DNA from: Corynebacterium sp. HMSC04H06
Lineage (GTDB): Bacteria > Actinomycetota > Actinomycetes > Mycobacteriales > Mycobacteriaceae
Assembly (NCBI RefSeq): GCF_001815935.1
Contig: NZ_KV823414.1
Span: 18,388 to 82,387 of the forward strand
Direction of reading: 5' to 3'
DNA: 64,000 nt
The translations under genes were made by a program, and so were the position numbers. This document shows, piece after piece, positions 1 to 64,000 of this stretch; position 1 is the stretch's first letter; each line of letters begins with the position of its first letter. The notes under the pieces are model-generated. The model had not been told where the DNA came from. It worked only from the letters and a program-made list of their open reading frames with translations, and did not search any database.

Positions 1-29
1 CGCGAGTTCGAGTCTCGTCATCCGCTCCA
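1..29 (+). tRNA. tRNA 3' end (probably tRNA-Gly), truncated by window edge
   Basis: Only the T arm and acceptor 3' strand are present. The T stem GCGAG (2-6) pairs with CTCGT (14-18) around the loop TTCGAGT. The acceptor strand CATCCGC (19-25), discriminator T26 and encoded CCA (27-29) follow. The implied 5' strand GCGGATG together with a U discriminator is typical of actinobacterial tRNA-Gly, but the anticodon lies outside the window, so the identity is inferred. Confidence 0.8.
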
Positions 30-37
30 CTTTTTCA

Positions 38-64
38 CGCCGTCCCCGCTGGGGGCGGCGTTTT
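38..64 (+). terminator. Rho-independent terminator after the tRNA
   Basis: A 10-bp GC-rich stem (38-47 with 51-60, one T-G wobble) around a 3-nt loop is followed directly by TTTT. It starts nine bases after the tRNA CCA and ends that transcript. Confidence 0.85.
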
Positions 65-123
65 GTATGTTGGCGCTCGGGTGGGGGACAATCGGGGCAC
101 CAGTTATGACAGTGAGATCTGCG

Positions 124-242
124 CCATTGTTGGGAACTGCTTCCAGCAATGGGCCGACTAGTCGGATACGCGTCGCGCAGCGCGGCGGAAAGCCCGCGGT
201 GTGTGCCGCTGCGACCTTGGAACGACCAGGCGAGTCCTCGCC
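124..242 (+). promoter_or_regulatory. Structured leader of the copC operon
   Basis: Three secondary-structure signals sit before copC. Positions 124-133 pair with 143-152 (10 bp, one G-U) around a 9-nt loop. A perfect 12-bp palindrome CCGACTAGTCGG lies at 154-165. A small hairpin (229-233 with 238-242) sits just before the Shine-Dalgarno AAGGAG at 245-250. They could be a transcribed regulatory leader or a DNA operator. No known riboswitch class fits. Confidence 0.4.
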
Positions 243-256
243 GTAAGGAGCAGTAC

Positions 257-814
257 ATGTTTTCAGTTTCCCCGCGCACCGCAGGCGCCGCGGTGGCAGC
301 CGGTGTCTTGGGCCTGTCCGCGTGGGCAGCGCCGGTAGCCCTGGCTCACGATGCCGTCATCGGCGGCACCGTCACCGAAGGTCAGGTCCTCGACGAATTC
401 CCCGAGACCATCACCCTGGAATTCTCCGGAATCCCGCGGGAGGGTTTCAACAACTTCGCCGTGACCAACGAGGAGACCGGGGAATTACTGTTTTCCGCCG
501 AGCCGGAGCTAGACGAGCGCAACCTGACCATCGAGACCCCGGACGACGTCGAACCGGGCCCCGGTGACTACCAGGTAGGCTTCCAGATCACCTCCTCGGA
601 CGGGCACGCCACCCGCGGGGGAGTCAGCTTCACCGTGGCCGGCGACGACGACTCCAGCGTCGCCGTCGACGAGTCCGCCGTCCCGTCCCCGGATGAAGAG
701 GTGGGCGGCGCCGATGGCCCGCTGAAGTGGATTCTCGCCGTCGGCGGCGTGCTGGTGTTGGCCGCCGTTGTCGTGCTGGTTCTGGCCAAGCGTCGCCCCA
801 TTGATGAACAGTAA
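257..814 (+). CDS. Copper resistance protein CopC family, membrane-anchored
   Basis: A 185-aa exported copper-binding protein of the CopC/YobA family. Residues 1-30 are a signal peptide ending ALA, so cleavage would leave His31 as the mature N-terminus, the known Cu(II) ligand position in CopC. The beta-sandwich domain spans about 31-125 and ends with the conserved DGH segment (SSDGHATRGG). An acidic/Pro linker, one transmembrane helix (about 156-178) and a short basic tail follow. ATG 257 was chosen over an in-frame ATG at 149 because AAGGAG lies six bases upstream and it begins the signal peptide. It leads a set with two more exported redox/copper proteins, 15 bp before the next gene. Confidence 0.88.
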   Translation: MFSVSPRTAGAAVAAGVLGLSAWAAPVALAHDAVIGGTVTEGQVLDEFPETITLEFSGIPREGFNNFAVTNEETGELLFSAEPELDERNLTIETPDDVEPGPGDYQVGFQITSSDGHATRGGVSFTVAGDDDSSVAVDESAVPSPDEEVGGADGPLKWILAVGGVLVLAAVVVLVLAKRRPIDEQ

Positions 815-829
815 ACAAAGGAATCTGTC

Positions 830-1435
830 ATGAAATACACCCGTCTTATTGTCTCCGCAGTTGCTGCCTTGGCATTGTCCCTGGCGGCCTGCTCCCCGAG
901 CGAAGAACCCTCGGATCAGACCGACACGCAGACCACCACCGCCGCCGAGTCGGAGCAGGCCGCCGCCGCCGACGTCAGCTTCGAGGGCGGCGTCGTGCGC
1001 GCGATGGCCGAGGACTCCGACATGACCGCCATCTTCGGCACCCTGGTCAACCACACCGACACCGACCTGCAGGTCGAGTCCTTTAGCACCAGCATCGACG
1101 CGGAGATGACCCAGCTGCACGAAACCGTCGACGGCCAGATGTCAGAGATGACCGAACCGCTGACCATTCCGGCCGACGGCGAGGCCACCCTGGAGCCGGG
1201 CGGAAACCACCTCATGCTCATGGGGGTTAAGGAGCCGGTGATGGCCGGCGAGTCCGTAGCGATTACGCTGCACCTGACCGACGGTAAGACCATCGATCTG
1301 GGCGAGGTACCGGTGCGCAGCATCGGCGCCGGCGACGAGGGCTACGGTGACCTGGACTCCACCAATCACGCCAACCACAGCGATCCGGGTGACCACGCCG
1401 AGCACGGCGAGCACACCGGCCAAAGCGGACACTAG
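830..1435 (+). CDS. PCu(A)C-type copper chaperone lipoprotein
   Basis: A 201-aa lipoprotein with lipobox LAAC (Cys21). The body matches the periplasmic copper chaperone PCu(A)C (DUF461) family: a His followed ten residues later by Met (HETVDGQMSEM), then an HLM motif, giving the H/M Cu(I) ligand set. The last roughly 25 residues form a His-rich tail with about seven His, an additional metal-binding segment. The family delivers Cu(I) to cytochrome c oxidase or buffers copper. It lies 15 bp after copC and 19 bp before the DyP gene, so one operon is likely. Copper delivery to respiratory oxidases is an inference. Confidence 0.87.
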   Translation: MKYTRLIVSAVAALALSLAACSPSEEPSDQTDTQTTTAAESEQAAAADVSFEGGVVRAMAEDSDMTAIFGTLVNHTDTDLQVESFSTSIDAEMTQLHETVDGQMSEMTEPLTIPADGEATLEPGGNHLMLMGVKEPVMAGESVAITLHLTDGKTIDLGEVPVRSIGAGDEGYGDLDSTNHANHSDPGDHAEHGEHTGQSGH

Positions 1436-1454
1436 GGGAAGGTAAGCGAGAGCC

Positions 1455-2708
1455 ATGACGGGACTTAATCGCCGGCATTTCCTGCAGGGCGCAGGCGCGG
1501 TGGGGGCGGCATCGTTTACCTTAAGCGCCTGCGGCCAGGCGGAAGAAAAGGACGCGATTGAGCAGGCCAGTCAGTCCGAGCCGCTGGCGGAGGCGATCGT
1601 CGCCTTCGACGGCGAGCACCAGGCGGGCGTGGACACGGACATGCAGGCCCACCTGAACTTGGTGGGCTTTGACCTGAAGCCGGGCATCGGCAAGCGGGGC
1701 TTTCGCAACCTGATGAGCCTGTGGACGGAGGACGCCCGGGCGCTGTGCACGGGCGAGACCCCGCTGGGCTCCCTGGAGCCGGAGATGGTGGACGTGCCCG
1801 CCAATCTCACCATCACCTGCGGCTGGGGCGAGTCGGTCTTCGACAAGCTCGGCGCCGCCGACCTGAAGCCGGAGTGGCTGCGGGACATCAAGCCCTTCGC
1901 GCGGGACCAGCTCAGCGACAAGTGGGGCCAGACCGACGTCGTGCTGCAGATCTGCTGCGACGACGCCGTGATGGCCTCGCACGCCATGCGGCACATGATT
2001 CGCGCCGGCACCGACTACGCCAAGGTCACCTGGCTGCAGCAAGGCTTTGCCAACTCCTTTGGCTCCCTGCCCCACGGCGCGACCCACCGCAACCTGTTCG
2101 GCCAGCTCGACGGCACGGTCAACCCGCGCGGCGAGGAAGAATACGACCAGCAGGTCTGGATTGATGAGGGCCCCGACTGGGCCCAGGGCGGCACCTGCAT
2201 GGTGGTGCGCCGCATCCGCATGAACCTGGATACCTGGGAGAAGCTGGACCGCGCCACGCGGGAAAACTCCGTGGGCCGCAAGCTGTCCAACGGCGCGCCG
2301 CTGACGGGGCAGGAGGAGCTGGACGAGCCGGATTATTCGGCCACCGACAAGTACGGCCTGCCGGTAATCGACCCGAACTCCCACATGGCCCGGGCCCGGC
2401 CGCCGGCCGACCATCCCGAGCAGAAGCTCAAGCGGCGCCCGTACAGCTACGATCTGATGCCCGATTACGCCGACTCGCAGGAAGAAGACCTCATCCAGCT
2501 GTCCAATGCGGGCCTGGTTTTCATCTGCTTCCAGAAGGACCCGACCCGCCAGTTCGAGCCCATCCAGGCCCGCCTGGACGAGGCCGATCATCTCAACACG
2601 TGGATTAGCCACATCGGCTCCGCGGTCTATTTCATCCCGCCCGGGACCAGCGCCGGCGGCACGGGTTCGGCCTTTTGGGGATCCGCACTGTTGGACGCGG
2701 TAAGATAA
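1455..2708 (+). CDS. DyP-type heme peroxidase, Tat-exported lipoprotein
   Basis: A 417-aa dye-decolorizing peroxidase. The N-terminus has a twin-arginine motif (NRRHFLQ, residues 5-11), a hydrophobic stretch and a lipobox-like LSAC with Cys26, suggesting a folded, heme-loaded lipoprotein exported by Tat. The GxxDG signature of the distal Asp is at about 215-220 (GQLDGTVNP). The proximal heme His is probably the His of NSHMARA near residue 309. Length and order fit EfeB/DyP proteins. Co-occurrence with two copper proteins suggests joint metal or redox work outside the membrane; no ferrous-iron importer (efeUO) is adjacent, so an EfeB role in iron uptake is less likely. Confidence 0.9.
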   Translation: MTGLNRRHFLQGAGAVGAASFTLSACGQAEEKDAIEQASQSEPLAEAIVAFDGEHQAGVDTDMQAHLNLVGFDLKPGIGKRGFRNLMSLWTEDARALCTGETPLGSLEPEMVDVPANLTITCGWGESVFDKLGAADLKPEWLRDIKPFARDQLSDKWGQTDVVLQICCDDAVMASHAMRHMIRAGTDYAKVTWLQQGFANSFGSLPHGATHRNLFGQLDGTVNPRGEEEYDQQVWIDEGPDWAQGGTCMVVRRIRMNLDTWEKLDRATRENSVGRKLSNGAPLTGQEELDEPDYSATDKYGLPVIDPNSHMARARPPADHPEQKLKRRPYSYDLMPDYADSQEEDLIQLSNAGLVFICFQKDPTRQFEPIQARLDEADHLNTWISHIGSAVYFIPPGTSAGGTGSAFWGSALLDAVR

Positions 2709-2742
2709 GCTCCGGAATAATAAACCGCGGGCCGCGGCCAGG

Positions 2743-2748
2743 TATGCT
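2743..2748 (+). promoter_or_regulatory. Putative -10 of thrS operon
   Basis: TATGCT at 2743-2748 fits the corynebacterial TANNNT -10 and would give a leader of about 25 nt before ATG 2781, which has AAAGGAG 10-15 bases upstream. No convincing -35 is visible. Confidence 0.4.
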
Positions 2749-2780
2749 GCTGCCCGCATGAGCGCAAAGGAGCGCACCAA

Positions 2781-4838
2781 ATGGCGGAAGCTATTCCTGC
2801 AGTCCCTGTGAACTACGAGTCCTTCGTCTGCCCGGCCGGCACTGCCGTCGGGGCTGCTATGCGCGAGCTGGACCTGCCGAACAAGGGCCCGGAGGCCGTC
2901 GTGGTGGTCCGGGATGCCGAGGGCAACCTCAAGGACCTGTCCCATGTTCCGGAGACCGAACAGACCTTCACCCCCGTCGCCGCCAGCGAGGAAGAGGGCC
3001 GCGCGGTGGTCCGCCACTCCTGCGCCCACGTGCTGGCCCAGGCCGTCCAGGCGGAGTTCCCCGGCACCAAGCTGGGCATCGGCCCGGCCATTGAGAACGG
3101 CTTCTACTACGACTTCCAGACCGAGGAGCCCTTCACCCCGGAGGACCTCAAGGCCATCGAGAAGCGCATGAAGAAGATCATCAAGACGGGCCAGCGCTTT
3201 ACCCGCGGGGTCTACGAGAGCCCGGAGCAGGCCGCCGAGGCGCTCGCCGACGAGCCCTTCAAGCTGGAGCTCATCCAGGACAAGGGCAACGTTGACCCGG
3301 ATTCGGACGAGGCCGCCGAGATCGGCGCCGGCGACCTGACCTTCTACGACAACGTCAACCCGCGCACTAACGAGGTCGAGTGGTTCGACCTGTGCCGCGG
3401 CCCGCACCTTCCGACCACGAAATACATCCCGGCGTTCGCGTTGACCCGCTCCTCGGCCGCCTACTGGCGCGGCGATCAGTCCAAGGCTGGCCTGCAGCGC
3501 ATCTATGGCACCGCCTTCGAGTCCAAGGAGGCCCTGGAGGCCTACCAGACGCTGATGGCCGAGGCCGAAAAGCGTGACCACCGCCGCCTGGGCGCGGAGC
3601 TGGATCTGTTCAGCTTCCCGGACGAAATCGGCTCCGGCTTCCCGGTCTTCCACCCGAACGGCGGCATCGTGCGCATGGAGATGGAAAACCACTCCCGGCG
3701 CCGCCACCTGGCGGACGGCTACTCCTTCGTCAACACCCCGCACATCACCAAGGGTGACCTGTTCAAGAAGTCCGGCCACCTGGACTTCTACGCGGACGGC
3801 ATGTTCCCGCCCATGCAGCTGGACGGAGAGTACGACGCGGAGGGTAACTGTACCAAGCAGCCGCAGGACTACTACGCCAAGCCGATGAACTGCCCGTTCC
3901 ACAACCTGATCTTCGCCTCCCGCGGGCGCTCCTACCGCGAGCTGCCGCTGCGCCTTTTCGAGTTCGGCACGGTCTACCGCTACGAGAAGTCCGGCGTGGT
4001 CCACGGCCTGACCCGTGCGCGCGGCTTCACGCAGGACGATGCCCACATCTACTGCACCGAGGACCAGCTCGAGGACGAGCTGACCAAGGTGCTGGAGTTC
4101 ATCATCTCCCTGCTGCAGGACTACGGCCTGGACGACTTCTACCTGGAGCTGTCCACCAAGGACCCGAACAAGTTCGTCGGCTCGGACGAGATCTGGGAGC
4201 GCTCCACCAGCATCCTGGAGCGCGTGGCCACTAAGTCCGGCCTCGAGTTGGTCCCGGACCCGGCGGGCGCGGCCTTCTATGGCCCGAAGATTTCGGTGCA
4301 GGCGCGCGACGCCATCGGCCGTACCTGGCAGATGTCCACCGTGCAGCTGGACTTCAACCTGCCGGAGCGCTTCGAGCTGGAATACACCGCCCCGGACGGC
4401 TCCAAGCAGCGCCCGATCATGATTCACCGCGCGCTGTTTGGCTCCATCGAGCGCTTCTTCGGCGTCCTGCTGGAGCACTACGCCGGCGCCTTCCCGGCTT
4501 GGCTGGCTCCGCAGCAGGTCATCGGCATCCCGGTGGCGGACGAGTTCGTCTCCTACCTGGAGGATGTCACCGCCAAGCTGCGCTCCCGCGGCATCCGCGC
4601 TGAGGTGGACACCTCGGACGACCGCATGCAGAAGAAGATCCGCAACCACACCACGGGTAAGGTCCCGTTCATGCTGCTGGCCGGCCGCCGCGACGTCGAG
4701 GCCGGGGCGGTCTCTTTCCGCTTCCTCGACGGTTCCCAGGTCAACGGCGTGCCGGTGGACGAGGCCGTCGATCTCATCGACAAGTGGGTGACCCAGCGGG
4801 TCAACGATCAGCCGAGCGAGGGCAACCTCCGTGGCTAG
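2781..4838 (+). CDS. thrS: Threonyl-tRNA synthetase
   Basis: A 685-aa class II synthetase charging tRNA-Thr. Order: N-terminal TGS domain (about 1-60), editing domain beginning with the HxxxH motif (HSCAHVLAQ, about 78), catalytic core from about 270, and C-terminal anticodon-binding domain from about 575. Zinc ligands are visible as Cys in [10 protein letters not shown] (about 370), His in the motif 2 region (DDAHIY) and His in IHRALFGS of motif 3. Start ATG 2781 follows a good ribosome-binding site. Its last 8 bases overlap the next gene, implying translational coupling into the phospholipid gene cluster. Confidence 0.98.
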
Positions 4839-5406
4839 TGGCCAAAACGCGGAATCCGAACAGCCCGCCCCCTCCGTCTATGTCGACTCCGGGGCGGGCG
4901 AGCCCGACCGCCTCGAGCGGCTCTGGGCCCCATACCGCATGGCCTATATCCAGAAGCGGTCGACGGACCCGTTCGTCGAAGCCCCGCAGGGCAGCGACGA
5001 GGACGGGCTCATCATCGCGCGCGGGCAGGAGGTCTACGCGCTGCTGAACCTCTTCCCCTACAACGCGGGCCACCTCATGGTGGTGCCTTACCGCAAGGAA
5101 TCCCAGCTGGAAAACCTCACCGAATCTGAGACCACCGAGATGATGGCCTTTGTGAAAAAGGCAATTCGCGTCCTCAAGCGGGTGTCGCGGCCGGAGGCCG
5201 TCAACGTGGGGCTTAACCTAGGTAAGGCTTCCGGCGGATCGGTAGGAGACCACCTACACATGCACGTCGTGCCGCGGTGGCCGGGAGATAGCAATTTTAT
5301 GACTATCCTGGATGGGGTTAAAGTACTGCCGCAGCTGTTGCAGGAGACGCGCCGTCTCTTGGCCGCAGCGTGGCGGGACATAGACGAGGAGGATTCGCGT
5401 GCTTAG
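4831..5406 (+). CDS. HIT family nucleotide hydrolase/phosphorylase
   Basis: A 191-aa histidine-triad protein. The active-site motif HLHMHVVP lies at about 143-150. Orthologues next to pgsA in mycobacteria (Rv2613c) are Ap4A phosphorylases, so diadenosine tetraphosphate breakdown is the best guess from context. GTG 4831 overlaps the end of thrS by 8 bp, and the 3' end overlaps pgsA by 8 bp. The first roughly 35 residues are a non-conserved, acidic/Pro-rich extension. Confidence 0.9.
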
Positions 5407-6022
5407 TGTGCACGGCAGGAAACCAGCCGCGGTGGTGGTGGAGCCGGTAGCCAAAGCGGCTCTTAAGGTCGGGTTGACCCCGAACGCAGTGACCGCGGTC
5501 GGCGCCATCGTAACCATCGCCATCTCGGTGTTGTTGATCCCCTCCGGGCACTTGGTCTGGGCGGCAGTGCTATCCGGCCTTTTCGCCGCCTTCGACATGA
5601 TCGACGGGACTATGGCACGGATCCGCGGCGGGGGCACACCCTTTGGCGCGACGCTGGACGCCTCCTGTGACCGCGTGACCGACGGCGCGCTGTTTGCCGC
5701 GATTATCTGGTACCTGGTCTATACCGTCGACGCGCACCCGTCCACCGTGGCCGCCGGCCTTATCGTGCTGGTTTCCTCGCAGGTCATCTCCTATGTTAAG
5801 GCCCGTGGCGAGGCCTCCGGGCTGCGCATGGTCGGCGGGCTGATTGAGCGGCCCGAGCGGCTCATCATCGGCCTGGTCGGCGTGGGGCTAGAAGGCTTTG
5901 GCGTGCCCAACGCGCTGGCGATTTCCCTGTGGATCCTAGCCATCGGTTCGATTTTCACCATCTACCAGCGGCTTATCATGGCCATGAAGCAGGACAAGGT
6001 AGCCGACCAAGCGCAACTTTAG
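5399..6022 (+). CDS. pgsA: Phosphatidylinositol phosphate synthase (CDP-alcohol phosphotransferase)
   Basis: A 207-aa integral membrane enzyme. The CDP-alcohol phosphotransferase signature is complete at about 66-90: DMIDG, AR, then G, D and D (GATLDASCD) in the spacing D-x2-DG-x2-AR-x8-G-x3-D-x3-D. About six hydrophobic segments follow. In this cluster position the actinobacterial enzyme (Rv2612c type) joins CDP-diacylglycerol and inositol-phosphate to give PI-phosphate, precursor of PI mannosides. GTG 5399 overlaps the HIT gene and has GAGGAGGA upstream. It is followed by patA after 10 bp. Confidence 0.92.
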   Translation: MLSVHGRKPAAVVVEPVAKAALKVGLTPNAVTAVGAIVTIAISVLLIPSGHLVWAAVLSGLFAAFDMIDGTMARIRGGGTPFGATLDASCDRVTDGALFAAIIWYLVYTVDAHPSTVAAGLIVLVSSQVISYVKARGEASGLRMVGGLIERPERLIIGLVGVGLEGFGVPNALAISLWILAIGSIFTIYQRLIMAMKQDKVADQAQL

Positions 6023-6032
6023 GGGGGCAGCG

Positions 6033-6965
6033 ATGGCGCGGTTTTTCTTTCGCGAAATTGATTTCTCGACGCTCGGGTATCTGGCCGGCTGGCGGGTAGT
6101 CCGCTGGCTGCCGGATGCGTGGGCTACCTGGCTGTTTGACCGTATTGCGGACTTAGCCTGCGACCACGGCCGCGGCATGGACCAGCTGCGGCGCAACCTG
6201 ACCCGCGTCGTGGGCGCCGAAAACGTCACGCGCGAGCTGGTGCGCGCCTCCATGCGCTCCTACATGCGCTACTGGAAGGAAGCCTTCCGGCTGCCGGCCA
6301 TCCACGACGACCCCGGCCTGCTCGCGCGCCTCCAACGCGACCTGGTCGGCCGCGAACACCTAGAAGACAGCCTGGCGCGCGGGCGCGGCGTCATCCTGGC
6401 GCTGCCGCACTCGGGCAACTGGGACATGGCCGGCGTCTGCCTGGTGGGCATGCACGGCCAGTTCACCACCGTGGCCGAGCGCCTGCGGCCTGAGGTGCTT
6501 TTCGATGCCTTCGTGGACTACCGCGAGTCCCTAGGTTTCGAGGTCCTGCCACTCACGGGTGGGGCAGAGCCACCCTTTGGCAGGCTGAAAGAGGTCTTGG
6601 AGGCAGGGGGCATCGTGTGCCTGTTGGCCGAGCGCGACCTGTCGCACACGGGCGTGCCGGTGGAGTTTTTCGGGGAGTCGGCAACCATGGCCGCCGGCCC
6701 AGCGCTGCTGGCCGCCCAGACGGGCGCGCGCCTGCACGTCGTGCACCCCTGGTTCACTTTGGATGGCTGGGGCCTGTCCTGCGCGCCGGCGCTGGAGGTG
6801 ACCGACGTGGCGGAAACGACCCAGCGCATGGCCGACGGCTTCGCGGCCAATATCGCCGCGCACCCGGCCGACTGGCACATGTTGCAGCCGCAGTGGAACG
6901 TCGACGTCGAGCGGCGGCGGGCCAACCGTATCCGCCGCGCCGAGGCCGAGAAGGACGGGAGGTAA
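6033..6965 (+). CDS. Phosphatidylinositol mannoside acyltransferase (PatA-like)
   Basis: A 310-aa member of the LpxL/HtrB lysophospholipid acyltransferase family. The catalytic HX4D motif is HSGNWD at about 126-131. In mycobacteria the same-position gene (Rv2611c, PatA) acylates the 6-position of the mannose added by PimA. It sits between the PI-phosphate synthase and PimA genes with gaps of 10 and 6 bp, so it is one operon. No signal peptide; the amphipathic N-terminus suits peripheral binding to the inner membrane leaflet. Confidence 0.9.
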   Translation: MARFFFREIDFSTLGYLAGWRVVRWLPDAWATWLFDRIADLACDHGRGMDQLRRNLTRVVGAENVTRELVRASMRSYMRYWKEAFRLPAIHDDPGLLARLQRDLVGREHLEDSLARGRGVILALPHSGNWDMAGVCLVGMHGQFTTVAERLRPEVLFDAFVDYRESLGFEVLPLTGGAEPPFGRLKEVLEAGGIVCLLAERDLSHTGVPVEFFGESATMAAGPALLAAQTGARLHVVHPWFTLDGWGLSCAPALEVTDVAETTQRMADGFAANIAAHPADWHMLQPQWNVDVERRRANRIRRAEAEKDGR

Positions 6966-6971
6966 GCCCCT

Positions 6972-8075
6972 ATGCGGATTGGCATCGTCTGCCCCTATTC
7001 CTTCGACGAACCCGGCGGGGTTCAAGCGCACATCCTTGACCTGGCGACGGTCTACCTGGAGCAGGGGCACTACGTGCGTGTCATCGGGCCCGCGGCCGAG
7101 GAGACCGAGCTGCCGTATTTCGTGGTCAAGGGCGGCCGGTCGGTGCCGATCGCCTATAACGGCTCCGTGGCCCGCCTGGCCATCGGCCCGCAGGTCTTTC
7201 GCCGGCTGCGCGAGTTCGTCACCGAAGGAAACTTCGACGTGCTGCACATCCACGAGCCGAACTCGCCGAGCTATTCCATGGTGGCGCTCTATCTGGCCAC
7301 CGGGCCTATAGTGGCGACGTATCACGCGTCTGCTGCGAATTCGACGCTCCTGACCCTGGCCAAGCCGATCTTGGCGCCGATGCTGGAGAAGGTCCGTGGC
7401 GGGATCGCGGTTTCCGAGATGGCGCGGCGCTGGCAGGTCGAGCAGCTCGGGGGCGACCCAGTGCTCATCCCCAACGGGGTGGACACGTCCGTCTACGCGC
7501 GCTCCCGCCAGGCGCAGGAGGACGCGCAGCGGGCAGTCCCGCGCCCTGAGATCGTCTTTTTGGGCCGGCTGGATGAGCCGCGCAAGGGCCTGGACATCCT
7601 CTTAGCGGCCCTGCCCGAGGTCCACCGGGAGGTGCGGGTGACCGTGATGGGCGGGGGACGGGCCCGCGAGGTCGACGGGGTGGACTTCGTCGGCCGCGTC
7701 ACCGACGCGGAGAAGGCTGAGATCCTTGGCCGGGCGGATATCTACGTCGCGCCGAATACCGGCGGCGAGTCCTTCGGCATCGTGTTGGTGGAGGCCATGG
7801 CGGCCGGCTGCGCGGTCGTTGCCAGTGACCTCGAGGCCTTCGCGGCGGTCTGCGACGTCGAATCCGCGGAGCCGGCCGGCCTGCTCTTTGCCAACGGCGA
7901 TGCCTCAGCGCTGGCCCGGCAGCTCAACCACGTGCTGGACAACCCTGAGTTGCGCGACAGGCTCACCGCCGCCGGCACCCGCCGGGCGCTTACCTATGAC
8001 TGGGATCATGTGGCAGCCCAGGTGATGGCGGTCTACGAGACCGTGCAGGACGGATCGAAAGTGCAGGTGAAGTAG
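6972..8075 (+). CDS. pimA: GDP-mannose: phosphatidylinositol alpha-mannosyltransferase
   Basis: A 367-aa GT-B, GT4-family glycosyltransferase adding the first mannose to phosphatidylinositol. The N-terminal Rossmann fold has a GGVQAHI acceptor loop near residue 15-21, and the EX7E motif is in GESFGIVLVEAM at about 266-277. Length agrees with mycobacterial PimA (Rv2610c). It lies immediately after patA, and its TAG abuts the ATG of the next gene, so transcription and translation are probably coupled. Confidence 0.95.
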   Translation: MRIGIVCPYSFDEPGGVQAHILDLATVYLEQGHYVRVIGPAAEETELPYFVVKGGRSVPIAYNGSVARLAIGPQVFRRLREFVTEGNFDVLHIHEPNSPSYSMVALYLATGPIVATYHASAANSTLLTLAKPILAPMLEKVRGGIAVSEMARRWQVEQLGGDPVLIPNGVDTSVYARSRQAQEDAQRAVPRPEIVFLGRLDEPRKGLDILLAALPEVHREVRVTVMGGGRAREVDGVDFVGRVTDAEKAEILGRADIYVAPNTGGESFGIVLVEAMAAGCAVVASDLEAFAAVCDVESAEPAGLLFANGDASALARQLNHVLDNPELRDRLTAAGTRRALTYDWDHVAAQVMAVYETVQDGSKVQVK

Positions 8076-8531
8076 ATGGGTACCGCCTTGCTCGTGGCGG
8101 TCGCCGTGGTGGTGACCGGGGTGATGCTCTGGGCCTATTTCACGGCCCAGCGGCTTAACACCCTGCACATCCGCACGGACGCGGCGTTGGCCCAGCTGCA
8201 GGCGGCGCTGGATAGGCGCGCGGCGGTGGCGGCGGCACTCGAGCCCCGGCTGGCCGAGGCCAGCGCGCAGGCCGAGGCGACCGCCCTGGTGCCGGGCCAG
8301 TTCACCCAGCGTAGCGACCTCGAGCACCGCCTGGGCGAGGAGATCCGCCGCGTGTGCGAGCCGCCGCCGGCGCAGCTGGTCGACGCCGAGGTGCGTGTCC
8401 AGCTGGCCCACCGCTTCTACAACGAGGCCGTGGCGGACACCCGCGCCCTACGCCTGCGCCCCCTCGTGCGCACCTTCCGGTTGGGCGGCACCGCCCGGCT
8501 ACCCGAGTTCTTCGATCTGACGGCCTTCTAG
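8076..8531 (+). CDS. Membrane-anchored LemA-like protein of the PIM cluster
   Basis: A 151-aa protein of unknown function: one N-terminal transmembrane helix (about 4-24) followed by a soluble helical region rich in Ala, Leu and Arg. Weak LemA-family signals are the RRAAVAAAL stretch and the segment RFYNEAVADTR near the C-terminus, which resembles the conserved RxYNxxV of LemA. The mycobacterial gene at this position (Rv2609c) carries a Nudix domain; no Nudix box is present here and the frame ends in a stop. ATG 8076 directly follows the pimA stop. The last 33 bp overlap the convergent mannosyltransferase gene. Confidence 0.75.
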   Translation: MGTALLVAVAVVVTGVMLWAYFTAQRLNTLHIRTDAALAQLQAALDRRAAVAAALEPRLAEASAQAEATALVPGQFTQRSDLEHRLGEEIRRVCEPPPAQLVDAEVRVQLAHRFYNEAVADTRALRLRPLVRTFRLGGTARLPEFFDLTAF

Positions 8532-9761
8532 CACTTGGGCGCGCAGCTCGAGTGCCCACCACGCCAGCGCGAGCACGAACATGACCACGACCAATCCGTT
8601 GCGCGCGACCAAGGCGGCCACGGGCGCCAGCTGCTCGCCCACGAAATTCCAGAGATAGTCATAGCCGAAGGGGTAGATGAAGGTCCCCAGGCCCGCGCAG
8701 ACCACCGTCATAACGCTCAAGGCTGCCACCAGTTTGCGGCGCGCACTTCCCGGCGTCGTCGTGCGCAGGGCGACCGCGACGAGCGGGCCGAACCAGATGA
8801 TGTACTGCGGGGAGAAGACCTTGTTGGTCACTATAAGGCCCAGCACGATGACGGCGGCCCAGGCGATGGTGGTCTGCGGGCTCCAGCCGCCCCAGATGAA
8901 GCGGTAGAGCGCCCACAGCAGCGCGAAGGCGATGATAATGCCCATGGCCCAGGTGGTTGCCTGCACCGCGCCGTCGGTGCCCGCGCCGGCGATCTCGAAG
9001 GACTTTGACGGCGCAATGCCGATGTCGTAATTCCCCGGGTGCCGGTAGGCGTCCCACATGAAGGGCGTGGCCGCGATGGACTCGATCTGCAGGCCGCGCA
9101 CGTTCTGGTAGTCCAGGGGGCTGGTCAGGCGCTCCCAGCCGCCCGCGAGCAGCGTGACGCCGGCGAAGGCTACCAGGGAGACCCCGAAGGTCAGCACCCG
9201 CAGCCAGGCGCGGGCGCTGGAAAAGCGCCCGACCAGCCCGGCGGCGAGCACGCCTGGCCACAGTTTCATCGCGCAGGCGAGCGCGATGAGGCTGGAGGAC
9301 AGCGCCGGCCAGCGGTGGATAACAAGCGCCGCGAGGCCGACCGCGAGCCCGGGGAAGATGTCCAGGCGCATGAGGAAGACGTGGCCGGCGGCCAGCCCGA
9401 ACAGCACCCAGAACCAGGCCGCGGCAAAGGCGGTCGGGCGCTTGTCGTGCCGGTGGAGGAGGGCGGCCAGGTAGGCGGCGTCGCAGGCTAGGCAGACAAG
9501 GGCGAAGACGAACATGAAGGCCATGATCTCGCTGCCGCCAAGCCAGGCGGCCAGGAAAGTCGGCCAAGTCCCGGCGTGCGGGTATTCGGTCATATCCTGC
9601 GGGTTCGAGCCGAAGATCGCCACGTGGTAGTAGAAAAGATCGCCCCGCGGCGAGTGGTTGAGTTTGATGAGCAAAGCCAGGCACAGGCGCGCGAGCACCC
9701 AGCCGGCCCACACGGCCGGGACGCGGCGAAGGACACCGCCTGCCCGCAGGAGCTTAGTCAT
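8499..9761 (-). CDS. Polytopic GT-C mannosyltransferase, GT87/DUF2029 family
   Basis: A 420-aa membrane protein with about ten hydrophobic segments. A conserved acidic site in the first external loop (SPRGDLFYYH, about 37-46) matches the catalytic Asp position of GT87 enzymes such as PimE, which use polyprenyl-phosphate-mannose. Its place beside pgsA-patA-pimA suggests PI mannoside or lipomannan elongation on the outer face; substrate and linkage are not readable. It is convergent with and overlaps the LemA-like gene by 33 bp. The upstream gap to the DUF3817 gene is 96 bp. Confidence 0.82.
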   Translation of the reverse strand: MTKLLRAGGVLRRVPAVWAGWVLARLCLALLIKLNHSPRGDLFYYHVAIFGSNPQDMTEYPHAGTWPTFLAAWLGGSEIMAFMFVFALVCLACDAAYLAALLHRHDKRPTAFAAAWFWVLFGLAAGHVFLMRLDIFPGLAVGLAALVIHRWPALSSSLIALACAMKLWPGVLAAGLVGRFSSARAWLRVLTFGVSLVAFAGVTLLAGGWERLTSPLDYQNVRGLQIESIAATPFMWDAYRHPGNYDIGIAPSKSFEIAGAGTDGAVQATTWAMGIIIAFALLWALYRFIWGGWSPQTTIAWAAVIVLGLIVTNKVFSPQYIIWFGPLVAVALRTTTPGSARRKLVAALSVMTVVCAGLGTFIYPFGYDYLWNFVGEQLAPVAALVARNGLVVVMFVLALAWWALELRAQVLEGRQIEELG

Positions 9762-9857
9762 TATTCAAAAGTCTTTTCATCATCACAAGATAGAGCACAA
9801 CACGGTCAGAAACTGGCGCGTAAAGCGCCGCGAGGGCCCGCCGAAGATCCGACGAGC

Positions 9858-10337
9858 TTAAGAGCCGCGGAGGATTTCTTCGACATCGACCGGCGGCCCC
9901 AGCGTCACGAGGACTCCAAATACGATAGCAATAACCACTACCGCCAACAGGATAGAGCGCACGGGGTGGCGCACCGCCTGCGCCAACAGGGCATCGGCGG
10001 GCCCGGCGGGGGTAGCCCCGCTGTCGGTGTCGCGGTAGCGCCACCCGCCGGACACCAGTCCGCGGCGTGCGGTCCACAGCGCGAAGGGCAGGGCGGCGAA
10101 AGGGATGGCGGAAACGGCCAAGCCTAGGAGACCGATCCCAACCGGCCAGCGGTTGTTGATCCAAATCAGGCAGGTCATTACCGCAAAGCTCAAGAACCCG
10201 AAGCCGTGGATGCTGCCGGCGACGGGGACGACGGCCTCGGTGACGCCGGAGTATTTCAGGGCCATACCCACCAGCAGGAGGGTCCAGGTGAACATCTCGA
10301 GCACAGCGGCGGACAGGTGTAGTTTCTGGGGAGTCAT
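9858..10337 (-). CDS. DUF3817-type integral membrane protein
   Basis: A 159-aa membrane protein with four hydrophobic helices: three in the first 90 residues and one near 125-147. The pattern (GSIHGFGFLSFAV, INNRWPVGIGLLGLAVSAIPFA) matches the DUF3817 family, whose function is unknown. The C-terminal extension after residue 90 is hydrophilic before the last helix. A -10-like TAAGAT lies on the minus strand at 10347-10352, only nine bases from the ATG, and no Shine-Dalgarno is visible, so the mRNA may be almost leaderless. Divergent from tesB. Confidence 0.8.
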   Translation of the reverse strand: MTPQKLHLSAAVLEMFTWTLLLVGMALKYSGVTEAVVPVAGSIHGFGFLSFAVMTCLIWINNRWPVGIGLLGLAVSAIPFAALPFALWTARRGLVSGGWRYRDTDSGATPAGPADALLAQAVRHPVRSILLAVVVIAIVFGVLVTLGPPVDVEEILRGS

Positions 10338-10501
10338 CGCCCGACCATCTTACGGAGGCTGGCGCCACCGGGTAAGGTGGGCAGCCGTATATGTGGTGGG
10401 CGTCATAGTCCTCCGGTCGGTGCCACACCGCACCTGCACCGGCCGACCGCCCCGCGCGCCCTCGCGCGGCAGCGCCCACCTGGAGGAGAAGGGAGCTTTC
10501 G

Positions 10502-11329
10502 GTGTCGTTTCGTCAGGTAATTGAGTTGTCCGACTTGGGCGATGGGCACTACCTTGGTCCGGGCGTGCCCTCGGAGATGCAGCGCACCTTCGGCGGTCAG
10601 GTTATCGGCCAGGCGCTGCAGTCGGCGCAGCAAACGGTCGAGGCAAAGACGGCGAACTCGCTGCACGCGTATTTCGTCGGCGGCGGGCTGTCCGCCGAGC
10701 CCATCGACTTCACCGTGCACACCGTCCGTGACGGGCGCACCTTCAGCCACCGTCGGGTCACCGGCTGGCAGGGCGACAAGGAGATCGTGGAGATGCTGGT
10801 CAGCTTCCGCCGCCCCGGCGACCAGGGCCCGGAACACGCCGCGCAGCTGCCGGACGTGCCAGGCCCGGAGGAGTGCCGCGACCACGCGGCGGACTGGCCG
10901 TCGACCTCGCGCATTGTGCTGGGGGAGTGGAGCGACTGGGACGTTGTGATGGTCCCCGACGAGTACGACAACTCCCACCACGCCCAGGACAAATATGGCG
11001 CCGGCGCGCGGCACATCTGGTTCCGCTACAATGCCGGGCTGGGCGACGACCCGGACCTGAACCAGGTGGCGCTGTCCTACCTGTCGGATATGACCTTGCT
11101 CAACTCGACGCTGATTTCGCACCCCGACGCCCGCGTGCAGATGGCCAGCCTCGACCACAGCCTGTGGTTCTTCGACGAGCTTAAAGTGGATGAGTGGTTG
11201 CTTTACGAGCAGGATTCTCCGTTCGCCGGCGGCGGGCGCGGTTTCGCCCAGGGGCGGGTCTTCCGCCAGGATGGCGCTCTGGTTGCTCAAGTCAACCAGG
11301 AAGGCCTCATCCGGTGGCTGAAGGAATGA
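10502..11329 (+). CDS. tesB: Acyl-CoA thioesterase II
   Basis: A 275-aa double-hotdog thioesterase that hydrolyses acyl-CoAs in the cytoplasm. The N-terminal hotdog contains TFGGQVIGQALQSA (about 30-43) and the C-terminal one SLDHSLWFF (about 217-225), both TesB hallmarks. GTG 10502 has GGAGAAGGGAG just upstream. It matches the tesB2 (Rv2605c) position before yebC and ruvC. Physiological substrate is unknown. Confidence 0.92.
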   Translation: MSFRQVIELSDLGDGHYLGPGVPSEMQRTFGGQVIGQALQSAQQTVEAKTANSLHAYFVGGGLSAEPIDFTVHTVRDGRTFSHRRVTGWQGDKEIVEMLVSFRRPGDQGPEHAAQLPDVPGPEECRDHAADWPSTSRIVLGEWSDWDVVMVPDEYDNSHHAQDKYGAGARHIWFRYNAGLGDDPDLNQVALSYLSDMTLLNSTLISHPDARVQMASLDHSLWFFDELKVDEWLLYEQDSPFAGGGRGFAQGRVFRQDGALVAQVNQEGLIRWLKE

Positions 11330-11381
11330 CCGAGTAGGTGATCTGGGCGAGGTCTTATTCAGACCCGGTGGCCTCGGCACG

Positions 11382-11387
11382 TATAAT
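11382..11387 (+). promoter_or_regulatory. -10 element of yebC promoter
   Basis: Perfect TATAAT at 11382-11387, with TTCAGA at 11358-11363 as a weak -35 (18-bp spacer). Predicted start near 11394 gives a leader of about 30 nt. Separates yebC from tesB transcription. Confidence 0.65.
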
Positions 11388-11424
11388 CACGTTAGTTAAA
11401 ACCAACTAGGAAGGGGCACACCTT

Positions 11425-12177
11425 ATGGCCGGCCACTCTAAATGGGCGACGACCAAGCATAAAAAAGCTGCCAACGACGCCAAGCGCGGCAAGGAATTCG
11501 CCAAGCTGATTAAAAACATCGAGGTGGCGGCGCGTACCGGTGGCGGCGATCCCGCGGCCAACCCGACGCTGGACGACATGATCAAGAAGGCCAAGAAGGC
11601 CTCCGTCCCTAACGACAACATCGAGCGCGCCCGCAAGCGCGGCTCCGGCGAGGAAGCCGGCGGTGCCGACTGGGAAAACATCATGTACGAGGGCTACGGC
11701 CCCAACGGCGTGGCCATGCTGATTGAGTGCCTGACCGATAACCGCAACCGCGCGGCCACCGAGGTGCGCACCGCCATGACGAAAAACGGCGGCAACCTGG
11801 GCGAGTCCGGTTCCGTGTCTTATATGTTCTCGCGCGTCGGCGTCGTATTTGTGAAGAAGGGCGAACTGACCGAGGACGACCTGCTGCTGGCCGTACTCGA
11901 GGCCGGTGCCGAAGAGGTCAACGACCGCGGCGAGCAGTTCGAAATCACCTGCCAGCCCGCCGACGTGCGCGCGGTGCGCAGCGCCCTGGAGGAGGCGGAG
12001 ATTTCCGTCGAGGACGCTGACACCGACTTCCGCCCGTCCGTCGAGGTCCCGCTCGGCGCGGCCGATGCCAAGAAGATCTTCCGCCTCATCGACGCGCTGG
12101 AAGACTCCGACGACGTGCAGAACGTCTACACCAACATGGATCTCAGCGACGAGGTCCTGGCCGAGCTCGAGGACTAG
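11425..12177 (+). CDS. yebC: YebC/PmpR family protein
   Basis: A 250-aa member of the YebC/TACO1 family. The start [15 protein letters not shown] and the central [19 protein letters not shown] are nearly invariant family motifs. Members were described as transcription regulators (PmpR) and, more recently, as factors relieving ribosome stalling at proline stretches. It stands before ruvCAB as in other actinobacteria but is separated by 184 bp and has its own TATAAT promoter. Confidence 0.95.
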
Positions 12178-12313
12178 TAAGCCGGCCCGGGGCTTAAGGG
12201 CCTGGCAATGGGGCAGTCGGGGCGAGAATTTCTTGCCGCGGCTGCCCTTGGTCTTGTCTGCACCGGGCTGACCCACCGGGGCACCCAGGCTGGCCGTCCG
12301 GACGTAGCGCGTG

Positions 12314-12319
12314 TAGTAT
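12314..12319 (+). promoter_or_regulatory. Putative -10 of ruvC
   Basis: TAGTAT at 12314-12319, giving a start near 12326 and a leader of about 36 nt. The LexA-like element lies just downstream. No clear -35. Confidence 0.45.
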
Positions 12320-12333
12320 GCGTGATGAGGTAC

Positions 12334-12349
12334 TAGAACATATGTGTGA
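12334..12349 (+). promoter_or_regulatory. LexA (SOS) box-like operator before ruvC
   Basis: The 16-mer TAGAACATATGTGTGA matches the actinobacterial LexA consensus TCGAACnnnTGTTCGA except at one position on the left and two on the right. It lies just downstream of the predicted start point, suitable for repression, and ruvC carries an SOS box in mycobacteria. DNA damage control of ruvCAB is therefore likely but not shown. Confidence 0.6.
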
Positions 12350-12361
12350 CGGAGGTGGCCG

Positions 12362-12946
12362 GTGAACTTGGAAGGCTTACGCGTCATGGGCATCGACCCG
12401 GGGCTGACGCGCTGCGGCTTGTCGGTCGTGCAGGCGGGCCGGGGCCGCGCCGTCATCCCCATTTCCGTCGGCGTCGTGCGCACGCCCGCGGACAAGGACC
12501 TCACTGAGCGCCTGCTGCGCCTGTCGAAGGCCGTGGCGGAGTGGATGGACGAGTACCAACCGGACGTCGTGGCCATCGAGCGCGTCTTCGAACGCGGCAA
12601 TGTTTCCACGGTCATGCAGACCGCCCACGCCGTCGGGGTCCTGGTGCTCGCGGCCGCCGAGCGCGGCCTGGACGTGCACATGTACACCCCCTCGGAGGTC
12701 AAGAAGGCCGTCTCCGGCAACGGCCGCGCTGACAAGAAGCAGATGACCGCCATGATCACCCGTATCCTGGGGCTTAGCGATCCGCCCAAGCCGGCCGATG
12801 CCGCCGACGCGCTAGCGCTCGCCGTCAGTCACTGCTGGCGCGCCCCGGCCCTCGCCCGCGCCGAGCAGGTGCGGGAAAGGGCCCAAGCCCAGCGGCAGGC
12901 CCAACAGCAATCCCTGGCGCGCGCCCGCTCGGCGCAGTCAGGTTAG
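12362..12946 (+). CDS. ruvC: Crossover junction endodeoxyribonuclease RuvC
   Basis: A 194-aa Holliday-junction resolvase. Acidic residues of the RNase H fold are visible: Asp12 in [10 protein letters not shown], Glu in IERVF (about 77) and the Asp pair in DAADALALA near 142-146. GTG 12362 has GGAGGT six bases upstream. The Arg/Gln/Ala-rich last 25 residues are variable in the family. It works with RuvA and RuvB encoded 90 and 750 bp downstream. Confidence 0.97.
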
Positions 12947-13035
12947 CCCCGCGACTTTTAAGCCCCAACCGCCCGAAACTTTAAGAACACTTTGTCTCCT
13001 AGAACTCCACCCGGGAAGAAAGGAAAGCCCTCGCC

Positions 13036-13653
13036 ATGATTGCATCGCTGCGCGGAGAGGTCATCTCCATCGCGCTAGATCACGCCGTTATCGAATGCCA
13101 GGGCGTGGGCTACCTGGTGCACGCCGCCCCGCCTACTCTTGGGCGGCTGACCCGCGGGGAGGAGGCTTTCGTGCTGACCTCCATGGTGGTCAAGGAAGAC
13201 TCCATGACCCTCTACGGCTTTGGCGCCGCCGAGGACCGCGAGATGTTCCACCTGCTGCAGTCCGTCTCCGGTCTCGGTCCGAAGCTGGCGCTGGCCGCGC
13301 TTTCGGTGCTGGAGGCCAACGAGCTGGCGCAGGCGATTAGCCAGTCGGATGCCAAGCGCCTACAGACCATCCCCGGCGTGGGCAAGCGCATGGCGGAGCG
13401 GCTAGCGCTCGAGCTCAAGGACAAGGTGGCCGGCTTCGCCGGGGCCGGTGCGGTCGCGGGCGGCGGCGCGGCTGTCGGCGGGGTGCCCGCGGCCAACGAG
13501 CCGGTGGTCCAGCAGGTCACCGAGGCGCTGGTGGGCCTGGGCTTCACGGAAAAGGCCGCGGCCGCGGCCGTCGAGGCAATCGTGGCCGAGCAGCCCGATG
13601 CCGCCACGCCGGTGGTCCTGCGCAGCGCGCTGGCCCGGCTGGGGAAGAAATAA
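13036..13653 (+). CDS. ruvA: Holliday junction DNA helicase subunit RuvA
   Basis: A 205-aa four-way-junction-binding protein. The N-terminal OB fold begins MIASLRGEV, helix-hairpin-helix motifs are visible (SGLGPKLALAAL about 77-88; IPGVGKRMAERL about 112-123), and the C-terminal RuvB-contacting domain (about 150-205) follows a Gly/Ala linker. ATG 13036 has GAAAGGAAAG upstream. Standard length. Confidence 0.97.
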   Translation: MIASLRGEVISIALDHAVIECQGVGYLVHAAPPTLGRLTRGEEAFVLTSMVVKEDSMTLYGFGAAEDREMFHLLQSVSGLGPKLALAALSVLEANELAQAISQSDAKRLQTIPGVGKRMAERLALELKDKVAGFAGAGAVAGGGAAVGGVPAANEPVVQQVTEALVGLGFTEKAAAAAVEAIVAEQPDAATPVVLRSALARLGKK

Positions 13654-13696
13654 GTAGGCGCACGCCAGGGTTTGGCGACGGGTAGGGTGTTAGAAC

Positions 13697-14794
13697 ATGT
13701 CAGATATTGAGCGCACCGAGTTCCAGCTGCCCGACGGGCTGGAGGCCGCGCGCCAGGGCAGCGCGCAGGCCGCGGATCGGCGCAACGACGACGTCGACGG
13801 GCACGCGCAGCAGGGCGAGCGCGACATCGAGCGTTCCCTGCGCCCGAAGAGCCTGGACGAGTTCATCGGGCAGCCCAAAGTCCGCGAGCAGCTCTCCCTG
13901 GTGCTGCAGGGCGCGAAGAAGCGCGGGGTGACCCCGGACCACGTGCTGCTGTCCGGCCCGCCCGGGTTGGGCAAGACCACCATGGCGATGATCGTCGCCC
14001 AGGAGCTGGGCACCAGCCTGCGGATGACCTCGGGCCCGGCTCTCGAGCGCGCCGGAGACTTGGCCGCCATGCTCTCCAACCTCATGGAGGGCGACGTGCT
14101 GTTTATCGATGAGATCCACCGCATCGCCCGTCCAGCCGAGGAAATGCTGTACATGGCGATGGAGGACTTCCGGATCGACGTCATCGTGGGCAAGGGCCCG
14201 GGTGCGACCTCCATCCCGCTGGAGATCCCGCCGTTCACCCTGGTGGGTGCCACCACCCGCGCCGGCATGCTGACCGGCCCGCTGCGGGACCGCTTCGGTT
14301 TCACCGCGCAGATGGAGTTCTACGACACCGCGGATCTTACCCGGGTCATCAAGCGCGCCGCTCAGATCCTCGACGTGGAGATCACGCGGGAGGCGGCGGT
14401 GGAGATTGGCTCGCGCTCGCGCGGCACCCCGCGTATTGCCAACCGCCTGCTGCGGCGCGTGCGCGACTTCGCCGAGGTCAACGGCGACGGCGAGATCGAC
14501 CTGGCGGCCGCCCAGGGCGCCTTGGCCGTCTTCGACGTGGATGAGATGGGCCTGGACCGCCTGGACCGGGCAGTGCTCCACGCGCTCATTGAGGGCCACA
14601 ACGGCGGGCCCGTCGGCGTGAACACTCTGGCGATTGCCGTGGGGGAGGAGCCCTCCACGGTGGAGGAGGTCTGCGAGCCTTACCTCGTGCGCGCCGGCAT
14701 GATCGCCCGTACGGGCCGCGGGCGCGTGGCCACGGCGGCGGCCTGGCAACACCTGGGGCTGACCCCGCCCGACGGGGCGATTGGCCTGTTTTAA
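13697..14794 (+). CDS. ruvB: Holliday junction DNA helicase motor RuvB
   Basis: A 365-aa AAA+ ATPase driving branch migration. Walker A is GPPGLGKTT (about 87-95), Walker B LFIDEIHR (about 135-142), sensor 1 GATTRAG and the arginine-finger region GPLRDRFG; a winged-helix domain ends the protein. A 40-residue polar N-terminal extension precedes the usual [11 protein letters not shown]. There is no Shine-Dalgarno, and TAGGGT at 13683-13688 lies 8 bp before the ATG, so a leaderless transcript besides ruvCA read-through is possible. Confidence 0.97.
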
Positions 14795-14830
14795 TAGATT
14801 CTTGCTGCTCAACGGCGTTTGATTAACAGC

Positions 14831-14836
14831 TAAACT
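14831..14836 (+). promoter_or_regulatory. Putative -10 of yajC
   Basis: TAAACT at 14831-14836 in an AT-rich 67-bp gap between ruvB and yajC; predicted leader about 20 nt. Suggests yajC-secDF is transcribed separately from ruvCAB. Confidence 0.4.
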
Positions 14837-14861
14837 GAAAATTCTGGCACACTGGATCGGT

Positions 14862-15209
14862 ATGGAACTAGTACTATTTATCGTCCTCGTTGTCCTTTTA
14901 GTTCTGCCCACCTTCTTCGCTATGCGCAAGCAGCGCCAGCGTCAGAAGGAAGTCGCGACCTTCCAGGCCGCGCTGACCCCGGGCAAGCGCGTCGTGACCG
15001 CCGGCGGCATCCACGGCACCGTGACCGCGGTGCGCGAAGGGGATATCGACTTGGAGGTCGCCCGTGGCATGGTTATCACCGTCGACAAGATGGGTATCCT
15101 GCGCGCGGCGAATACCGCCCCGAACCCAGTGGGCGACGCCCCGGCCGAGCCGCAGCAGACTGATGTCCACCCCGAAGACAAGCCGGTTAACCCGGACGAG
15201 AAGAACTAA
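14862..15209 (+). CDS. yajC: Preprotein translocase subunit YajC
   Basis: A 115-aa accessory of the SecDF complex. One N-terminal transmembrane helix (about 2-19) is followed by RKQRQRQKE and the conserved region LTPGKRVVTAGGIHGTV. The acidic Pro-rich C-terminal 35 residues are variable. It precedes secD and secF as in most actinobacteria, but a terminator and a 263-bp gap separate them here. Confidence 0.93.
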   Translation: MELVLFIVLVVLLVLPTFFAMRKQRQRQKEVATFQAALTPGKRVVTAGGIHGTVTAVREGDIDLEVARGMVITVDKMGILRAANTAPNPVGDAPAEPQQTDVHPEDKPVNPDEKN

Positions 15210-15239
15210 AAACGCCCGCACCCCGGCGAGCCTTATTCC

Positions 15240-15294
15240 GTCCGCCGCCTGTCGAAGACATGCCTAGCGCGCGCCGGCGGCAGGCGGATTTTTC
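15240..15294 (+). terminator. Terminator after yajC
   Basis: TCCGCC (15241-15246) pairs with GGCGGA at 15283-15288, with further internal GC pairing, followed by the T run 15289-15293. Partial read-through into secD is possible. Confidence 0.65.
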
Positions 15295-15309
15295 TATCTT
15301 GGTCCCTAC

Positions 15310-15331
15310 TGTGATCGTTGTCATGATCACA
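15310..15331 (+). promoter_or_regulatory. 22-bp inverted repeat upstream of secD
   Basis: TGTGATC (15310-15316) and GATCACA (15325-15331) are a perfect 7-bp inverted repeat with an 8-bp spacer, in the 263-bp gap before secD. The arms resemble a Crp/GlxR half-site, but the spacing is six bases longer than the GlxR operator. A dimeric repressor or activator site is plausible; the regulator is unknown. Confidence 0.5.
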
Positions 15332-15472
15332 CCTGGGCCCTTTTCTGGCGACCTGTTGAGGTTTTGCCACGGATATCACGTACCATGATGGATCGTGTTC
15401 GCTCCTTTACTTCGTTAAAGGCAGCGATTTTTACTTAGCCCTGTAACTTGCAATGCACAGGAGATTGAATTC

Positions 15473-17377
15473 GTGTCCGCTCCTCACAAAGGCGCCATCA
15501 ACAACGCCAGTAGGAAATGGCCCAAGCGCGCCATCATGCTCTTCGTCGTCATTCTTCTGGCGGTGTGGGCGCTCGTATTCTTTACTGGCGATCGCGCCGC
15601 CAGCACCAAGCTCGGCATCGACCTGCAGGGTGGTACCCGCGTGACGCTGGTCCCGCAGGGCGAAGAACCCACCCAGGACCAGCTGCAGCAGGCCCGCGAG
15701 ATTCTGGAACAGCGCGTCAACGGCATGGGCGTGTCCGGCTCCGAGGTGGTCATCAACGGCAACACGCTGGTGATTACCGTCCCGGGCGAGGACACCCAGG
15801 AAGCGCAGTCGGTCGGCCAGACCTCCCAGCTGCTCTTCCGCCCGGTGGCCGAACAGCCCACCCCGGACATGACCAAGCTGCTGCCGGAGATGGAAGACAT
15901 GGCCAACCTTTGGGTGAAATACGGCGTGCTCTCGGAAGACGAGGCAAACCAGTCTCTCAAGCGCGTGACCGACGCCATCAACCAGGCCAACGAGCAGGCC
16001 GAGGGGCAGGGGTCCAACAACACCAAGGTGGATGAGAAGAAAGTCAGCGCCGAGCCGCTGCCGGAGCCGGAGAACTCCCTGGAGCAGGCGGAACGCCGCG
16101 ACGAGATGACCGAGATGCTGCTCAAGGACCGCCAGTCGGAGGACCCGACCACGCTTTCTGCGGCCTCGGCCCTGATGACCTGCACCCAGGACACGGATCC
16201 TCTGGCGGGCGCGGACGACCCCGCCAAGCCGTTGGTTACCTGTGACTACTCGCAGGGCATGCCGTACATCCTGGATCCGGCCCCGTTGCTGGACGGCGTC
16301 GAGGATCCGAACGGCACCCGCCTGACCGGTTCGGAAATCGACACGGATTCCCCGATCGACGGTGGTCTGAACCCCGAGACCGGCCAGATGCAGATCAGCT
16401 TCTCCTTCCAGACCGGCGACGGCCCGAACGGCTCGGCCACCTGGGCGAAGCTGACCGAGGAGTACCTGCAGAAGCAGATCGCCATCACCCTGGACTCCGG
16501 AGTCATTTCCGCGCCGCAGATTCAGGGCGCGACCCCGTACGGCTCGGCCACCTCGATCACCGGCGACTTCAGCCAGGAGGAAGCCCAGTCGCTGGCCAAC
16601 AACCTGCGCTACGGCGCGCTGCCGCTGTCCTTCGTGGGTGAAAACGGCGAGCCGGGCGGCACGACCGAGACGGTCCCGCCGTCGCTGGGCCACGCCGCCC
16701 TGCAGGCCGGCCTCATCGCCGGCCTGGTCGGCCTGATTCTGGTCCTGGCCTACTCGATCTACTACTACCGCGCCTTCGCCTTCGTCTCCTTCCTGACGCT
16801 GGTCGGCGCCATGGCCCTGACCTACGGCTCCCTGGTGCTGCTGGGCCGCTGGGTCGGCTACTCGCTGGACCTGTCCGGCATCGCCGGCCTGGTCATCGGT
16901 GTCGGCGCCATGGCTGACTCTTTCGTGGTCTACTACGAGCGCATCAAGGACGAGATCCTGGAAGGCCGCACCTTCCGCTCGGCCACCACCAAGGCCTGGG
17001 AGCGGGCGCGGACCACCATCGTCACCGGTAACGCGGTGACACTAATCGGTTCCGTGGTCGTCTACTTCCTGGCCATCGGCGAGGTCAAGGGCTTTGCCTT
17101 CACCCTGGGGCTGACCACCGTCTTCGACCTGGTCGTCTCCTTCCTCATCACTGCGCCGCTGATGATGCTGGCCGCCCGCAAGCCGGTCTTTGCCAAGCCG
17201 TCCATGAACGGCCTGGGCGGCATTTTCGCGCTGGCTGAGGAAAACCGGGCGAAGGGCCACTATGGTAAGACGCATCCGCGCGGCGAACAGACCGCGGATA
17301 CTTCAGACACGACGCCTGGGCAGACCGAGCGCACCGCGCGTAATAAGCGCACCGAGCAGGGCGAGGAGAACAACTAA
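15473..17377 (+). CDS. secD: Protein translocase subunit SecD
   Basis: A 634-aa RND-type membrane protein that uses proton flow to help pull proteins through SecYEG. Transmembrane helix 1 (about 17-36) is followed by the DLQGGTRV motif (about 50-57), a large periplasmic P1 domain (about 60-410) with an acidic insert near 190-220 typical of actinobacteria, and five C-terminal helices including GLVIGVGAMADSFVVYYER (about 472-490). The start is GTG 15473 with AGGAG upstream. The stop overlaps the secF ATG by one base (TAATG). Confidence 0.97.
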   Translation: MSAPHKGAINNASRKWPKRAIMLFVVILLAVWALVFFTGDRAASTKLGIDLQGGTRVTLVPQGEEPTQDQLQQAREILEQRVNGMGVSGSEVVINGNTLVITVPGEDTQEAQSVGQTSQLLFRPVAEQPTPDMTKLLPEMEDMANLWVKYGVLSEDEANQSLKRVTDAINQANEQAEGQGSNNTKVDEKKVSAEPLPEPENSLEQAERRDEMTEMLLKDRQSEDPTTLSAASALMTCTQDTDPLAGADDPAKPLVTCDYSQGMPYILDPAPLLDGVEDPNGTRLTGSEIDTDSPIDGGLNPETGQMQISFSFQTGDGPNGSATWAKLTEEYLQKQIAITLDSGVISAPQIQGATPYGSATSITGDFSQEEAQSLANNLRYGALPLSFVGENGEPGGTTETVPPSLGHAALQAGLIAGLVGLILVLAYSIYYYRAFAFVSFLTLVGAMALTYGSLVLLGRWVGYSLDLSGIAGLVIGVGAMADSFVVYYERIKDEILEGRTFRSATTKAWERARTTIVTGNAVTLIGSVVVYFLAIGEVKGFAFTLGLTTVFDLVVSFLITAPLMMLAARKPVFAKPSMNGLGGIFALAEENRAKGHYGKTHPRGEQTADTSDTTPGQTERTARNKRTEQGEENN

Positions 17378-18543
17378 TGGCTAAGAACAAGATTTCCCGG
17401 TTGGATCGCCTCTACTCCGACGAGGGCGGTATCGACTTCATCGGCCGGACCAAGCTGTGGTACTCGATCACCATCGGCCTGCTGGTCGTGTCCATCGCCG
17501 CGATCCTCATCCGCGGCTTCAGCCTCTCGCTGGACTTCGAGGGCGGCACCACCGTAACCATGCCGGCCGCGGATCTGGTGGAAGAGGAGGTCGGCCAGAC
17601 CTTCGAGGAAGCCACCGGCGTGGAGCCCGAGCAGGTCCAGATCGTCGGCTCCGGCGCCTCAGAGACGCTGGAGATCACCTCCGAGCGGCTGAGCCAGGAG
17701 CAGGTCGACAGCGCCCGCCAGGCCATCTACGAGGAGTACCAGCCGGAAAACGCCGAGGGCGAGGCCACCCCGGACGCCATCGGCACCTCCACCGTGTCTG
17801 AGTCCTGGGGCTCCTCGATTACCGAGCGCATGATCATCGCGATGCTGGTCTTCCTCATCGCGGCGACGGTTTACGTGGCTATTCGCCTGCAGCGCACGAT
17901 GGCTTTCGCGGCCATCCTCGCGCTGATCGTCGACGGCGTCATCATCGCCGGCATCTACGCCCTGTTCGGGCTCGAGGTTTCCCCGGCGGTAATCATCGGT
18001 CTGCTGACCGTCCTGACGTTCTCCATCTACGACTCCGTCATCGTCTTCGATAAGGTCAACGAGAACACCCAGGGCATTTTGGGGCAGCGCAAACACACCT
18101 ACGGCGAACAGGCCAACCTGGCCATCAACCAGACGGTGATGCGTTCGATTTCCACCTCCGTGATTTCGGCGCTGCCGATTATCGCCCTGTTCGTGGTCGC
18201 AGTCTGGCTGATGGGCATCGGCACGCTCAAGGATCTGGCGCTCATCCAGCTCATCGGTGTCATCGAGGGCATTTTCTCCTCGCTGTTCCTGGCCACCCCG
18301 TTGCTGGTCAGCATGGTCAACCGGAAGAAGGAGTTCCGCCGGCACAACGCCGAGGTGGATCGCTACCGCTCCGGCGAGGTTGATGAGAACACCCTGGCTG
18401 AGGAAGGCGGCGCGAAGCGCACCGTGGCCTCCCCGGTCACAGCCTCGGCCAACGACGACATCGCCGAGCCCGACGAGGACCACGGCCCGCGCCCGGGCGA
18501 AGGCACTTCCGGTTCCGGCGCCACCTGGCGCCCGGGGCAATAG
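17377..18543 (+). CDS. secF: Protein translocase subunit SecF
   Basis: A 388-aa partner of SecD. Helix 1 (about 28-48) precedes LDFEGGTTV (about 51-59, the SecF counterpart of the SecD motif), then a small periplasmic domain and five helices with SIYDSVIVFDKVNEN (about 216-230). The C-terminal 80 residues are hydrophilic, Pro/Gly/Asp-rich and cytoplasmic. It is translationally coupled to secD through TAATG, and a strong terminator follows. Confidence 0.97.
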   Translation: MAKNKISRLDRLYSDEGGIDFIGRTKLWYSITIGLLVVSIAAILIRGFSLSLDFEGGTTVTMPAADLVEEEVGQTFEEATGVEPEQVQIVGSGASETLEITSERLSQEQVDSARQAIYEEYQPENAEGEATPDAIGTSTVSESWGSSITERMIIAMLVFLIAATVYVAIRLQRTMAFAAILALIVDGVIIAGIYALFGLEVSPAVIIGLLTVLTFSIYDSVIVFDKVNENTQGILGQRKHTYGEQANLAINQTVMRSISTSVISALPIIALFVVAVWLMGIGTLKDLALIQLIGVIEGIFSSLFLATPLLVSMVNRKKEFRRHNAEVDRYRSGEVDENTLAEEGGAKRTVASPVTASANDDIAEPDEDHGPRPGEGTSGSGATWRPGQ

Positions 18544-18576
18544 CCCGGCCCAGGTAGTTCACGGTCAGTTTCTTTC

Positions 18577-18602
18577 CCCGGGGCATTGCACCCCGGGTTT
18601 TC
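18577..18602 (+). terminator. Rho-independent terminator after secF
   Basis: CCCGGGG (18577-18583) and CCCCGGG (18591-18597) form a perfect 7-bp stem with a 7-nt loop, followed by TTTTCT. Ends yajC/secDF transcription before the binding-protein gene. Confidence 0.9.
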
Positions 18603-18635
18603 TAATTGCTAGTTCCAGGTAGGAGTAAGCCCGTC

Positions 18636-20288
18636 ATGGGAAGTGGAGTCCAGAAATACCCAGCGCTGGGGCGGCTGGCAGCCGCGGCGGTGGCCACCAG
18701 CCTGACCCTAGGCCTGGCGGCGTGTGGGCAGAGCGACGAGCCCGCCGAGGAAGAAGGTAAGACCTCCAGCGACCACTTCGGCTACCAGACCTCCTCGGAG
18801 CTGGTGACCACCAACGCCGGCACCGCCTTCGGCTCGGCCGGCAGCGTGGCGCAGCTGTCCAGCCGCCTGTACCCGGCCGCCTTCGTGCCGGGCCCGCGCG
18901 GCCAGATGATCCCCAACACGGACCTGGTCAATACCCAGGAGGTAAACCCGGGTTCTGAGGACGAATCCAAGTCGGTGGTCTACACGCTCAGCGATGACGC
19001 GCAATTCTCTGACGGACAGCCGGTGACCTGCGTGGACTACCTACTGGCGTACACGGCCGGCACCATGCAGGAAACCTTCGGCTCCCACATGCCGCTGGCC
19101 CACGACATCCAACAGTTCAAGTGTGCGCCGGAGAACAAGGTCTTCGAGGTGGTCTTCGCGCCCGGCACGGGCCAGCGCTGGCGCGGCCTGTTCGGGCCGG
19201 GCACGGTCATGCCGGCCCACGCCATCGCCAAGAAGGTGGGGATGGACTCCCAGGAGCTGACCAACGCCTTGTACTCGCAGGATCCCACGGTGCTGGAGGA
19301 GGTCGCGCGCATCTGGCGCTTCGACTTCCAGCTGGCCGAATTCGATCCGGAGCTGCAGGTCTCCTTCGGCCCGTACGTCATCGACCACGTCGGTGAGAGC
19401 GGGGAAGTGGTCCTGGAACGCAACCCGCACTTCTTCGGTGACGAGGCCGAAATCGCCCCGGTGGCCGTCTGGCCCGCGGACGCGGATTCCGGTGCGCTGA
19501 AGGACGCCGGGACCCTCGGCGTGGTCGACTCCCGTGAGGCGAACCCCGCCTGGCTGGACCGCGACGCGGACGATAACCCCTACGAGATCGAGCCGGTTGT
19601 CGGCGATCTGACCGAGTCGCTGGTTCTGTCGGAGTACGGTCTATTCGCCCAGGAAGAACCGCGGCGGGCGTTTTCCGAGTGCATCGACCAGGCCGCGCTC
19701 GCCAAGCTCAGCTCCACCGAATCCGGGGTGGAGGTCCCGCCCGTCTACCAGCACGTGCTGCGGCACAACGACCCCATCAGCAAGTACCTGAAGCGGGCCA
19801 CCGAGCCGCACGTGGGCACCGACAACGCCATCGCGCAGACGCTGAGCGGGCAGACCATCCGCATCGGTTACCTAGGCCCCAACGAGCGCCTTGCCGCCAT
19901 GGTGGAAAAGATCGCGGAGACCTGCCAGTCGGCCGGGATCACGGTCGAGGACGTGAGCGCGGAAAACACCTCGCAGTACATGCTCAACCCGGACCCAGAA
20001 ACAGGTATGCCGGCTATCGACGCCTTCTTGGGCCCCATCGATCCACTCACGGAGTTCTCGACCGTGGAGCCGCGGATTTCGAACGTGGAAGAGCTCAACA
20101 AGGCCGAGGCTGAGCAGTGGCAGACGGTGCGGACCATCCCGCTGGCTGCCCAGCCGAAGACCTTCGTGGTCCGCAACGATGTCAAACACGTGGTACCGTA
20201 CACTGGGTTGTCGGGAATCGGTTGGAATATGGACAGGTGGGCGCTGATCCCCGAAGGCGCCACCGAATCGAAATCGAAGGATAATTAA
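18636..20288 (+). CDS. ABC-type peptide/nickel substrate-binding lipoprotein
   Basis: A 550-aa SBP_bac_5-family solute-binding lipoprotein. The lipobox LAAC sits at the end of the signal sequence, followed by the two-lobed fold (VYTLSDDAQFSDGQPVTCVDYL is the family hallmark, only partly quoted here as DDAQFSDGQPVT). ATG 18636 was preferred to an upstream in-frame start because AGGAGT lies nine bases before it. The gene has the position of mycobacterial Rv2585c, between secF and apt. No permease or ATPase genes are adjacent, so it is an orphan binding protein; substrate unknown. The last codon abuts the apt start. Confidence 0.88.
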   Translation: MGSGVQKYPALGRLAAAAVATSLTLGLAACGQSDEPAEEEGKTSSDHFGYQTSSELVTTNAGTAFGSAGSVAQLSSRLYPAAFVPGPRGQMIPNTDLVNTQEVNPGSEDESKSVVYTLSDDAQFSDGQPVTCVDYLLAYTAGTMQETFGSHMPLAHDIQQFKCAPENKVFEVVFAPGTGQRWRGLFGPGTVMPAHAIAKKVGMDSQELTNALYSQDPTVLEEVARIWRFDFQLAEFDPELQVSFGPYVIDHVGESGEVVLERNPHFFGDEAEIAPVAVWPADADSGALKDAGTLGVVDSREANPAWLDRDADDNPYEIEPVVGDLTESLVLSEYGLFAQEEPRRAFSECIDQAALAKLSSTESGVEVPPVYQHVLRHNDPISKYLKRATEPHVGTDNAIAQTLSGQTIRIGYLGPNERLAAMVEKIAETCQSAGITVEDVSAENTSQYMLNPDPETGMPAIDAFLGPIDPLTEFSTVEPRISNVEELNKAEAEQWQTVRTIPLAAQPKTFVVRNDVKHVVPYTGLSGIGWNMDRWALIPEGATESKSKDN

Positions 20289-20840
20289 GTGAGTTCTGAG
20301 TACTCCAACGCTAATGAAGCCCTACAAGACAAGATCCGCTACGTCCAGGATTTCCCGGAGCCGGGCGTCCTCTTCGAAGACCTGACCCCAGTGCTGGCCG
20401 ACGCGGATGCCTTCAGCGTCGTGGTCGACGGCCTGGCCGAGGCCTGCGAGGAACTCGGCGCCGAGATGATCGGTGGGCTGGATGCCCGCGGGTTCCTGTT
20501 GGGCTCGGCTGTCGCCTACAAGATGGGCGTGGGGATCCTGGCCATCCGCAAGGCGGGCAAGCTGCCGCCACCGGTCCTACACACCGAGTACGAGCTGGAG
20601 TATGGCACCGCCGCGTTGGAGATTCCCGCCAACGGCGCGGAGCTCAAGGGCAAGAAGATTGCCCTGGTCGATGACGTTCTGGCCACCGGCGGCACCCTCT
20701 TTGGCGCCCGCCAGCTGCTGGAACAGGCCGGCGCCGAGGTCGTTGGCAACGTCGTGGTCATCGAGGTCGACGGCCTGGGCGGGCGCGAGCGGCTTGCGGG
20801 AACGCCTTTGGTGGTCTTACGCACACCTGAGGAGAATTAA
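20289..20840 (+). CDS. apt: Adenine phosphoribosyltransferase
   Basis: A 183-aa type I phosphoribosyltransferase making AMP from adenine and PRPP. The PRPP-binding loop is [14 protein letters not shown] (about 121-134), and the family entries [14 protein letters not shown] and [10 protein letters not shown] are present. GTG 20289 directly follows the stop of the binding-protein gene, so translation is coupled. Placed before rel as in other actinobacteria, linking purine salvage and ppGpp metabolism. Confidence 0.96.
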
Positions 20841-20844
20841 GCGC

Positions 20845-20872
20845 TAGACTGAACTAATTAGTAGTTTAGTTC
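20845..20872 (+). promoter_or_regulatory. rel promoter with inverted repeat at the start point
   Basis: TAGACT at 20845-20850 is a good -10. A perfect inverted repeat GAACTAA (20851-20857) / TTAGTTC (20866-20872) begins right after it and covers the predicted start site, the classic position for a repressor operator. GGAAAGGGG upstream of ATG 20888 serves as ribosome-binding site. The regulator is unknown. Confidence 0.55.
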
Positions 20873-20887
20873 GGAAAGGGGCGCGTA

Positions 20888-23182
20888 ATGACTCACGATA
20901 AACCGGCGAAACGCCCCGCTGGGTCGAGCATGCGCAGCATGTCCGCCCGCCTGGCTCGTTCCCTGACGGGTGGGCGGACCAAGGTTAATCCGGTCTTGGA
21001 GCCTTTGCTGTCCATCCACCGCGAGTTCCATCCGCGGGCAGACGTGGAGCTGCTGAACAACGCCTACGAAACCGCCGAGCGCCTGCACGAGGGCGTGATG
21101 CGCAAGTCGGGGGACCCGTATATTACGCACCCGCTGGCGGTGGCTACCATCGCCGCGGAGATCGGCATGGACACCACCACGGTGGCCGCCGCTCTCCTGC
21201 ACGACACGGTGGAGGACACGGACTATTCCCTCGAGGACCTGACCGGTGATTTCGGCCCCGAGGTCGCCCGGCTCGTCGACGGCGTGACGAAGCTGGACAA
21301 GGTCGCGCTGGGCGCTGCCGCTGAGGCGGAGACCATCCGCAAGATGATCGTGGCCATGGCCCAAGACCCGCGTGTGCTGGTCATCAAGGTCGCCGACCGC
21401 CTGCACAACATGCGCACCATGCGCTTCCTGCCGCCGGAGAAGCAGGCGAAAAAGGCCCGCCAGACTCTCGACGTCATCGCCCCGTTGGCGCACCGTCTGG
21501 GCATGGCGAGCGTTAAATGGGAGCTCGAGGATTTGGCGTTTGCCATCCTGTACCCGAAGAAGTACGACGAGATCGTGCGCATGGTGGCCGCCCGCGCCCC
21601 GTCGCGCGACCGCGCGTTGAAGCAGATCAAGGAAGAGGTCGGCGCCGCGCTCAAGGAGAACGGCATCCAGGCTGAGGTGATGGGCCGGCCGAAGCACTAC
21701 TGGTCCATCTACCAGAAGATGATCGTGCGCGGCCGCGACTTCGACGAGATCTTTGACCTGGTGGGTATCCGCATCCTGGTCGAGGGCATCAACAGCTGTT
21801 ACGCCGCCATTGGCGTTGTCCACGCCCTCTACTCGGCGCTGCCGGGCCGGTTCAAGGACTATATCTCCTCGCCGCGCTTCGGCGTCTACCAGTCGCTGCA
21901 CACCACGGTGCTGGCCGATGGCGGCTCCTCGCTGGAGGTGCAGGTGCGCACGCACGAGATGCACTACAACGCCGAGTTCGGCGTGGCTGCGCACTGGCGC
22001 TACAAGGAGACCAAGGGTAAAAACTCAGGCCACCAGGAAGAGGTCGACCAGATGGCGTGGATGCGCCAGCTGCTCGACTGGCAGAAGGAAGCCGCCGATC
22101 CGAACGACTTCCTGGACTCCCTGCGCTACGACCTGTCCGCCAAGCAGATTTTCGCGTTCACCCCGAAGGGGGATGTCATCAACCTTCCGGCCGGGTCCAC
22201 GCCGGTCGACTTCGCCTACGCGGTGCACACCGAAGTCGGTCACCGCTGTATCGGGGCGAAGGTCAACGGCAAGCTGGTGGCGCTGGAGTCTACGCTGAAA
22301 TCCGGCGACAAGGTTGAGATCTTTACCTCCAAGGACGCCAACGCCGGCCCGTCGCGTGACTGGCAGGAGTTTTTGGTCTCGCCGCGCGCGAAGGCGAAGG
22401 TGCGGCAGTGGTTCGCCAAGGAGCGCCGGGAAGAGCACCTCGAGGCCGGCCGCGACGCCCTGGCCACGGAGGTCCAGCGCGGCGGCTTGCCGCTTTACCG
22501 GCTGTTTACGGCTAGCTCGATGAAGCAGGTGGCCAAGCAGCTGCACTACCCGGACGTGGATTCGCTGTACACGGCCATCGGCTCGGGCAATGTCTCCGCC
22601 CAGCACGTGGCCAACCAGCTGACCTCCCTGTTCGGCGACCGAGACGACGCCGTCGAGGCCCTAGCGGACCGCACCCCGCTGTCGGCGCTGGAGAATTCCC
22701 GCACCAAGGAGACGGAGGATTCCTCTTCGGGCACCGGCATCCTGGTGGAAGGAAGCCCGGACGTGATGGCCAAGATGGCCAAGTGCTGCCAGCCCGTCCC
22801 TGGCGACGAGATCTTCGGTTTTGTCACCCGCGGTGGCGGGGTCTCCGTGCACCGCGTGGACTGCACCAACGCGGAAAAGTTGCGCAGCCAGCCGGAGCGC
22901 ATGATGGACGTCTCCTGGGCCACGGGCAATTCCGCCTCGGGCGCTTTTGCCGCCACGCTGCAGCTGGAGGCGCTGGACCGCCAGGGCCTACTGTTCGAGA
23001 TCACGCGGATCTTTAGCGATCAAAACCTGAACGTGCTGTCGATGACCTCGAACCGCGGCGACGATCACATCGCGACACTGAAGTTCACCTTCTCGGTCTC
23101 CGACACCAAGCAGCTGGGCCAGCTGATGACCACGCTGCGCAACACCGAGGGCGTCTTCGACGTCTACCGCGTCACCGCCTAA
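20888..23182 (+). CDS. rel: Bifunctional (p)ppGpp synthetase/hydrolase Rel
   Basis: A 764-aa RelA/SpoT homologue. The HD hydrolase domain has its HD pair intact ([10 protein letters not shown], about 103-112). The synthetase domain follows ([14 protein letters not shown] about 282-295; YQSLHTTV about 336-343). The TGS domain is at about 420-485, the conserved-Cys region has [11 protein letters not shown] (about 631), and an ACT domain covers about 690-764. It makes and destroys the stringent-response alarmone. It has its own promoter behind apt. Confidence 0.97.
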
Positions 23183-23201
23183 CCCCGCGCGCACCGCGGG
23201 G
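23183..23201 (+). terminator. Hairpin after rel, probable terminator
   Basis: CCCCGCG (23183-23189) / CGCGGGG (23195-23201), perfect 7-bp stem with 5-nt loop right after the rel stop. No T run follows, so termination may be weak or factor-dependent. Confidence 0.5.
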
Positions 23202-23400
23202 CCAGCGACCAAAGAAGTAGCGACAGGGGAGAGCGCACTGCCCCCGTCCGGTGACTGGTAGGTGAACTCTTCGCCGCGGTCAGGTTAACACCGCAGGGGA
23301 AGCCGCGGCCCAACTTCGCGGGCGCTGCGCCGGCTTGATTACGGGTTTATAAAGGGATTTGTCTCTAGTCCCTTTTCCCAAGTCTCGCAGGAGAACTCCC

Positions 23401-25467
23401 ATGAGTAACTTCCGTCGCATTGGCCGCCTCGTGGCGGCTACCACCGTCACCGCCGTCGCCCTCCAGGGTGCTCCGGCCGCCTTCGCCGAGGACAAGGTCA
23501 GCTTCTCGGTGTCCAACTTCACCGACTTCCACGGCCACCTGGAAGAAGCCGATCCGGAACTCGGTGCGGCCAAGCTGATGAGCCTGGTCGAGCAGGTCAA
23601 CCAGGACCAGAACTACGACCTGACCACTTCGGGCGATAACGTCGGCGGCTCCGCGTTCGTCTCCGCCATCACCGATGACGAGTACACCCTGCAGGTCCTC
23701 AATGCCATGGGCGTGGAGGCCAGCGCTGTGGGTAACCACGAGTTCGACCAGGGCTTTGACGACCTGACCGACCGCATCATCCCGAAGTCCGACTACCCGG
23801 TGCTGGGCGCCAACGTCCTCAAGAATGGCGAGCCGGCGATGGACGCCTCCCACGTGTCTGAGATCGACGGCGTCAAGGTCGGCTACGTGGGCACCGTGAC
23901 CCAGCTGACCGCCGAGAAGGTCGCACCGAGCGCCATCGAGGGCATCACCTTCGCCGACCCGGTGGAGGCCACCAACAAGGAGGCCACCCGCCTGAAGGAG
24001 TCCGGCGAGGCCGACATCGTCGTGGCGCTGATGCACGAGGATGCCGAACAGTACGCCGAGGGCTTCAACAACGACGTGGACGTCCTCTTCGGCGGTGACT
24101 CCCACGTGCGCTCCCAGGGGACCGTCGAGCGCGAGGGCGCGTTGCCGCTGCACTGGGCCCAGGGCCACGAGTACGGCAAGGTACTCAACGACGTGGACTT
24201 TACCTACGACAAGGCCGCCGGCGAGCTCACTGACGTGGAGCTGACCCAGTACGACTACTCGGATGCAGCGGCCCTGGAGCCGAACGCGGAGATCGCGGGC
24301 CTCGTGGCGGAGGCCAAAAACAAGGCCGCGGAGAAAGGTGCCGAGGAAGCCGGCGAGACCCCGCAGGCCATGTTCCGCGGCTCCGATGAGGGCAAGGAGC
24401 CCGGCTCCAACCGCGGAGTCGAGTCCACCCTGAACAACTTTATCGCCGAGGGTCAGCGCGTGAGCATGTCCAAGCAGGTCGACAAGGACATCGACCTGGG
24501 CCTGATGAATGCCGGCGGCGTGCGCGCCGACCTCAAGAGCGGCACGGTGACCTACCAGGACATCTTCGAGGTCCAGCCGTTTGGCAACTCTATTGCCTAC
24601 GGCACCATTACCGGCCAGGACCTGGTCGACGCCTTGGAGAACCAGTGGCAGCCGGGCAACTCCCGCCCGCGCCTGGCACTCGGCCTGTCGGCGAACGTCT
24701 CCGTGGCCTACGACCCGCAGGCGGAGCAGGGCCAGCGCGTCCAGTCGGTCATCATCAACGGCGAGCCGCTCGACCGGGAGAAGAACTACACCGTGGCGCT
24801 GTCGACCTTCCTGGCCGGCGGCGGTGACGGTTTCTTCAAGGAGGACCAGGTCAAGGATATCGTGGACGTGGGCTACATGGACACCCAGGCGATGATCGAT
24901 TACATCGCCAGCGGCGAGGCCGACGTGCGTACCGGCCAGGGCCAGGTCGGCGTGCACCTGTCCGGCGAGCCGAAGGCCGGTGAGAAGCTAACCGTGGAGC
25001 TTTCTTCCCTCAACTACACCAGCGAGGGCGAGCCGATGGCCAAGACCGCCACCGTCTCCCTGGGTGAGGCAACCGCCGAGGCCGAGATTGACAACGCTCG
25101 TCAGGACGGCGACGACCAGATGGGTGAGCGCGGCCGCGCCATCGTCGAGCTGACCGTCCCGGAGGGCCTTTCCGGCGAGCAGGAGCTCAAAGTCACCACC
25201 GACCAGGGCACCGAGGTCATCATCCCAGTCACCGTGGCCGCCGCCGACGGCAACGGAGGCGATAACAACGACGACGACACCGACGACGACGGCTCCAGCC
25301 TGAGCTCCGGCTCCAGTGATTCGCTGCTGTCCTCGGTGGGTATTGGCGCGGGCGTTATCGCCGCCCTCGTCGCCGGCTTGATGGGCGCGGTCGGCACTGG
25401 CATCATCACGCTGCCGGCCCCGGTCCGAAAGATGATTGAGGACCTGCGCAAGCAGTTCGGCCTCTAA
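23401..25467 (+). CDS. Secreted bifunctional UDP-sugar hydrolase/5'-nucleotidase family protein
   Basis: A 688-aa exported metallophosphoesterase (UshA/NucA type). Signal peptide about 1-29 ends AFAE. Metal-binding motifs follow: DFHGHLE (about 41), GDNVGGS (about 77), GNHEFD (about 110), GGDSH (about 230), then the 5'-nucleotidase C-terminal domain (about 323-513) with GGGDGF. A beta-rich region, a run of Asp/Asn/Ser (about 620-645), a hydrophobic helix (about 647-673) and the tail ending RKQFGL complete it; there is no LPXTG. ATG 23401 follows GCAGGAG. It probably releases phosphate or nucleosides from extracellular nucleotides. Confidence 0.93.
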   Translation: MSNFRRIGRLVAATTVTAVALQGAPAAFAEDKVSFSVSNFTDFHGHLEEADPELGAAKLMSLVEQVNQDQNYDLTTSGDNVGGSAFVSAITDDEYTLQVLNAMGVEASAVGNHEFDQGFDDLTDRIIPKSDYPVLGANVLKNGEPAMDASHVSEIDGVKVGYVGTVTQLTAEKVAPSAIEGITFADPVEATNKEATRLKESGEADIVVALMHEDAEQYAEGFNNDVDVLFGGDSHVRSQGTVEREGALPLHWAQGHEYGKVLNDVDFTYDKAAGELTDVELTQYDYSDAAALEPNAEIAGLVAEAKNKAAEKGAEEAGETPQAMFRGSDEGKEPGSNRGVESTLNNFIAEGQRVSMSKQVDKDIDLGLMNAGGVRADLKSGTVTYQDIFEVQPFGNSIAYGTITGQDLVDALENQWQPGNSRPRLALGLSANVSVAYDPQAEQGQRVQSVIINGEPLDREKNYTVALSTFLAGGGDGFFKEDQVKDIVDVGYMDTQAMIDYIASGEADVRTGQGQVGVHLSGEPKAGEKLTVELSSLNYTSEGEPMAKTATVSLGEATAEAEIDNARQDGDDQMGERGRAIVELTVPEGLSGEQELKVTTDQGTEVIIPVTVAAADGNGGDNNDDDTDDDGSSLSSGSSDSLLSSVGIGAGVIAALVAGLMGAVGTGIITLPAPVRKMIEDLRKQFGL

Positions 25468-25513
25468 GCCCGACACCGCGCGGCCCAAACACCAGCGCGA
25501 CCAATAACGACAA

Positions 25514-25542
25514 GGCTCTGGGGATTACCCCAGGGCCTTTGT
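25514..25542 (+). terminator. Rho-independent terminator after the 5'-nucleotidase gene
   Basis: GGCTCTGGGG (25514-25523) / CCCCAGGGCC (25528-25537), 10 bp with one wobble and a 4-nt loop, then TTTGTT. Confidence 0.92.
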
Positions 25543-25603
25543 TCGCACTACCGCAGCCAAGCACCAACCGGCCAGCGTCTCCGTATCCGTACCTATCAGC
25601 GAC

Positions 25604-25609
25604 TAAGCT
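25604..25609 (+). promoter_or_regulatory. -10 element placing a leaderless start on the DUF421 gene
   Basis: TAAGCT ends seven bases before GTG 25617, so transcription would begin at or next to the start codon. No ribosome-binding site precedes this GTG. Confidence 0.5.
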
Positions 25610-25616
25610 AGGGCAC

Positions 25617-26171
25617 GTGAGTTGGCAGCAAATTCTACTGGACGAGGCCTATTACCAGCTGGGGCTGGAGTGGCACCGCATCCCTATCATCATCCTGGCG
25701 TCGATCGGCATCTACCTGGCGTTCATGCTCTTGGTGAAGGTCTTCGGTTCCCGCGTGCTGACCTCCATGACTGCTTCCGATGCCGTCATCATCATCATGT
25801 TCGGCGCCGTTGCCGGCCGCGTCATCGTGGGCGTGCCCCCGTCACTGGCCGCCGGCGTCCTGGGCCTAGCCACGCTCATGGGGCTGGAGGCCGCCTTCGG
25901 CGTGCTGCGCAATGCTGTGGGCTGGTCCCGGTTCATCGACCGCGAGCCCATCCTCATCATGCACCACGGGGAGAAGGTAGAAGCCAACGCCGATTTCGCC
26001 CACGTCAGCGACACTGATATCTATTCGGCCATCCGCAAAGCCGGCCTCGGCAGCACGCAGGAAGTCCAAGCCATGATCCTGGAACCCACCGGGCAAATCG
26101 CCGTCATCCAAGAAGGCAAGAGAATGGACCCTGACGTCTTCCGCGACGTCAAAGGCCTCGGCCAAGACTAA
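25617..26171 (+). CDS. DUF421 (YetF/YcaP-type) membrane protein
   Basis: A 184-aa membrane protein with three transmembrane helices in the first 95 residues (about 18-40, 50-68, 73-95) and a cytoplasmic C-terminal domain beginning SRFIDREPILIMHHGEKV. That layout and the SDAVIIIMFGAVAGR segment match DUF421, of unknown biochemical role. GTG 25617 was chosen because the hydrophobic core starts just after it; the in-frame extension to 25539 lies across the preceding terminator. The transcript is probably leaderless. Confidence 0.82.
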   Translation: MSWQQILLDEAYYQLGLEWHRIPIIILASIGIYLAFMLLVKVFGSRVLTSMTASDAVIIIMFGAVAGRVIVGVPPSLAAGVLGLATLMGLEAAFGVLRNAVGWSRFIDREPILIMHHGEKVEANADFAHVSDTDIYSAIRKAGLGSTQEVQAMILEPTGQIAVIQEGKRMDPDVFRDVKGLGQD

Positions 26172-26233
26172 GTGCCAAAACACTCCAGAGAGGCCGAAAG
26201 CCCAACAGACAGCCGGATCCCGAGCCAAGGCAT

Positions 26234-26262
26234 AAAAATTCCCCGCGGATAAAACCACGGGG
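26234..26262 (-). terminator. Terminator of the small secreted protein gene
   Basis: On the minus strand, an 8-bp stem with one mismatch (26262-26255 with 26248-26241) and loop TTTTAT is followed by AATTTTTATG (T run at 26238-26234). It lies 38 bp beyond the stop at 26300 and may also stop plus-strand transcripts of the DUF421 gene. Confidence 0.75.
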
Positions 26263-26299
26263 CATTAAGTGTGCTAGCTAGCAGCTAGGACAAGCCGAA

Positions 26300-26638
26300 T
26301 TACTTCAGGCCCGGAATGTCAATGTACTTGTTGACGAAGGCGAAGATGGAGCCCAGCACACCGATAACGGCGCTGACAACGCCGATCCAAGCCTTGATTT
26401 CGTCCGGATCGACGTCCTTGTCCTCGCTGGAGGACAGGTCGCCAATGGAGGAACCGGACTCGTCGTCGTTGTTGTCATTGTCGCCGCCGGTCTGGTCTTC
26501 GTTGTTGCCAGCCCCGGCGCCGGCCTCGACACCCGTAACCTCCGGGTTTTCTTCAGCGGTGGCAACGTTGACGCCAGCGAAGGAAACGGCGATGGCGGTT
26601 GCGCCAGCAACCAGGGACTTACGGGAGAAAAGCTTCAT
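26300..26638 (-). CDS. Small secreted protein with acidic linker and hydrophobic C-terminus, unknown function
   Basis: A 112-aa protein I do not recognise. It has a clear signal peptide (MKLFSRKS, hydrophobic core, cut near ATAEE at about residue 29), an acidic, Asn/Asp/Gly/Ser-rich disordered stretch (about 45-80) and a hydrophobic segment (about 84-102) ending in the short tail NKYIDIPGLK. ATG 26638 has AAGGA upstream and a well-formed promoter. The late hydrophobic segment suggests membrane or mycomembrane retention, as in small corynebacterial envelope peptides, but it does not resemble PorA or PorH. It is monocistronic, with a terminator. Confidence 0.75.
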   Translation of the reverse strand: MKLFSRKSLVAGATAIAVSFAGVNVATAEENPEVTGVEAGAGAGNNEDQTGGDNDNNDDESGSSIGDLSSSEDKDVDPDEIKAWIGVVSAVIGVLGSIFAFVNKYIDIPGLK

Positions 26639-26682
26639 TATCAAAATCCTTAGATTCCGTGGAGTACTTGCAGACGTTACAA

Positions 26683-26711
26683 ATAGTAGCGATACGGGCA
26701 GGGGTTTGCAA
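26683..26711 (-). promoter_or_regulatory. Promoter of the small secreted protein gene
   Basis: On the minus strand: -35 TTGCAA (26711-26706), a 17-bp spacer and -10 TACTAT (26688-26683). The predicted start is about 40 nt before ATG 26638. This is one of the best sigma-A-like promoters in the window. Confidence 0.75.
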
Positions 26712-26894
26712 GAGCTGTTTAAGGAAACTTCCAATTGAGGTCCCAATCGTAGAGTTCTTAGTGAATCTAGAACCGCAGGTAAACAGTGGGTTAACTGGTG
26801 GCACCTAAAGAACAGTTAAGAAACAGCTGAGTGTGTGTTGTCTAAGTTGGTGGGTCTGATGGGGGGGATGCTTTACAGGGAGGGCGGGTACGGC
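26712..26894. other. AT-rich intergenic stretch upstream of the small secreted protein
   Basis: Part of the 341-bp gap 26639-26979. Noticeably more A+T than the surroundings, with repeated GTTAA/CAGTTAAG words near 26790-26825 that could bind a regulator. No coding frame is supported. Confidence 0.4.
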
Positions 26895-26935
26895 AAAGCC
26901 CCGGCACGGAGCGCAGGTGCGCGGGTGCCGGGGCT
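26895..26935 (-). terminator. Terminator of the cyclophilin gene
   Basis: Perfect 11-bp stem AGCCCCGGCAC (26897-26907) / GTGCCGGGGCT (26925-26935) with a 17-nt loop; on the minus strand it is followed by TTTGCC. It lies 45 bp beyond the stop at 26980. Confidence 0.75.
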
Positions 26936-26979
26936 GGGCGTTGAGAACTTCGCCGTGGCTGGCGGGTTCTGGTTATGAG

Positions 26980-27843
26980 TTAGGACTCGACGGAGACCTT
27001 GTCGATCTTGACCTCTTCGGCGGGCTTGCCGTCGGGCTGGCCGCCTTCGACGCCCTTCTCAGCGATCTTCTCGAGGGTTTCCTGGCCCTTTTCGGTCAGT
27101 TGACCGAAGTAGGTGTAGTCCGGTGCCAGCTGCGAGTCGGCGTAGTTGACGAAGAACTGGGAGCCGTTGGTGTCCTTGCCGGAGTTGGCCATGGCGATGG
27201 AGCCCTTCGGGTAGGTCACGGGCTGGCCGGCCTCAGCGTCCTTCTCGGTCGGGTACTCGTTGGCGAAGCTGAAGCCTGGGCCGCCAGAGCCGGTGCCGGT
27301 CGGGTCGCCGCACTGCAGGACGTTCAGGCCGCCGGAGGTCATGCGGTGGCAGACGCTGCCGTCGTAGTAGCCCTCATCGGCGAGGTGGGTGATGGCGTTG
27401 ACGGTACAGGGAGCCACGGAGCGATCGAGCTCCATTTCCATGTCGCCCTGGTTGGTAGCGAAGTTAACCTTCACGGTGCCCTTGGTGGAGATGCCGTCGC
27501 CGTTCGGGACGGTGGCGCCGTTGGAGTCCTGGCCCTCCGTGGCCGGGTACTCACAGGTAACGGTCTCCGGGAGTGCCTCGGCGCGCTTGCCAGTCAGGGC
27601 AACGGCCTCCGGCTGCTCTTCGGACTCGGTGGTCTCAGTAGTGTTCTGGTCCTCCGCGGTAATTTCCTCGTCGGAGCTATCGCGCGAAGCCATGAACCAG
27701 ACGCCGCCCACGAGGGCGACGATGGCGAGCAGGGCGATCAAAGCCACGCCCACGGGGCGGGTTTTGGTCTTGCGCTCGCGGGACTTGAGTTCACGGTTGA
27801 GGTTGGCCAAGGCTTCCTCGCTGCGCTTCTTGTTATCAGGCAC
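26980..27843 (-). CDS. Membrane-anchored peptidyl-prolyl cis-trans isomerase (cyclophilin)
   Basis: A 287-aa extracytoplasmic cyclophilin of the Rv2582 (PpiB) type. A basic cytoplasmic N-terminus (about 1-30) precedes one transmembrane helix (about 31-52), an acidic Thr/Glu linker and the cyclophilin domain (about 118-287) with CHRMTSGG and SIAMANSGKDTNGSQFFV. Two Cys (about residues 95 and 146) may form a disulfide outside the cell. GTG 27843 was chosen for the GAGGA upstream on the minus strand; TAGGAT at 27932-27937 (minus) is a possible -10. Divergent from tpx. Confidence 0.9.
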   Translation of the reverse strand: MPDNKKRSEEALANLNRELKSRERKTKTRPVGVALIALLAIVALVGGVWFMASRDSSDEEITAEDQNTTETTESEEQPEAVALTGKRAEALPETVTCEYPATEGQDSNGATVPNGDGISTKGTVKVNFATNQGDMEMELDRSVAPCTVNAITHLADEGYYDGSVCHRMTSGGLNVLQCGDPTGTGSGGPGFSFANEYPTEKDAEAGQPVTYPKGSIAMANSGKDTNGSQFFVNYADSQLAPDYTYFGQLTEKGQETLEKIAEKGVEGGQPDGKPAEEVKIDKVSVES

Positions 27844-28020
27844 TGTAGTTTTCCTCGTTACACAGTAGGCAGAATGAACACGTCTTCCGGTCCGGGACGC
27901 TTTGGGCGCGGCCCGAACCAACTGGCACACAATCCTATCGCGTCGCCTGGCTTAAGTGGGTGATTAGGCCGGGGACTGTGTGGCTTAAGCAGGGCCGTGG
28001 CAGGCATAGGGGAGTGTGGG

Positions 28021-28026
28021 TATCCT
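28021..28026 (+). promoter_or_regulatory. -10 element of a leaderless tpx promoter
   Basis: TATCCT ends seven bases before ATG 28034; there is no purine-rich ribosome-binding site between them, so the tpx mRNA likely starts at the AUG. Confidence 0.5.
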
Positions 28027-28033
28027 CGGGGCC

Positions 28034-28531
28034 ATGGCAAACGTTAACTTTGATGGAAATGCAACGACGACCATCGGTGAGCTGCCCGCAGTAGGCGAGC
28101 AGATTCCGGACTTCACCCTGGTCGGTACCGATCTGAAGGAAATTACCGCGCAGGACTTTGCCGGCAAGCGCCTGGTTATCTCCATCTTCCCGTCGCTGGA
28201 TACCGACGTCTGCGCGGCCCAGCTGCGTAACTTCAACGAAAAGGCCGCCGGCCTAGACAACACCGTGGTGCTGTCCGTCTCCCGCGACCTGCCCTTCGCA
28301 CAGGCACGTTTTTGCTCCACCGAGGGCATCGACAACGTCGTCAGCGGCTCCGACTTCCGCACCGACTTCGGCGAGAAGTTCGGCGTCACCCTGGAAGGCT
28401 CCCCGCTCAAGGGCTTGCTGTCGCGCTCCGTGGTCGTCACCGACGCCGACCACAAGGTCGTCTACACCGAGCTGGTGGACGAAATCACCAACGAGCCCGA
28501 CTACGACACTGCCCTGGCTGCCCTGAAGTAG
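28034..28531 (+). CDS. tpx: Thiol peroxidase (atypical 2-Cys peroxiredoxin)
   Basis: A 165-aa Tpx reducing lipid and hydrogen peroxides with thioredoxin. The peroxidatic Cys is Cys60 ([11 protein letters not shown]) and the resolving Cys is Cys94 (ARFCSTEG); their separation is usual for Tpx. The N-terminus [19 protein letters not shown] is characteristic. ATG 28034 was chosen over a frame six codons longer because the longer one has no start context. Monocistronic, with terminator. Confidence 0.95.
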
Positions 28532-28549
28532 TCCGCGCTCGCGCGTTCT

Positions 28550-28587
28550 GCCGCCGCCCCGCTTTGTGTGTGGGACGGCGGCTTTTC
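28550..28587 (+). terminator. Rho-independent terminator after tpx
   Basis: GCCGCCGCCCC (28550-28560) pairs with GGGACGGCGGC (28572-28582), one mismatch, followed by TTTTCTT. Confidence 0.88.
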
Positions 28588-28679
28588 TTATTGCGGTCCG
28601 CGAGGTTGTTTGTGGTTGACTCGCGGCGGTTGGCACGGGAGGACAGCGCGCGGGCGTGGTCGTTGCGGGGCCGAGTCAC

Positions 28680-28685
28680 TATTCT
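28680..28685 (+). promoter_or_regulatory. -10 element before the glyoxalase II-like gene
   Basis: TATTCT ends seven bases before ATG 28693. GGGAG sits between, too close to the ATG for a normal ribosome-binding site, so a leaderless or very short leader is likely. Confidence 0.45.
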
Positions 28686-28692
28686 GGGAGTT

Positions 28693-29340
28693 ATGCAGTA
28701 TTACGGTTTCACCGCGGGTCCCTACAAGACGAATTGCTACTTGGTCACGCACGAGGGCAAGGCTTTCGTCATCGACCCCGGTATGCACGCCCTAGAACGC
28801 GTGGAAGGATTGCTCAACGAACACCAGGTCACCCTGGAGGCGGTGGTGTTAACCCACGGGCACATCGACCACACGCGCAACGCCGGGGATCTGGCCCAAA
28901 AGCACAACTGCCCGGTCTATATCCACGCGGAAGACGAGTTCATGCTGGAAGACGGCTCGGGTGTTTCCGAAGAATCCAAGGTGCTCTTTGACGCCGCCCA
29001 CATGGTCCCGATTGCCGAAGTGTGCCACCTTCGCGACGGGGAAGACCTCGAGCTGATCGGCCTGAAGTTTGCCATCCACCACGCGCCGGGGCATTCGCCG
29101 GGTAGCGTCCTGCTGGTCAACGAGGACGTGGCGTTTACCGGCGACGTGCTCTTCCGTGGCTCCATCGGGCGCACGGACCTGCCGCATTCGGATCCGGCGG
29201 CCATGGACGCCTCCCTGCGCGGGCCGGTGTGGAGCCTGGCCGATAACCTGGCGGTCCTGCCGGGTCACGGGATGACCTCCACCATGCGGCAGGAGCGGGG
29301 GGCCAATCCCTTTTTGCTCAAGGTCGGACGGGTAATGTAG
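28693..29340 (+). CDS. MBL-fold hydrolase, glyoxalase II-like
   Basis: A 215-aa metallo-beta-lactamase-fold hydrolase. Metal motif THGHIDH (His55, His57, Asp59, His60), the second His in HAPGHSPGS (about 135), Asp in FTGDVLF (about 153) and the last His in LPGHG (about 195). It matches the glyoxalase II-like gene (Rv2581c) that precedes hisS in actinobacteria. True substrate is uncertain: corynebacteria use mycothiol, not glutathione. It ends 6 bp before hisS. Confidence 0.9.
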   Translation: MQYYGFTAGPYKTNCYLVTHEGKAFVIDPGMHALERVEGLLNEHQVTLEAVVLTHGHIDHTRNAGDLAQKHNCPVYIHAEDEFMLEDGSGVSEESKVLFDAAHMVPIAEVCHLRDGEDLELIGLKFAIHHAPGHSPGSVLLVNEDVAFTGDVLFRGSIGRTDLPHSDPAAMDASLRGPVWSLADNLAVLPGHGMTSTMRQERGANPFLLKVGRVM

Positions 29341-29346
29341 ATAAGC

Positions 29347-30627
29347 GTGAGTGACAAGAAGAAGCAGTTTAAGCCCCTGTCCGCCCCGAAGGGGGTGCCG
29401 GACTACCTGCCGCCGGAGTCCGCCACCTTCTACAAGGTCCGCCAGACCATGGTCGAGCAGGCCCATCTGGCCGGTTTCCAGCACATTGAGCTGCCCGTCT
29501 TCGAAGACACCTCACTGTTCGCCCGCGGCGTGGGCGAGTCGACCGATGTGGTCTCCAAGGAGATGTACACGTTTGCCGATCGCGGCGATCGCTCTGTGAC
29601 CCTGCGCCCGGAGGGCACCGCCGGCGTGATGCGCTCGGTGATCCAGCACAACCTGGACCGCGGCCAGCTGCCGGTCAAGCTGAATTACTACGGCCCCTTC
29701 TTCCGCTACGAGCGCCCGCAGGCCGGACGCTACCGCCAGCTGCAGCAGGTCGGCGTTGAAGCCATCGGCGTGGACGACCCGGCCCTGGACGCCGAGGTCA
29801 TCGCCCTGGCAGACCGCTCCTACCGCGCGCTGGGGCTCAGCAGCTTTCGGCTGGAACTGACCAGCCTGGGCGATCACACCTGCCGCCCGCAGTACCGCGA
29901 CAAGCTGCAGGAATTCCTCTTCAAGCTGGATCTGGACGAAGAGACCCGCCACCGCGCGCAGATCAACCCGCTGCGTGTGTTGGACGACAAGCGCCCGGAG
30001 ATCCAGGAAGCCACCGCGGATGCGCCGCTCATGTTGGACTACCTGAGCAACGAGTGCCGCGAGCACTTCGAGACCGTTACGGGTTTGCTCGAGGACATGG
30101 AGGTCCCGTACACCATCAACCCGCGGATGGTGCGCGGCCTCGACTACTACACCAAGACCACCTTCGAGTTCGTGCACGACGGCCTGGGTGCCCAGTCCGG
30201 CATCGGTGGCGGCGGCCGCTACGACGGGCTGATGGCCCAGCTGGGCGGCCAGGACCTCTCCGGTATCGGCTACGGCCTGGGCGTGGACCGTGCGGTGCTG
30301 GCACTCGAGGCCGAAGGTATTACCCTCGAGGGCACTGAGCGCCGCGTCGACGTCTACGGTGTGGCGCTGGGGGCCGAGGCCAAGCAGAAGATGGCGCGGC
30401 TGATCAACGATCTGCGGGCCCGGGGCATTTCCGCCGACATGGCCTATGGTGACCGCGGCCTGAAGGGCGCTATGAAGGGCGCGGACCGCGCCGGCGCCCG
30501 CCTGGCCTTGGTGCTGGGTGAGAACGAGCTTGCCGCAGGCACGGTGGCGGTCAAGGACCTGGCTGCCCACGAGCAGCAGGAGGTCTCGCTGGACCAGGTC
30601 GTCGAGACCATCGCTAGTCGGGTTTAA
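29347..30627 (+). CDS. hisS: Histidyl-tRNA synthetase
   Basis: A 426-aa class II synthetase. Motif 1 region begins [11 protein letters not shown] (about 14-24), motif 2 is [14 protein letters not shown] (about 118-131), the His-binding LVRGLDYY-type loop appears as [11 protein letters not shown] (about 260-270), and motif 3 has [10 protein letters not shown] (about 306-315). The anticodon-binding domain is C-terminal. GTG 29347 lies 6 bp after the preceding stop and has no obvious ribosome-binding site, so coupling to the upstream gene is likely. The 3' end overlaps the TetR pseudogene on the other strand by 14 bp. Confidence 0.97.
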
Positions 30628-31090
30628 TCCCGACCCGGATGCCGGCGAGGTAGATGCGGATCATCGCGTTGTCGAGCTCGTTTTCTACCTCGCCCAAACT
30701 CACCTCGCGGGGGCGCTGAAGCGCCAATAGTCCGACGGTGAATTCTAGGTGCGTGACCCCGGGGCCAACTTGTCCCAGGGCGCGCGCCTTTTCTATGAAG
30801 CGGGCTCCGTTATCCATCAGCTCGTTTTGTAGGGCTTTTTGCTCGGGGGAAGGGATTCCAGGTTGGCCGGTAGGAAGCTGGGGATGAGGACGCCCAGGCC
30901 CAGGGGGAGGAGCTCGCGGGCGTAGGCGCACACGGTCTCCCCGGCGTTTTCGGGGTCAGTATCCAAGCGCTCGAGGAGCATGTTCTGGGTATCGATGAAG
31001 CGCTGGGCATAAGCGCTCACGCATTCGTCGATGAGCGCCTGCCGATCGGGGAAGTTGCGGTAGAGCGTGGCGATCCCGACGCCGCCGGGG
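30614..31090 (-). pseudogene. TetR family regulator, N-terminally truncated and frameshifted
   Basis: Reading leftward from about 31090, the frame gives GGVGIATLYRNFPDRQAL, the second half of a TetR helix-turn-helix, then ligand-domain helices. At the G run 30845-30849 (CCCCC on this strand) the frame shifts: the first frame stops at 30817, while continued TetR-like sequence (EQKALQNELMDNGARF) runs in another frame to the stop at 30614. The first helix and start codon are missing; the sequence upstream of GGVG is unrelated. The gene cannot make a working repressor. It probably once controlled the adjacent YhgE-like exporter, now also a remnant. Confidence 0.8.
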
Positions 31091-31298
31091 CAGAGCTTCC
31101 CCGCATGCTGTTTTCCGACATCGCCTATGCAGGAACCCCGGAAATTGATGGCCTGGAGCGCCTCGTGCCAGTGCGGGCCGTGGTGCGCGAGCAGCTGGCC
31201 TGGACCAGCCCGTGGTACCGTCTCACGCCGCGCAAGATTTTGTCCGACGAGCGCGTCCAGGACGCCTTTAACGCGCTGGAAATCGAGCTCGACGAGGA
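31081..31298 (+). pseudogene. Unidentified gene fragment in the decayed TetR/YhgE locus
   Basis: An open plus-strand stretch, with an ATG at 31105, encodes about 70 residues such as SDIAYAGTPEIDGLERLV and WTSPWYRLTPRKILSDERV. The composition looks like a genuine soluble protein but I do not recognise the family. It abuts the broken TetR at 31085-31090 and runs out of frame into the YhgE remnant near 31300, so it appears to be an internal piece of a third gene trapped by deletion or recombination. Confidence 0.5.
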
Positions 31299-31538
31299 GG
31301 CCTGCCGGAGACCCAGCCGGCCTTTCTCCAGTGGTTCCACAATTACGACCCAATGACGTACTCGACGAACCTCCTGCGGCAGATGATCTTCCACTACGAC
31401 GCTGCCGATCCGCGCCTGCAGCAGGCCATCGGGGTCCTAGCAGCAATCTGGGTCATCTTCATGGCCATCGCCGTGGTGGGCGCCTGGCGCGGGCGCCACA
31501 TCGCCATGAAGGACCTGCTCCCGGAGGTGGCCGTCTAG
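31299..31538 (+). pseudogene. C-terminal remnant of a YhgE/Pip-type membrane protein
   Basis: About 79 residues in a frame without a good start: LPETQPAFLQWFHNYDPMTY, then NLLRQMIFHYD, one transmembrane helix (GVLAAIWVIFMAIAVVGAW) and a short tail to the stop at 31538. This matches the last part of YhgE/Pip ABC-2-like exporters (conserved PMTY...LR segment and final helix). Full-length relatives have several hundred residues, so only the tail is left. Such genes are often next to a TetR repressor, consistent with the neighbour. Confidence 0.65.
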
Positions 31539-31543
31539 GCAAG

Positions 31544-31563
31544 CCGGGGTGGCAACGCCCCGG
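31544..31563. terminator. Short hairpin between the YhgE remnant and sdaA
   Basis: CCGGGG (31544-31549) / CCCCGG (31558-31563), 6-bp stem with 8-nt loop, 19 bp beyond the sdaA stop on the minus strand. No T run in either direction, so function is uncertain. Confidence 0.4.
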
Positions 31564-31581
31564 GGCTAGGACACTAGGCAG

Positions 31582-32991
31582 CTAGCACTCGACCTGGGTG
31601 ACGGAAAAGCCCATGGTCTTGGCCAGGCCGCCGAGGGAGGTCTCCTTGTACTTGGACAGCATGTCCCGGCCGGTTTCCGCCATGGTCTGCACGGCGTTGT
31701 CCAGGGAGACGTGGTGCGTGCCCTCGCCCAGCATGGCCATGCGGGCGGCGTTGATGGACTTGACCGCGCCGATGGCGTTGCGCTCGATGCAGGGGATCTG
31801 TACCAGGCCGCCGACCGGGTCGCAGGTCAGTCCGAGGTTGTGCTCTAAGGCGATCTCCGCGGCGTTTTCGATCTGGCGGGCGTTGCCGCCCAGCAGCTCG
31901 CACATACCGGCCGCGGCCATGGCGGAGGCGGAGCCGACCTCGCCCTGGCAGCCGACCTCGGCGCCGGAGATGGAGGCGTTTTCCTTGATGATGGTGCCGA
32001 TAGCTCCTGAGGTCAGCAGGTAGCGGCGGGCGTCCTCGCGGGTGAAGTTGGCCATGAAGTCGCGCGCGTAGTGCAGCACGGCGGGGATGATCCCGCAGGC
32101 GCCGTTGGTGGGCGCGGTGATGACGCGTCCGCCGGCGGCGTTTTGCTCGTTGACGGCCAAGGCGTAGAGGTTGGTCCACTCCATAGCGGAGAAGCCGCAG
32201 GACGGATCCTCCTGCTTTTCCAGCAAGGTCTGGTAGACCTGCGGGGCACGCCGGGGAACGCGCAGCCCACCCGGCAGGGTGCCCTTGGTGGAAATGCCCT
32301 CGGTCACGCACTCGCGCCTGGTGTCCCAGACGGTGTCCAGGTGACGCAGGACGTGGGCCGCGCCGCCGGAGCTGCGGTGGAGCAGGGCCTCGTTGGCCAG
32401 GACGATTTCCCACACCGGCAGGTCGTAGGTCTCGCACAGCTCGAGCAGCTCCGCGCCGGAGGTAAACGGGTAAGGGACCTGGTCCTCGACGGCGGCCGCG
32501 GCGACACCTGCGGGCACCTCGCAGGAGGCTTCCTTTTCCGCCTCCAGCTCCGCGCGGGAGAGGATGAAGCCGCCGCCCACGGAGAACCATTCCTGAGCCG
32601 TGGCGATCTCGTTGCCCGCGCCGTCCCAGGCGCTAAAGATGAGGCAGTTCGGGTGCTCCGGCACCGGCTCGTTGTTGAAGCTAATCTCAAACTCGAGGCT
32701 GCCCGCAGGCCCCGTGACTGTGCCCTCGGAGGGGATGGGGCTGGACGGGTCCGGCTCGGCGTCCAGCGGCACCGTCAGCGGGGTCCACCCGGCTAGGCCA
32801 AGGATGACCGCGCGGTCGGTCGCGTGCCCGCGGCCGGTGGCCGCCAGGGAGCCGCGCAGCTCCGTGTGGACGCGCGCGGGCAGCTGGGGCAGGGAGTCGA
32901 TGAACGCCTTGGCGGCGCGCATGGGGCCGACGGTGTGGGAGGACGACGGCCCGATCCCGATGGAAAAGATATCAACGACGCTAATTGTCAT
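31582..32991 (-). CDS. sdaA: L-serine dehydratase (iron-sulfur, single chain)
   Basis: A 469-aa enzyme deaminating L-serine to pyruvate with a [4Fe-4S] cluster. The beta region starts [20 protein letters not shown] (SSSHT motif near residue 17-21), and the alpha region carries candidate cluster Cys in SCGFSAMEW (about 262), TNGACGII (about 298) and GCQGEV (about 343). Length fits the fused actinobacterial type. ATG 32991 is used; a start 30 bp upstream lacks family similarity. An AAGGTGG motif precedes it and TACAAT at 33037-33032 (minus) is a possible -10. Confidence 0.95.
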
Positions 32992-33096
32992 ATTGAGTTC
33001 AAGCCACCTTTCTCTGAGCAAACAGACGTGGATTGTAACTTAGGGTAACTTTTGCCACCCAAGTCTACGTGACGAACCCCACATTTGGCGTCTGAC

Positions 33097-33918
33097 TTAC
33101 TTCTCTGGGTCCTCCGTGTCCAGCTCGCTAGTCGCGGCGTTCGGGCTGACGTCGACAAACCCGGTAGCGTCGCGCACGCCCGCGCCCGGTTCGGGGGTAG
33201 TCCCGGCGCCGGGAACGGTCTCGGTGTCGGAGTTGCCGTCACCGCCGAGGAGCTCGCTCATGGGCGTGAAGTCGTCCTCGTAGTCGATGCCATTGCGGCG
33301 GTTCGGTGCCGAACGCGTCACCGCGGGGGAGGCGGACAGGCCACTCACCCGGTCGGTCGGCGTGACGATGAGATCGGCGAGCTGCTCGGCGGCCTGGCTT
33401 ATGCGGTTGGGGCTCAGTCCCCCGTGGCCGGCCTCGTCGCCGGCCGGGGCCGCGCCGTAGTCCTCCGTGGCGCGGTAGATGCCCGTGGGGACCACTACGG
33501 CGTGCAGGTAGTTCATCAGGGGCCGCAGGGCGTAGTCAAGGATGAGCGCGTGGCGCGAGGAGCCGCCGGTGGCGGCAATCAGCGTGGGCATGCCGGTGAT
33601 TGCCTGCGGGTCCAGGGTGTCGAAGAACATCTTGAACAGCCCGGAGTAGCTGCCTTGGAAGACCGGAGTGACCGCGATGAGCGCGCTGGCGGAGCTGAGC
33701 AACCGGCGGGCATCGTCCAGCGCCGGGGTCGCCGCGCCCCAGTTGGTCATGGCGTTGGTCAGGTCCTGGGCCAAGTTGCGGACTTCAATGAACTCGAGGT
33801 TGAGGCCCTCCCCGCGGGCGGTGACGCGGGATTCGGTGGCCGCGGCGAGCTCCTCGCCCAGCTGGCGGGTAGTAGAGGGAGTGGACAGGCCGGCGGTCAC
33901 GACCACGAGGGTGTGCAC
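33097..33918 (-). CDS. NAD(P)H-dependent FMN reductase of an LLM two-component pair (CE1759-like)
   Basis: A 273-aa flavodoxin-fold reductase. The core (about 1-190) has the N-terminal strand HTLVVVTAGLSTPSTTR, TPVFQGSYSGLFKMFFD (about 83-99) and AATGGSSRHAL (about 113-123), matching the FMN reductases partnered with the neighbouring LLM monooxygenase in corynebacteria. The last roughly 80 residues are Asp/Glu/Pro/Gly/Ser-rich and look disordered, unusual for this fold. ATG 33918 has AAGGAGG upstream. It follows the monooxygenase gene by 48 bp and would supply it with reduced FMN. Confidence 0.87.
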   Translation of the reverse strand: MHTLVVVTAGLSTPSTTRQLGEELAAATESRVTARGEGLNLEFIEVRNLAQDLTNAMTNWGAATPALDDARRLLSSASALIAVTPVFQGSYSGLFKMFFDTLDPQAITGMPTLIAATGGSSRHALILDYALRPLMNYLHAVVVPTGIYRATEDYGAAPAGDEAGHGGLSPNRISQAAEQLADLIVTPTDRVSGLSASPAVTRSAPNRRNGIDYEDDFTPMSELLGGDGNSDTETVPGAGTTPEPGAGVRDATGFVDVSPNAATSELDTEDPEK

Positions 33919-33966
33919 GGTAAAAACCTCCTTGGGTGGGTATACGGGCCGGGGACAGGGCAGGGG

Positions 33967-35079
33967 CTAGCTTTCCTCGCCGGGGTTGACGCGAAAGTGC
34001 GGCGAATCCGGGGTGTTGCGCAGGCTGGCGTGGGTCGGCGGATCAGAGGGGACGTGATCCGGGCGGCGCTTTTCGAAGCGGCGGCGCAGCTCCGGCACGA
34101 CCTGGGTGCCCAGGCGCTCAATCTGGTCCAGGACCACTTCCTGGGGCAGGCCGGCGTGGTCGATGAGGAAGAGCTGGCGCTGGTAGTCGCCCACCCAGTC
34201 GGCGAACTGCATGGTGCGCTCGATGACCTGCTCGGCGGTGCCGACGGTCAGCGGGGTCATCTCCGTGAAATCCTCCAGCGACGGGCCGTGGCCGTAGACC
34301 GGGGCGTTGTCGAAGTAGGGGCGGAAGAAGTCCTTGGCCTCCTGCTCCGTGTCTGCGATGAAGACCTGGCCGCCCAGGCCCACGATGGCCTGGTCTTCCT
34401 GCCCGTGGCCATACTTGGCGTAGCGGCGGCGGTACATGTTCACCATCTTGGCGGTGTGTTCCTTGTTCCAGAAGATGTTGTTGTGGAAGAAGCCGTCGCC
34501 GTAGTAGGCGGCCTGCTCCGCAATCTGTGGCGAGCGAATAGAGCCATGCCACACGAACGGCGGGACCCCATCCAGCGGGGCCGGCGTGGAGGTAAAGGCC
34601 TGCAGCGGGGTACGGAACTTGCCTTGCCAGTTGACGGAAGGCTCGCGCCACAGGCGGCGCAGCAGGTGGTAGTTCTCCACGGCCAGCGGGATGCCTTGGC
34701 GGATGTCCTTGCCGAACCACGGGTAGACCGGGCCGGTGTTGCCGCGGCCCATCATTAGATCTACGCGCCCGCCGGACAGGTGTTGCAGGAAGGCGTAGTC
34801 CTCGGCAATCTTGACCGGGTCGTTGGTGGTGATAAGCGTGGTCGAGGTCGACAGCTGTAGGCGCTCGGTCTGCGCGGCGATATAGGCCAGGTGCGTCGTG
34901 GGTGAGGACGGGACGAACGGTGGGTTGTGGTGCTCGCCGGTGGCGAAGACGTCGAGGCCGACCTCCTCTGCCTTGAGTGCGATCTCCGTCATGTTGCGGA
35001 TGCGCTCCGCCTCCGTGGGGGTGGTGCCGTTGGTCGGGTCAGTGGTCACGTCGCCAATGGTGAAGATGCCGAATTGCAT
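33967..35079 (-). CDS. LLM-class flavin-dependent monooxygenase (CE1758-like)
   Basis: A 370-aa bacterial-luciferase-like TIM-barrel monooxygenase. It opens MQFGIFTIGDVT, contains VFATGEHHNPPFVPSSP (about 53-69) and RVDLMMGRGNTGPVYPW (about 113-129), typical of LLM enzymes that take FMNH2 from a separate reductase, here the next gene. Substrate unknown. ATG 35079 has AAAGGA upstream on the minus strand. An upstream AT-rich element (35100-35122) includes TTGACA and a TGAC-AC-GTCA near-palindrome. Confidence 0.88.
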   Translation of the reverse strand: MQFGIFTIGDVTTDPTNGTTPTEAERIRNMTEIALKAEEVGLDVFATGEHHNPPFVPSSPTTHLAYIAAQTERLQLSTSTTLITTNDPVKIAEDYAFLQHLSGGRVDLMMGRGNTGPVYPWFGKDIRQGIPLAVENYHLLRRLWREPSVNWQGKFRTPLQAFTSTPAPLDGVPPFVWHGSIRSPQIAEQAAYYGDGFFHNNIFWNKEHTAKMVNMYRRRYAKYGHGQEDQAIVGLGGQVFIADTEQEAKDFFRPYFDNAPVYGHGPSLEDFTEMTPLTVGTAEQVIERTMQFADWVGDYQRQLFLIDHAGLPQEVVLDQIERLGTQVVPELRRRFEKRRPDHVPSDPPTHASLRNTPDSPHFRVNPGEES

Positions 35080-35138
35080 GGTGGGGATCCTTTCTCGATC
35101 AACTATATATGACGTGTCAACAAAAGCTCGAGGGGAAT

Positions 35139-35875
35139 TTATTCCCAAGCCACGGCCTCTAGCAAAACCCCCACGTCGGCCTGGGTAATCACGCGGATCG
35201 GGCGCTGGGATTTCTCGCCGGTCTCGGTGATAATCAGCGCGAAGGGCAGGGAGCCATCACGCGCCGGGAGGTCAAGGCGTCGATAGCCGCCTGTGCGCCT
35301 ACCGTCTTGGGCAGGAATACCGCTCGGTCGGTGTTTTCCGCCCGCTCCAGCACGTCGGCCACCGTGCGGGCATCGATGGTCTGGTTGTCGCCCAAGTCAG
35401 CCGCGACCCAGTGCGCGATGGTGTTGGTAGTCAGCAGCTGTAGGAAGGTGCCGGAGTCGTAGACGGGCAACTGCGAAAACCCGTGGGTGCGGATAAGTTC
35501 CAACGCGGAGAGCACCGAGTCCGCGGGCGTTACCGTCTCCACTTTCTGGTCGCCTAGCCGCGCCACCGCGCCGGGTGGGTCCATCAGCAAGTCCCGCAGC
35601 CGCTCAATATGCTCGATGACCCGGGGGTTCGCCTCCGCAATAGGCGCGCCGTCGTGGTAGCGGCCGTGGGAGATGGCGTTGCGCAGGCTCGTGTAGTCGT
35701 GTAGGGCCTCGGCCTGCTGGGAGTTGAGCAAGTGCTCGTGCCGGGCGGAGTCGATAAGCCGCCGGAAAGAGTCCAGGTCGCGCGCCTGCAGACGGGCTCG
35801 AAGGTGTTGCTCGATGTCGTTGAAAGCGGCAATAAAGCGGTGGGCGCCGTGGCCGGACTGCTTGTCAGAAGTCAT
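35139..35875 (-). pseudogene. CBS-domain protein with a frameshift near the 3' end
   Basis: From ATG 35875 the frame encodes 213 residues: a helical N-terminal half (about 1-95, with DYTSLRNAISHGRYHDG) and a CBS-like half (VTPADSVLSALELIRTHGFSQLPVYD). It then hits a stop at 35234. In another frame the sequence continues as GSLPFALIITETGEKSQRP and VITQADVGVLLEAV to a stop at 35139, the expected last strand and helix of the second CBS motif. The shift lies at about 35256-35264. A sequencing error, a recent mutation or recoding are all possible. The promoter TACACT ends 6 bp before the ATG, giving a leaderless mRNA. Confidence 0.75.
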
Positions 35876-35881
35876 GGCCCC

Positions 35882-35887
35882 AGTGTA
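35882..35887 (-). promoter_or_regulatory. -10 element of a leaderless promoter for the CBS gene
   Basis: TACACT on the minus strand (plus AGTGTA 35882-35887) lies six bases before ATG 35875. Three GTAGTT repeats starting at 35928, 35939 and 35951 lie upstream, behind the -35 position. Confidence 0.5.
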
Positions 35888-35927
35888 GAGGCCGGCCCTG
35901 CCTGCGACGGGGAGTCGTTCGCGCACA

Positions 35928-35956
35928 GTAGTTCCAGCGTAGTTCCAACTGTAGTT
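35928..35956. repeat. Three short GTAGTT direct repeats
   Basis: GTAGTTCCAGC, GTAGTTCCAAC and GTAGTTGGGG start at 35928, 35939 and 35951, spaced 11 and 12 bp (about one helical turn). Placed upstream of the CBS gene promoter, they could be an activator array. Also 13 bp from the ypfJ-side terminator. Confidence 0.4.
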
Positions 35957-35968
35957 GGGGCGGATAGA

Positions 35969-36005
35969 CTTAAGCCCCGGTGCGGTATCCCGCCCGGGGC
36001 TTAAG
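35969..36005 (-). terminator. Terminator of the YpfJ-type metallopeptidase gene
   Basis: A perfect 12-bp stem CTTAAGCCCCGG (35969-35980) / CCGGGGCTTAAG (35994-36005) with a 13-nt loop, 26 bp beyond the stop at 36031. Confidence 0.8.
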
Positions 36006-36030
36006 TGGGATAGTTAGCGAAGATGTGGGC

Positions 36031-36924
36031 TTATTTGTAGGCGCCACGGCCCAGGGTGTCGCAGGACTTCATGGAGCCGGACTGGTAGCCGGCCAGGAAG
36101 GACTCCTGGCGCTGCTCGGAGGTGCCGTGGGTAAAGGAGTCCGGATCGACCTGCCCGCCGGAGCGGGACTGGATGTTGTCGTCGCCGACCGCGCGGGCGG
36201 TCTCGATAGCCTCAGCGACCTGCTCCTTGGTGATGGGCTCGAGGAGGGCGTCCTCGCCCTTGTCCGCGTGAGAGGCCCAGATTCCCGCGTAGCAGTCGGC
36301 CTGCAGCTCAATCTTGACCGCGTTGGAATCCTCGCCCGGGTCGTCGTAATTCGACAGGCCGAGGGTGCCCTCGAGGTTCTGGATGTGGTGGCCGAACTCG
36401 TGGGCCACGATGTACATCTGCGCCAGCGGGGCGGAGGAGCCGCCGAAGCTCTCCAGCTGCTGGAAGAAGGAGGTGTCGAAATAGGCGGTGTTATCCGCCG
36501 GGCAGTAGAACGGGCCGGTGGCGGCAGAGGCCGCGCCGCAGCCCGACTGGGTGGTCTGCTCGAAGACCACGCGCTCCGGCTCGGTGTAGTCAATGCCGGC
36601 CTGCTCCGGCAGTACCTCGCTCCACACCCGGTCCAGGGACACGCCGGTGAAGTCCACGCGGCAGTCGTCGTACTTGTTGCCGTCCTCCGGGGTCTGGCAG
36701 TGCTCCAACTCGCTGCCGGCCTCCGGCCCGGAACCGGACTGGCTAGCCGGCTCCTCGGAGCCGAGCAGCCCGCCCAGCTGCCCCGGGCTGCCGCCCAGCA
36801 ACAGGTACAGACCAATGAGGACCACGGTGCCGAGGCCGCCGCCCGCCGCTACGACACCGCCGCGCCCGCCACCGCCGGTACGCGCCCGTTTCCCACTAAT
36901 GTCACCGCCACTGCGAAAAGTCAT
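36031..36924 (-). CDS. YpfJ-family neutral zinc metallopeptidase, membrane anchored
   Basis: A 297-aa protein of the putative zinc peptidase family YpfJ. It begins MTFRSGGDISGKRARTGG, has one transmembrane helix (about 30-46), a short Ser/Gly/Glu linker and an extracytoplasmic domain with the metal motif HEFGHHIQN (about 174-182) plus a downstream ELQADCYAG (about 210) supplying the third ligand. Four Cys outside the membrane may form disulfides. Substrates of this family are unknown. Monocistronic, divergent from aspS, with a strong terminator. Confidence 0.88.
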   Translation of the reverse strand: MTFRSGGDISGKRARTGGGGRGGVVAAGGGLGTVVLIGLYLLLGGSPGQLGGLLGSEEPASQSGSGPEAGSELEHCQTPEDGNKYDDCRVDFTGVSLDRVWSEVLPEQAGIDYTEPERVVFEQTTQSGCGAASAATGPFYCPADNTAYFDTSFFQQLESFGGSSAPLAQMYIVAHEFGHHIQNLEGTLGLSNYDDPGEDSNAVKIELQADCYAGIWASHADKGEDALLEPITKEQVAEAIETARAVGDDNIQSRSGGQVDPDSFTHGTSEQRQESFLAGYQSGSMKSCDTLGRGAYK

Positions 36925-37335
36925 AGCTTAAGTGTGCCATGTCCGAGCCTTAGCTACCTCTTTAACATAAGATTCCGCCGCCGCGGCGGTTCCATTGCGC
37001 CGGCTGAGCCCTGGGTGCGCTGGGAGTGGAGGGAGGGATACTGCCTGGGTGGCCGCGGTTGTGGGGTGGGCTTTGAGCCGTGGCTGTGCCCGGGCCAAAC
37101 CGTGGGCACTGCCCGCGCCGGGCGGGCACCTACTGCCGGCACGTGGGGGACAAGTCACTACCGCTTGCCGTGGGTGGGTAGACTGAAGGCGTCAACTTCT
37201 GCCTCCCGTCGCCGGGCTGGGCGCTGGGGCGCCGTAGGCACTGCGCGATGCGTGCCGCACGGTGGCCGCGGCGCGCCGGGCGGGGATAAAGCGGAAGCTA
37301 CCGAGGAAGCTATGTGTGAAGGGATTTGAGCAACA
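36925..37335. other. Non-coding gap between ypfJ-like gene and aspS
   Basis: 411 bp with no supported gene. It holds a perfect palindrome CCGCCGCGGCGG (36978-36989), a hairpin GCCCGC (37111-37116) / GCGGGC (37122-37127) without T run, and TAGACT at 37179-37184 as a possible -10 that would give aspS a leader of about 145 nt. Some short frames are open, but none has a ribosome-binding site or protein-like composition. Confidence 0.5.
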
Positions 37336-39168
37336 GTGCTGCGTACCCATTTGGCGGGCGAGCTCCGCAAGGATATTGCCGGCGAGACAGTAACGCTTAC
37401 GGGGTGGGTGTCTCGCCGCCGTGACCACGGCGGAGTGATCTTTATTGACCTGCGCGACCGGAGCGGTCTGGCGCAGGTAGTCTTCCGCGAGTCCGAGGTC
37501 GCTGAGCGCGCCCACGACCTGCGGTCCGAGTACTGCATCAAGGTTACCGGCGTGGTCGAGGCCCGTCCGGAGGGCTCGGAGAACCCGAACCTGCCGTCCG
37601 GCGAGATCGAGGTCAACGTCACCGACCTGGCGGTGCTGAACAAGTCGGCGGCCCTGCCGTTCCAGATCGATGATCCGTCGACCTCCGGCGAGGTGGGTGA
37701 GGAAGCGCGCCTGCGCTACCGCTACCTGGACCTGCGCCGCCAGAGCCAGGGCAACGCCCTGCGCCTGCGCTCGGCCGCCAACCGCGCGGCCCGTCAGGTG
37801 TTGGACTCCCACGACTTCACCGAGATCGAAACCCCGACCCTGACCCGGTCCACCCCGGAGGGCGCGCGCGACTTCCTGGTGCCGGCCCGCCTGAAGCCGG
37901 GCTCCTGGTACGCGCTGCCGCAGTCCCCGCAGCTGTTCAAGCAGCTGCTCATGGTCGCCGGCATGGAGCGTTACTACCAGATAGCGCGCTGCTACCGCGA
38001 CGAAGACTTCCGCGCCGACCGCCAGCCGGAGTTCACCCAGCTGGACGTCGAGATGTCCTTCGTGGACCAGGACGACATTATCGCCCTGGCCGAGGAGATC
38101 CTGGTGGCCCTGTGGAAGCTCATCGGCTACGACATCACCACGCCGATCCCGCGCATGACCTACGCGGACGCCATGAAGTACTACGGCTCCGACAAGCCGG
38201 ACCTGCGCTTCGACATCAAGATCGTGGAGTGCACCGACTTTTTCAAGGACACCACCTTCCGTGTCTTCCAGAACGAATACGTCGGCGCGGTCGTCATGGA
38301 CGGCGGCGCCTCCCAGCCGCGTCGCCAGTTCGACGCCTGGCAGGACTGGGCCAAGCAGCGCGGCGCTAAGGGCCTGGCCTATATCACCATCGCCGAGGAC
38401 GGCACCCTGGGCGGCCCGGTGGCCAAGAACATCACCGACGCCGAGCGCGAGGGCATCGCCGAACACGTCGGCGCCAAGCCGGGCGACGCCATTTTCTTCG
38501 CCGCCGGCGACACCAAGTCCTCCCGTGCGCTGCTGGGCGCAGCCCGCGGCGAGATCGCCCGCAAGTTGGGTCTTATTAAGGAAGGTGACTGGGCCTTTAC
38601 CTGGGTCGTCGACGCCCCGCTTTTCGAGTCGGCTGCCGACGCCACCGCCTCCGGCGACGTGGCTCTGGGCCACTCCAAGTGGACCGCCGTGCACCACGCC
38701 TTCACCTCGCCGAAGCCGGAGTGGATTGACTCCTTCGACGAGAACCCGGGCGAGGCCACCGCCTACGCCTACGACATCGTCTGCAACGGCAACGAGATCG
38801 GCGGCGGCTCCATCCGTATCCACCAGCGCGACGTCCAGGAGCGCGTCTTCGACGTCATGGGCATTGGTGAGGAAGAAGCCCGCGAGAAGTTCGGCTTCCT
38901 GCTGGACGCCTTCGCCTTCGGCGCCCCGCCGCACGGCGGCATCGCCTTTGGCTGGGACCGCATTGTCTCCCTGCTGGGTGGCTTCGACTCCATCCGCGAC
39001 GTCATCGCCTTCCCGAAGTCCGGCGGCGGCGTCGACCCGCTGACGGATGCCCCGGCCCCGATCCCGGCCGCGCAGCGCAAGGAGACCGGCGTGGACTTCA
39101 AGCCGGAAAAGAACGCCAAGGTGGATAAGGAATCCAAGCCGAAGTCGCCCGACTCGACGGATAACTAA
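37336..39168 (+). CDS. aspS: Aspartyl-tRNA synthetase (bacterial type, probably non-discriminating)
   Basis: A 610-aa class IIb synthetase. The N-terminal OB anticodon-binding domain starts [16 protein letters not shown] (about 2-17), motif 2 is [21 protein letters not shown] (about 214-235, partly quoted as [14 protein letters not shown]), a bacterial GAD insertion lies near 300-420, and motif 3 has [10 protein letters not shown] (about 534-543). The last 30 residues are Lys/Pro/Asp-rich. GTG 37336 is used. Whether it also charges tRNA-Asn depends on gatCAB, which is outside the window. Confidence 0.97.
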
Positions 39169-39176
39169 GGCGGCAC

Positions 39177-39207
39177 GCCCCGGTCCACGCGGTGCGTGTG
39201 CCGGGGC
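39177..39207 (+). terminator. Hairpin after aspS
   Basis: GCCCCGG (39177-39183) / CCGGGGC (39201-39207), perfect 7-bp stem with a long loop that can itself pair, followed by TTACCGTTT. Probably a terminator, with a weak T run. Confidence 0.6.
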
Positions 39208-39235
39208 TTACCGTTTACCCAGGAGGAGATTTTAG

Positions 39236-40453
39236 GTGGAGACTGCACAGCCGGACCAGCAGGCAATTGTCGCCTTTGCGGAGGACTTATTGTCCAACCG
39301 ATTTGGGGGAACGCAAAAGCTCAGCGACGTTGAAGCCTTGACCGGTTCGGGGCATGCGGTCGTGCTGCGCGCCCGGGTGGCCAATTCCCCGTTCCTCCCG
39401 CACCGATCCGTGGTCATCAAGCACAACCCGGCCACCGGTTATGCCGTGGATGACGCCGCCTTCCTCCGGGAGATCGTGGCCTACCAGTTCACCAACTCCT
39501 TGGCGGCGGATGTGCGCCCCGGGCCGGTATTGCTGGCACACGACGTGGACAGGCGCACGGTGGTGCTCACCGACTCCGGCAATACGGATACCTTCGCCGA
39601 GGCCCTAGAGTCCGCCGACGAGGACGTGCGGCGCACGCTGTTGCGCTCCCTGGGCGCGGAGCTGGGCCAGATGCACGCCGGCACCGCCGACCGCGAGCAA
39701 GACTACGACCTGCTGCTGTCGCGGATGTTGAAAAAGCACCCGGAATACGCCGAGAACCAGGTCCTGCGCGACAAGGCGCTCTATGACTCCATCTACCGCG
39801 GCGTGACCATCGCTGAGGCCGCGGGGCTGGCGGTGCCTGACGAGGTCAAGGGCCTGGCGGACCAGGCGGCCAAATCGCTGCAGTCCGGCCGCTACCGTGC
39901 CTTTACCCCCTTCGACCTGTCGCCGGACAACATCATCGTGGCAGACGACATCCACTTTCTGGACTACGAGTGGGCTGGTTTCCGCAACGTCGGCTTCGAC
40001 GTCGCCTGCGTTATCGCCGGATTCCCGCAGTTCCTCTTCGCCCAGCCGGTCTCCGACGCGGAGGCAGACGTCTTCATCGAGGCCTGGGCCCGGGAGGTCC
40101 ACGGCCTGTGGCCGCAGTTCAAGGACGCCGGCCAGATCCAGCATCTGGTCACCGCCTGCCTGGTCGGCTGGGCCTTTTCCAGCCTGACTACCATGTCCGC
40201 CGGGGGAGTAGAAGTACTCGCTGCCGTCCTGCGCGGCCTCGAGGAAATTCCGGTGGGCCCGGAGGACTCCCTCCTGCGCACCGCGGACCATGGTCCGTTC
40301 AACGACGACGAGCTGCTCATCCGCCGCGATCTCTTCGAGACCTTCGAGGCCCTGTCGCGTTTTGGCAACCGCTGCGAGGATGGCGACTGCCAGCCGGCGG
40401 CTGAATTCGGTGCGCTGGTAGCACGGCGCCTGAGCGAGCCCGGCCAGCGCTAG
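39236..40453 (+). CDS. Aminoglycoside phosphotransferase-like kinase, unknown substrate
   Basis: A 405-aa protein with an APH/choline-kinase fold. A Lys in RSVVIKHNP (about 61) could bind ATP. The catalytic loop reads FTPFDLSPDNIIV (about 224-236): the Asp and Asn of HxDxxxxN are present, but the His is Pro. FLDYEWAG (about 241-248) is the metal-binding Asp segment. The C-terminal 150 residues are helical with CEDGDCQ near the end. GTG 39236 has AGGAGGAG upstream. The substrate is not readable; antibiotic resistance should not be assumed. Confidence 0.75.
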   Translation: METAQPDQQAIVAFAEDLLSNRFGGTQKLSDVEALTGSGHAVVLRARVANSPFLPHRSVVIKHNPATGYAVDDAAFLREIVAYQFTNSLAADVRPGPVLLAHDVDRRTVVLTDSGNTDTFAEALESADEDVRRTLLRSLGAELGQMHAGTADREQDYDLLLSRMLKKHPEYAENQVLRDKALYDSIYRGVTIAEAAGLAVPDEVKGLADQAAKSLQSGRYRAFTPFDLSPDNIIVADDIHFLDYEWAGFRNVGFDVACVIAGFPQFLFAQPVSDAEADVFIEAWAREVHGLWPQFKDAGQIQHLVTACLVGWAFSSLTTMSAGGVEVLAAVLRGLEEIPVGPEDSLLRTADHGPFNDDELLIRRDLFETFEALSRFGNRCEDGDCQPAAEFGALVARRLSEPGQR

Positions 40454-40521
40454 GCAGGCGCGGTACGTAACCCCGCGTTGCGGCCCCGGACGTTGATAAA
40501 GAAAGTGAGGTGCTAGCCACC

Positions 40522-41901
40522 GTGGCTCAAGAAGATCTCTTCGGGGGGATTTCCCCGTCCCCGGAAGCCGAGCAGTCCAGCGGCCTGGCCGGACGCGGGC
40601 AGCAGATGTTTAGTACCCACTCTGGCTCGCCGCTGGCCGCGCGCATGCGCCCGCGCACCCTGGACGAGGTGGTCGGCCAAAAGCACCTGCTCGACCCGGG
40701 CAAGCCCCTGCGCCGACTGGTCGAGGGCTCTGGGGAGGCCTCTGTCATACTGTACGGTCCGCCGGGCACGGGCAAGACCACCATCGCCTCGCTCATCGCC
40801 AGCGCGATGGGGCAGAACTTCGTGGGCCTGTCCGCGCTGGATTCCGGGGTCAAGCAGGTGCGCGAGGTCATCACCCAGGCCCGTCACGAGGCCGCCCGCG
40901 GCGCGCGCACCGTCCTGTTTATCGACGAGGTGCACCGCTTTTCCAAGACGCAGCAGGACGCGCTGCTGGCGGCTGTTGAAAACCGCACCGTGCTGCTGGT
41001 CGCCGCGACCACGGAAAACCCGTCCTTCTCCGTGGTCTCCCCGCTGCTGTCGCGCTCGCTGCTGCTGCAGCTCAACCCGCTAGGCGACGAGGATCTTAAG
41101 ACGCTGGTGGACCGGGCCGTACGCGACGAGCGCGGCCTGGCCGGCCGCATTACCGTGAACGCCGAGGCCCGAGACCAGCTGGTGCTGCTGGCCGGCGGCG
41201 ACGCCCGCCGCGTGCTGACCTACTTGGAGGCCGCGGCCGAGGCCGTGCCCGACGGCGGGGAGCTGGACACTCAGACTATCAAGGACAACGTCAACAAGGC
41301 GGTGGTGCGCTACGACCGCGACGGCGACCAGCACTACGACGTCGTCTCCGCCTTCATCAAGTCGATCCGCGGCTCGGACCCGGACGCGGCCCTGCACTAC
41401 CTGGCCCGCATGATCGAGGCGGGGGAGGACCCGCGGTTTATCGCCCGGCGGCTCATCGTGCACGCCTCGGAGGACATCGGCATGGCGGATCCGACCGCGC
41501 TGCCGACCGCCGTGGCCGCTGCCCAGGCCGCGCAGCTCATCGGCCTGCCGGAGGCGCGGATCCCGCTGGCGCAGGCCACCATCCACTTGGCGACCGCGCC
41601 GAAGTCGAACTCGGTGATTGGCGCTATCGATGCCGCCCTGGGCGACGTGCGCGCCGGCAAGTCCGGCTTCGTGCCCGCCCACCTGCGCGACGGCCACTAC
41701 GCTGGGGCGAAGGATCTAGGCAACGCCGTGGGCTACGTCTACCCGCACGATGATCCGCGGGGCGTGGTGGCCCAGCAGTACCTGCCGGACACCCTGGCCG
41801 ACGCGGTCTACTACCATCCCACCGATCACGGGGCGGAAAAACGCGTGCGCGGCTTCTTGGGCCGCCTGCGGGACATCGTCCGCGGGCGCGGGCGCGGCTA
41901 G
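40522..41901 (+). CDS. rarA: Replication-associated recombination protein A (MgsA family AAA ATPase)
   Basis: A 459-aa clamp-loader-like ATPase acting at stalled forks. It starts MAQEDLFGG and contains [14 protein letters not shown] (about 46-59), Walker [10 protein letters not shown] (about 79-87), Walker [10 protein letters not shown] (about 132-140), sensor 1 AATTENPSF, and the RarA C-terminal region [25 protein letters not shown] 40522 was chosen over GTG 40510, which has no room for a ribosome-binding site. The order rarA-alaS matches mycobacteria (Rv2559c-Rv2555c). Confidence 0.95.
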
Positions 41902-41980
41902 CGGGCACTAGCCGGGCACTAGCACGGTGCCGGACCGGCACGTGAGCAAGCCGGCGGGGCGGGGCGATTTGAGCGTCCCG

Positions 41981-42013
41981 AACTTCACCCGCAGCTGTGG
42001 GGCGGGTAAAGTT
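41981..42013 (+). promoter_or_regulatory. 12-bp inverted repeat upstream of alaS
   Basis: AACTTCACCCGC (41981-41992) pairs with GCGGGTAAAGTT (42002-42013), 11 of 12 positions, around a 9-nt loop. No T run follows. It lies 45 bp before the alaS start, as an operator, leader hairpin or weak terminator of rarA. Confidence 0.5.
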
Positions 42014-42058
42014 GAGCGCTGTTACTGACGTTAGTCGATAGTCAAAGGAAGTTACCTG

Positions 42059-44725
42059 GTGAAGACCCACGAGATTCGGGAGCGCTTTACTGCGCATTTT
42101 GTGAATAAGGGCCACGAGCCCGTCCCCAGCGCCTCGCTGATCCTGGATGATCCTAACCTGCTGTTCGTCAACGCCGGCATGGTTCCCTTCAAGCCCTATT
42201 TCCTGGGCCAGCAGAACCCGCCCTTCCCGAACGGGCTGGCCACCTCCATCCAGAAGTGCGTACGCACCCTGGACATCGAAGAGGTCGGCATCACCACCCG
42301 CCACAACACCTTCTTCCAGATGGCCGGCAACTTCTCCTTCGGTCAGTACTTCAAGGAAGGCGCTATCACTAACGCGTGGGAGCTGCTCACCAACTCGATC
42401 GAGGAGGGCGGCTTCGGACTGGACCCGGAGCGCCTGTGGGTCACTGTCTACGAGACCGACGACGAGGCCGCCAGCATCTGGCACGACAAGATCGGCGTGC
42501 CCGAAGAGCGCATCCAGCGCATGGGCATGGAGGACAATTACTGGTCCATGGGCGTGCCCGGGCCCTGTGGGCCGTGCTCCGAGATCTACTACGACCGCGG
42601 CGCCGAATACGGCAAGGAGGGCGGCCCGGCCGCGGACGACAACCGCTACATGGAGATCTGGAACCTAGTCTTCATGCAGAACGAGCGCGGCGAAGGCAAC
42701 GGCAAGGGCGATTTCGAAATTGTCGGCGAGCTGCCGAAGAAGAACATCGATACCGGCCTGGGCATCGAGCGCGTCGCCTGCCTGCTCCAGGGCGTGGACA
42801 ACGTCTACGAGACAGACCTGCTTCGCCCGGTCATCGACGTGGCCGAGGAGCTGACCGGCTCGAAGTACAACTCGAACCACGAGAATGACATCCGCTTCCG
42901 CGTCATCGCGGACCACTCCCGCACCGGCATGATGCTCATCCTGGACGGTGTGACCCCGTCCAACGAGGGCCGCGGCTACATCCTGCGCCGCCTGCTGCGC
43001 CGCATCATCCGCTCCGCCCGCCTGCTGGGCGCGACCGGGGAGACCATCGAGCGCTTCCTGACCACGGTCATGGACACCATGGAGCCGTCCTACCCGGAAA
43101 TCGCCGACAACCGCGAGCGCATCCTCCGCGTGGCCAAGAACGAGGAAAAGGCCTTCCTCAAGACCCTCGAATCCGGCACCTACCGCTTCGACGAGGCCGC
43201 CGCTGCTGTTAAGGCCGCCGGCAAGAAGACCCTGCGCGGCGAGGACGCCTTCGCCCTGCACGACACCTACGGCTTCCCGATCGACCTGACCCTCGAGATG
43301 GCCGCCGAGGCCGGCCTCGAGGTCGACATGCCTGCCTTCGAGGCCGCCATGGCCGAGCAGAAGGCGCGCGCCAAGGCCGACAACCGCGCCAAGAAGCACG
43401 GGCACACCGATGAGTCGCTCTACCGCGAATGGGTCGACAACCAGCCAACCGTCTTCACTGGTTACGAAGAGCTTCGTTCCGACGCCCAGGTCATCGGCTT
43501 GGTGCGCAACGGCGAGAAGGTCACCGAGGCCGAGGTAGGAGACCAGGTCGAGGTCATCCTGGACCAGACCCCGCTGTACGCCGAGTCCGGCGGCCAGATG
43601 GCCGACCGCGGCCGCCTGGTGGCGGGTGAGACCACCCTGCAGGTCGACGACGTGCAGAAGATCGGCAAGAAGCTGTGGGTCCACAAGGCCACCGTGACCG
43701 CCGGCGGGCTGGACCTGGGCACCCGCATGACCGCGGAGGTCGACGCCGCCTGGCGCCACGGCGCCACCCAGGCGCACACGGCCACTCACCTCATCCACGC
43801 CGCGCTACGCCAGGTGCTGGGCCCGACCGCGGTCCAGGCCGGTTCCATGAACCGCCCGGGCTACCTGCGCTTCGACTTCAACTTCACCGACCAGCTCACC
43901 GAGGCCCAGATGGAGGAGATCGCCCTCATCACCAACCAGGCGGTGGACTCCAACCTGGCGGTCAATACCATCGAGACCTCCCTGGAGGAGGCCAAGGCGA
44001 TGGGCGCTATGGCGCTGTTCGGCGAGAACTACGGCCGCAACGTCCGCGTCGTGGAAATCGGCGGCCCGTTCTCCATCGAGCTCTGCGGCGGCACCCACGT
44101 CGGCGCCTCCTCCCAGGTGGGCCCGGTCTCCGTGCTGGGTGAGTCCTCCGTGGGCTCCGGCGCCCGCCGCATCGAGGCCTACACCGGCCTGGACGCGTTC
44201 AAGTACTTCTCCAAGGAAGCCGCCCTGGTCGAGGGCGTATCCCGCGATTTGAAGGTCCAGACCGAGGAGCTGCCGGACCGGATCGCCCAGCTGAGCGAGA
44301 AACTCAAGGCCGCGGAGAAGGAAATCTCCAGCCTCCGCAAGGCCCAGCTCCAGGCCCAGGCCGCGGACTTCGTGGCCGCCGCCCGCGAGGTCAACGGTTT
44401 CCGGACCATCATGCTGCGCCTGCCGGAGGGCACGGACGGCAACGACCTGCGCACCGTGGCCACGGACTTGAAGAACCGCCTGAAGGACCACGACGGCGTT
44501 ATCGCGCTGGGCGCGAAGAACGGCGAGAAGTTCTCCTTCATCATCGCCGCGACCCCGTCCGCCGTGGAACGCGGCGTGAAGGCCGGTGACATCGTCAAGC
44601 TCTTCGGCGAATACGTCGACGGCCGCGGCGGCGGCAAGCCGGACATGGCGCAGGGCTCCGGCCAGCTGGCCGAGGGAGCCGAGCGCGGCTTCGACGCCGT
44701 CAAGGACATGTTGGAGAATCTGTAG
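42059..44725 (+). CDS. alaS: Alanyl-tRNA synthetase
   Basis: An 888-aa class II synthetase. Motif 1 region [13 protein letters not shown] (about 38-50), motif 2 [14 protein letters not shown] (about 82-95), editing domain with HTATHLIH (about 575-582) and the zinc motif ELCGGTHV (about 677-684), then a C-terminal DHHA1 domain ([12 protein letters not shown] near 863-874). GTG 42059 follows AAGGAAG. Full length and typical; ruvX starts 4 bp after it. Confidence 0.98.
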
Positions 44726-44729
44726 GTCT

Positions 44730-45263
44730 ATGGCGAAAGTCACACCGGATACTCCCGGCCTAGACGACCCCGGCCCCGGCCGGCGGCTCGGCGTAGACGT
44801 TGGCACTGTCCGAATTGGGGTAGCCGTCAGCGATCGCGACGCGCGCCTGGCGACCCCCGTCGAGACCGTCGCGCGGGTCACCGGCTTCAAGGACCGCGAC
44901 GGCGTGGACATCGATCGGCTCGTTGAGCTGGCCGAACAGTACCAAGTTGCCGAAGTGGTCGTCGGGCTGCCGCGGGATTTGCAGGCCAACGGATCCAAAA
45001 GCGTCAAGCACGCCAAGGAGATTGCGTTTCGTATCCGTCGCCGGTTGGCGAAGTCTGAAACGATGGTTTCGTTAGCACCTGTCAGATTGGCGGATGAGCG
45101 TCTCACCACGGTGGTCGCCACCCAAGCCTTGCGTGCCTCTGGAGTATCTGAGAAGAAGGGCCGTAAAGTGATTGACCAAGCCGCTGCTGTGGAGATTCTC
45201 CAAAGCTGGCTGGACGCCCGCGCGCGAGCATTGTCCGATAAGCAGAATGACGCAGACCAATAA
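44730..45263 (+). CDS. ruvX: RuvX/YqgF family putative Holliday junction resolvase
   Basis: A 177-aa RNase H-fold protein. Catalytic Asp in [16 protein letters not shown] (about 21-36), [12 protein letters not shown] (about 79-90) and DERLTTV (about 116-122) match YqgF/RuvX, variously linked to Holliday-junction resolution and 16S rRNA 5' processing. ATG 44730 lies 4 bp after the alaS stop, and mltG follows after 27 bp, the usual alaS-ruvX-mltG order. Confidence 0.92.
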
Positions 45264-45290
45264 AGCCTTCGACCTCAGGAGACTAATTTA

Positions 45291-46514
45291 GTGAGCCGCA
45301 ATGAACAGCGCTTGGCTAGGCGCATGGAACCGAAGTTCGTGAAGCGACGACAGCGTGGCTTAGCCGTGCTGATCGCCTCCTTTGTGCTGATCATCGGCGC
45401 GATCGTCTACATCGGTGGCCAGATCCTGGTGGGCGACAAGGGAGGTTCGCGCACCGACTTTGAAGGGACGGGTAACGGCGTGACCCAGCTGATCCAGGTA
45501 CCGGAGGGGTCCTCCATCTCGGAGCTGGGCCCTGACTTGGTGGACAAGGGCGTGGTGAAAAGCGACGAGGCTTTCCAGACTGCCGCCGCCAACAACGTTG
45601 ACGCCGGCTCGCTGCAGCCGGGCTTCTACCGCCTGCAGGAGGAGATGAGCGCAGATTCTGCAGTCAAGGCGTTGCTCGACCTTAACAACCAGGTCGACCT
45701 ACTGGACGTGCAAGGCGGCGCGACGCTCCAAGACGTCTCCGTCATCGGCGGCGACGTGCGCTACGGCATCTACTCCATGATCGAGAAGGTCACCTGCGAG
45801 GAAGGCAACTGCGTCCAGAAGGACGAGCTGGAGCGTGTCGCGGCGACCGTGGACCCGCAGCAGCTGGGCGCCCCGGAGTGGGCTATCGAACCGGTCAAGG
45901 CCCGCGGCGACGATCCGAAGCGCCTGGAGGGCCTCATTGCGCCGGGCCGCTACATCCTGGACCCGAACATGAGCGCCGAGGAGATCCTGACCGATCTGGT
46001 TTCCCGCTCTGCGGAGCAGTACAACGAGACCGACATCGTTGGCCGTGCCCAGGCCATTGGCGTGAGCCCCTACGAGCTGCTTACCTCTGCCTCCCTGGTC
46101 GAGCGCGAGGCCCCGGCTGGCGAGTTCGACAAGGTCGCGCGTGTCATCCTGAACCGCCTGGACGAGCCCATGCGCCTGGAGTTTGACTCCACCGTCAACT
46201 ACGGCCTGGAAGACGTCGAGCTGGCCACCACCGACGAGGACCGCGATCGCAAGACGCCGTGGAACACCTACGCCAAGGATGGCCTGCCGGATACGCCGAT
46301 CGCGTCGCCGTCGGAGGAAGCTATCCAGGCGATGGAGCACCCCGCCGAGGGCGAGTGGCTCTTCTTCGTCACCGTGGATGATCAGGGCACGACTGTGTTC
46401 ACCAACAACTTCGACGAGCACCAGGAAAAGGTCCGCGAGGCCCTCGACTCGGGCATCCTGGACCACCAGCGCCAAGGCACCAACCCGGCCGACGCCGAGA
46501 ACGCTGAAAACTAG
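45291..46514 (+). CDS. mltG: Endolytic murein transglycosylase MltG (YceG-like)
   Basis: A 407-aa inner-membrane enzyme that cuts nascent glycan strands. A basic cytoplasmic N-terminus (about 1-24) precedes one transmembrane helix (about 25-44), a LysM-like region and the YceG domain with LLTSASLVEREAP (about 262-274), where Glu is the catalytic residue, and the substrate-groove segment FDSTVNYGL. GTG 45291 follows AGGAG. The Asp/Glu-rich tail is variable. aroE follows after 20 bp. Confidence 0.93.
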   Translation: MSRNEQRLARRMEPKFVKRRQRGLAVLIASFVLIIGAIVYIGGQILVGDKGGSRTDFEGTGNGVTQLIQVPEGSSISELGPDLVDKGVVKSDEAFQTAAANNVDAGSLQPGFYRLQEEMSADSAVKALLDLNNQVDLLDVQGGATLQDVSVIGGDVRYGIYSMIEKVTCEEGNCVQKDELERVAATVDPQQLGAPEWAIEPVKARGDDPKRLEGLIAPGRYILDPNMSAEEILTDLVSRSAEQYNETDIVGRAQAIGVSPYELLTSASLVEREAPAGEFDKVARVILNRLDEPMRLEFDSTVNYGLEDVELATTDEDRDRKTPWNTYAKDGLPDTPIASPSEEAIQAMEHPAEGEWLFFVTVDDQGTTVFTNNFDEHQEKVREALDSGILDHQRQGTNPADAENAEN

Positions 46515-46534
46515 AGAACTAGGAGACCTCGGTC

Positions 46535-47383
46535 ATGCCACGCGCGGCGGTATTGGGCTCGCCCATCGAGCACTCGCTCTCCCCGGTTTTGCACAACGCC
46601 GGTTACGCCACCCTCGGTCTGGAGGATTGGGACTACGGCCGGCAGGAGTGCACGGCCGAACAGCTCTCCGGGCTCGTGCGTGGGGCCGCCGCCGACGTGC
46701 GCGGTTTCTCCGTGACCATGCCGGGCAAGTTCGCCGCGGTGGAGATAGCCGACGAGGTCACCGACCGCGCCCGCCTGCTGGGCTCGGCCAATACCCTGGT
46801 GCGGCTGAGCGAGGCGCGCTGGCGGGCCGACAACACCGACACCGAGGGCGTCCTCGGCGCGCTGCAGCGCCTGCTCGGGGACCAGCACGTGGACGAGGCC
46901 GTGGTCATCGGCGCCGGCGGTACCGCGCGCCCGGCGCTGTGGGCTCTGGCCCAGCGCGGCGTTCAGACCGTCACGGTGCTCAACCGATCCAACCGCCGCG
47001 CCGAGCTCAAGCCGCTAGCCCGCGAGCTGGGCCTGGAGCTGCGCACCACAGACTTCTGCACCGACTTGGAGCAGCTGTCCCTGGGCACCGGGGTGATCGT
47101 CTCCACGGTTCCCGCGGCGGCGCTGGAAGACCACTTGCTGGATCTCGCGCACGCGCCGGTGCTCGACGTCATTTACGAGCCCTGGCCGACTCCGCTGACC
47201 GTGGCCGCCGCGGCGAACGGCTACGCGACGGTCAACGGGCACATCATGCTGGCCCACCAGGCCTTCAGTCAGTTCGAACAGTTCACGGGCCAGCCCGCCC
47301 CGCAAGAAGAGATGATTGACGCGCTCAACAGCGCTCTGGCCGCCCGCCAGAGCTCGGTAATAAACCGCGCCAAGCGCAGCTAG
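46535..47383 (+). CDS. aroE: Shikimate dehydrogenase
   Basis: A 282-aa NADP-dependent enzyme reducing 3-dehydroshikimate. The substrate domain starts AVLGSPIEHSLSPVLHN (about 5-21), a Lys in FSVTMPGKFAAV (about 58-69) is the catalytic base, NTDTEG (about 98-103) follows, and the nucleotide-binding GAGGTARPALWAL is at about 126-138. ATG 46535 has AGGAG upstream. First of a cluster of five shikimate genes interrupted only by a prepilin peptidase gene. Confidence 0.93.
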   Translation: MPRAAVLGSPIEHSLSPVLHNAGYATLGLEDWDYGRQECTAEQLSGLVRGAAADVRGFSVTMPGKFAAVEIADEVTDRARLLGSANTLVRLSEARWRADNTDTEGVLGALQRLLGDQHVDEAVVIGAGGTARPALWALAQRGVQTVTVLNRSNRRAELKPLARELGLELRTTDFCTDLEQLSLGTGVIVSTVPAAALEDHLLDLAHAPVLDVIYEPWPTPLTVAAAANGYATVNGHIMLAHQAFSQFEQFTGQPAPQEEMIDALNSALAARQSSVINRAKRS

Positions 47384-47476
47384 CCCACGACCGCGCCCTG
47401 GGCAGCCCCGCGCCCGATCCCTTAAGCTGGGCTACACGAGGTTCAAGCTTTGGGGGAAGCGGGGGAGAATCAGCTT

Positions 47477-47983
47477 ATGGTGCACACTGCGCCTTTCGTG
47501 CCCACGGGGGAAGAGTTACCAATCGCGGCCTGTGCCGTGGGGCTTGGGCTGCTGGTGGCCTGGGCCGCGACACTGTGCTGGTGGGACCTTAGCGCCCGGC
47601 GCCTGCCCAACTGGCTGACGCTGCCCGCCGGGGCAGTAGCAGTCCTCGCGCTTTTTCAGTATCCGTCCTGGGCCGTGGGGCTTATCTGGCCGGGCGTCTA
47701 CCTCGCCCAGACGCTGCTGCCCGGCCCGGCCGGGCGCTTAGGCGGCGGGGACATCAAGCTCGCGGCCCCGCTCGGGGTGGGCTGCGCCGCGCTTGCCGGG
47801 ACGGTCGGGGTGCTCGCCGCGATGGGCATTGCCGGGCTGGTGACCCTGGGGGCCGGATTATTATGCACCGCTGCCGGCAGCGGCCGGAAGGCGGAGCACC
47901 GAGGCGTCCCACACGGTCCGGCCATGCTCTTTGCCGCCGCCGCGGTGGCGGCCGCCAGGTGGGTGGCTACCCCCATAATGTAG
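47477..47983 (+). CDS. Type IV prepilin peptidase (A24 family), short form
   Basis: A 168-aa polytopic membrane aspartyl protease. The two catalytic Asp motifs are visible: DLSARRLPN (about 36-44, the DxRxxxLP type) and GGGDIKL (about 90-96, the GxGDxKL type). It lacks the N-terminal methylase domain of full-length PilD. ATG 47477 was chosen over TTG 47450 because a GGGGGAG sits about ten bases before it. No pilin or assembly genes are in the window. The same orphan is found at this place in mycobacteria (Rv2551c). Confidence 0.85.
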
Positions 47984-48027
47984 ACGGATGCACCACTTCA
48001 CAGGGCCGGCGTGAAATAATGACAGCC

Positions 48028-49251
48028 ATGCTTCGTTGGACAACTGCGGGAGAATCCCACGGGCAGGCTCTCATCGCGCTGCTTGAGCACCTGCCGGCCG
48101 GGGTTCCGATTACTAAGGATGAGATTGCGCAGCAACTTTCGCGGAGGAGGCTGGGCTACGGCCGCGGCGCCCGAATGAAGTTCGAGGCCGATGAGCTGAC
48201 CCTGCTCGCCGGCGTCCGCCACGGCCAGACCTTGGGCAGCCCGATTGCGGTGATGATCGGCAATACTGAGTGGCCGAAGTGGACCACCGTGATGAGCCCG
48301 GGCCCGTTGGATATGGACGACGCGCAGGTCGCAGAAGCCATGCAGTCGGGCCGCGGCGCTGCGCTGACCCGCCCGCGACCGGGCCACGCGGATTTTGCCG
48401 GCATGGTCAAGTACGACCACGCCGAGGCCCGCCCGATCCTGGAGCGTTCCTCCGCCCGGGAGACCGCCGCCCGCGTGGCCGCGGCCACCTTCGCCCGTAA
48501 CTTCCTGAGGGAGACCCTCGGCGTGGAGGTGATCTCCCATGTCATCTCCATCGGCGCTTCCGATCCTTACGAGGGCCCGGCCCCGGCGCCGGCGGATCTT
48601 GCGGCTATCGATGCCTCCCCGGTGCGTTCCTTCGACAAGTCCGCTGAGGAGAGCATGGTCACCGAGATCGAGGCCGCCAAGAAGCAGGGTGACACCTTAG
48701 GCGGGGTCGTGGAGGTCGTCGTCGACGGCCTGCCCATCGGCTTGGGCTCGCACATCAGCGGCGAGGATCGCCTCGACGCCCAGCTGGCGGCTGCGCTGAT
48801 GGGTATCCAGGCCATCAAGGGCGTGGAGATCGGCGACGGCTTCGCCGAGGCCCGCCGCCGCGGCTCCGCCGCGCACGATGAGATGGTGCGCACGGACGAC
48901 GGCGTCGATCGGCTGACTAACCGCGCGGGCGGCCTCGAGGGCGGCATGACCAACGGCCAGCAGCTGCGGGTGCGGGCGGCCATGAAGCCCATTTCCACCG
49001 TGCCGCGTGCGCTGCAGACCGTGGACATGGCCGACGGTTCCGCCGCGACCGCCATCCACCAGCGCTCCGACGTGTGCGCGGTGCCCGCGGCCGGCGTGGT
49101 GGCCGAGGCCATGGTGGCGCTCGTCGTCGCCCGCGCCGTGCTGGAGAAGTTCGGCGGCGACAGCTTAGCGGAGACCAAGCGCAACATCGCCGCTTACCAG
49201 GACTACGTCGCCCAGCGCTTGAACTTCCCGCAGGATAACCCCGAAGCCTAA
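48028..49251 (+). CDS. aroC: Chorismate synthase
   Basis: A 407-aa FMN-dependent enzyme forming chorismate from EPSP. It opens [12 protein letters not shown], includes [15 protein letters not shown] (about 39-53), the second signature [14 protein letters not shown] (about 109-122) and [13 protein letters not shown] (about 345-357). ATG 48028 was chosen as the family start; ATG 48019, three codons upstream, also exists. There is no ribosome-binding site, and AATAAT (48015-48020) ends seven bases before ATG 48028, so the mRNA may be leaderless. Confidence 0.95.
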
Positions 49252-49284
49252 AAGACCAAACATACTGGAAAGGCCAGGACTACG

Positions 49285-49821
49285 ATGACCGTACCTCCTT
49301 TAGCGACGGGAGCTCCGCGACCGCTGGCGGTGCTGGTGGGCCCGCCGGGCGCCGGTAAATCGACCATCGGGCGCCGGCTCGCTCGGGCGCTGAACGTCGG
49401 GCTGGTGGATTCGGACCAGCTGATCGAGGTCGCCCACGGCAAGCCCTGCGGCGAGGTCTTCGCCGAGCTGGGCGAGGAAGATTTCCGCCGCGAGGAAGAA
49501 AAGCACGTGGCCGAGGCCCTGTCCGCCGGCGGCGTGGTCAGCCTCGGCGGGGGAGCCGTGGTCAACCCGGCCACCCGTGACCTGCTGGAGCGCCACACAG
49601 TCATCTGGGTGGAAGTCAGCGCGGAGGAAGGTGTGCGGCGCACCTCCAGCAACAACTCCCGCCCGGTCCTACAGTCGGAGGACCCGTTGGCGCGCTACCA
49701 GGAGCTGCTGGACCAGCGCGATGAGTTCTACCGCGAGGTCGCCGACTACCGTGCCCGCACCGACGGGCGCAGCCCGCAGCAGGTGGTCGGGGATATCCTC
49801 GGCTTCTTGGAGACCCTGTAG
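49285..49821 (+). CDS. aroK: Shikimate kinase
   Basis: A 178-aa P-loop kinase phosphorylating shikimate. Walker A GPPGAGKST (about 19-27), shikimate-binding DSDQLIE (about 39-45), the FR pair in GEEDFRREEE and GGGAV (about 88-92) are present; the LID Arg is in the SSNNSRPVL region. ATG 49285 lies 33 bp after aroC in the aroC-aroK-aroB-aroQ order. Confidence 0.95.
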   Translation: MTVPPLATGAPRPLAVLVGPPGAGKSTIGRRLARALNVGLVDSDQLIEVAHGKPCGEVFAELGEEDFRREEEKHVAEALSAGGVVSLGGGAVVNPATRDLLERHTVIWVEVSAEEGVRRTSSNNSRPVLQSEDPLARYQELLDQRDEFYREVADYRARTDGRSPQQVVGDILGFLETL

Positions 49822-49876
49822 GAAGACCACCCTCTAACCGCCACACCCCACCCCCTAATTTTGCGAGGAGAAGCCC

Positions 49877-50947
49877 ATGCCCGTCATTCCGGTTAACGGC
49901 CCGGCACCGTATCACGTCCACATTGGTCACGGGCTGGCCCCGGAAATCGTCGAGACCATCCGGGAGTCCGGCGCGGGCCAGATAGCCATCCTCTGCCCCG
50001 AGGTCTTGAGCGCCTCCGCGCGCCGGCTCGCCGACGCGGTTGAGGGCGCCGGCGTGCGCTGCCACGTCTGGCTCTTGCCGGACGCTGAGCGCGCCAAGCA
50101 GCTCAGCGTCGTCAGCGAGCTCTGGGACAAGCTCGGCGCGGCCGGCTTTGGCCGCCAGGACCTTGTCGTCGGCTTCGGCGGCGGCGCGACCACGGACCTG
50201 GCGGGATTCGTCGCGGCGACCTGGATGCGCGGCATCCGCGTGGTGCAGGTGCCGACGACGCTGCTGGCCATGGTGGACGCGGCTGTCGGCGGCAAGACCG
50301 GCATCAACACCGCGGCCGGCAAGAACCTGGTTGGGTCCTTCCACGAGCCGCTGGCCGTCTTCGCCGACATTGAGGTGCTGCGCAGCCTCCCGGACGAAGA
50401 GATGGTGACCGGCTCGGCAGAAATCATCAAGACCGGCTTCATCCACGACCCGGAGATCATCGAGCTCTACCGCCGCGACCCGGCCGCCTGCCTGGACCCG
50501 GACGGCGCCCTGCCGGAACTTATCGCCCGCTCGGTGGCGGTCAAGGCCCACGTGGTGGGCCAGGACCTCAAGGAGTCCGGCCTGCGGGAGACCCTGAACT
50601 ACGGGCACACCTTCGGGCACGCCATCGAGCGCGCGGAGGACTACTCCTGGCGCCACGGCAACGCCGTGGCCGTGGGCATGATGTTCGTGGCCTACCTGGC
50701 CGAGGCCCGCGGGTTCATCGACGCCGATCTGGTCGAGCTGCACCGCGAGGTCCTCACCTCCGTCGGCCTGCCGGTTGCCTACCGCGACGGCCAGTGGCCG
50801 GAGCTGTACGCGGCCATGCGCCATGACAAGAAGAACCGCGACGGTAAAATCCGCTTCGTGGCCTTGACCGCGGTCGGGGCGACCACCCGCATTGAGGGCC
50901 CGAGCGAGGACGAATTGCGCCAAGCATTTGAGAAGGTGAGCAGATAA
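49877..50947 (+). CDS. aroB: 3-dehydroquinate synthase
   Basis: A 356-aa NAD/Zn-dependent cyclase converting DAHP to 3-dehydroquinate. Conserved elements: [20 protein letters not shown] (about 99-118), [11 protein letters not shown] (about 135-145), the metal-binding Glu in [11 protein letters not shown] and His in [11 protein letters not shown] (about 240-250). ATG 49877 follows GCGAGGAGAAG. The stop overlaps the aroQ ATG (TAATG). Confidence 0.96.
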
Positions 50948-51396
50948 TGCAGGTAGTTATCATCAACGGGCCCAACCTGAACCGGCTGGGCAAGCGCCAG
51001 CCGGACGTCTACGGCACCACCACCCTGCGTGACATCGAGGAGATGATCCGCCAGCGCGGAGAGAAACTCCGCGCGGAGGGCGCCGAACTGGAGCTGGACT
51101 TCTTCCAGTCCAACCACGAGGGTGAGATCATCGACCGCGTCCACGCCGCCGCCGACGCCGGCGCGGGTGTCATCATCAACCCCGGGGCTTTTACCCATAC
51201 CTCAGTGGCCATCCGCGACGCGCTCGCGGAGATCGCCGACGGCGCGGGCTTCGTGGAGGTCCACCTGTCCAACGTGCACGCCCGGGAAGAATTCCGGCAG
51301 CACTCCTACCTGTCGGCCATCGCCGGCGGCGTCATCGCCGGACTCGGCCCGGTTGGCTACCTCGCCGCCCTCGAGTACTTCACCGCCTCTTCCTAA
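50947..51396 (+). CDS. aroQ: Type II 3-dehydroquinate dehydratase
   Basis: A 149-aa dodecameric enzyme forming 3-dehydroshikimate. Active-site segments are [18 protein letters not shown] (about 5-22, including the catalytic Tyr), SNHEGEIID (about 57-65), NPGAFTHTS (about 78-86) and [10 protein letters not shown] (about 100-109). Translation is coupled to aroB by TAATG. Transcription of the next gene restarts at its own promoter. Confidence 0.96.
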
Positions 51397-51431
51397 GCCC
51401 TGCAGCCCCGCGCCTTCACGCCGGTGTGAAA

Positions 51432-51503
51432 ACGGTTACCGTGTCTGCGGACACAGGCTAGAATGGGTGTCCTACGCGGTGGGCTTTAAAAGCCCGCCTT
51501 TAG
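51432..51503 (+). promoter_or_regulatory. pepQ promoter with two palindromes and a terminator-like leader hairpin
   Basis: TTACCG (51436-51441), a 17-bp spacer and TAGAAT (51459-51464) form the promoter. A perfect palindrome ACGGT-T-ACCGT (51432-51442) covers the -35, and GTGTC/GACAC (51441-51445, 51450-51454) lies in the spacer. Downstream, GGGCTTT/AAAGCCC around 51480-51496 followed by TTT forms a terminator-like hairpin in the predicted leader. Confidence 0.6.
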
Positions 51504-51532
51504 TGCATTTTGCTCAGCGGAAAGGATTAACC

Positions 51533-52630
51533 ATGGCTTTGGCAGATACTCGTTTTAGCGACCGGCGTCGGAAGCTTGCGGCGCAGCTGGCGGGGCAGCG
51601 CATCGACGCGATTTTGGTCACCGATCTTATCCACGTGCGTTACCTGTCGAATTTCTCCGGCTCGAACGGCGCGCTGCTGTTGCGGAAGGACCTTTCCGCC
51701 GCTATAGCCACCGACGGGCGGTACACCACCCAGATTAAGCAGGAAGTGCCGGACATCACCCCGATTATCGAGCGCGGCGTCGGCACGGCCCTGCTCAAGA
51801 CCCTGGAGGGGCAGGGGCCGCTGAGGGTGGGCTTCGAAGCGGACACGGTCTCGGTTAACCAGCACGCGGCGCTGGAGAAGGCCTGCCCGGAGGACGTGAC
51901 CCTGGTTCCTATCTCCGGCGTGATTGAGGAGATCCGCCTCTACAAGGATCCGCTCGAGCTGGAACGCCTGGACTCCCTGGCGCAGCTGGCTACCGATGCC
52001 TTCGAGGCGATGCTAGCCGCGGGCGAGGTCCGCGCGGGCCGCACCGAGCGCCAGATCGCAGTCGACCTGGAATACCGGATGCGCGCGGCGGGCGCGGAGC
52101 GCACCAGCTTCGACACCATCGTGGCCTCCGGCCCGAACTCCGCGCTGCCGCACCACGGCGCCGACGACCGGGTGCTGGAAGACGGCGACCTGGTCACCAT
52201 CGATTTCGGCGCCCACCTGCGCGGCTTCAACTCCGATATGACGCGCACCGTCGTCATCGGTGAACCGGACGAGTTCGCCCGGGAGATCTACGACGTGGTT
52301 AAGCGTGCCCAGGAGGCCGGCGTGGCGGCGGCCACCCCGGGCACCGCACTCGCGGACGTGGACAAGGCCTGCCGCGACGTCATCGAGGAGGCCGGCTACG
52401 GCGAGTACTTCGTCCACTCGACCGGCCACGGCGTGGGCCTGCTCGTCCACGAGGCGCCCGCGGCCGCCCGCAACGCTAAGGGCACCCTGGCCGCCGGCAT
52501 GACGCTGACCATCGAGCCGGGCGTTTACGTGCCCGGCAAGGGCGGCGTGCGAATCGAGGACACCCTCATCATCACCGACGGCGCCCCGACTATCATCACC
52601 CGCTCGCCGAAGGAACTGCGGTCCTTCTAG
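51533..52630 (+). CDS. pepQ: Xaa-Pro dipeptidase/aminopeptidase (M24B)
   Basis: A 365-aa pita-bread metallopeptidase cleaving X-Pro bonds. A creatinase-like N-terminal domain (about 1-130) includes YLSNFSGSNGALLL. The catalytic domain supplies the metal ligands: Asp in VTIDFGAH (about 223) and NSDMTRTV (about 234), His in STGHGVGLLVHEAP (about 303), Glu in LTIEPGVY and Glu in RIEDTLII. ATG 51533 follows AAAGGA. It precedes efp as in most actinobacteria. Confidence 0.94.
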   Translation: MALADTRFSDRRRKLAAQLAGQRIDAILVTDLIHVRYLSNFSGSNGALLLRKDLSAAIATDGRYTTQIKQEVPDITPIIERGVGTALLKTLEGQGPLRVGFEADTVSVNQHAALEKACPEDVTLVPISGVIEEIRLYKDPLELERLDSLAQLATDAFEAMLAAGEVRAGRTERQIAVDLEYRMRAAGAERTSFDTIVASGPNSALPHHGADDRVLEDGDLVTIDFGAHLRGFNSDMTRTVVIGEPDEFAREIYDVVKRAQEAGVAAATPGTALADVDKACRDVIEEAGYGEYFVHSTGHGVGLLVHEAPAAARNAKGTLAAGMTLTIEPGVYVPGKGGVRIEDTLIITDGAPTIITRSPKELRSF

Positions 52631-52696
52631 ACCGGGCCCCAGGTCCACGCGAGGTACTGCCCGCGCGGACGCACTGACCGCCCGGGGGCGTTGCCG

Positions 52697-52731
52697 CCGG
52701 TTGCCCACCACAAAAAGTGGGCGCCGGTTTT
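52697..52731 (+). terminator. Rho-independent terminator after pepQ
   Basis: CCGG-TT-GCCCAC (52697-52708) pairs with GTGGGC-G-CCGG (52717-52727) around CACAAAAA, with a small bulge, then TTTT. Confidence 0.85.
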
Positions 52732-52753
52732 ACACGCATTCCGGCAGGGATAG

Positions 52754-52759
52754 TAAACT
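52754..52759 (+). promoter_or_regulatory. -10 element of efp promoter
   Basis: TAAACT at 52754-52759, between the pepQ terminator and efp. Predicted leader about 40 nt with GGGAG before GTG 52805. Confidence 0.5.
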
Positions 52760-52804
52760 GGCAAGACGTAACTTTTAATCCAACAGACTTCGGGAGATTG
52801 ATTC

Positions 52805-53368
52805 GTGGCTGATACCACCGCATTCAAGAACGGTCTTGTTCTAAAGATTGACAATAAGCTCCAGCAGATTATTGAGTTCCAGCACGTCAAGCCGGGCAAG
52901 GGCCCTGCCTTCGTGCGCACCAAGCTCAAGGACGTTGTCTCGGGCAAGGTCACGGACAAGACGTGGAACGCCGGCGCCAAGGTCGAGACCGCGACGGTGG
53001 ACCGCCGCGACATGACCTACCTGTACCACGACGGCAGCAACTACGTCGTCATGGACGACAAGGACTTCGAGCAGGTCGAGCTGAGCCCGGACAAGTTCGG
53101 CGACGCCGCCAAGTTCCTGCTGGAGAACATGCGCGTGCAGGTCTCCTTCCACGAGGGCGAGCCGCTGTTCGCCGAGCTGCCGATCAACGTTGACCTGAAG
53201 GTCGAGCACACCGATCCGGGCCTGCAGGGCGACCGCTCCAACGGTGGCACCAAGCCGGCCACCCTAGAGACCGGCGCCGAGATCCAGGTCCCGCTGTTCA
53301 TCGAGACCGGCAACGTGCTCAAGGTGGATACCCGGACGGGCGAGTACCTGTCCCGCGTCAGCAACTAG
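52805..53368 (+). CDS. efp: Elongation factor P
   Basis: A 187-aa factor that rescues ribosomes stalled at polyproline. Domain I carries the loop [10 protein letters not shown] with Lys32 at the tip, an unmodified-Lys context typical of actinobacteria (no epmA/epmB expected). Domains II-III end with the signature [16 protein letters not shown] (about 139-154). GTG 52805 follows GGGAGATTGATTC. Ends 28 bp before nusB. Confidence 0.97.
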
Positions 53369-53396
53369 CGTGCAGCAAGAACAAAAGAAGGACCCA

Positions 53397-53987
53397 GTGA
53401 CGGAAGAAAATAACGAGCAGCACAGCTCGTCTCCCGAGCGCGTGTCCCGCAACCGTCGCCACGGCGCACGGTACCGGGCACGGCGGCGTGCCGCCGACAT
53501 CCTCTACGAGGCAGAAAACCGCGACATCGATCCGGTAGCCATCGTCCAGGAACGAAAGGGCCTGGCCCTGGAAGGCGAGCACGGCGTTGCGCCGATCGCG
53601 GACTACACCGCAGAAATCGTCCAAGGCGTGGCCGAAGAGCTGGACGACATCGATGACGCGATCGCCCGCTACCTTGCCGACGATTGGAGCCTGGACCGGC
53701 TGCCTCCCGTCGAGCGAGCCATCCTGCGCGTGTCCACCTGGGAGCTGCTCTACAACCCGGAGGTACCACTGGCTACCGCCGTGACCGAAGGCGTGGAGCT
53801 GGCCAGCGAATACTCGCACATCAAGGCCGCCCCGTACATCAACGCGGTCCTCGACGACGTCGCGCAGTCCCGCCGCGCCGGAAACCCGATGACCCCCGAG
53901 GAGGACCTCGTCTCCGAGGAGACCGCCGACGGCGCTGAGACCGCTGCGGATTCCCCGGAAGGGGAGAAGGACACACCGGCTGAGTAG
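53397..53987 (+). CDS. nusB: Transcription antitermination protein NusB
   Basis: A 196-aa NusB. Core (about 18-160): [21 protein letters not shown] (first helix with the boxA-binding Arg patch; partly quoted as [14 protein letters not shown]), [17 protein letters not shown] (about 102-118) and [20 protein letters not shown]-type helix ([18 protein letters not shown]). A Glu/Asp-rich tail of about 35 residues follows the fold. GTG 53397 was chosen because AAGAAGGA lies just upstream; GTG 53370, nine codons earlier, directly follows efp. Confidence 0.94.
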
Positions 53988-54043
53988 GCGCGGTCCCGCC
54001 GCTCCGGCGCAGGCCGGCTGTGGGACGTTGTCTGCAGGATCTA

Positions 54044-54113
54044 AAAAGCTGGCTGCCTTTCCCATCCACCCGCGCTAGTGCGCGAGGTTGGAGAAGGAGG
54101 ACAGCCAGCTTTT
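54044..54113. terminator. Long bidirectional terminator between nusB and ybjN-like gene
   Basis: A perfect 12-bp outer stem AAAAGCTGGCTG (54044-54055) / CAGCCAGCTTTT (54102-54113) gives a T run on both strands. An inner hairpin CGCGC/GCGCG (about 54071-54084) and partly paired flanks make a 70-nt element between convergent genes. Confidence 0.88.
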
Positions 54114-54131
54114 CGTGCTGAATTGGCTCTG

Positions 54132-54617
54132 CTAGTTGTCGCCGCCGGCTTCCTGGGCGGTCTCGGAGCCCATCTTGGCCATTTCCTCGGCGGCGGAGAC
54201 CATGGCGTTCTGGGCGCCGATGACGCCGTCGACGGCGGCCTGGAGCGCTGCGGTCAGCTGGCCGTCGGTCGCGCCGGCGGCCACCGGCAGGTCGCGCTCG
54301 GAACGCACGATGAGCATGTCCTCGTGCTCGGCGATGGCCACGCGGGCGCCGAAGGAAACCGAGTTGATCTGGTTGGCCGCTAGGAAGAGCCCGGCATCGG
54401 CCTGCGAGAAGGAGGCGTCGGTAGCCACGTCGCAGCGGACGATGACCACGGAGTCCAGCACCGCGAACATGCACGGCAGGCCGTTGAGGTTAGCCGTGGC
54501 GGCGTCGTTGCGGCCTTCGATCTTTTCCAGCTCGATCTCGAAGGTGCGCATCGCGTCGATGACGCGTTCCAGGGTGACCTCCGGTAGGGCGGTGTCGGTG
54601 GGGTTCTGGTTAGTCAT
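54132..54617 (-). CDS. YbjN domain-containing protein (distal of pair)
   Basis: A 161-aa cytoplasmic protein with a YbjN-like (type III chaperone-like) alpha/beta fold: VTLERVIDAMRTFEIELEKIEG (partly, about 15-36), NGLPCMFAVLDSVVIVRCDV and SVSFGARVAIAEHEDMLIVR. The C-terminal 30 residues are Ala/Gly/Glu-rich. No enzymatic motif; function unknown. ATG 54617 overlaps the preceding ybjN-like gene by 8 bp, implying translational coupling. Confidence 0.8.
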   Translation of the reverse strand: MTNQNPTDTALPEVTLERVIDAMRTFEIELEKIEGRNDAATANLNGLPCMFAVLDSVVIVRCDVATDASFSQADAGLFLAANQINSVSFGARVAIAEHEDMLIVRSERDLPVAAGATDGQLTAALQAAVDGVIGAQNAMVSAAEEMAKMGSETAQEAGGDN

Positions 54618-55101
54618 TGTGCTCCTCCCAAGTCACGAGTTCCGGGTACTGCTGCTCCAGCCAGGTAAACGACTGCACGACGGCGTCCAGGGTGGACATC
54701 ACGAACGCACCGATCTGGTTGCGGGACAGGCCCTGGCTGATGTTGAGCTCGCGCACGGCGGAGACGGCCAGGCTGCCCTCGCCGGTCTCAAAGAAACGCA
54801 GGGTGGGGGCGAAGTGCTCGGTGTTCCACTGGTTGAGCTGGGCCAGGACCTTCGGGCCCTCCGCGGCCGGCACGTCGCCGCGCCAGACCGAATCCAGGAT
54901 GAGGGTGTTTTCCCGCACCTGCATGGCGATGGCGGCGTTGGAGAAACCGGTTCGCAGGATGTCGATGGTCTCCTCGTCGCTGACCGGCTGGTTTTCCATC
55001 CGGTACTGCAGCTTTTCGGCGTCGAAGATTTCCCCGACGCGGGCGAGGGTCACCGGCTCTACTGGGGTGTCCGGGTGCAATTGGGGTTGTTCATCAGTCA
55101 C
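54610..55101 (-). CDS. YbjN domain-containing protein (proximal of pair)
   Basis: A 163-aa protein with the same predicted fold as its neighbour: LARVGEIFDAEKLQYRMEN (about 19-37), a strand pair near LILDSVWRGD and a helical C-terminus (AFVMSTLDAVVQSFTWLEQQ). GTG 55101 (MTDEQPQL) is preferred; TTG 55116 in frame is the alternative, and neither has a strong ribosome-binding site. The adjacent genes may form a heterodimer. The role is unknown; corynebacterial YbjN pairs appear as cytoplasmic chaperone-like proteins by analogy only. Confidence 0.78.
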   Translation of the reverse strand: MTDEQPQLHPDTPVEPVTLARVGEIFDAEKLQYRMENQPVSDEETIDILRTGFSNAAIAMQVRENTLILDSVWRGDVPAAEGPKVLAQLNQWNTEHFAPTLRFFETGEGSLAVSAVRELNISQGLSRNQIGAFVMSTLDAVVQSFTWLEQQYPELVTWEEHND

Positions 55102-55269
55102 TGGGACAAAATCCAAACTTGTAGGTTAAAAGGGGTCGAAAAACATTCGTTACCTACCGCGGGACTTGGGCACTGCGATCCGGGCGTGCCGGTGGGCAGG
55201 TCGAAGTCCTTGGCGGGTAATCCGTCCATCCAGCATAACGGAGAGGTTGCCGGCGTGGGGCGCGGGCGG

Positions 55270-56646
55270 TTAGTTGGAGTCGGACGGCTGCCAGAGGCGC
55301 TGGTTGCCCAGCTCGTGGGCGAAGGTGTCCTGGATGCTGCCGAAACGCATGACGTGGCCGTGCTCTTGCAGCTTGGCCGGGGCCACGCGCTGGTCGGCCA
55401 GCGCGAGCTCTTGGGCACCCTCCTTGCCCAGCAGCAGGGCCGGGCCGAAGGTGGGGATGGGCAGGACGGCTGGGCGCTTGAGCTGCTCGGCCAGGGCCTT
55501 GGTCATCTCCCGGTTCAACACCGGGGCGGTCGACGCCGCGTTGACGGGCCCAGATAGGGCGGTGTCGAAGATGGCGCGGGTGTAGATATCACACAGGTCG
55601 TCAAAGGCGACCCAGGAGAACCAGAAGTCGCCGTCGCCGAAGGAGCCGCCAAGACCTGTGGAAAACAGCGCGCGCAGCAGCGGCAGCAGTCCGCTGGTGC
55701 CGGTCAAGGCGATCCCGGTGCGGATGTTGACCACGCGCTTGCCGGCCTCGCGGGCCTCGGTGGTCGCGGCTTCCCATTCGCGGACCACATCGGCCAGGAA
55801 GCCGTCGCCGGAGGCGGAGTCCTCGGTAAGCACCTCGCCACCGCGGTCGTTGCCGTAGTAGCCGATGGCGGAGGCGCAGACGAAGGTGTGGGTATCCGGG
55901 CTGGCGGCCACCAGCTGGGCGAGCTTTTGGGTGGGCCCCACGCGGGAGTCGCGGATTTCCTGCTTGTGCTTGTCGTTGAAGCGCCCGAAGATCGGCTCGC
56001 CGGCAAGATGCACCAGGACGTCGACGTCGTCGAGCAGGTTGCGCGCCGGCGAGTCCGGGTTCCAGATGCGCTGGTCATCCTTGGCCTCCGATCGGACCAG
56101 CTGGATGACGCGGTGGCCTAGCGTGGTCAGCTGGGCCGAAAGGGCGCGCCCGACGGAGCCGCGGGAGCCAGTCATCGCCACGGTCAGCGGGCGGGTTTCG
56201 GTGGCCAGGACGTTGATGTCCTGGTCCCGCAGCTGGTTGATGAAGTTAAAGTCCCCGATTAGCTTGTGCTGCCGGTAGGCAAAAGCGGACTCCAGGGCGC
56301 TATCGGGGATGCGGGTATCCACCGTGTCCGTGATCAAGGTGCCGCCTGTGTGGTCGGCGAACTCGTGGTCGTGGCGCCAGGACGCCAGCCGCTTGAGCGG
56401 GGCGGAAACGCAGACGTCGCTGAAAGAAAATCCGCGGCGGTACCGGGACAAGTCGTGGCGGGCGATCCACTTGAGCCCGGCCGGCAGAGAAAACACGGTG
56501 GTGCCGTCGGCCAGGCTGCGGGCTTGCTCCCGCGGGGACATGGGCAGGAAAGGCGGGGTCAGCCGGCTCACGGCGCCGGGACGGGTGTGCCAGTCCCATA
56601 CCTGCTCGCGGTCGGCGGGGATGACGTGTTGTGCCTGGAATGTCAC
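55270..56646 (-). CDS. TIGR01777-type NAD-binding epimerase with N-terminal SRPBCC domain
   Basis: A 458-aa two-domain protein. Residues about 1-140 form a START/SRPBCC ligand-binding domain (FQAQHVIPADREQVWDWH; AYRQHKLIGDF). Residues about 155-458 are an extended SDR: AMTGSRGSVGRALSAQL (nucleotide-binding Gly motif), DVLVHLAGEPIFGRF (characteristic of TIGR01777), SAIGYYG with the catalytic Tyr and a C-terminal DUF1731 (ALAEQLKRPAVLPIP). Similar proteins relate to cell division inhibitor SulA-like annotation, but the biochemical role is unknown. Monocistronic, divergent from pyrR. Confidence 0.88.
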   Translation of the reverse strand: MTFQAQHVIPADREQVWDWHTRPGAVSRLTPPFLPMSPREQARSLADGTTVFSLPAGLKWIARHDLSRYRRGFSFSDVCVSAPLKRLASWRHDHEFADHTGGTLITDTVDTRIPDSALESAFAYRQHKLIGDFNFINQLRDQDINVLATETRPLTVAMTGSRGSVGRALSAQLTTLGHRVIQLVRSEAKDDQRIWNPDSPARNLLDDVDVLVHLAGEPIFGRFNDKHKQEIRDSRVGPTQKLAQLVAASPDTHTFVCASAIGYYGNDRGGEVLTEDSASGDGFLADVVREWEAATTEAREAGKRVVNIRTGIALTGTSGLLPLLRALFSTGLGGSFGDGDFWFSWVAFDDLCDIYTRAIFDTALSGPVNAASTAPVLNREMTKALAEQLKRPAVLPIPTFGPALLLGKEGAQELALADQRVAPAKLQEHGHVMRFGSIQDTFAHELGNQRLWQPSDSN

Positions 56647-56800
56647 GGTGTGGAAGAACTCCTTTAAAAAGTCCGGGTATTCGGTGGAGTGTAACCAACT
56701 ATTGTCCCAGTTTTTGGCCGGCCGCGCGCTCGGCCCGCCCCCGAGTTCGGGGGAGGATGTGTTTCAGCTACGCGCAGGGGTGCGATCCGGGTGCGGGGGC

Positions 56801-56820
56801 TGCTAAGATTCGCCTTAGCA
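56801..56820 (+). promoter_or_regulatory. pyrR operon promoter overlapped by an inverted repeat
   Basis: TAAGAT (56804-56809) preceded by TGC is an extended -10. It is embedded in the perfect inverted repeat TGCTAAG (56801-56807) / CTTAGCA (56814-56820) with a 6-bp spacer. Binding there would block transcription of pyr genes; it may instead belong to the divergent epimerase gene. Predicted leader about 110 nt. Confidence 0.6.
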
Positions 56821-56893
56821 CGAGCGGGGAAGGCAACGCCTCGTACCCGCCTACGTGAATAATTTCATCTGACCCTTATTCGACATCCTTTAA

Positions 56894-56922
56894 AGACCGC
56901 ACCGTGAGGCGGGGAAGGAGGT
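56894..56922 (+). promoter_or_regulatory. PyrR-binding hairpin at the pyrR ribosome-binding site
   Basis: In the mRNA, CCGC (56897-56900) pairs with GCGG (56909-56912), presenting the loop ACCGTGAG; the CCGTGAGG core resembles the PyrR binding-loop consensus CCNGNGAGG. An outer GACC/GGTC pairing would enclose AAGGAGG (56915-56921), the ribosome-binding site. Translational repression by UMP-PyrR, as described for mycobacteria, is the likely mode. Confidence 0.6.
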
Positions 56923-56926
56923 CACG

Positions 56927-57505
56927 ATGAGTGGTTCCGACACCTCCGCGGAGTCCACTGAGCTGCTGAGCTCAGACGACGTCGCGCGCACTGTCGCACG
57001 CATCGCGCACCAAATCATTGAAAAGACGGCCCTTGATGAGGCCGACGCGAACCCAGTCGTTTTGCTGGGCATTCCTTCCGGTGGTGTGCCGTTGGCCCAC
57101 CGGCTGGCAGAAAAGATCCAAGAATTCGCCGGCGTGACCGTGCCGTGCGGCTCCCTGGACATCACGCTCTACCGCGACGACCTGCGCTCCAAACCGCACC
57201 GCGCCCTGCAGCCGACCCGGATCCCCGGCGGCGGTATTGACGGCACGACCGTCATCCTGGTCGACGACGTCCTGTTTTCCGGCCGCACCATCCGCGCCGC
57301 CCTGGACGCTCTGTCCGATGTGGGGCGCCCCCGCGTTATCCAGCTGGCCTGCTTGGTCGACCGCGGCCACCGCGAGGTCCCCATCCGCGCGGATTACGTG
57401 GGCAAGAATATCCCGACATCGCGCGACGAGGACATTGCTGTCTACAGCCGCGACCTTGATGACCGCGACGCGGTCGTGCTGACCCGCATCTACCGGGAGG
57501 ATTAG
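56927..57505 (+). CDS. pyrR: Bifunctional pyr regulatory protein / uracil phosphoribosyltransferase
   Basis: A 192-aa type I phosphoribosyltransferase-fold RNA-binding regulator. The PRPP loop is [18 protein letters not shown] (about 107-124). The [16 protein letters not shown] region and basic residues near [13 protein letters not shown] (about 81-93) fit PyrR. It senses UMP/UTP and binds pyr mRNA. ATG 56927 has AAGGAGG. The hairpin upstream suggests it represses its own operon. pyrB starts 3 bp after. Confidence 0.95.
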
Positions 57506-57507
57506 TC

Positions 57508-58461
57508 ATGAAGCACTTACTCGATATTGCCGACATCAGCGCGACCGACCTGGTGGCGCTTCTGGACGAGGCAGACCGTTTCAAAGAGGTCCTCGACGGC
57601 CGCGAGGTCAAGAAGCTGCCGACCTTGCGCGGACGGACCATCTACACCCTGTTCTACGAGAACTCCACGCGCACCCGCTCGTCGTTTGAGACCGCGGGCA
57701 AGTGGATGTCGGCCGACGTCATTAACCTCTCGGCCTCGACGTCCTCGGTCAAAAAGGGCGAGTCCCTGCGCGATACCGGCCTGACCCTGGCCGCTATCGG
57801 CGCGGACGCCATCATCATCCGCCACCCGTCCTCCGGCGCGCCGCAGCAGCTAGCCCGCTGGGTGGCTCCGAACGGCGAGGGGCCGTCGGTGATCAACGCC
57901 GGCGACGGCGCGCACCAGCACCCCACCCAGGCCCTGCTGGACGCGGTGACCATGCGCCAGCGCCTGGGGATTAGCGGCGGGAACTTCTCCGGCCTGCGCG
58001 TGAAGATCGTGGGCGACTGCCTGCACTCGCGCGTGGTGCGCTCCAACGTGGATCTGCTCACCAAGCTCGGCGCGGAGGTCACCCTGGTCGCCCCGGCGAC
58101 GCTGCTGCCGAACGGCGTGGAGAACTGGCCGGTGCGCGTGGCCTACGACTTCGACGCCGAGCTGGCCGAGGCCGACGTGGTCATGATGCTGCGCGTGCAG
58201 GCTGAGCGCATGCACGGCGGCTTCTTCCCGTCGCACCGCGAATACGCCAACCTCTACGGCCTGTCGCCGCAGCGCGCGGCCCAGATGAAAAAGGACGCCA
58301 TCATCATGCACCCGGGGCCGATGCTCCGCGGCATGGAAATCAACTACCAGGTGGCTGACTACGACAACACCGCCGTCCTGCAGCAGGTCAACAACGGCGT
58401 GCACCTGCGTATGGCAGTCTTGTTCACTTTGCTCGCCGGCGGCGAAAGCTCGGCGGAATAG
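57508..58461 (+). CDS. pyrB: Aspartate carbamoyltransferase catalytic chain
   Basis: A 317-aa enzyme joining carbamoyl phosphate and aspartate. Carbamoyl-phosphate motif [11 protein letters not shown] (about 51-61), SSVKKGES (about 77-84), [13 protein letters not shown] (about 133-145) and MMLRVQAER (about 228-236) are present. No pyrI regulatory chain is adjacent, as expected in actinobacteria. Starts 3 bp after pyrR and ends 13 bp before pyrC. Confidence 0.96.
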
Positions 58462-58474
58462 GAGAAAGATATTC

Positions 58475-59836
58475 ATGACCAACACTTCTCAATTCCCGGC
58501 TACCGGCGCCACCCACCCGGCGCCGCAGCGCCCGCTGCTTATTTCCAACGTCCGCCCCTACGGCGAGGGCGACCCGGTCGACGTCCTAGTCCGCGACGGC
58601 GTCATCGCCGAGATGGGCCCGGGCCTGGCCGAGAAGCTGGCCGGGGACGAGGCCCAGCAGGCCGAGGTTATCGACGGCGCCGGCAACGTCCTGCTGCCGG
58701 GTCTGGTGGACATGCACGTCCACCTGCGCGAGCCAGGCCGCGAGGACACCGAGACCATCGAGACCGGTTCCCAGGCCGCCGCCAAGGGCGGGTTCACCGC
58801 CGTGTTCACCATGGCCAATACCAACCCGGTCACGGACCAGCCGGTCATCGCGGAGTCCATCTGGGCCAAGGCCCAGCGCATCGGCACCTGCGACGTGCAC
58901 CCGGTGGGCTCTATCACCAAGGGGCTCGAGGGCAAGACGCTCACCGAGTTCGGCATGATGGCCCGCAGCGACGCCAAGGTGCGGATGTTCTCCGACGACG
59001 GCAAGTGCGTGGCCGACCCGCAGCTGATGCGCCGCGCCCTGGAATACGCCAAGGGCCTGGACGTGCTGCTGGCCCAGCACGCCGAGGAGCCGCGGCTGAC
59101 CGACGGGGCAGTGGCGCACGAAGGCGAGACCGCCGCCAAGTTGGGGCTCACCGGCTGGCCGCGGGTGGCCGAGGAATCAATTGTCGCCCGCGACGCCCTG
59201 CTGGCCCGGGACTACGGCAACCGCGTGCACATCTGTCACGCCTCGACCACCGGTACCGTGGAGCTGCTCAAGTGGGCTAAGTCCCAGGACATTCCGCTGA
59301 CTGCGGAGGTGACCCCGCACCACCTGCTGCTGACCGACGACAAGCTACACACTTACGACGGCGTTTTCCGCGTCAACCCGCCGCTGCGCGAGGAGCATGA
59401 CACGCAGGCCCTACGTCAGGCGCTGCTGGACGGGATCATCGACTGCGTGGCCACGGACCACGCGCCGCACGGCGCCGAGGACAAGTGCGTCGAATTCGAA
59501 AACGCCAAGCCGGGCATGCTCGGTCTGGAGTCCTCGCTGGCGGTTATCGCCAAAATCTTCGTCGCTTCCGGCCTAGCCGACTGGCGCTTCGTCGCCCGCG
59601 TGATGTCGGAGCGCCCAGCGGAAATCACCCGCCTGCCCGGCCACGGGCGCCCGGTTGCGGTCGGGGAGCCTGCGAACCTGACGCTGGTGGACCCGAACAG
59701 CCCGTGGACCTCGGACTCGACGCGGCTGGCCTCCAAGGCGCGGAACAACCCCTATGAGGGGGAGGAATTCAACGCGCAGGTTACTCACACCATCCTGCGT
59801 GGCGCGGTGACGTACTCCCGCGGGGCTGACGACTAA
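58475..59836 (+). CDS. pyrC: Dihydroorotase (class I)
   Basis: A 453-aa amidohydrolase closing carbamoyl-aspartate. Zinc HxH in [10 protein letters not shown] (about 77-86), HICHAST (about 253-259) and ATDHAPH (about 327-333) provide the ligands and catalytic Asp. A polar N-terminal extension of about 25 residues precedes the first beta-strand. ATG 58475 follows AGGAGAAAG. In the pyrR-pyrB-pyrC run. Confidence 0.95.
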
Positions 59837-59842
59837 AGTCAG
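59826..59842 (+). repeat. Inverted repeat at the pyrC stop, upstream of carA promoter
   Basis: CTGAC (59826-59830) and GTCAG (59838-59842) flank GACTAAA, which contains the pyrC stop. It lies about 27 bp upstream of the carA -10 and could bind a regulator of carAB. Confidence 0.35.
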
Positions 59843-59868
59843 TCGTGGAAGAAATACATCAGACCGCA

Positions 59869-59874
59869 TATAAT
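59869..59874 (+). promoter_or_regulatory. -10 element of carA promoter
   Basis: Perfect TATAAT at 59869-59874 in the 75-bp pyrC-carA gap. TGGAAG (59846-59851) is a poor -35 with a 17-bp spacer. The predicted leader is about 30 nt with GCGAAAGG before ATG 59912. carAB can thus be transcribed apart from pyrRBC. Confidence 0.6.
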
Positions 59875-59911
59875 ACTTTTGAAGATTTACTAGTCAGCGA
59901 AAGGTACATTC

Positions 59912-61072
59912 ATGACTGACTCCGCCCACACCACGACGCCGGCCATCTTGGTCCTCGCCGATGGCCGCACGTTCCGCGGCTTCGGCTTCGGCGCCACCGG
60001 CACGACCCTCGGTGAGGCCGTGTTTACCACCGGCATGATCGGCTACCAGGAAACCATGACGGACCCGTCCTACCACCGCCAGATTGTGGTCACGGCCGCC
60101 CCGCAGATCGGCAACACCGGCTGGAACGACGAGGACAACGAGTCCCGCGGCAACCGCATCTGGGTTGCCGGCCTGGTGATCCGCGACCTGGCGCACCGCG
60201 TGTCCAACTGGCGCGCCGAGCGCAGCCTGCCGGAGGAGATGGAAGCCCAGAACATCATCGGCATCCGCGGCGTCGACACCCGCTCCCTGGTCCGCCACCT
60301 GCGCAACTACGGCTCCATCGCCGCCGGCATCTTCAGCGGCGAGGCCGCCGAACGCGACGTCGAGGAACTACTCGCCGAGGTCAAGGGCCAAGACTCGATG
60401 GAAGGCGCCGACCTATCCAGCGAGGTGACCACCGCTAAGCCGTACACCGTGGAAGCGGAAGGGGACAAGCGCTACACCGTCGTCGCCTACGACATGGGTA
60501 TAAAGTCCGCCACCCCGCGCCACTTCGCCCGCCGCGGGATCGAGACCGTCGTCGTGCCGTCCGGCACCCCGCTCACAGAGATCGAGCAGTACCACCCGGA
60601 CGGGGTCTTCATCTCCAACGGGCCGGGCGACCCGGCCACGGCCGATGAGATGGTCGGCATCGTCCGCGAGATCCTGTCCGCCGGCTACCCGTTCTTCGGC
60701 ATCTGCTTCGGCAACCAGCTGCTCGGCCGCGCGCTGGGCCTGGGCACCTACAAGATGAAGTTCGGCCACCGCGGCATCAACGTCCCGGTGCAAAACCACC
60801 TGACCGGCAAGATCGACATCACCTCCCAGAACCACGGCTTCGCGCTGGAAAACCCGACGGGCAAGCCGGGCGGGGAGTTCGAGTCCGACTTCGGGCCGGC
60901 CATTATTACCCACACCTGTCTTAACGACGGCACCGTCGAGGGCGTGGCGCTGAAGAGCGGCAAGGCCTACTCCGTGCAGTACCACCCGGAATCCGCCGCC
61001 GGCCCCCACGACGCCAACCCGCTGTTTGACCAGTTCATCGAGCTGCTCAGCCAGCGCGTAGAAAACAAGTAA
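59912..61072 (+). CDS. carA: Carbamoyl-phosphate synthase small (glutaminase) chain
   Basis: A 386-aa class I glutamine amidotransferase subunit. N-terminal CarA domain with [16 protein letters not shown] (about 20-35) and [15 protein letters not shown] (about 113-127). The glutaminase domain has the catalytic Cys in [12 protein letters not shown] (about 262-273) and the His-Glu pair in [11 protein letters not shown] (about 353-363). Supplies ammonia to CarB. Ends 26 bp before carB. Confidence 0.96.
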
Positions 61073-61098
61073 AGACCAGGAAGGATAGCAAAGAAACC

Positions 61099-64000
<2,902 letters not shown>

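What the first reader, a model, noticed from the sequence alone, without database searches (positions are those of the whole stretch)
35139..35875. CBS-domain gene split by a frameshift just before its last motif
The frame from ATG 35875 stops at 35234 after ALTSRRVMAPCPSR, while the missing end of the CBS fold (GSLPFALIITETGEKSQRP ... VITQADVGVLLEAV) runs on in another frame to a stop at 35139. The break is at about 35256-35264 in a GC-rich stretch. Because the tail is still clean protein sequence, the event is recent, a sequencing error, or recoding.
Basis: seen in the sequence. Interest (0 to 1): 0.6.

Follow-up and report, generated by a model that had tools for sequence, protein, structure and literature searches.

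The report
Recently frame-broken HEPN-like–CBS gene
A gene for a probable nucleotide-sensing RNA-cutting protein is broken near its end by a one-base length change; close relatives carry it whole, so this looks like ordinary recent gene breakage or a sequencing slip, not a hidden way of reading the gene.

Summary
The minus-strand frame from ATG 35875 stops at 35236-35234, and the missing end continues in the -1 frame to 35139. Two close relatives (93% and 91% DNA identity) encode the protein in one frame of 245 codons, and 29 of 29 further genus loci pass the break in one frame. Recoding is unlikely: relatives need no shift, and there is no slippery heptamer. A real mutation is somewhat favoured over a sequencing slip, but no reads are available. 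In about 346 kb compared, the window's genome shows three clean breaks plus one in a decayed gene; relative G162 shows one. The gene matches in 139 of 242 genus genomes, and six of those copies look broken. Interest is low for the break and moderate for the family.

The parts
35139..35875 (-). whole HEPN-like + CBS gene, split over two frames
35234..35875 (-). frame-0 part: 213 codons and stop; the last 10 or so codons are out of frame relative to relatives
35582..35875 (-). N-terminal HEPN-like domain (residues 1-98)
   Evidence: Pfam HepT-like below its cut-off; model of an orthologue's domain resembles HEPN chains
35666..35683 (-). RNAISH motif (R65 to H70), the R-x4-H signature of HEPN ribonucleases (signature recalled)
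   Evidence: R65, N66, A67, I68 and H70 kept in at least 95% of 40 sequences
35408..35548 (-). first CBS repeat (residues 110-156)
   Evidence: Pfam CBS 24.6 bits against cut-off 24
35263..35270 (-). place of the frame break: one base shorter than both close relatives in a short run
35139..35264 (-). separated tail: end of the second CBS repeat (two strands and the closing helix) and the natural stop
   Evidence: secondary structure of the orthologue model

Best explanation
The gene encodes a HEPN-like ribonuclease domain followed by a CBS pair. By inference the CBS pair senses an adenine-type ligand and gates RNA cleavage. In this genome the copy has very recently lost one base, net, near codon 203; translation then ends about ten codons later, without the last two strands and the closing helix of the second CBS repeat. 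Shown: the frame break in the sequence, intact single-frame copies in relatives, the domain layout and motif conservation. Inferred: that the break is a real mutation in the organism, that the truncated protein cannot form a normal CBS pair and is lost or inactive, and the biochemical activity itself.
For: Single-frame copies in the two closest relatives and in 29 of 29 further loci. The tail is hardly decayed: codons changed only in the window's lineage are 1 replacement and 3 silent among 42 tail codons, against 7 and 22 among 202 head codons, so the break is young. On the 92-kb contig only this gene and one decayed gene show third-position substitution patterns on both sides of an uncompensated shift among the 20 gene rows with such indels that were rechecked. 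Five other genus copies also look broken, at other places, as expected for a dispensable gene.
Against: No reads and no second isolate: an isolated consensus error in a GC-rich run would look identical, and a tail this clean is also what an error would give. In about 346 kb the window's genome has three clean breaks, each a length change in a short repeat of one or two bases, against one in G162; that leans somewhat towards error, though numbers are too small to decide. The tail carries one further replacement (S to A) that the count leaves out.
Confidence: 0.55

Rival explanations
1. Sequencing or assembly error: the gene is whole in the organism and the draft consensus is one base short.
For: Draft of 72 contigs; the difference lies in a short same-base run in GC-rich DNA; the tail shows little decay; two other clean breaks in the same genome are also length changes in short repeats. 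Frameshift artefacts of older platforms are described for another Corynebacterium (passages of PMC10836205).
Against: Four broken genes in about 346 kb, one of them truly decayed, is not a visibly poor assembly; G162 has one clean break too. The sequencing platform is not known to me.
Confidence: 0.35
2. A stable, functional shortened protein: HEPN-like domain and first CBS repeat are retained and the cell uses the truncated form.
For: HEPN-like domain, motif and first CBS repeat are untouched.
Against: None of 29 loci ends there; the second CBS repeat would lose two strands and its closing helix.
Confidence: 0.05
3. Programmed -1 frameshifting that joins the two frames.
For: The tail frame is open and conserved; both frames are open together over 160 bases, 35396-35236.
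Against: Relatives have one frame and need no shift; no in-frame X-XXY-YYZ heptamer and no run of 5 or more in that interval.
Confidence: 0.02

Closest known systems
HEPN-CBS fusions noted in the HEPN superfamily survey (PMC3710099, passages seen)
   Same: HEPN domain joined to CBS domains; that paper suggests ligand-controlled RNA stability
   Different: Corynebacterium is not named in that main text (0 occurrences); whether this exact family was included is not known to me
DS-11 anti-phage protein, NCBIfam NF053863 (PMC13092281, passages seen)
   Same: One protein with CBS and HEPN domains; in that paper changes in either domain abolished defence
   Different: Intact orthologue L031 scores 20.5 bits against a cut-off of 260, matching over part of the CBS region only; an LLM monooxygenase gene lies beside it in 61 of 65 loci; no phage test exists here
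HepT-type HEPN toxins (MNT-HEPN toxin-antitoxin)
   Same: The modelled N-terminal domain resembles HEPN/HepT chains and bears R-x4-H
   Different: Below the Pfam cut-off and the NCBIfam HepT cut-off (about 20.7 against 60); in the window the flanking genes are a YpfJ-type peptidase and an LLM monooxygenase, not an MNT partner; fused to CBS instead

Membership tests
CBS pair (Bateman module) | CBS sequence signature above the Pfam cut-off | tested here: met
   24.6 bits against 24 in the window; 25.9 to 41.7 in five orthologues; only the first repeat is found by Pfam
CBS pair (Bateman module) | Two repeats forming the known fold | tested here: met
   For the intact orthologue model only (mean pLDDT 79.7): residues 99-241 on 2rc3_A, Z 13.4, rmsd 3.0, 126 aligned. 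The window's frame-0 protein lacks the end of the second repeat
CBS pair (Bateman module) | Binding of an adenine-type ligand | not testable with these tools
   No binding data
HEPN superfamily | R-x4-6-H motif (recalled) | tested here: met
   R65 and H70 kept in at least 95% of 40 sequences; invariant in 8 of 8 of alignment A1
HEPN superfamily | Helical-bundle fold | tested here: inconclusive
   Best rows 1wwp_A Z 10.3 (rmsd 3.2, 94 aligned) and 8xeh_D HEPN-MNT Z 8.9 (rmsd 3.9, 95 aligned); 10 of the first 17 rows name HEPN or HpeT. Foldseek gave 0 matches at E 0.001 or better, and helical bundles can reach such Z by chance
HEPN superfamily | Ribonuclease activity | not testable with these tools
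   Needs an assay
Pfam HepT-like (PF01934) | Gathering score 23.5 | tested here: not met
   18.3 bits in the window; 17.0, 18.1, 18.8 and 23.3 in four orthologues, no match in the fifth
DS-11 anti-phage protein (NF053863) | NCBIfam cut-off 260 bits | tested here: not met
   20.5, 14.4 and 17.8 bits for L031, L002 and the window protein
DS-11 anti-phage protein (NF053863) | Protection against phage | not testable with these tools
   Needs a phage assay
Programmed -1 frameshift gene | Slippery heptamer in the interval open in both frames | tested here: not met
   None in frame, and no run of 5 or more inside 35396-35236
Programmed -1 frameshift gene | Two-frame layout kept in relatives | tested here: not met
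   Single frame in both close relatives and in 29 of 29 loci
Recently frame-broken gene (pseudogene) | Intact single-frame copies in close relatives | tested here: met
Recently frame-broken gene (pseudogene) | Break present in the organism's own DNA | not testable with these tools
   No reads available

The most novel reading that the evidence does not exclude
The family is a nucleotide-gated ribonuclease of Corynebacterium and a related genus that acts as a costly growth-arrest or anti-phage switch, works like DS-11 without being a member of that family, and is repeatedly discarded by frame-breaking mutations; the window catches one such loss very early.
Probability: 0.15. Interest if true: 0.5.

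Novelty: new member of a known kind. Interest (0 to 1): 0.2.

Why it matters
By itself a one-base break in one draft genome is ordinary. The useful part is the gene: a HEPN-like plus CBS protein matched in 139 of 242 genus genomes, beside the same monooxygenase gene in 61 of 65 loci, with six copies that look broken in different ways. That makes it a testable candidate for ligand-controlled RNA cleavage.

Tried and rejected
Recoding was examined and rejected for lack of a slip site or a conserved two-frame layout. A natural short form was rejected because 29 of 29 loci run on. An indel-ridden assembly was tested by comparing contigs C23, C15 and C19 of the window's genome (about 346 kb) with relative G162, in both directions (30 split rows, 29 distinct frames, in one direction; 14 in the other). 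My script's SHADOW/CANDIDATE labels proved unreliable: they hid a real break. I therefore rechecked every flagged frame by codon-position pattern on both sides: 4 of 29 pass in the window's genome (this gene; the decayed TetR-like remnant; an ABC-transporter-like gene; an HsdR-like gene on C15) and 1 of 14 in G162 (an fdhD-like gene). The remaining frames do not pass; short ones with few substitutions cannot be judged. The plasmid search gave two matches, both to the neighbouring monooxygenase gene. PADLOC gave nothing for the window protein or L031 and one weak match (E 0.022, a CARF-HEPN model) for L002. Foldseek on the N-terminal model gave no match at E 0.001 or better. Four of the five structure models of the whole orthologue had a lower mean pLDDT (62 to 66.5) than the one kept (79.7). 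Paper searches: 'HEPN' with 'CBS domain' (5 papers, 5 listed); 'Corynebacterium', 'CBS domain', 'frameshift' (1); 'HepT' with 'CBS domain' (30, 8 listed); 'Corynebacterium' with 'HEPN' (28, 10 listed). The listings showed no study of this gene; of three papers (PMC3710099, PMC13092281, PMC10836205) I saw passages only. Three rows flagged with a stop (G020, G071, G168) have no stop inside the aligned gene.

Full report
What is there. On the minus strand the frame from ATG 35875 runs 213 codons to a stop at 35236-35234, and a tail of 41 codons runs in the -1 frame to a stop ending at 35139. With the intact protein of close relative G162 as query, the window's genome gives two adjoining pieces, residues 1-204 (95% identity, E 1.2e-125) and 200-245 (89%, E 1.6e-19), in different frames.

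Where the break lies. A DNA search of 242 genus genomes found two close relatives, G162 (93%) and G222 (91%). Both relatives encode the protein in one frame of 245 codons.

Orthologues. One search matched 79 of 151 genus genomes and gave loci for the best 30, the window's own among them. The other 29 all pass the break in one frame; 28 of 29 keep the usual ending, and L021 (G012) departs only in its last residues. These are the best-scoring matches, not a random draw; the wider table is used below.

Recoding. Both frames are open together for 160 bases (35396-35236). That interval holds no in-frame X-XXY-YYZ heptamer and no run of five or more equal bases, and relatives need no shift. Programmed frameshifting is very unlikely.

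Mutation or error. By comparison with both relatives, codons changed only in the window's lineage are 1 replacement and 3 silent among 42 tail codons (stop included), against 7 and 22 among 202 head codons; over 25 ungapped background genes they are 153 and 791 among 8609. One further tail replacement (S to A) is not counted because the relatives use different codons there. The tail is thus hardly decayed: the break is young or artificial. To see whether the assembly is rich in breaks I compared the 92-kb contig with G162 and G222 (rechecked) and then contigs C15, C19 and C23, about 346 kb, with G162 in both directions (rechecked). Asking for third-position substitution patterns on both sides of the shift, 4 of 29 flagged frames pass in the window's genome: this gene, an already decayed TetR-like gene, an ABC-transporter-like gene and an HsdR-like gene. 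In G162 1 of 14 passes, an fdhD-like gene. Names other than the first come from reading the translations. The three clean breaks in the window's genome are all length changes in short repeats of one or two bases, which fits error and natural slippage alike. Three against one does not decide. Frameshift artefacts of SOLiD and Ion Torrent data are described for another Corynebacterium in passages of PMC10836205; the platform used here is unknown to me.

What the protein is. Pfam finds one CBS repeat above its cut-off (24.6 against 24) and a HepT-like match below its cut-off (18.3 against 23.5). Five orthologues behave alike, except that L002 has no HepT-like match. In 40 aligned sequences, which include repeated genomes and two broken copies, R65, N66, A67, I68 and H70 are kept in at least 95%; R-x4-H is the signature of HEPN ribonucleases (recalled). 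A model of the intact orthologue L031 (mean pLDDT 79.7, pTM 0.59) matches CBS pairs over residues 99-241 at Z 13.4, rmsd 3.0, 126 aligned (2rc3_A). A separate model of residues 1-100 (mean pLDDT 83.5) has HEPN-type chains among its best second-look rows (8xeh_D, Z 8.9, rmsd 3.9, 95 aligned; 10 of the first 17 rows name HEPN or HpeT), although Foldseek alone gave no match at E 0.001 or better. I read it as a HEPN-like domain on a CBS pair. In the window the protein would end before or at the strands 213-217 and 228-231 and the helix 232-244 of the orthologue model.

How it probably works. Inferred: the CBS pair binds an adenine-type ligand and controls RNA cleavage by the HEPN-like domain. Passages of PMC3710099 note HEPN-CBS fusions and suggest this logic. 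Passages of PMC13092281 report DS-11, a one-protein system with CBS and HEPN domains whose anti-phage effect was lost on changing either. The present family is not DS-11 by NCBIfam score (20.5 against 260); it may work like DS-11 without being a member.

Spread and loss. The gene matches in 139 of 242 genus genomes. I inspected eight flagged copies, of which three were sound; the others are judged from the table alone. These too are single assemblies, so some may be errors. In a draw of 301 family genomes 20 match: 14 along most of the length (9 of this genus, the window's included, and 5 of one other genus, g27) and 6 weakly in part. An LLM-type monooxygenase gene lies just downstream on the same strand in 61 of 65 loci, many of them repeated genomes.

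Verdict. An ordinary, recent one-base frame break, or possibly a sequencing slip, in a HEPN-like plus CBS gene that deserves more attention than the break itself.

Noticed in passing
window 30617-31087 (minus strand) and the junctions at 31079-31316: Remnant of a TetR-like regulator gene that is whole (192 aa) in both close relatives: one base short near 30843 and its 5' end missing; G162 has about 2.5 kb more around the junctions, including a large membrane-protein-like frame (names from reading the translations).
   Followed up: partly
G000 contig C15, about 131606 (outside the window): An ABC-transporter-like gene is frame-broken by two extra bases while G162 has it whole.
   Followed up: partly
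G000 contig C15, about 123076 (outside the window): An HsdR-like gene (1040-aa frame in G162), downstream of an HsdS-like frame, is frame-broken near codon 57 by a length change in a short run (names from reading).
   Followed up: partly
G162, facing G000 C19:84193-85032: An fdhD-like gene is whole in the window's genome and frame-broken in the relative (name from reading).
   Followed up: no
G136:C3:178645-179307: A second, distant copy (29% identity) of the HEPN-like plus CBS gene in one genome.
   Followed up: no
window 33097-36924 (minus strand): Neighbourhood: YpfJ-type zinc peptidase, this gene, a CE1758-family LLM monooxygenase and a flavin-reductase-like gene (name from reading).
   Followed up: partly
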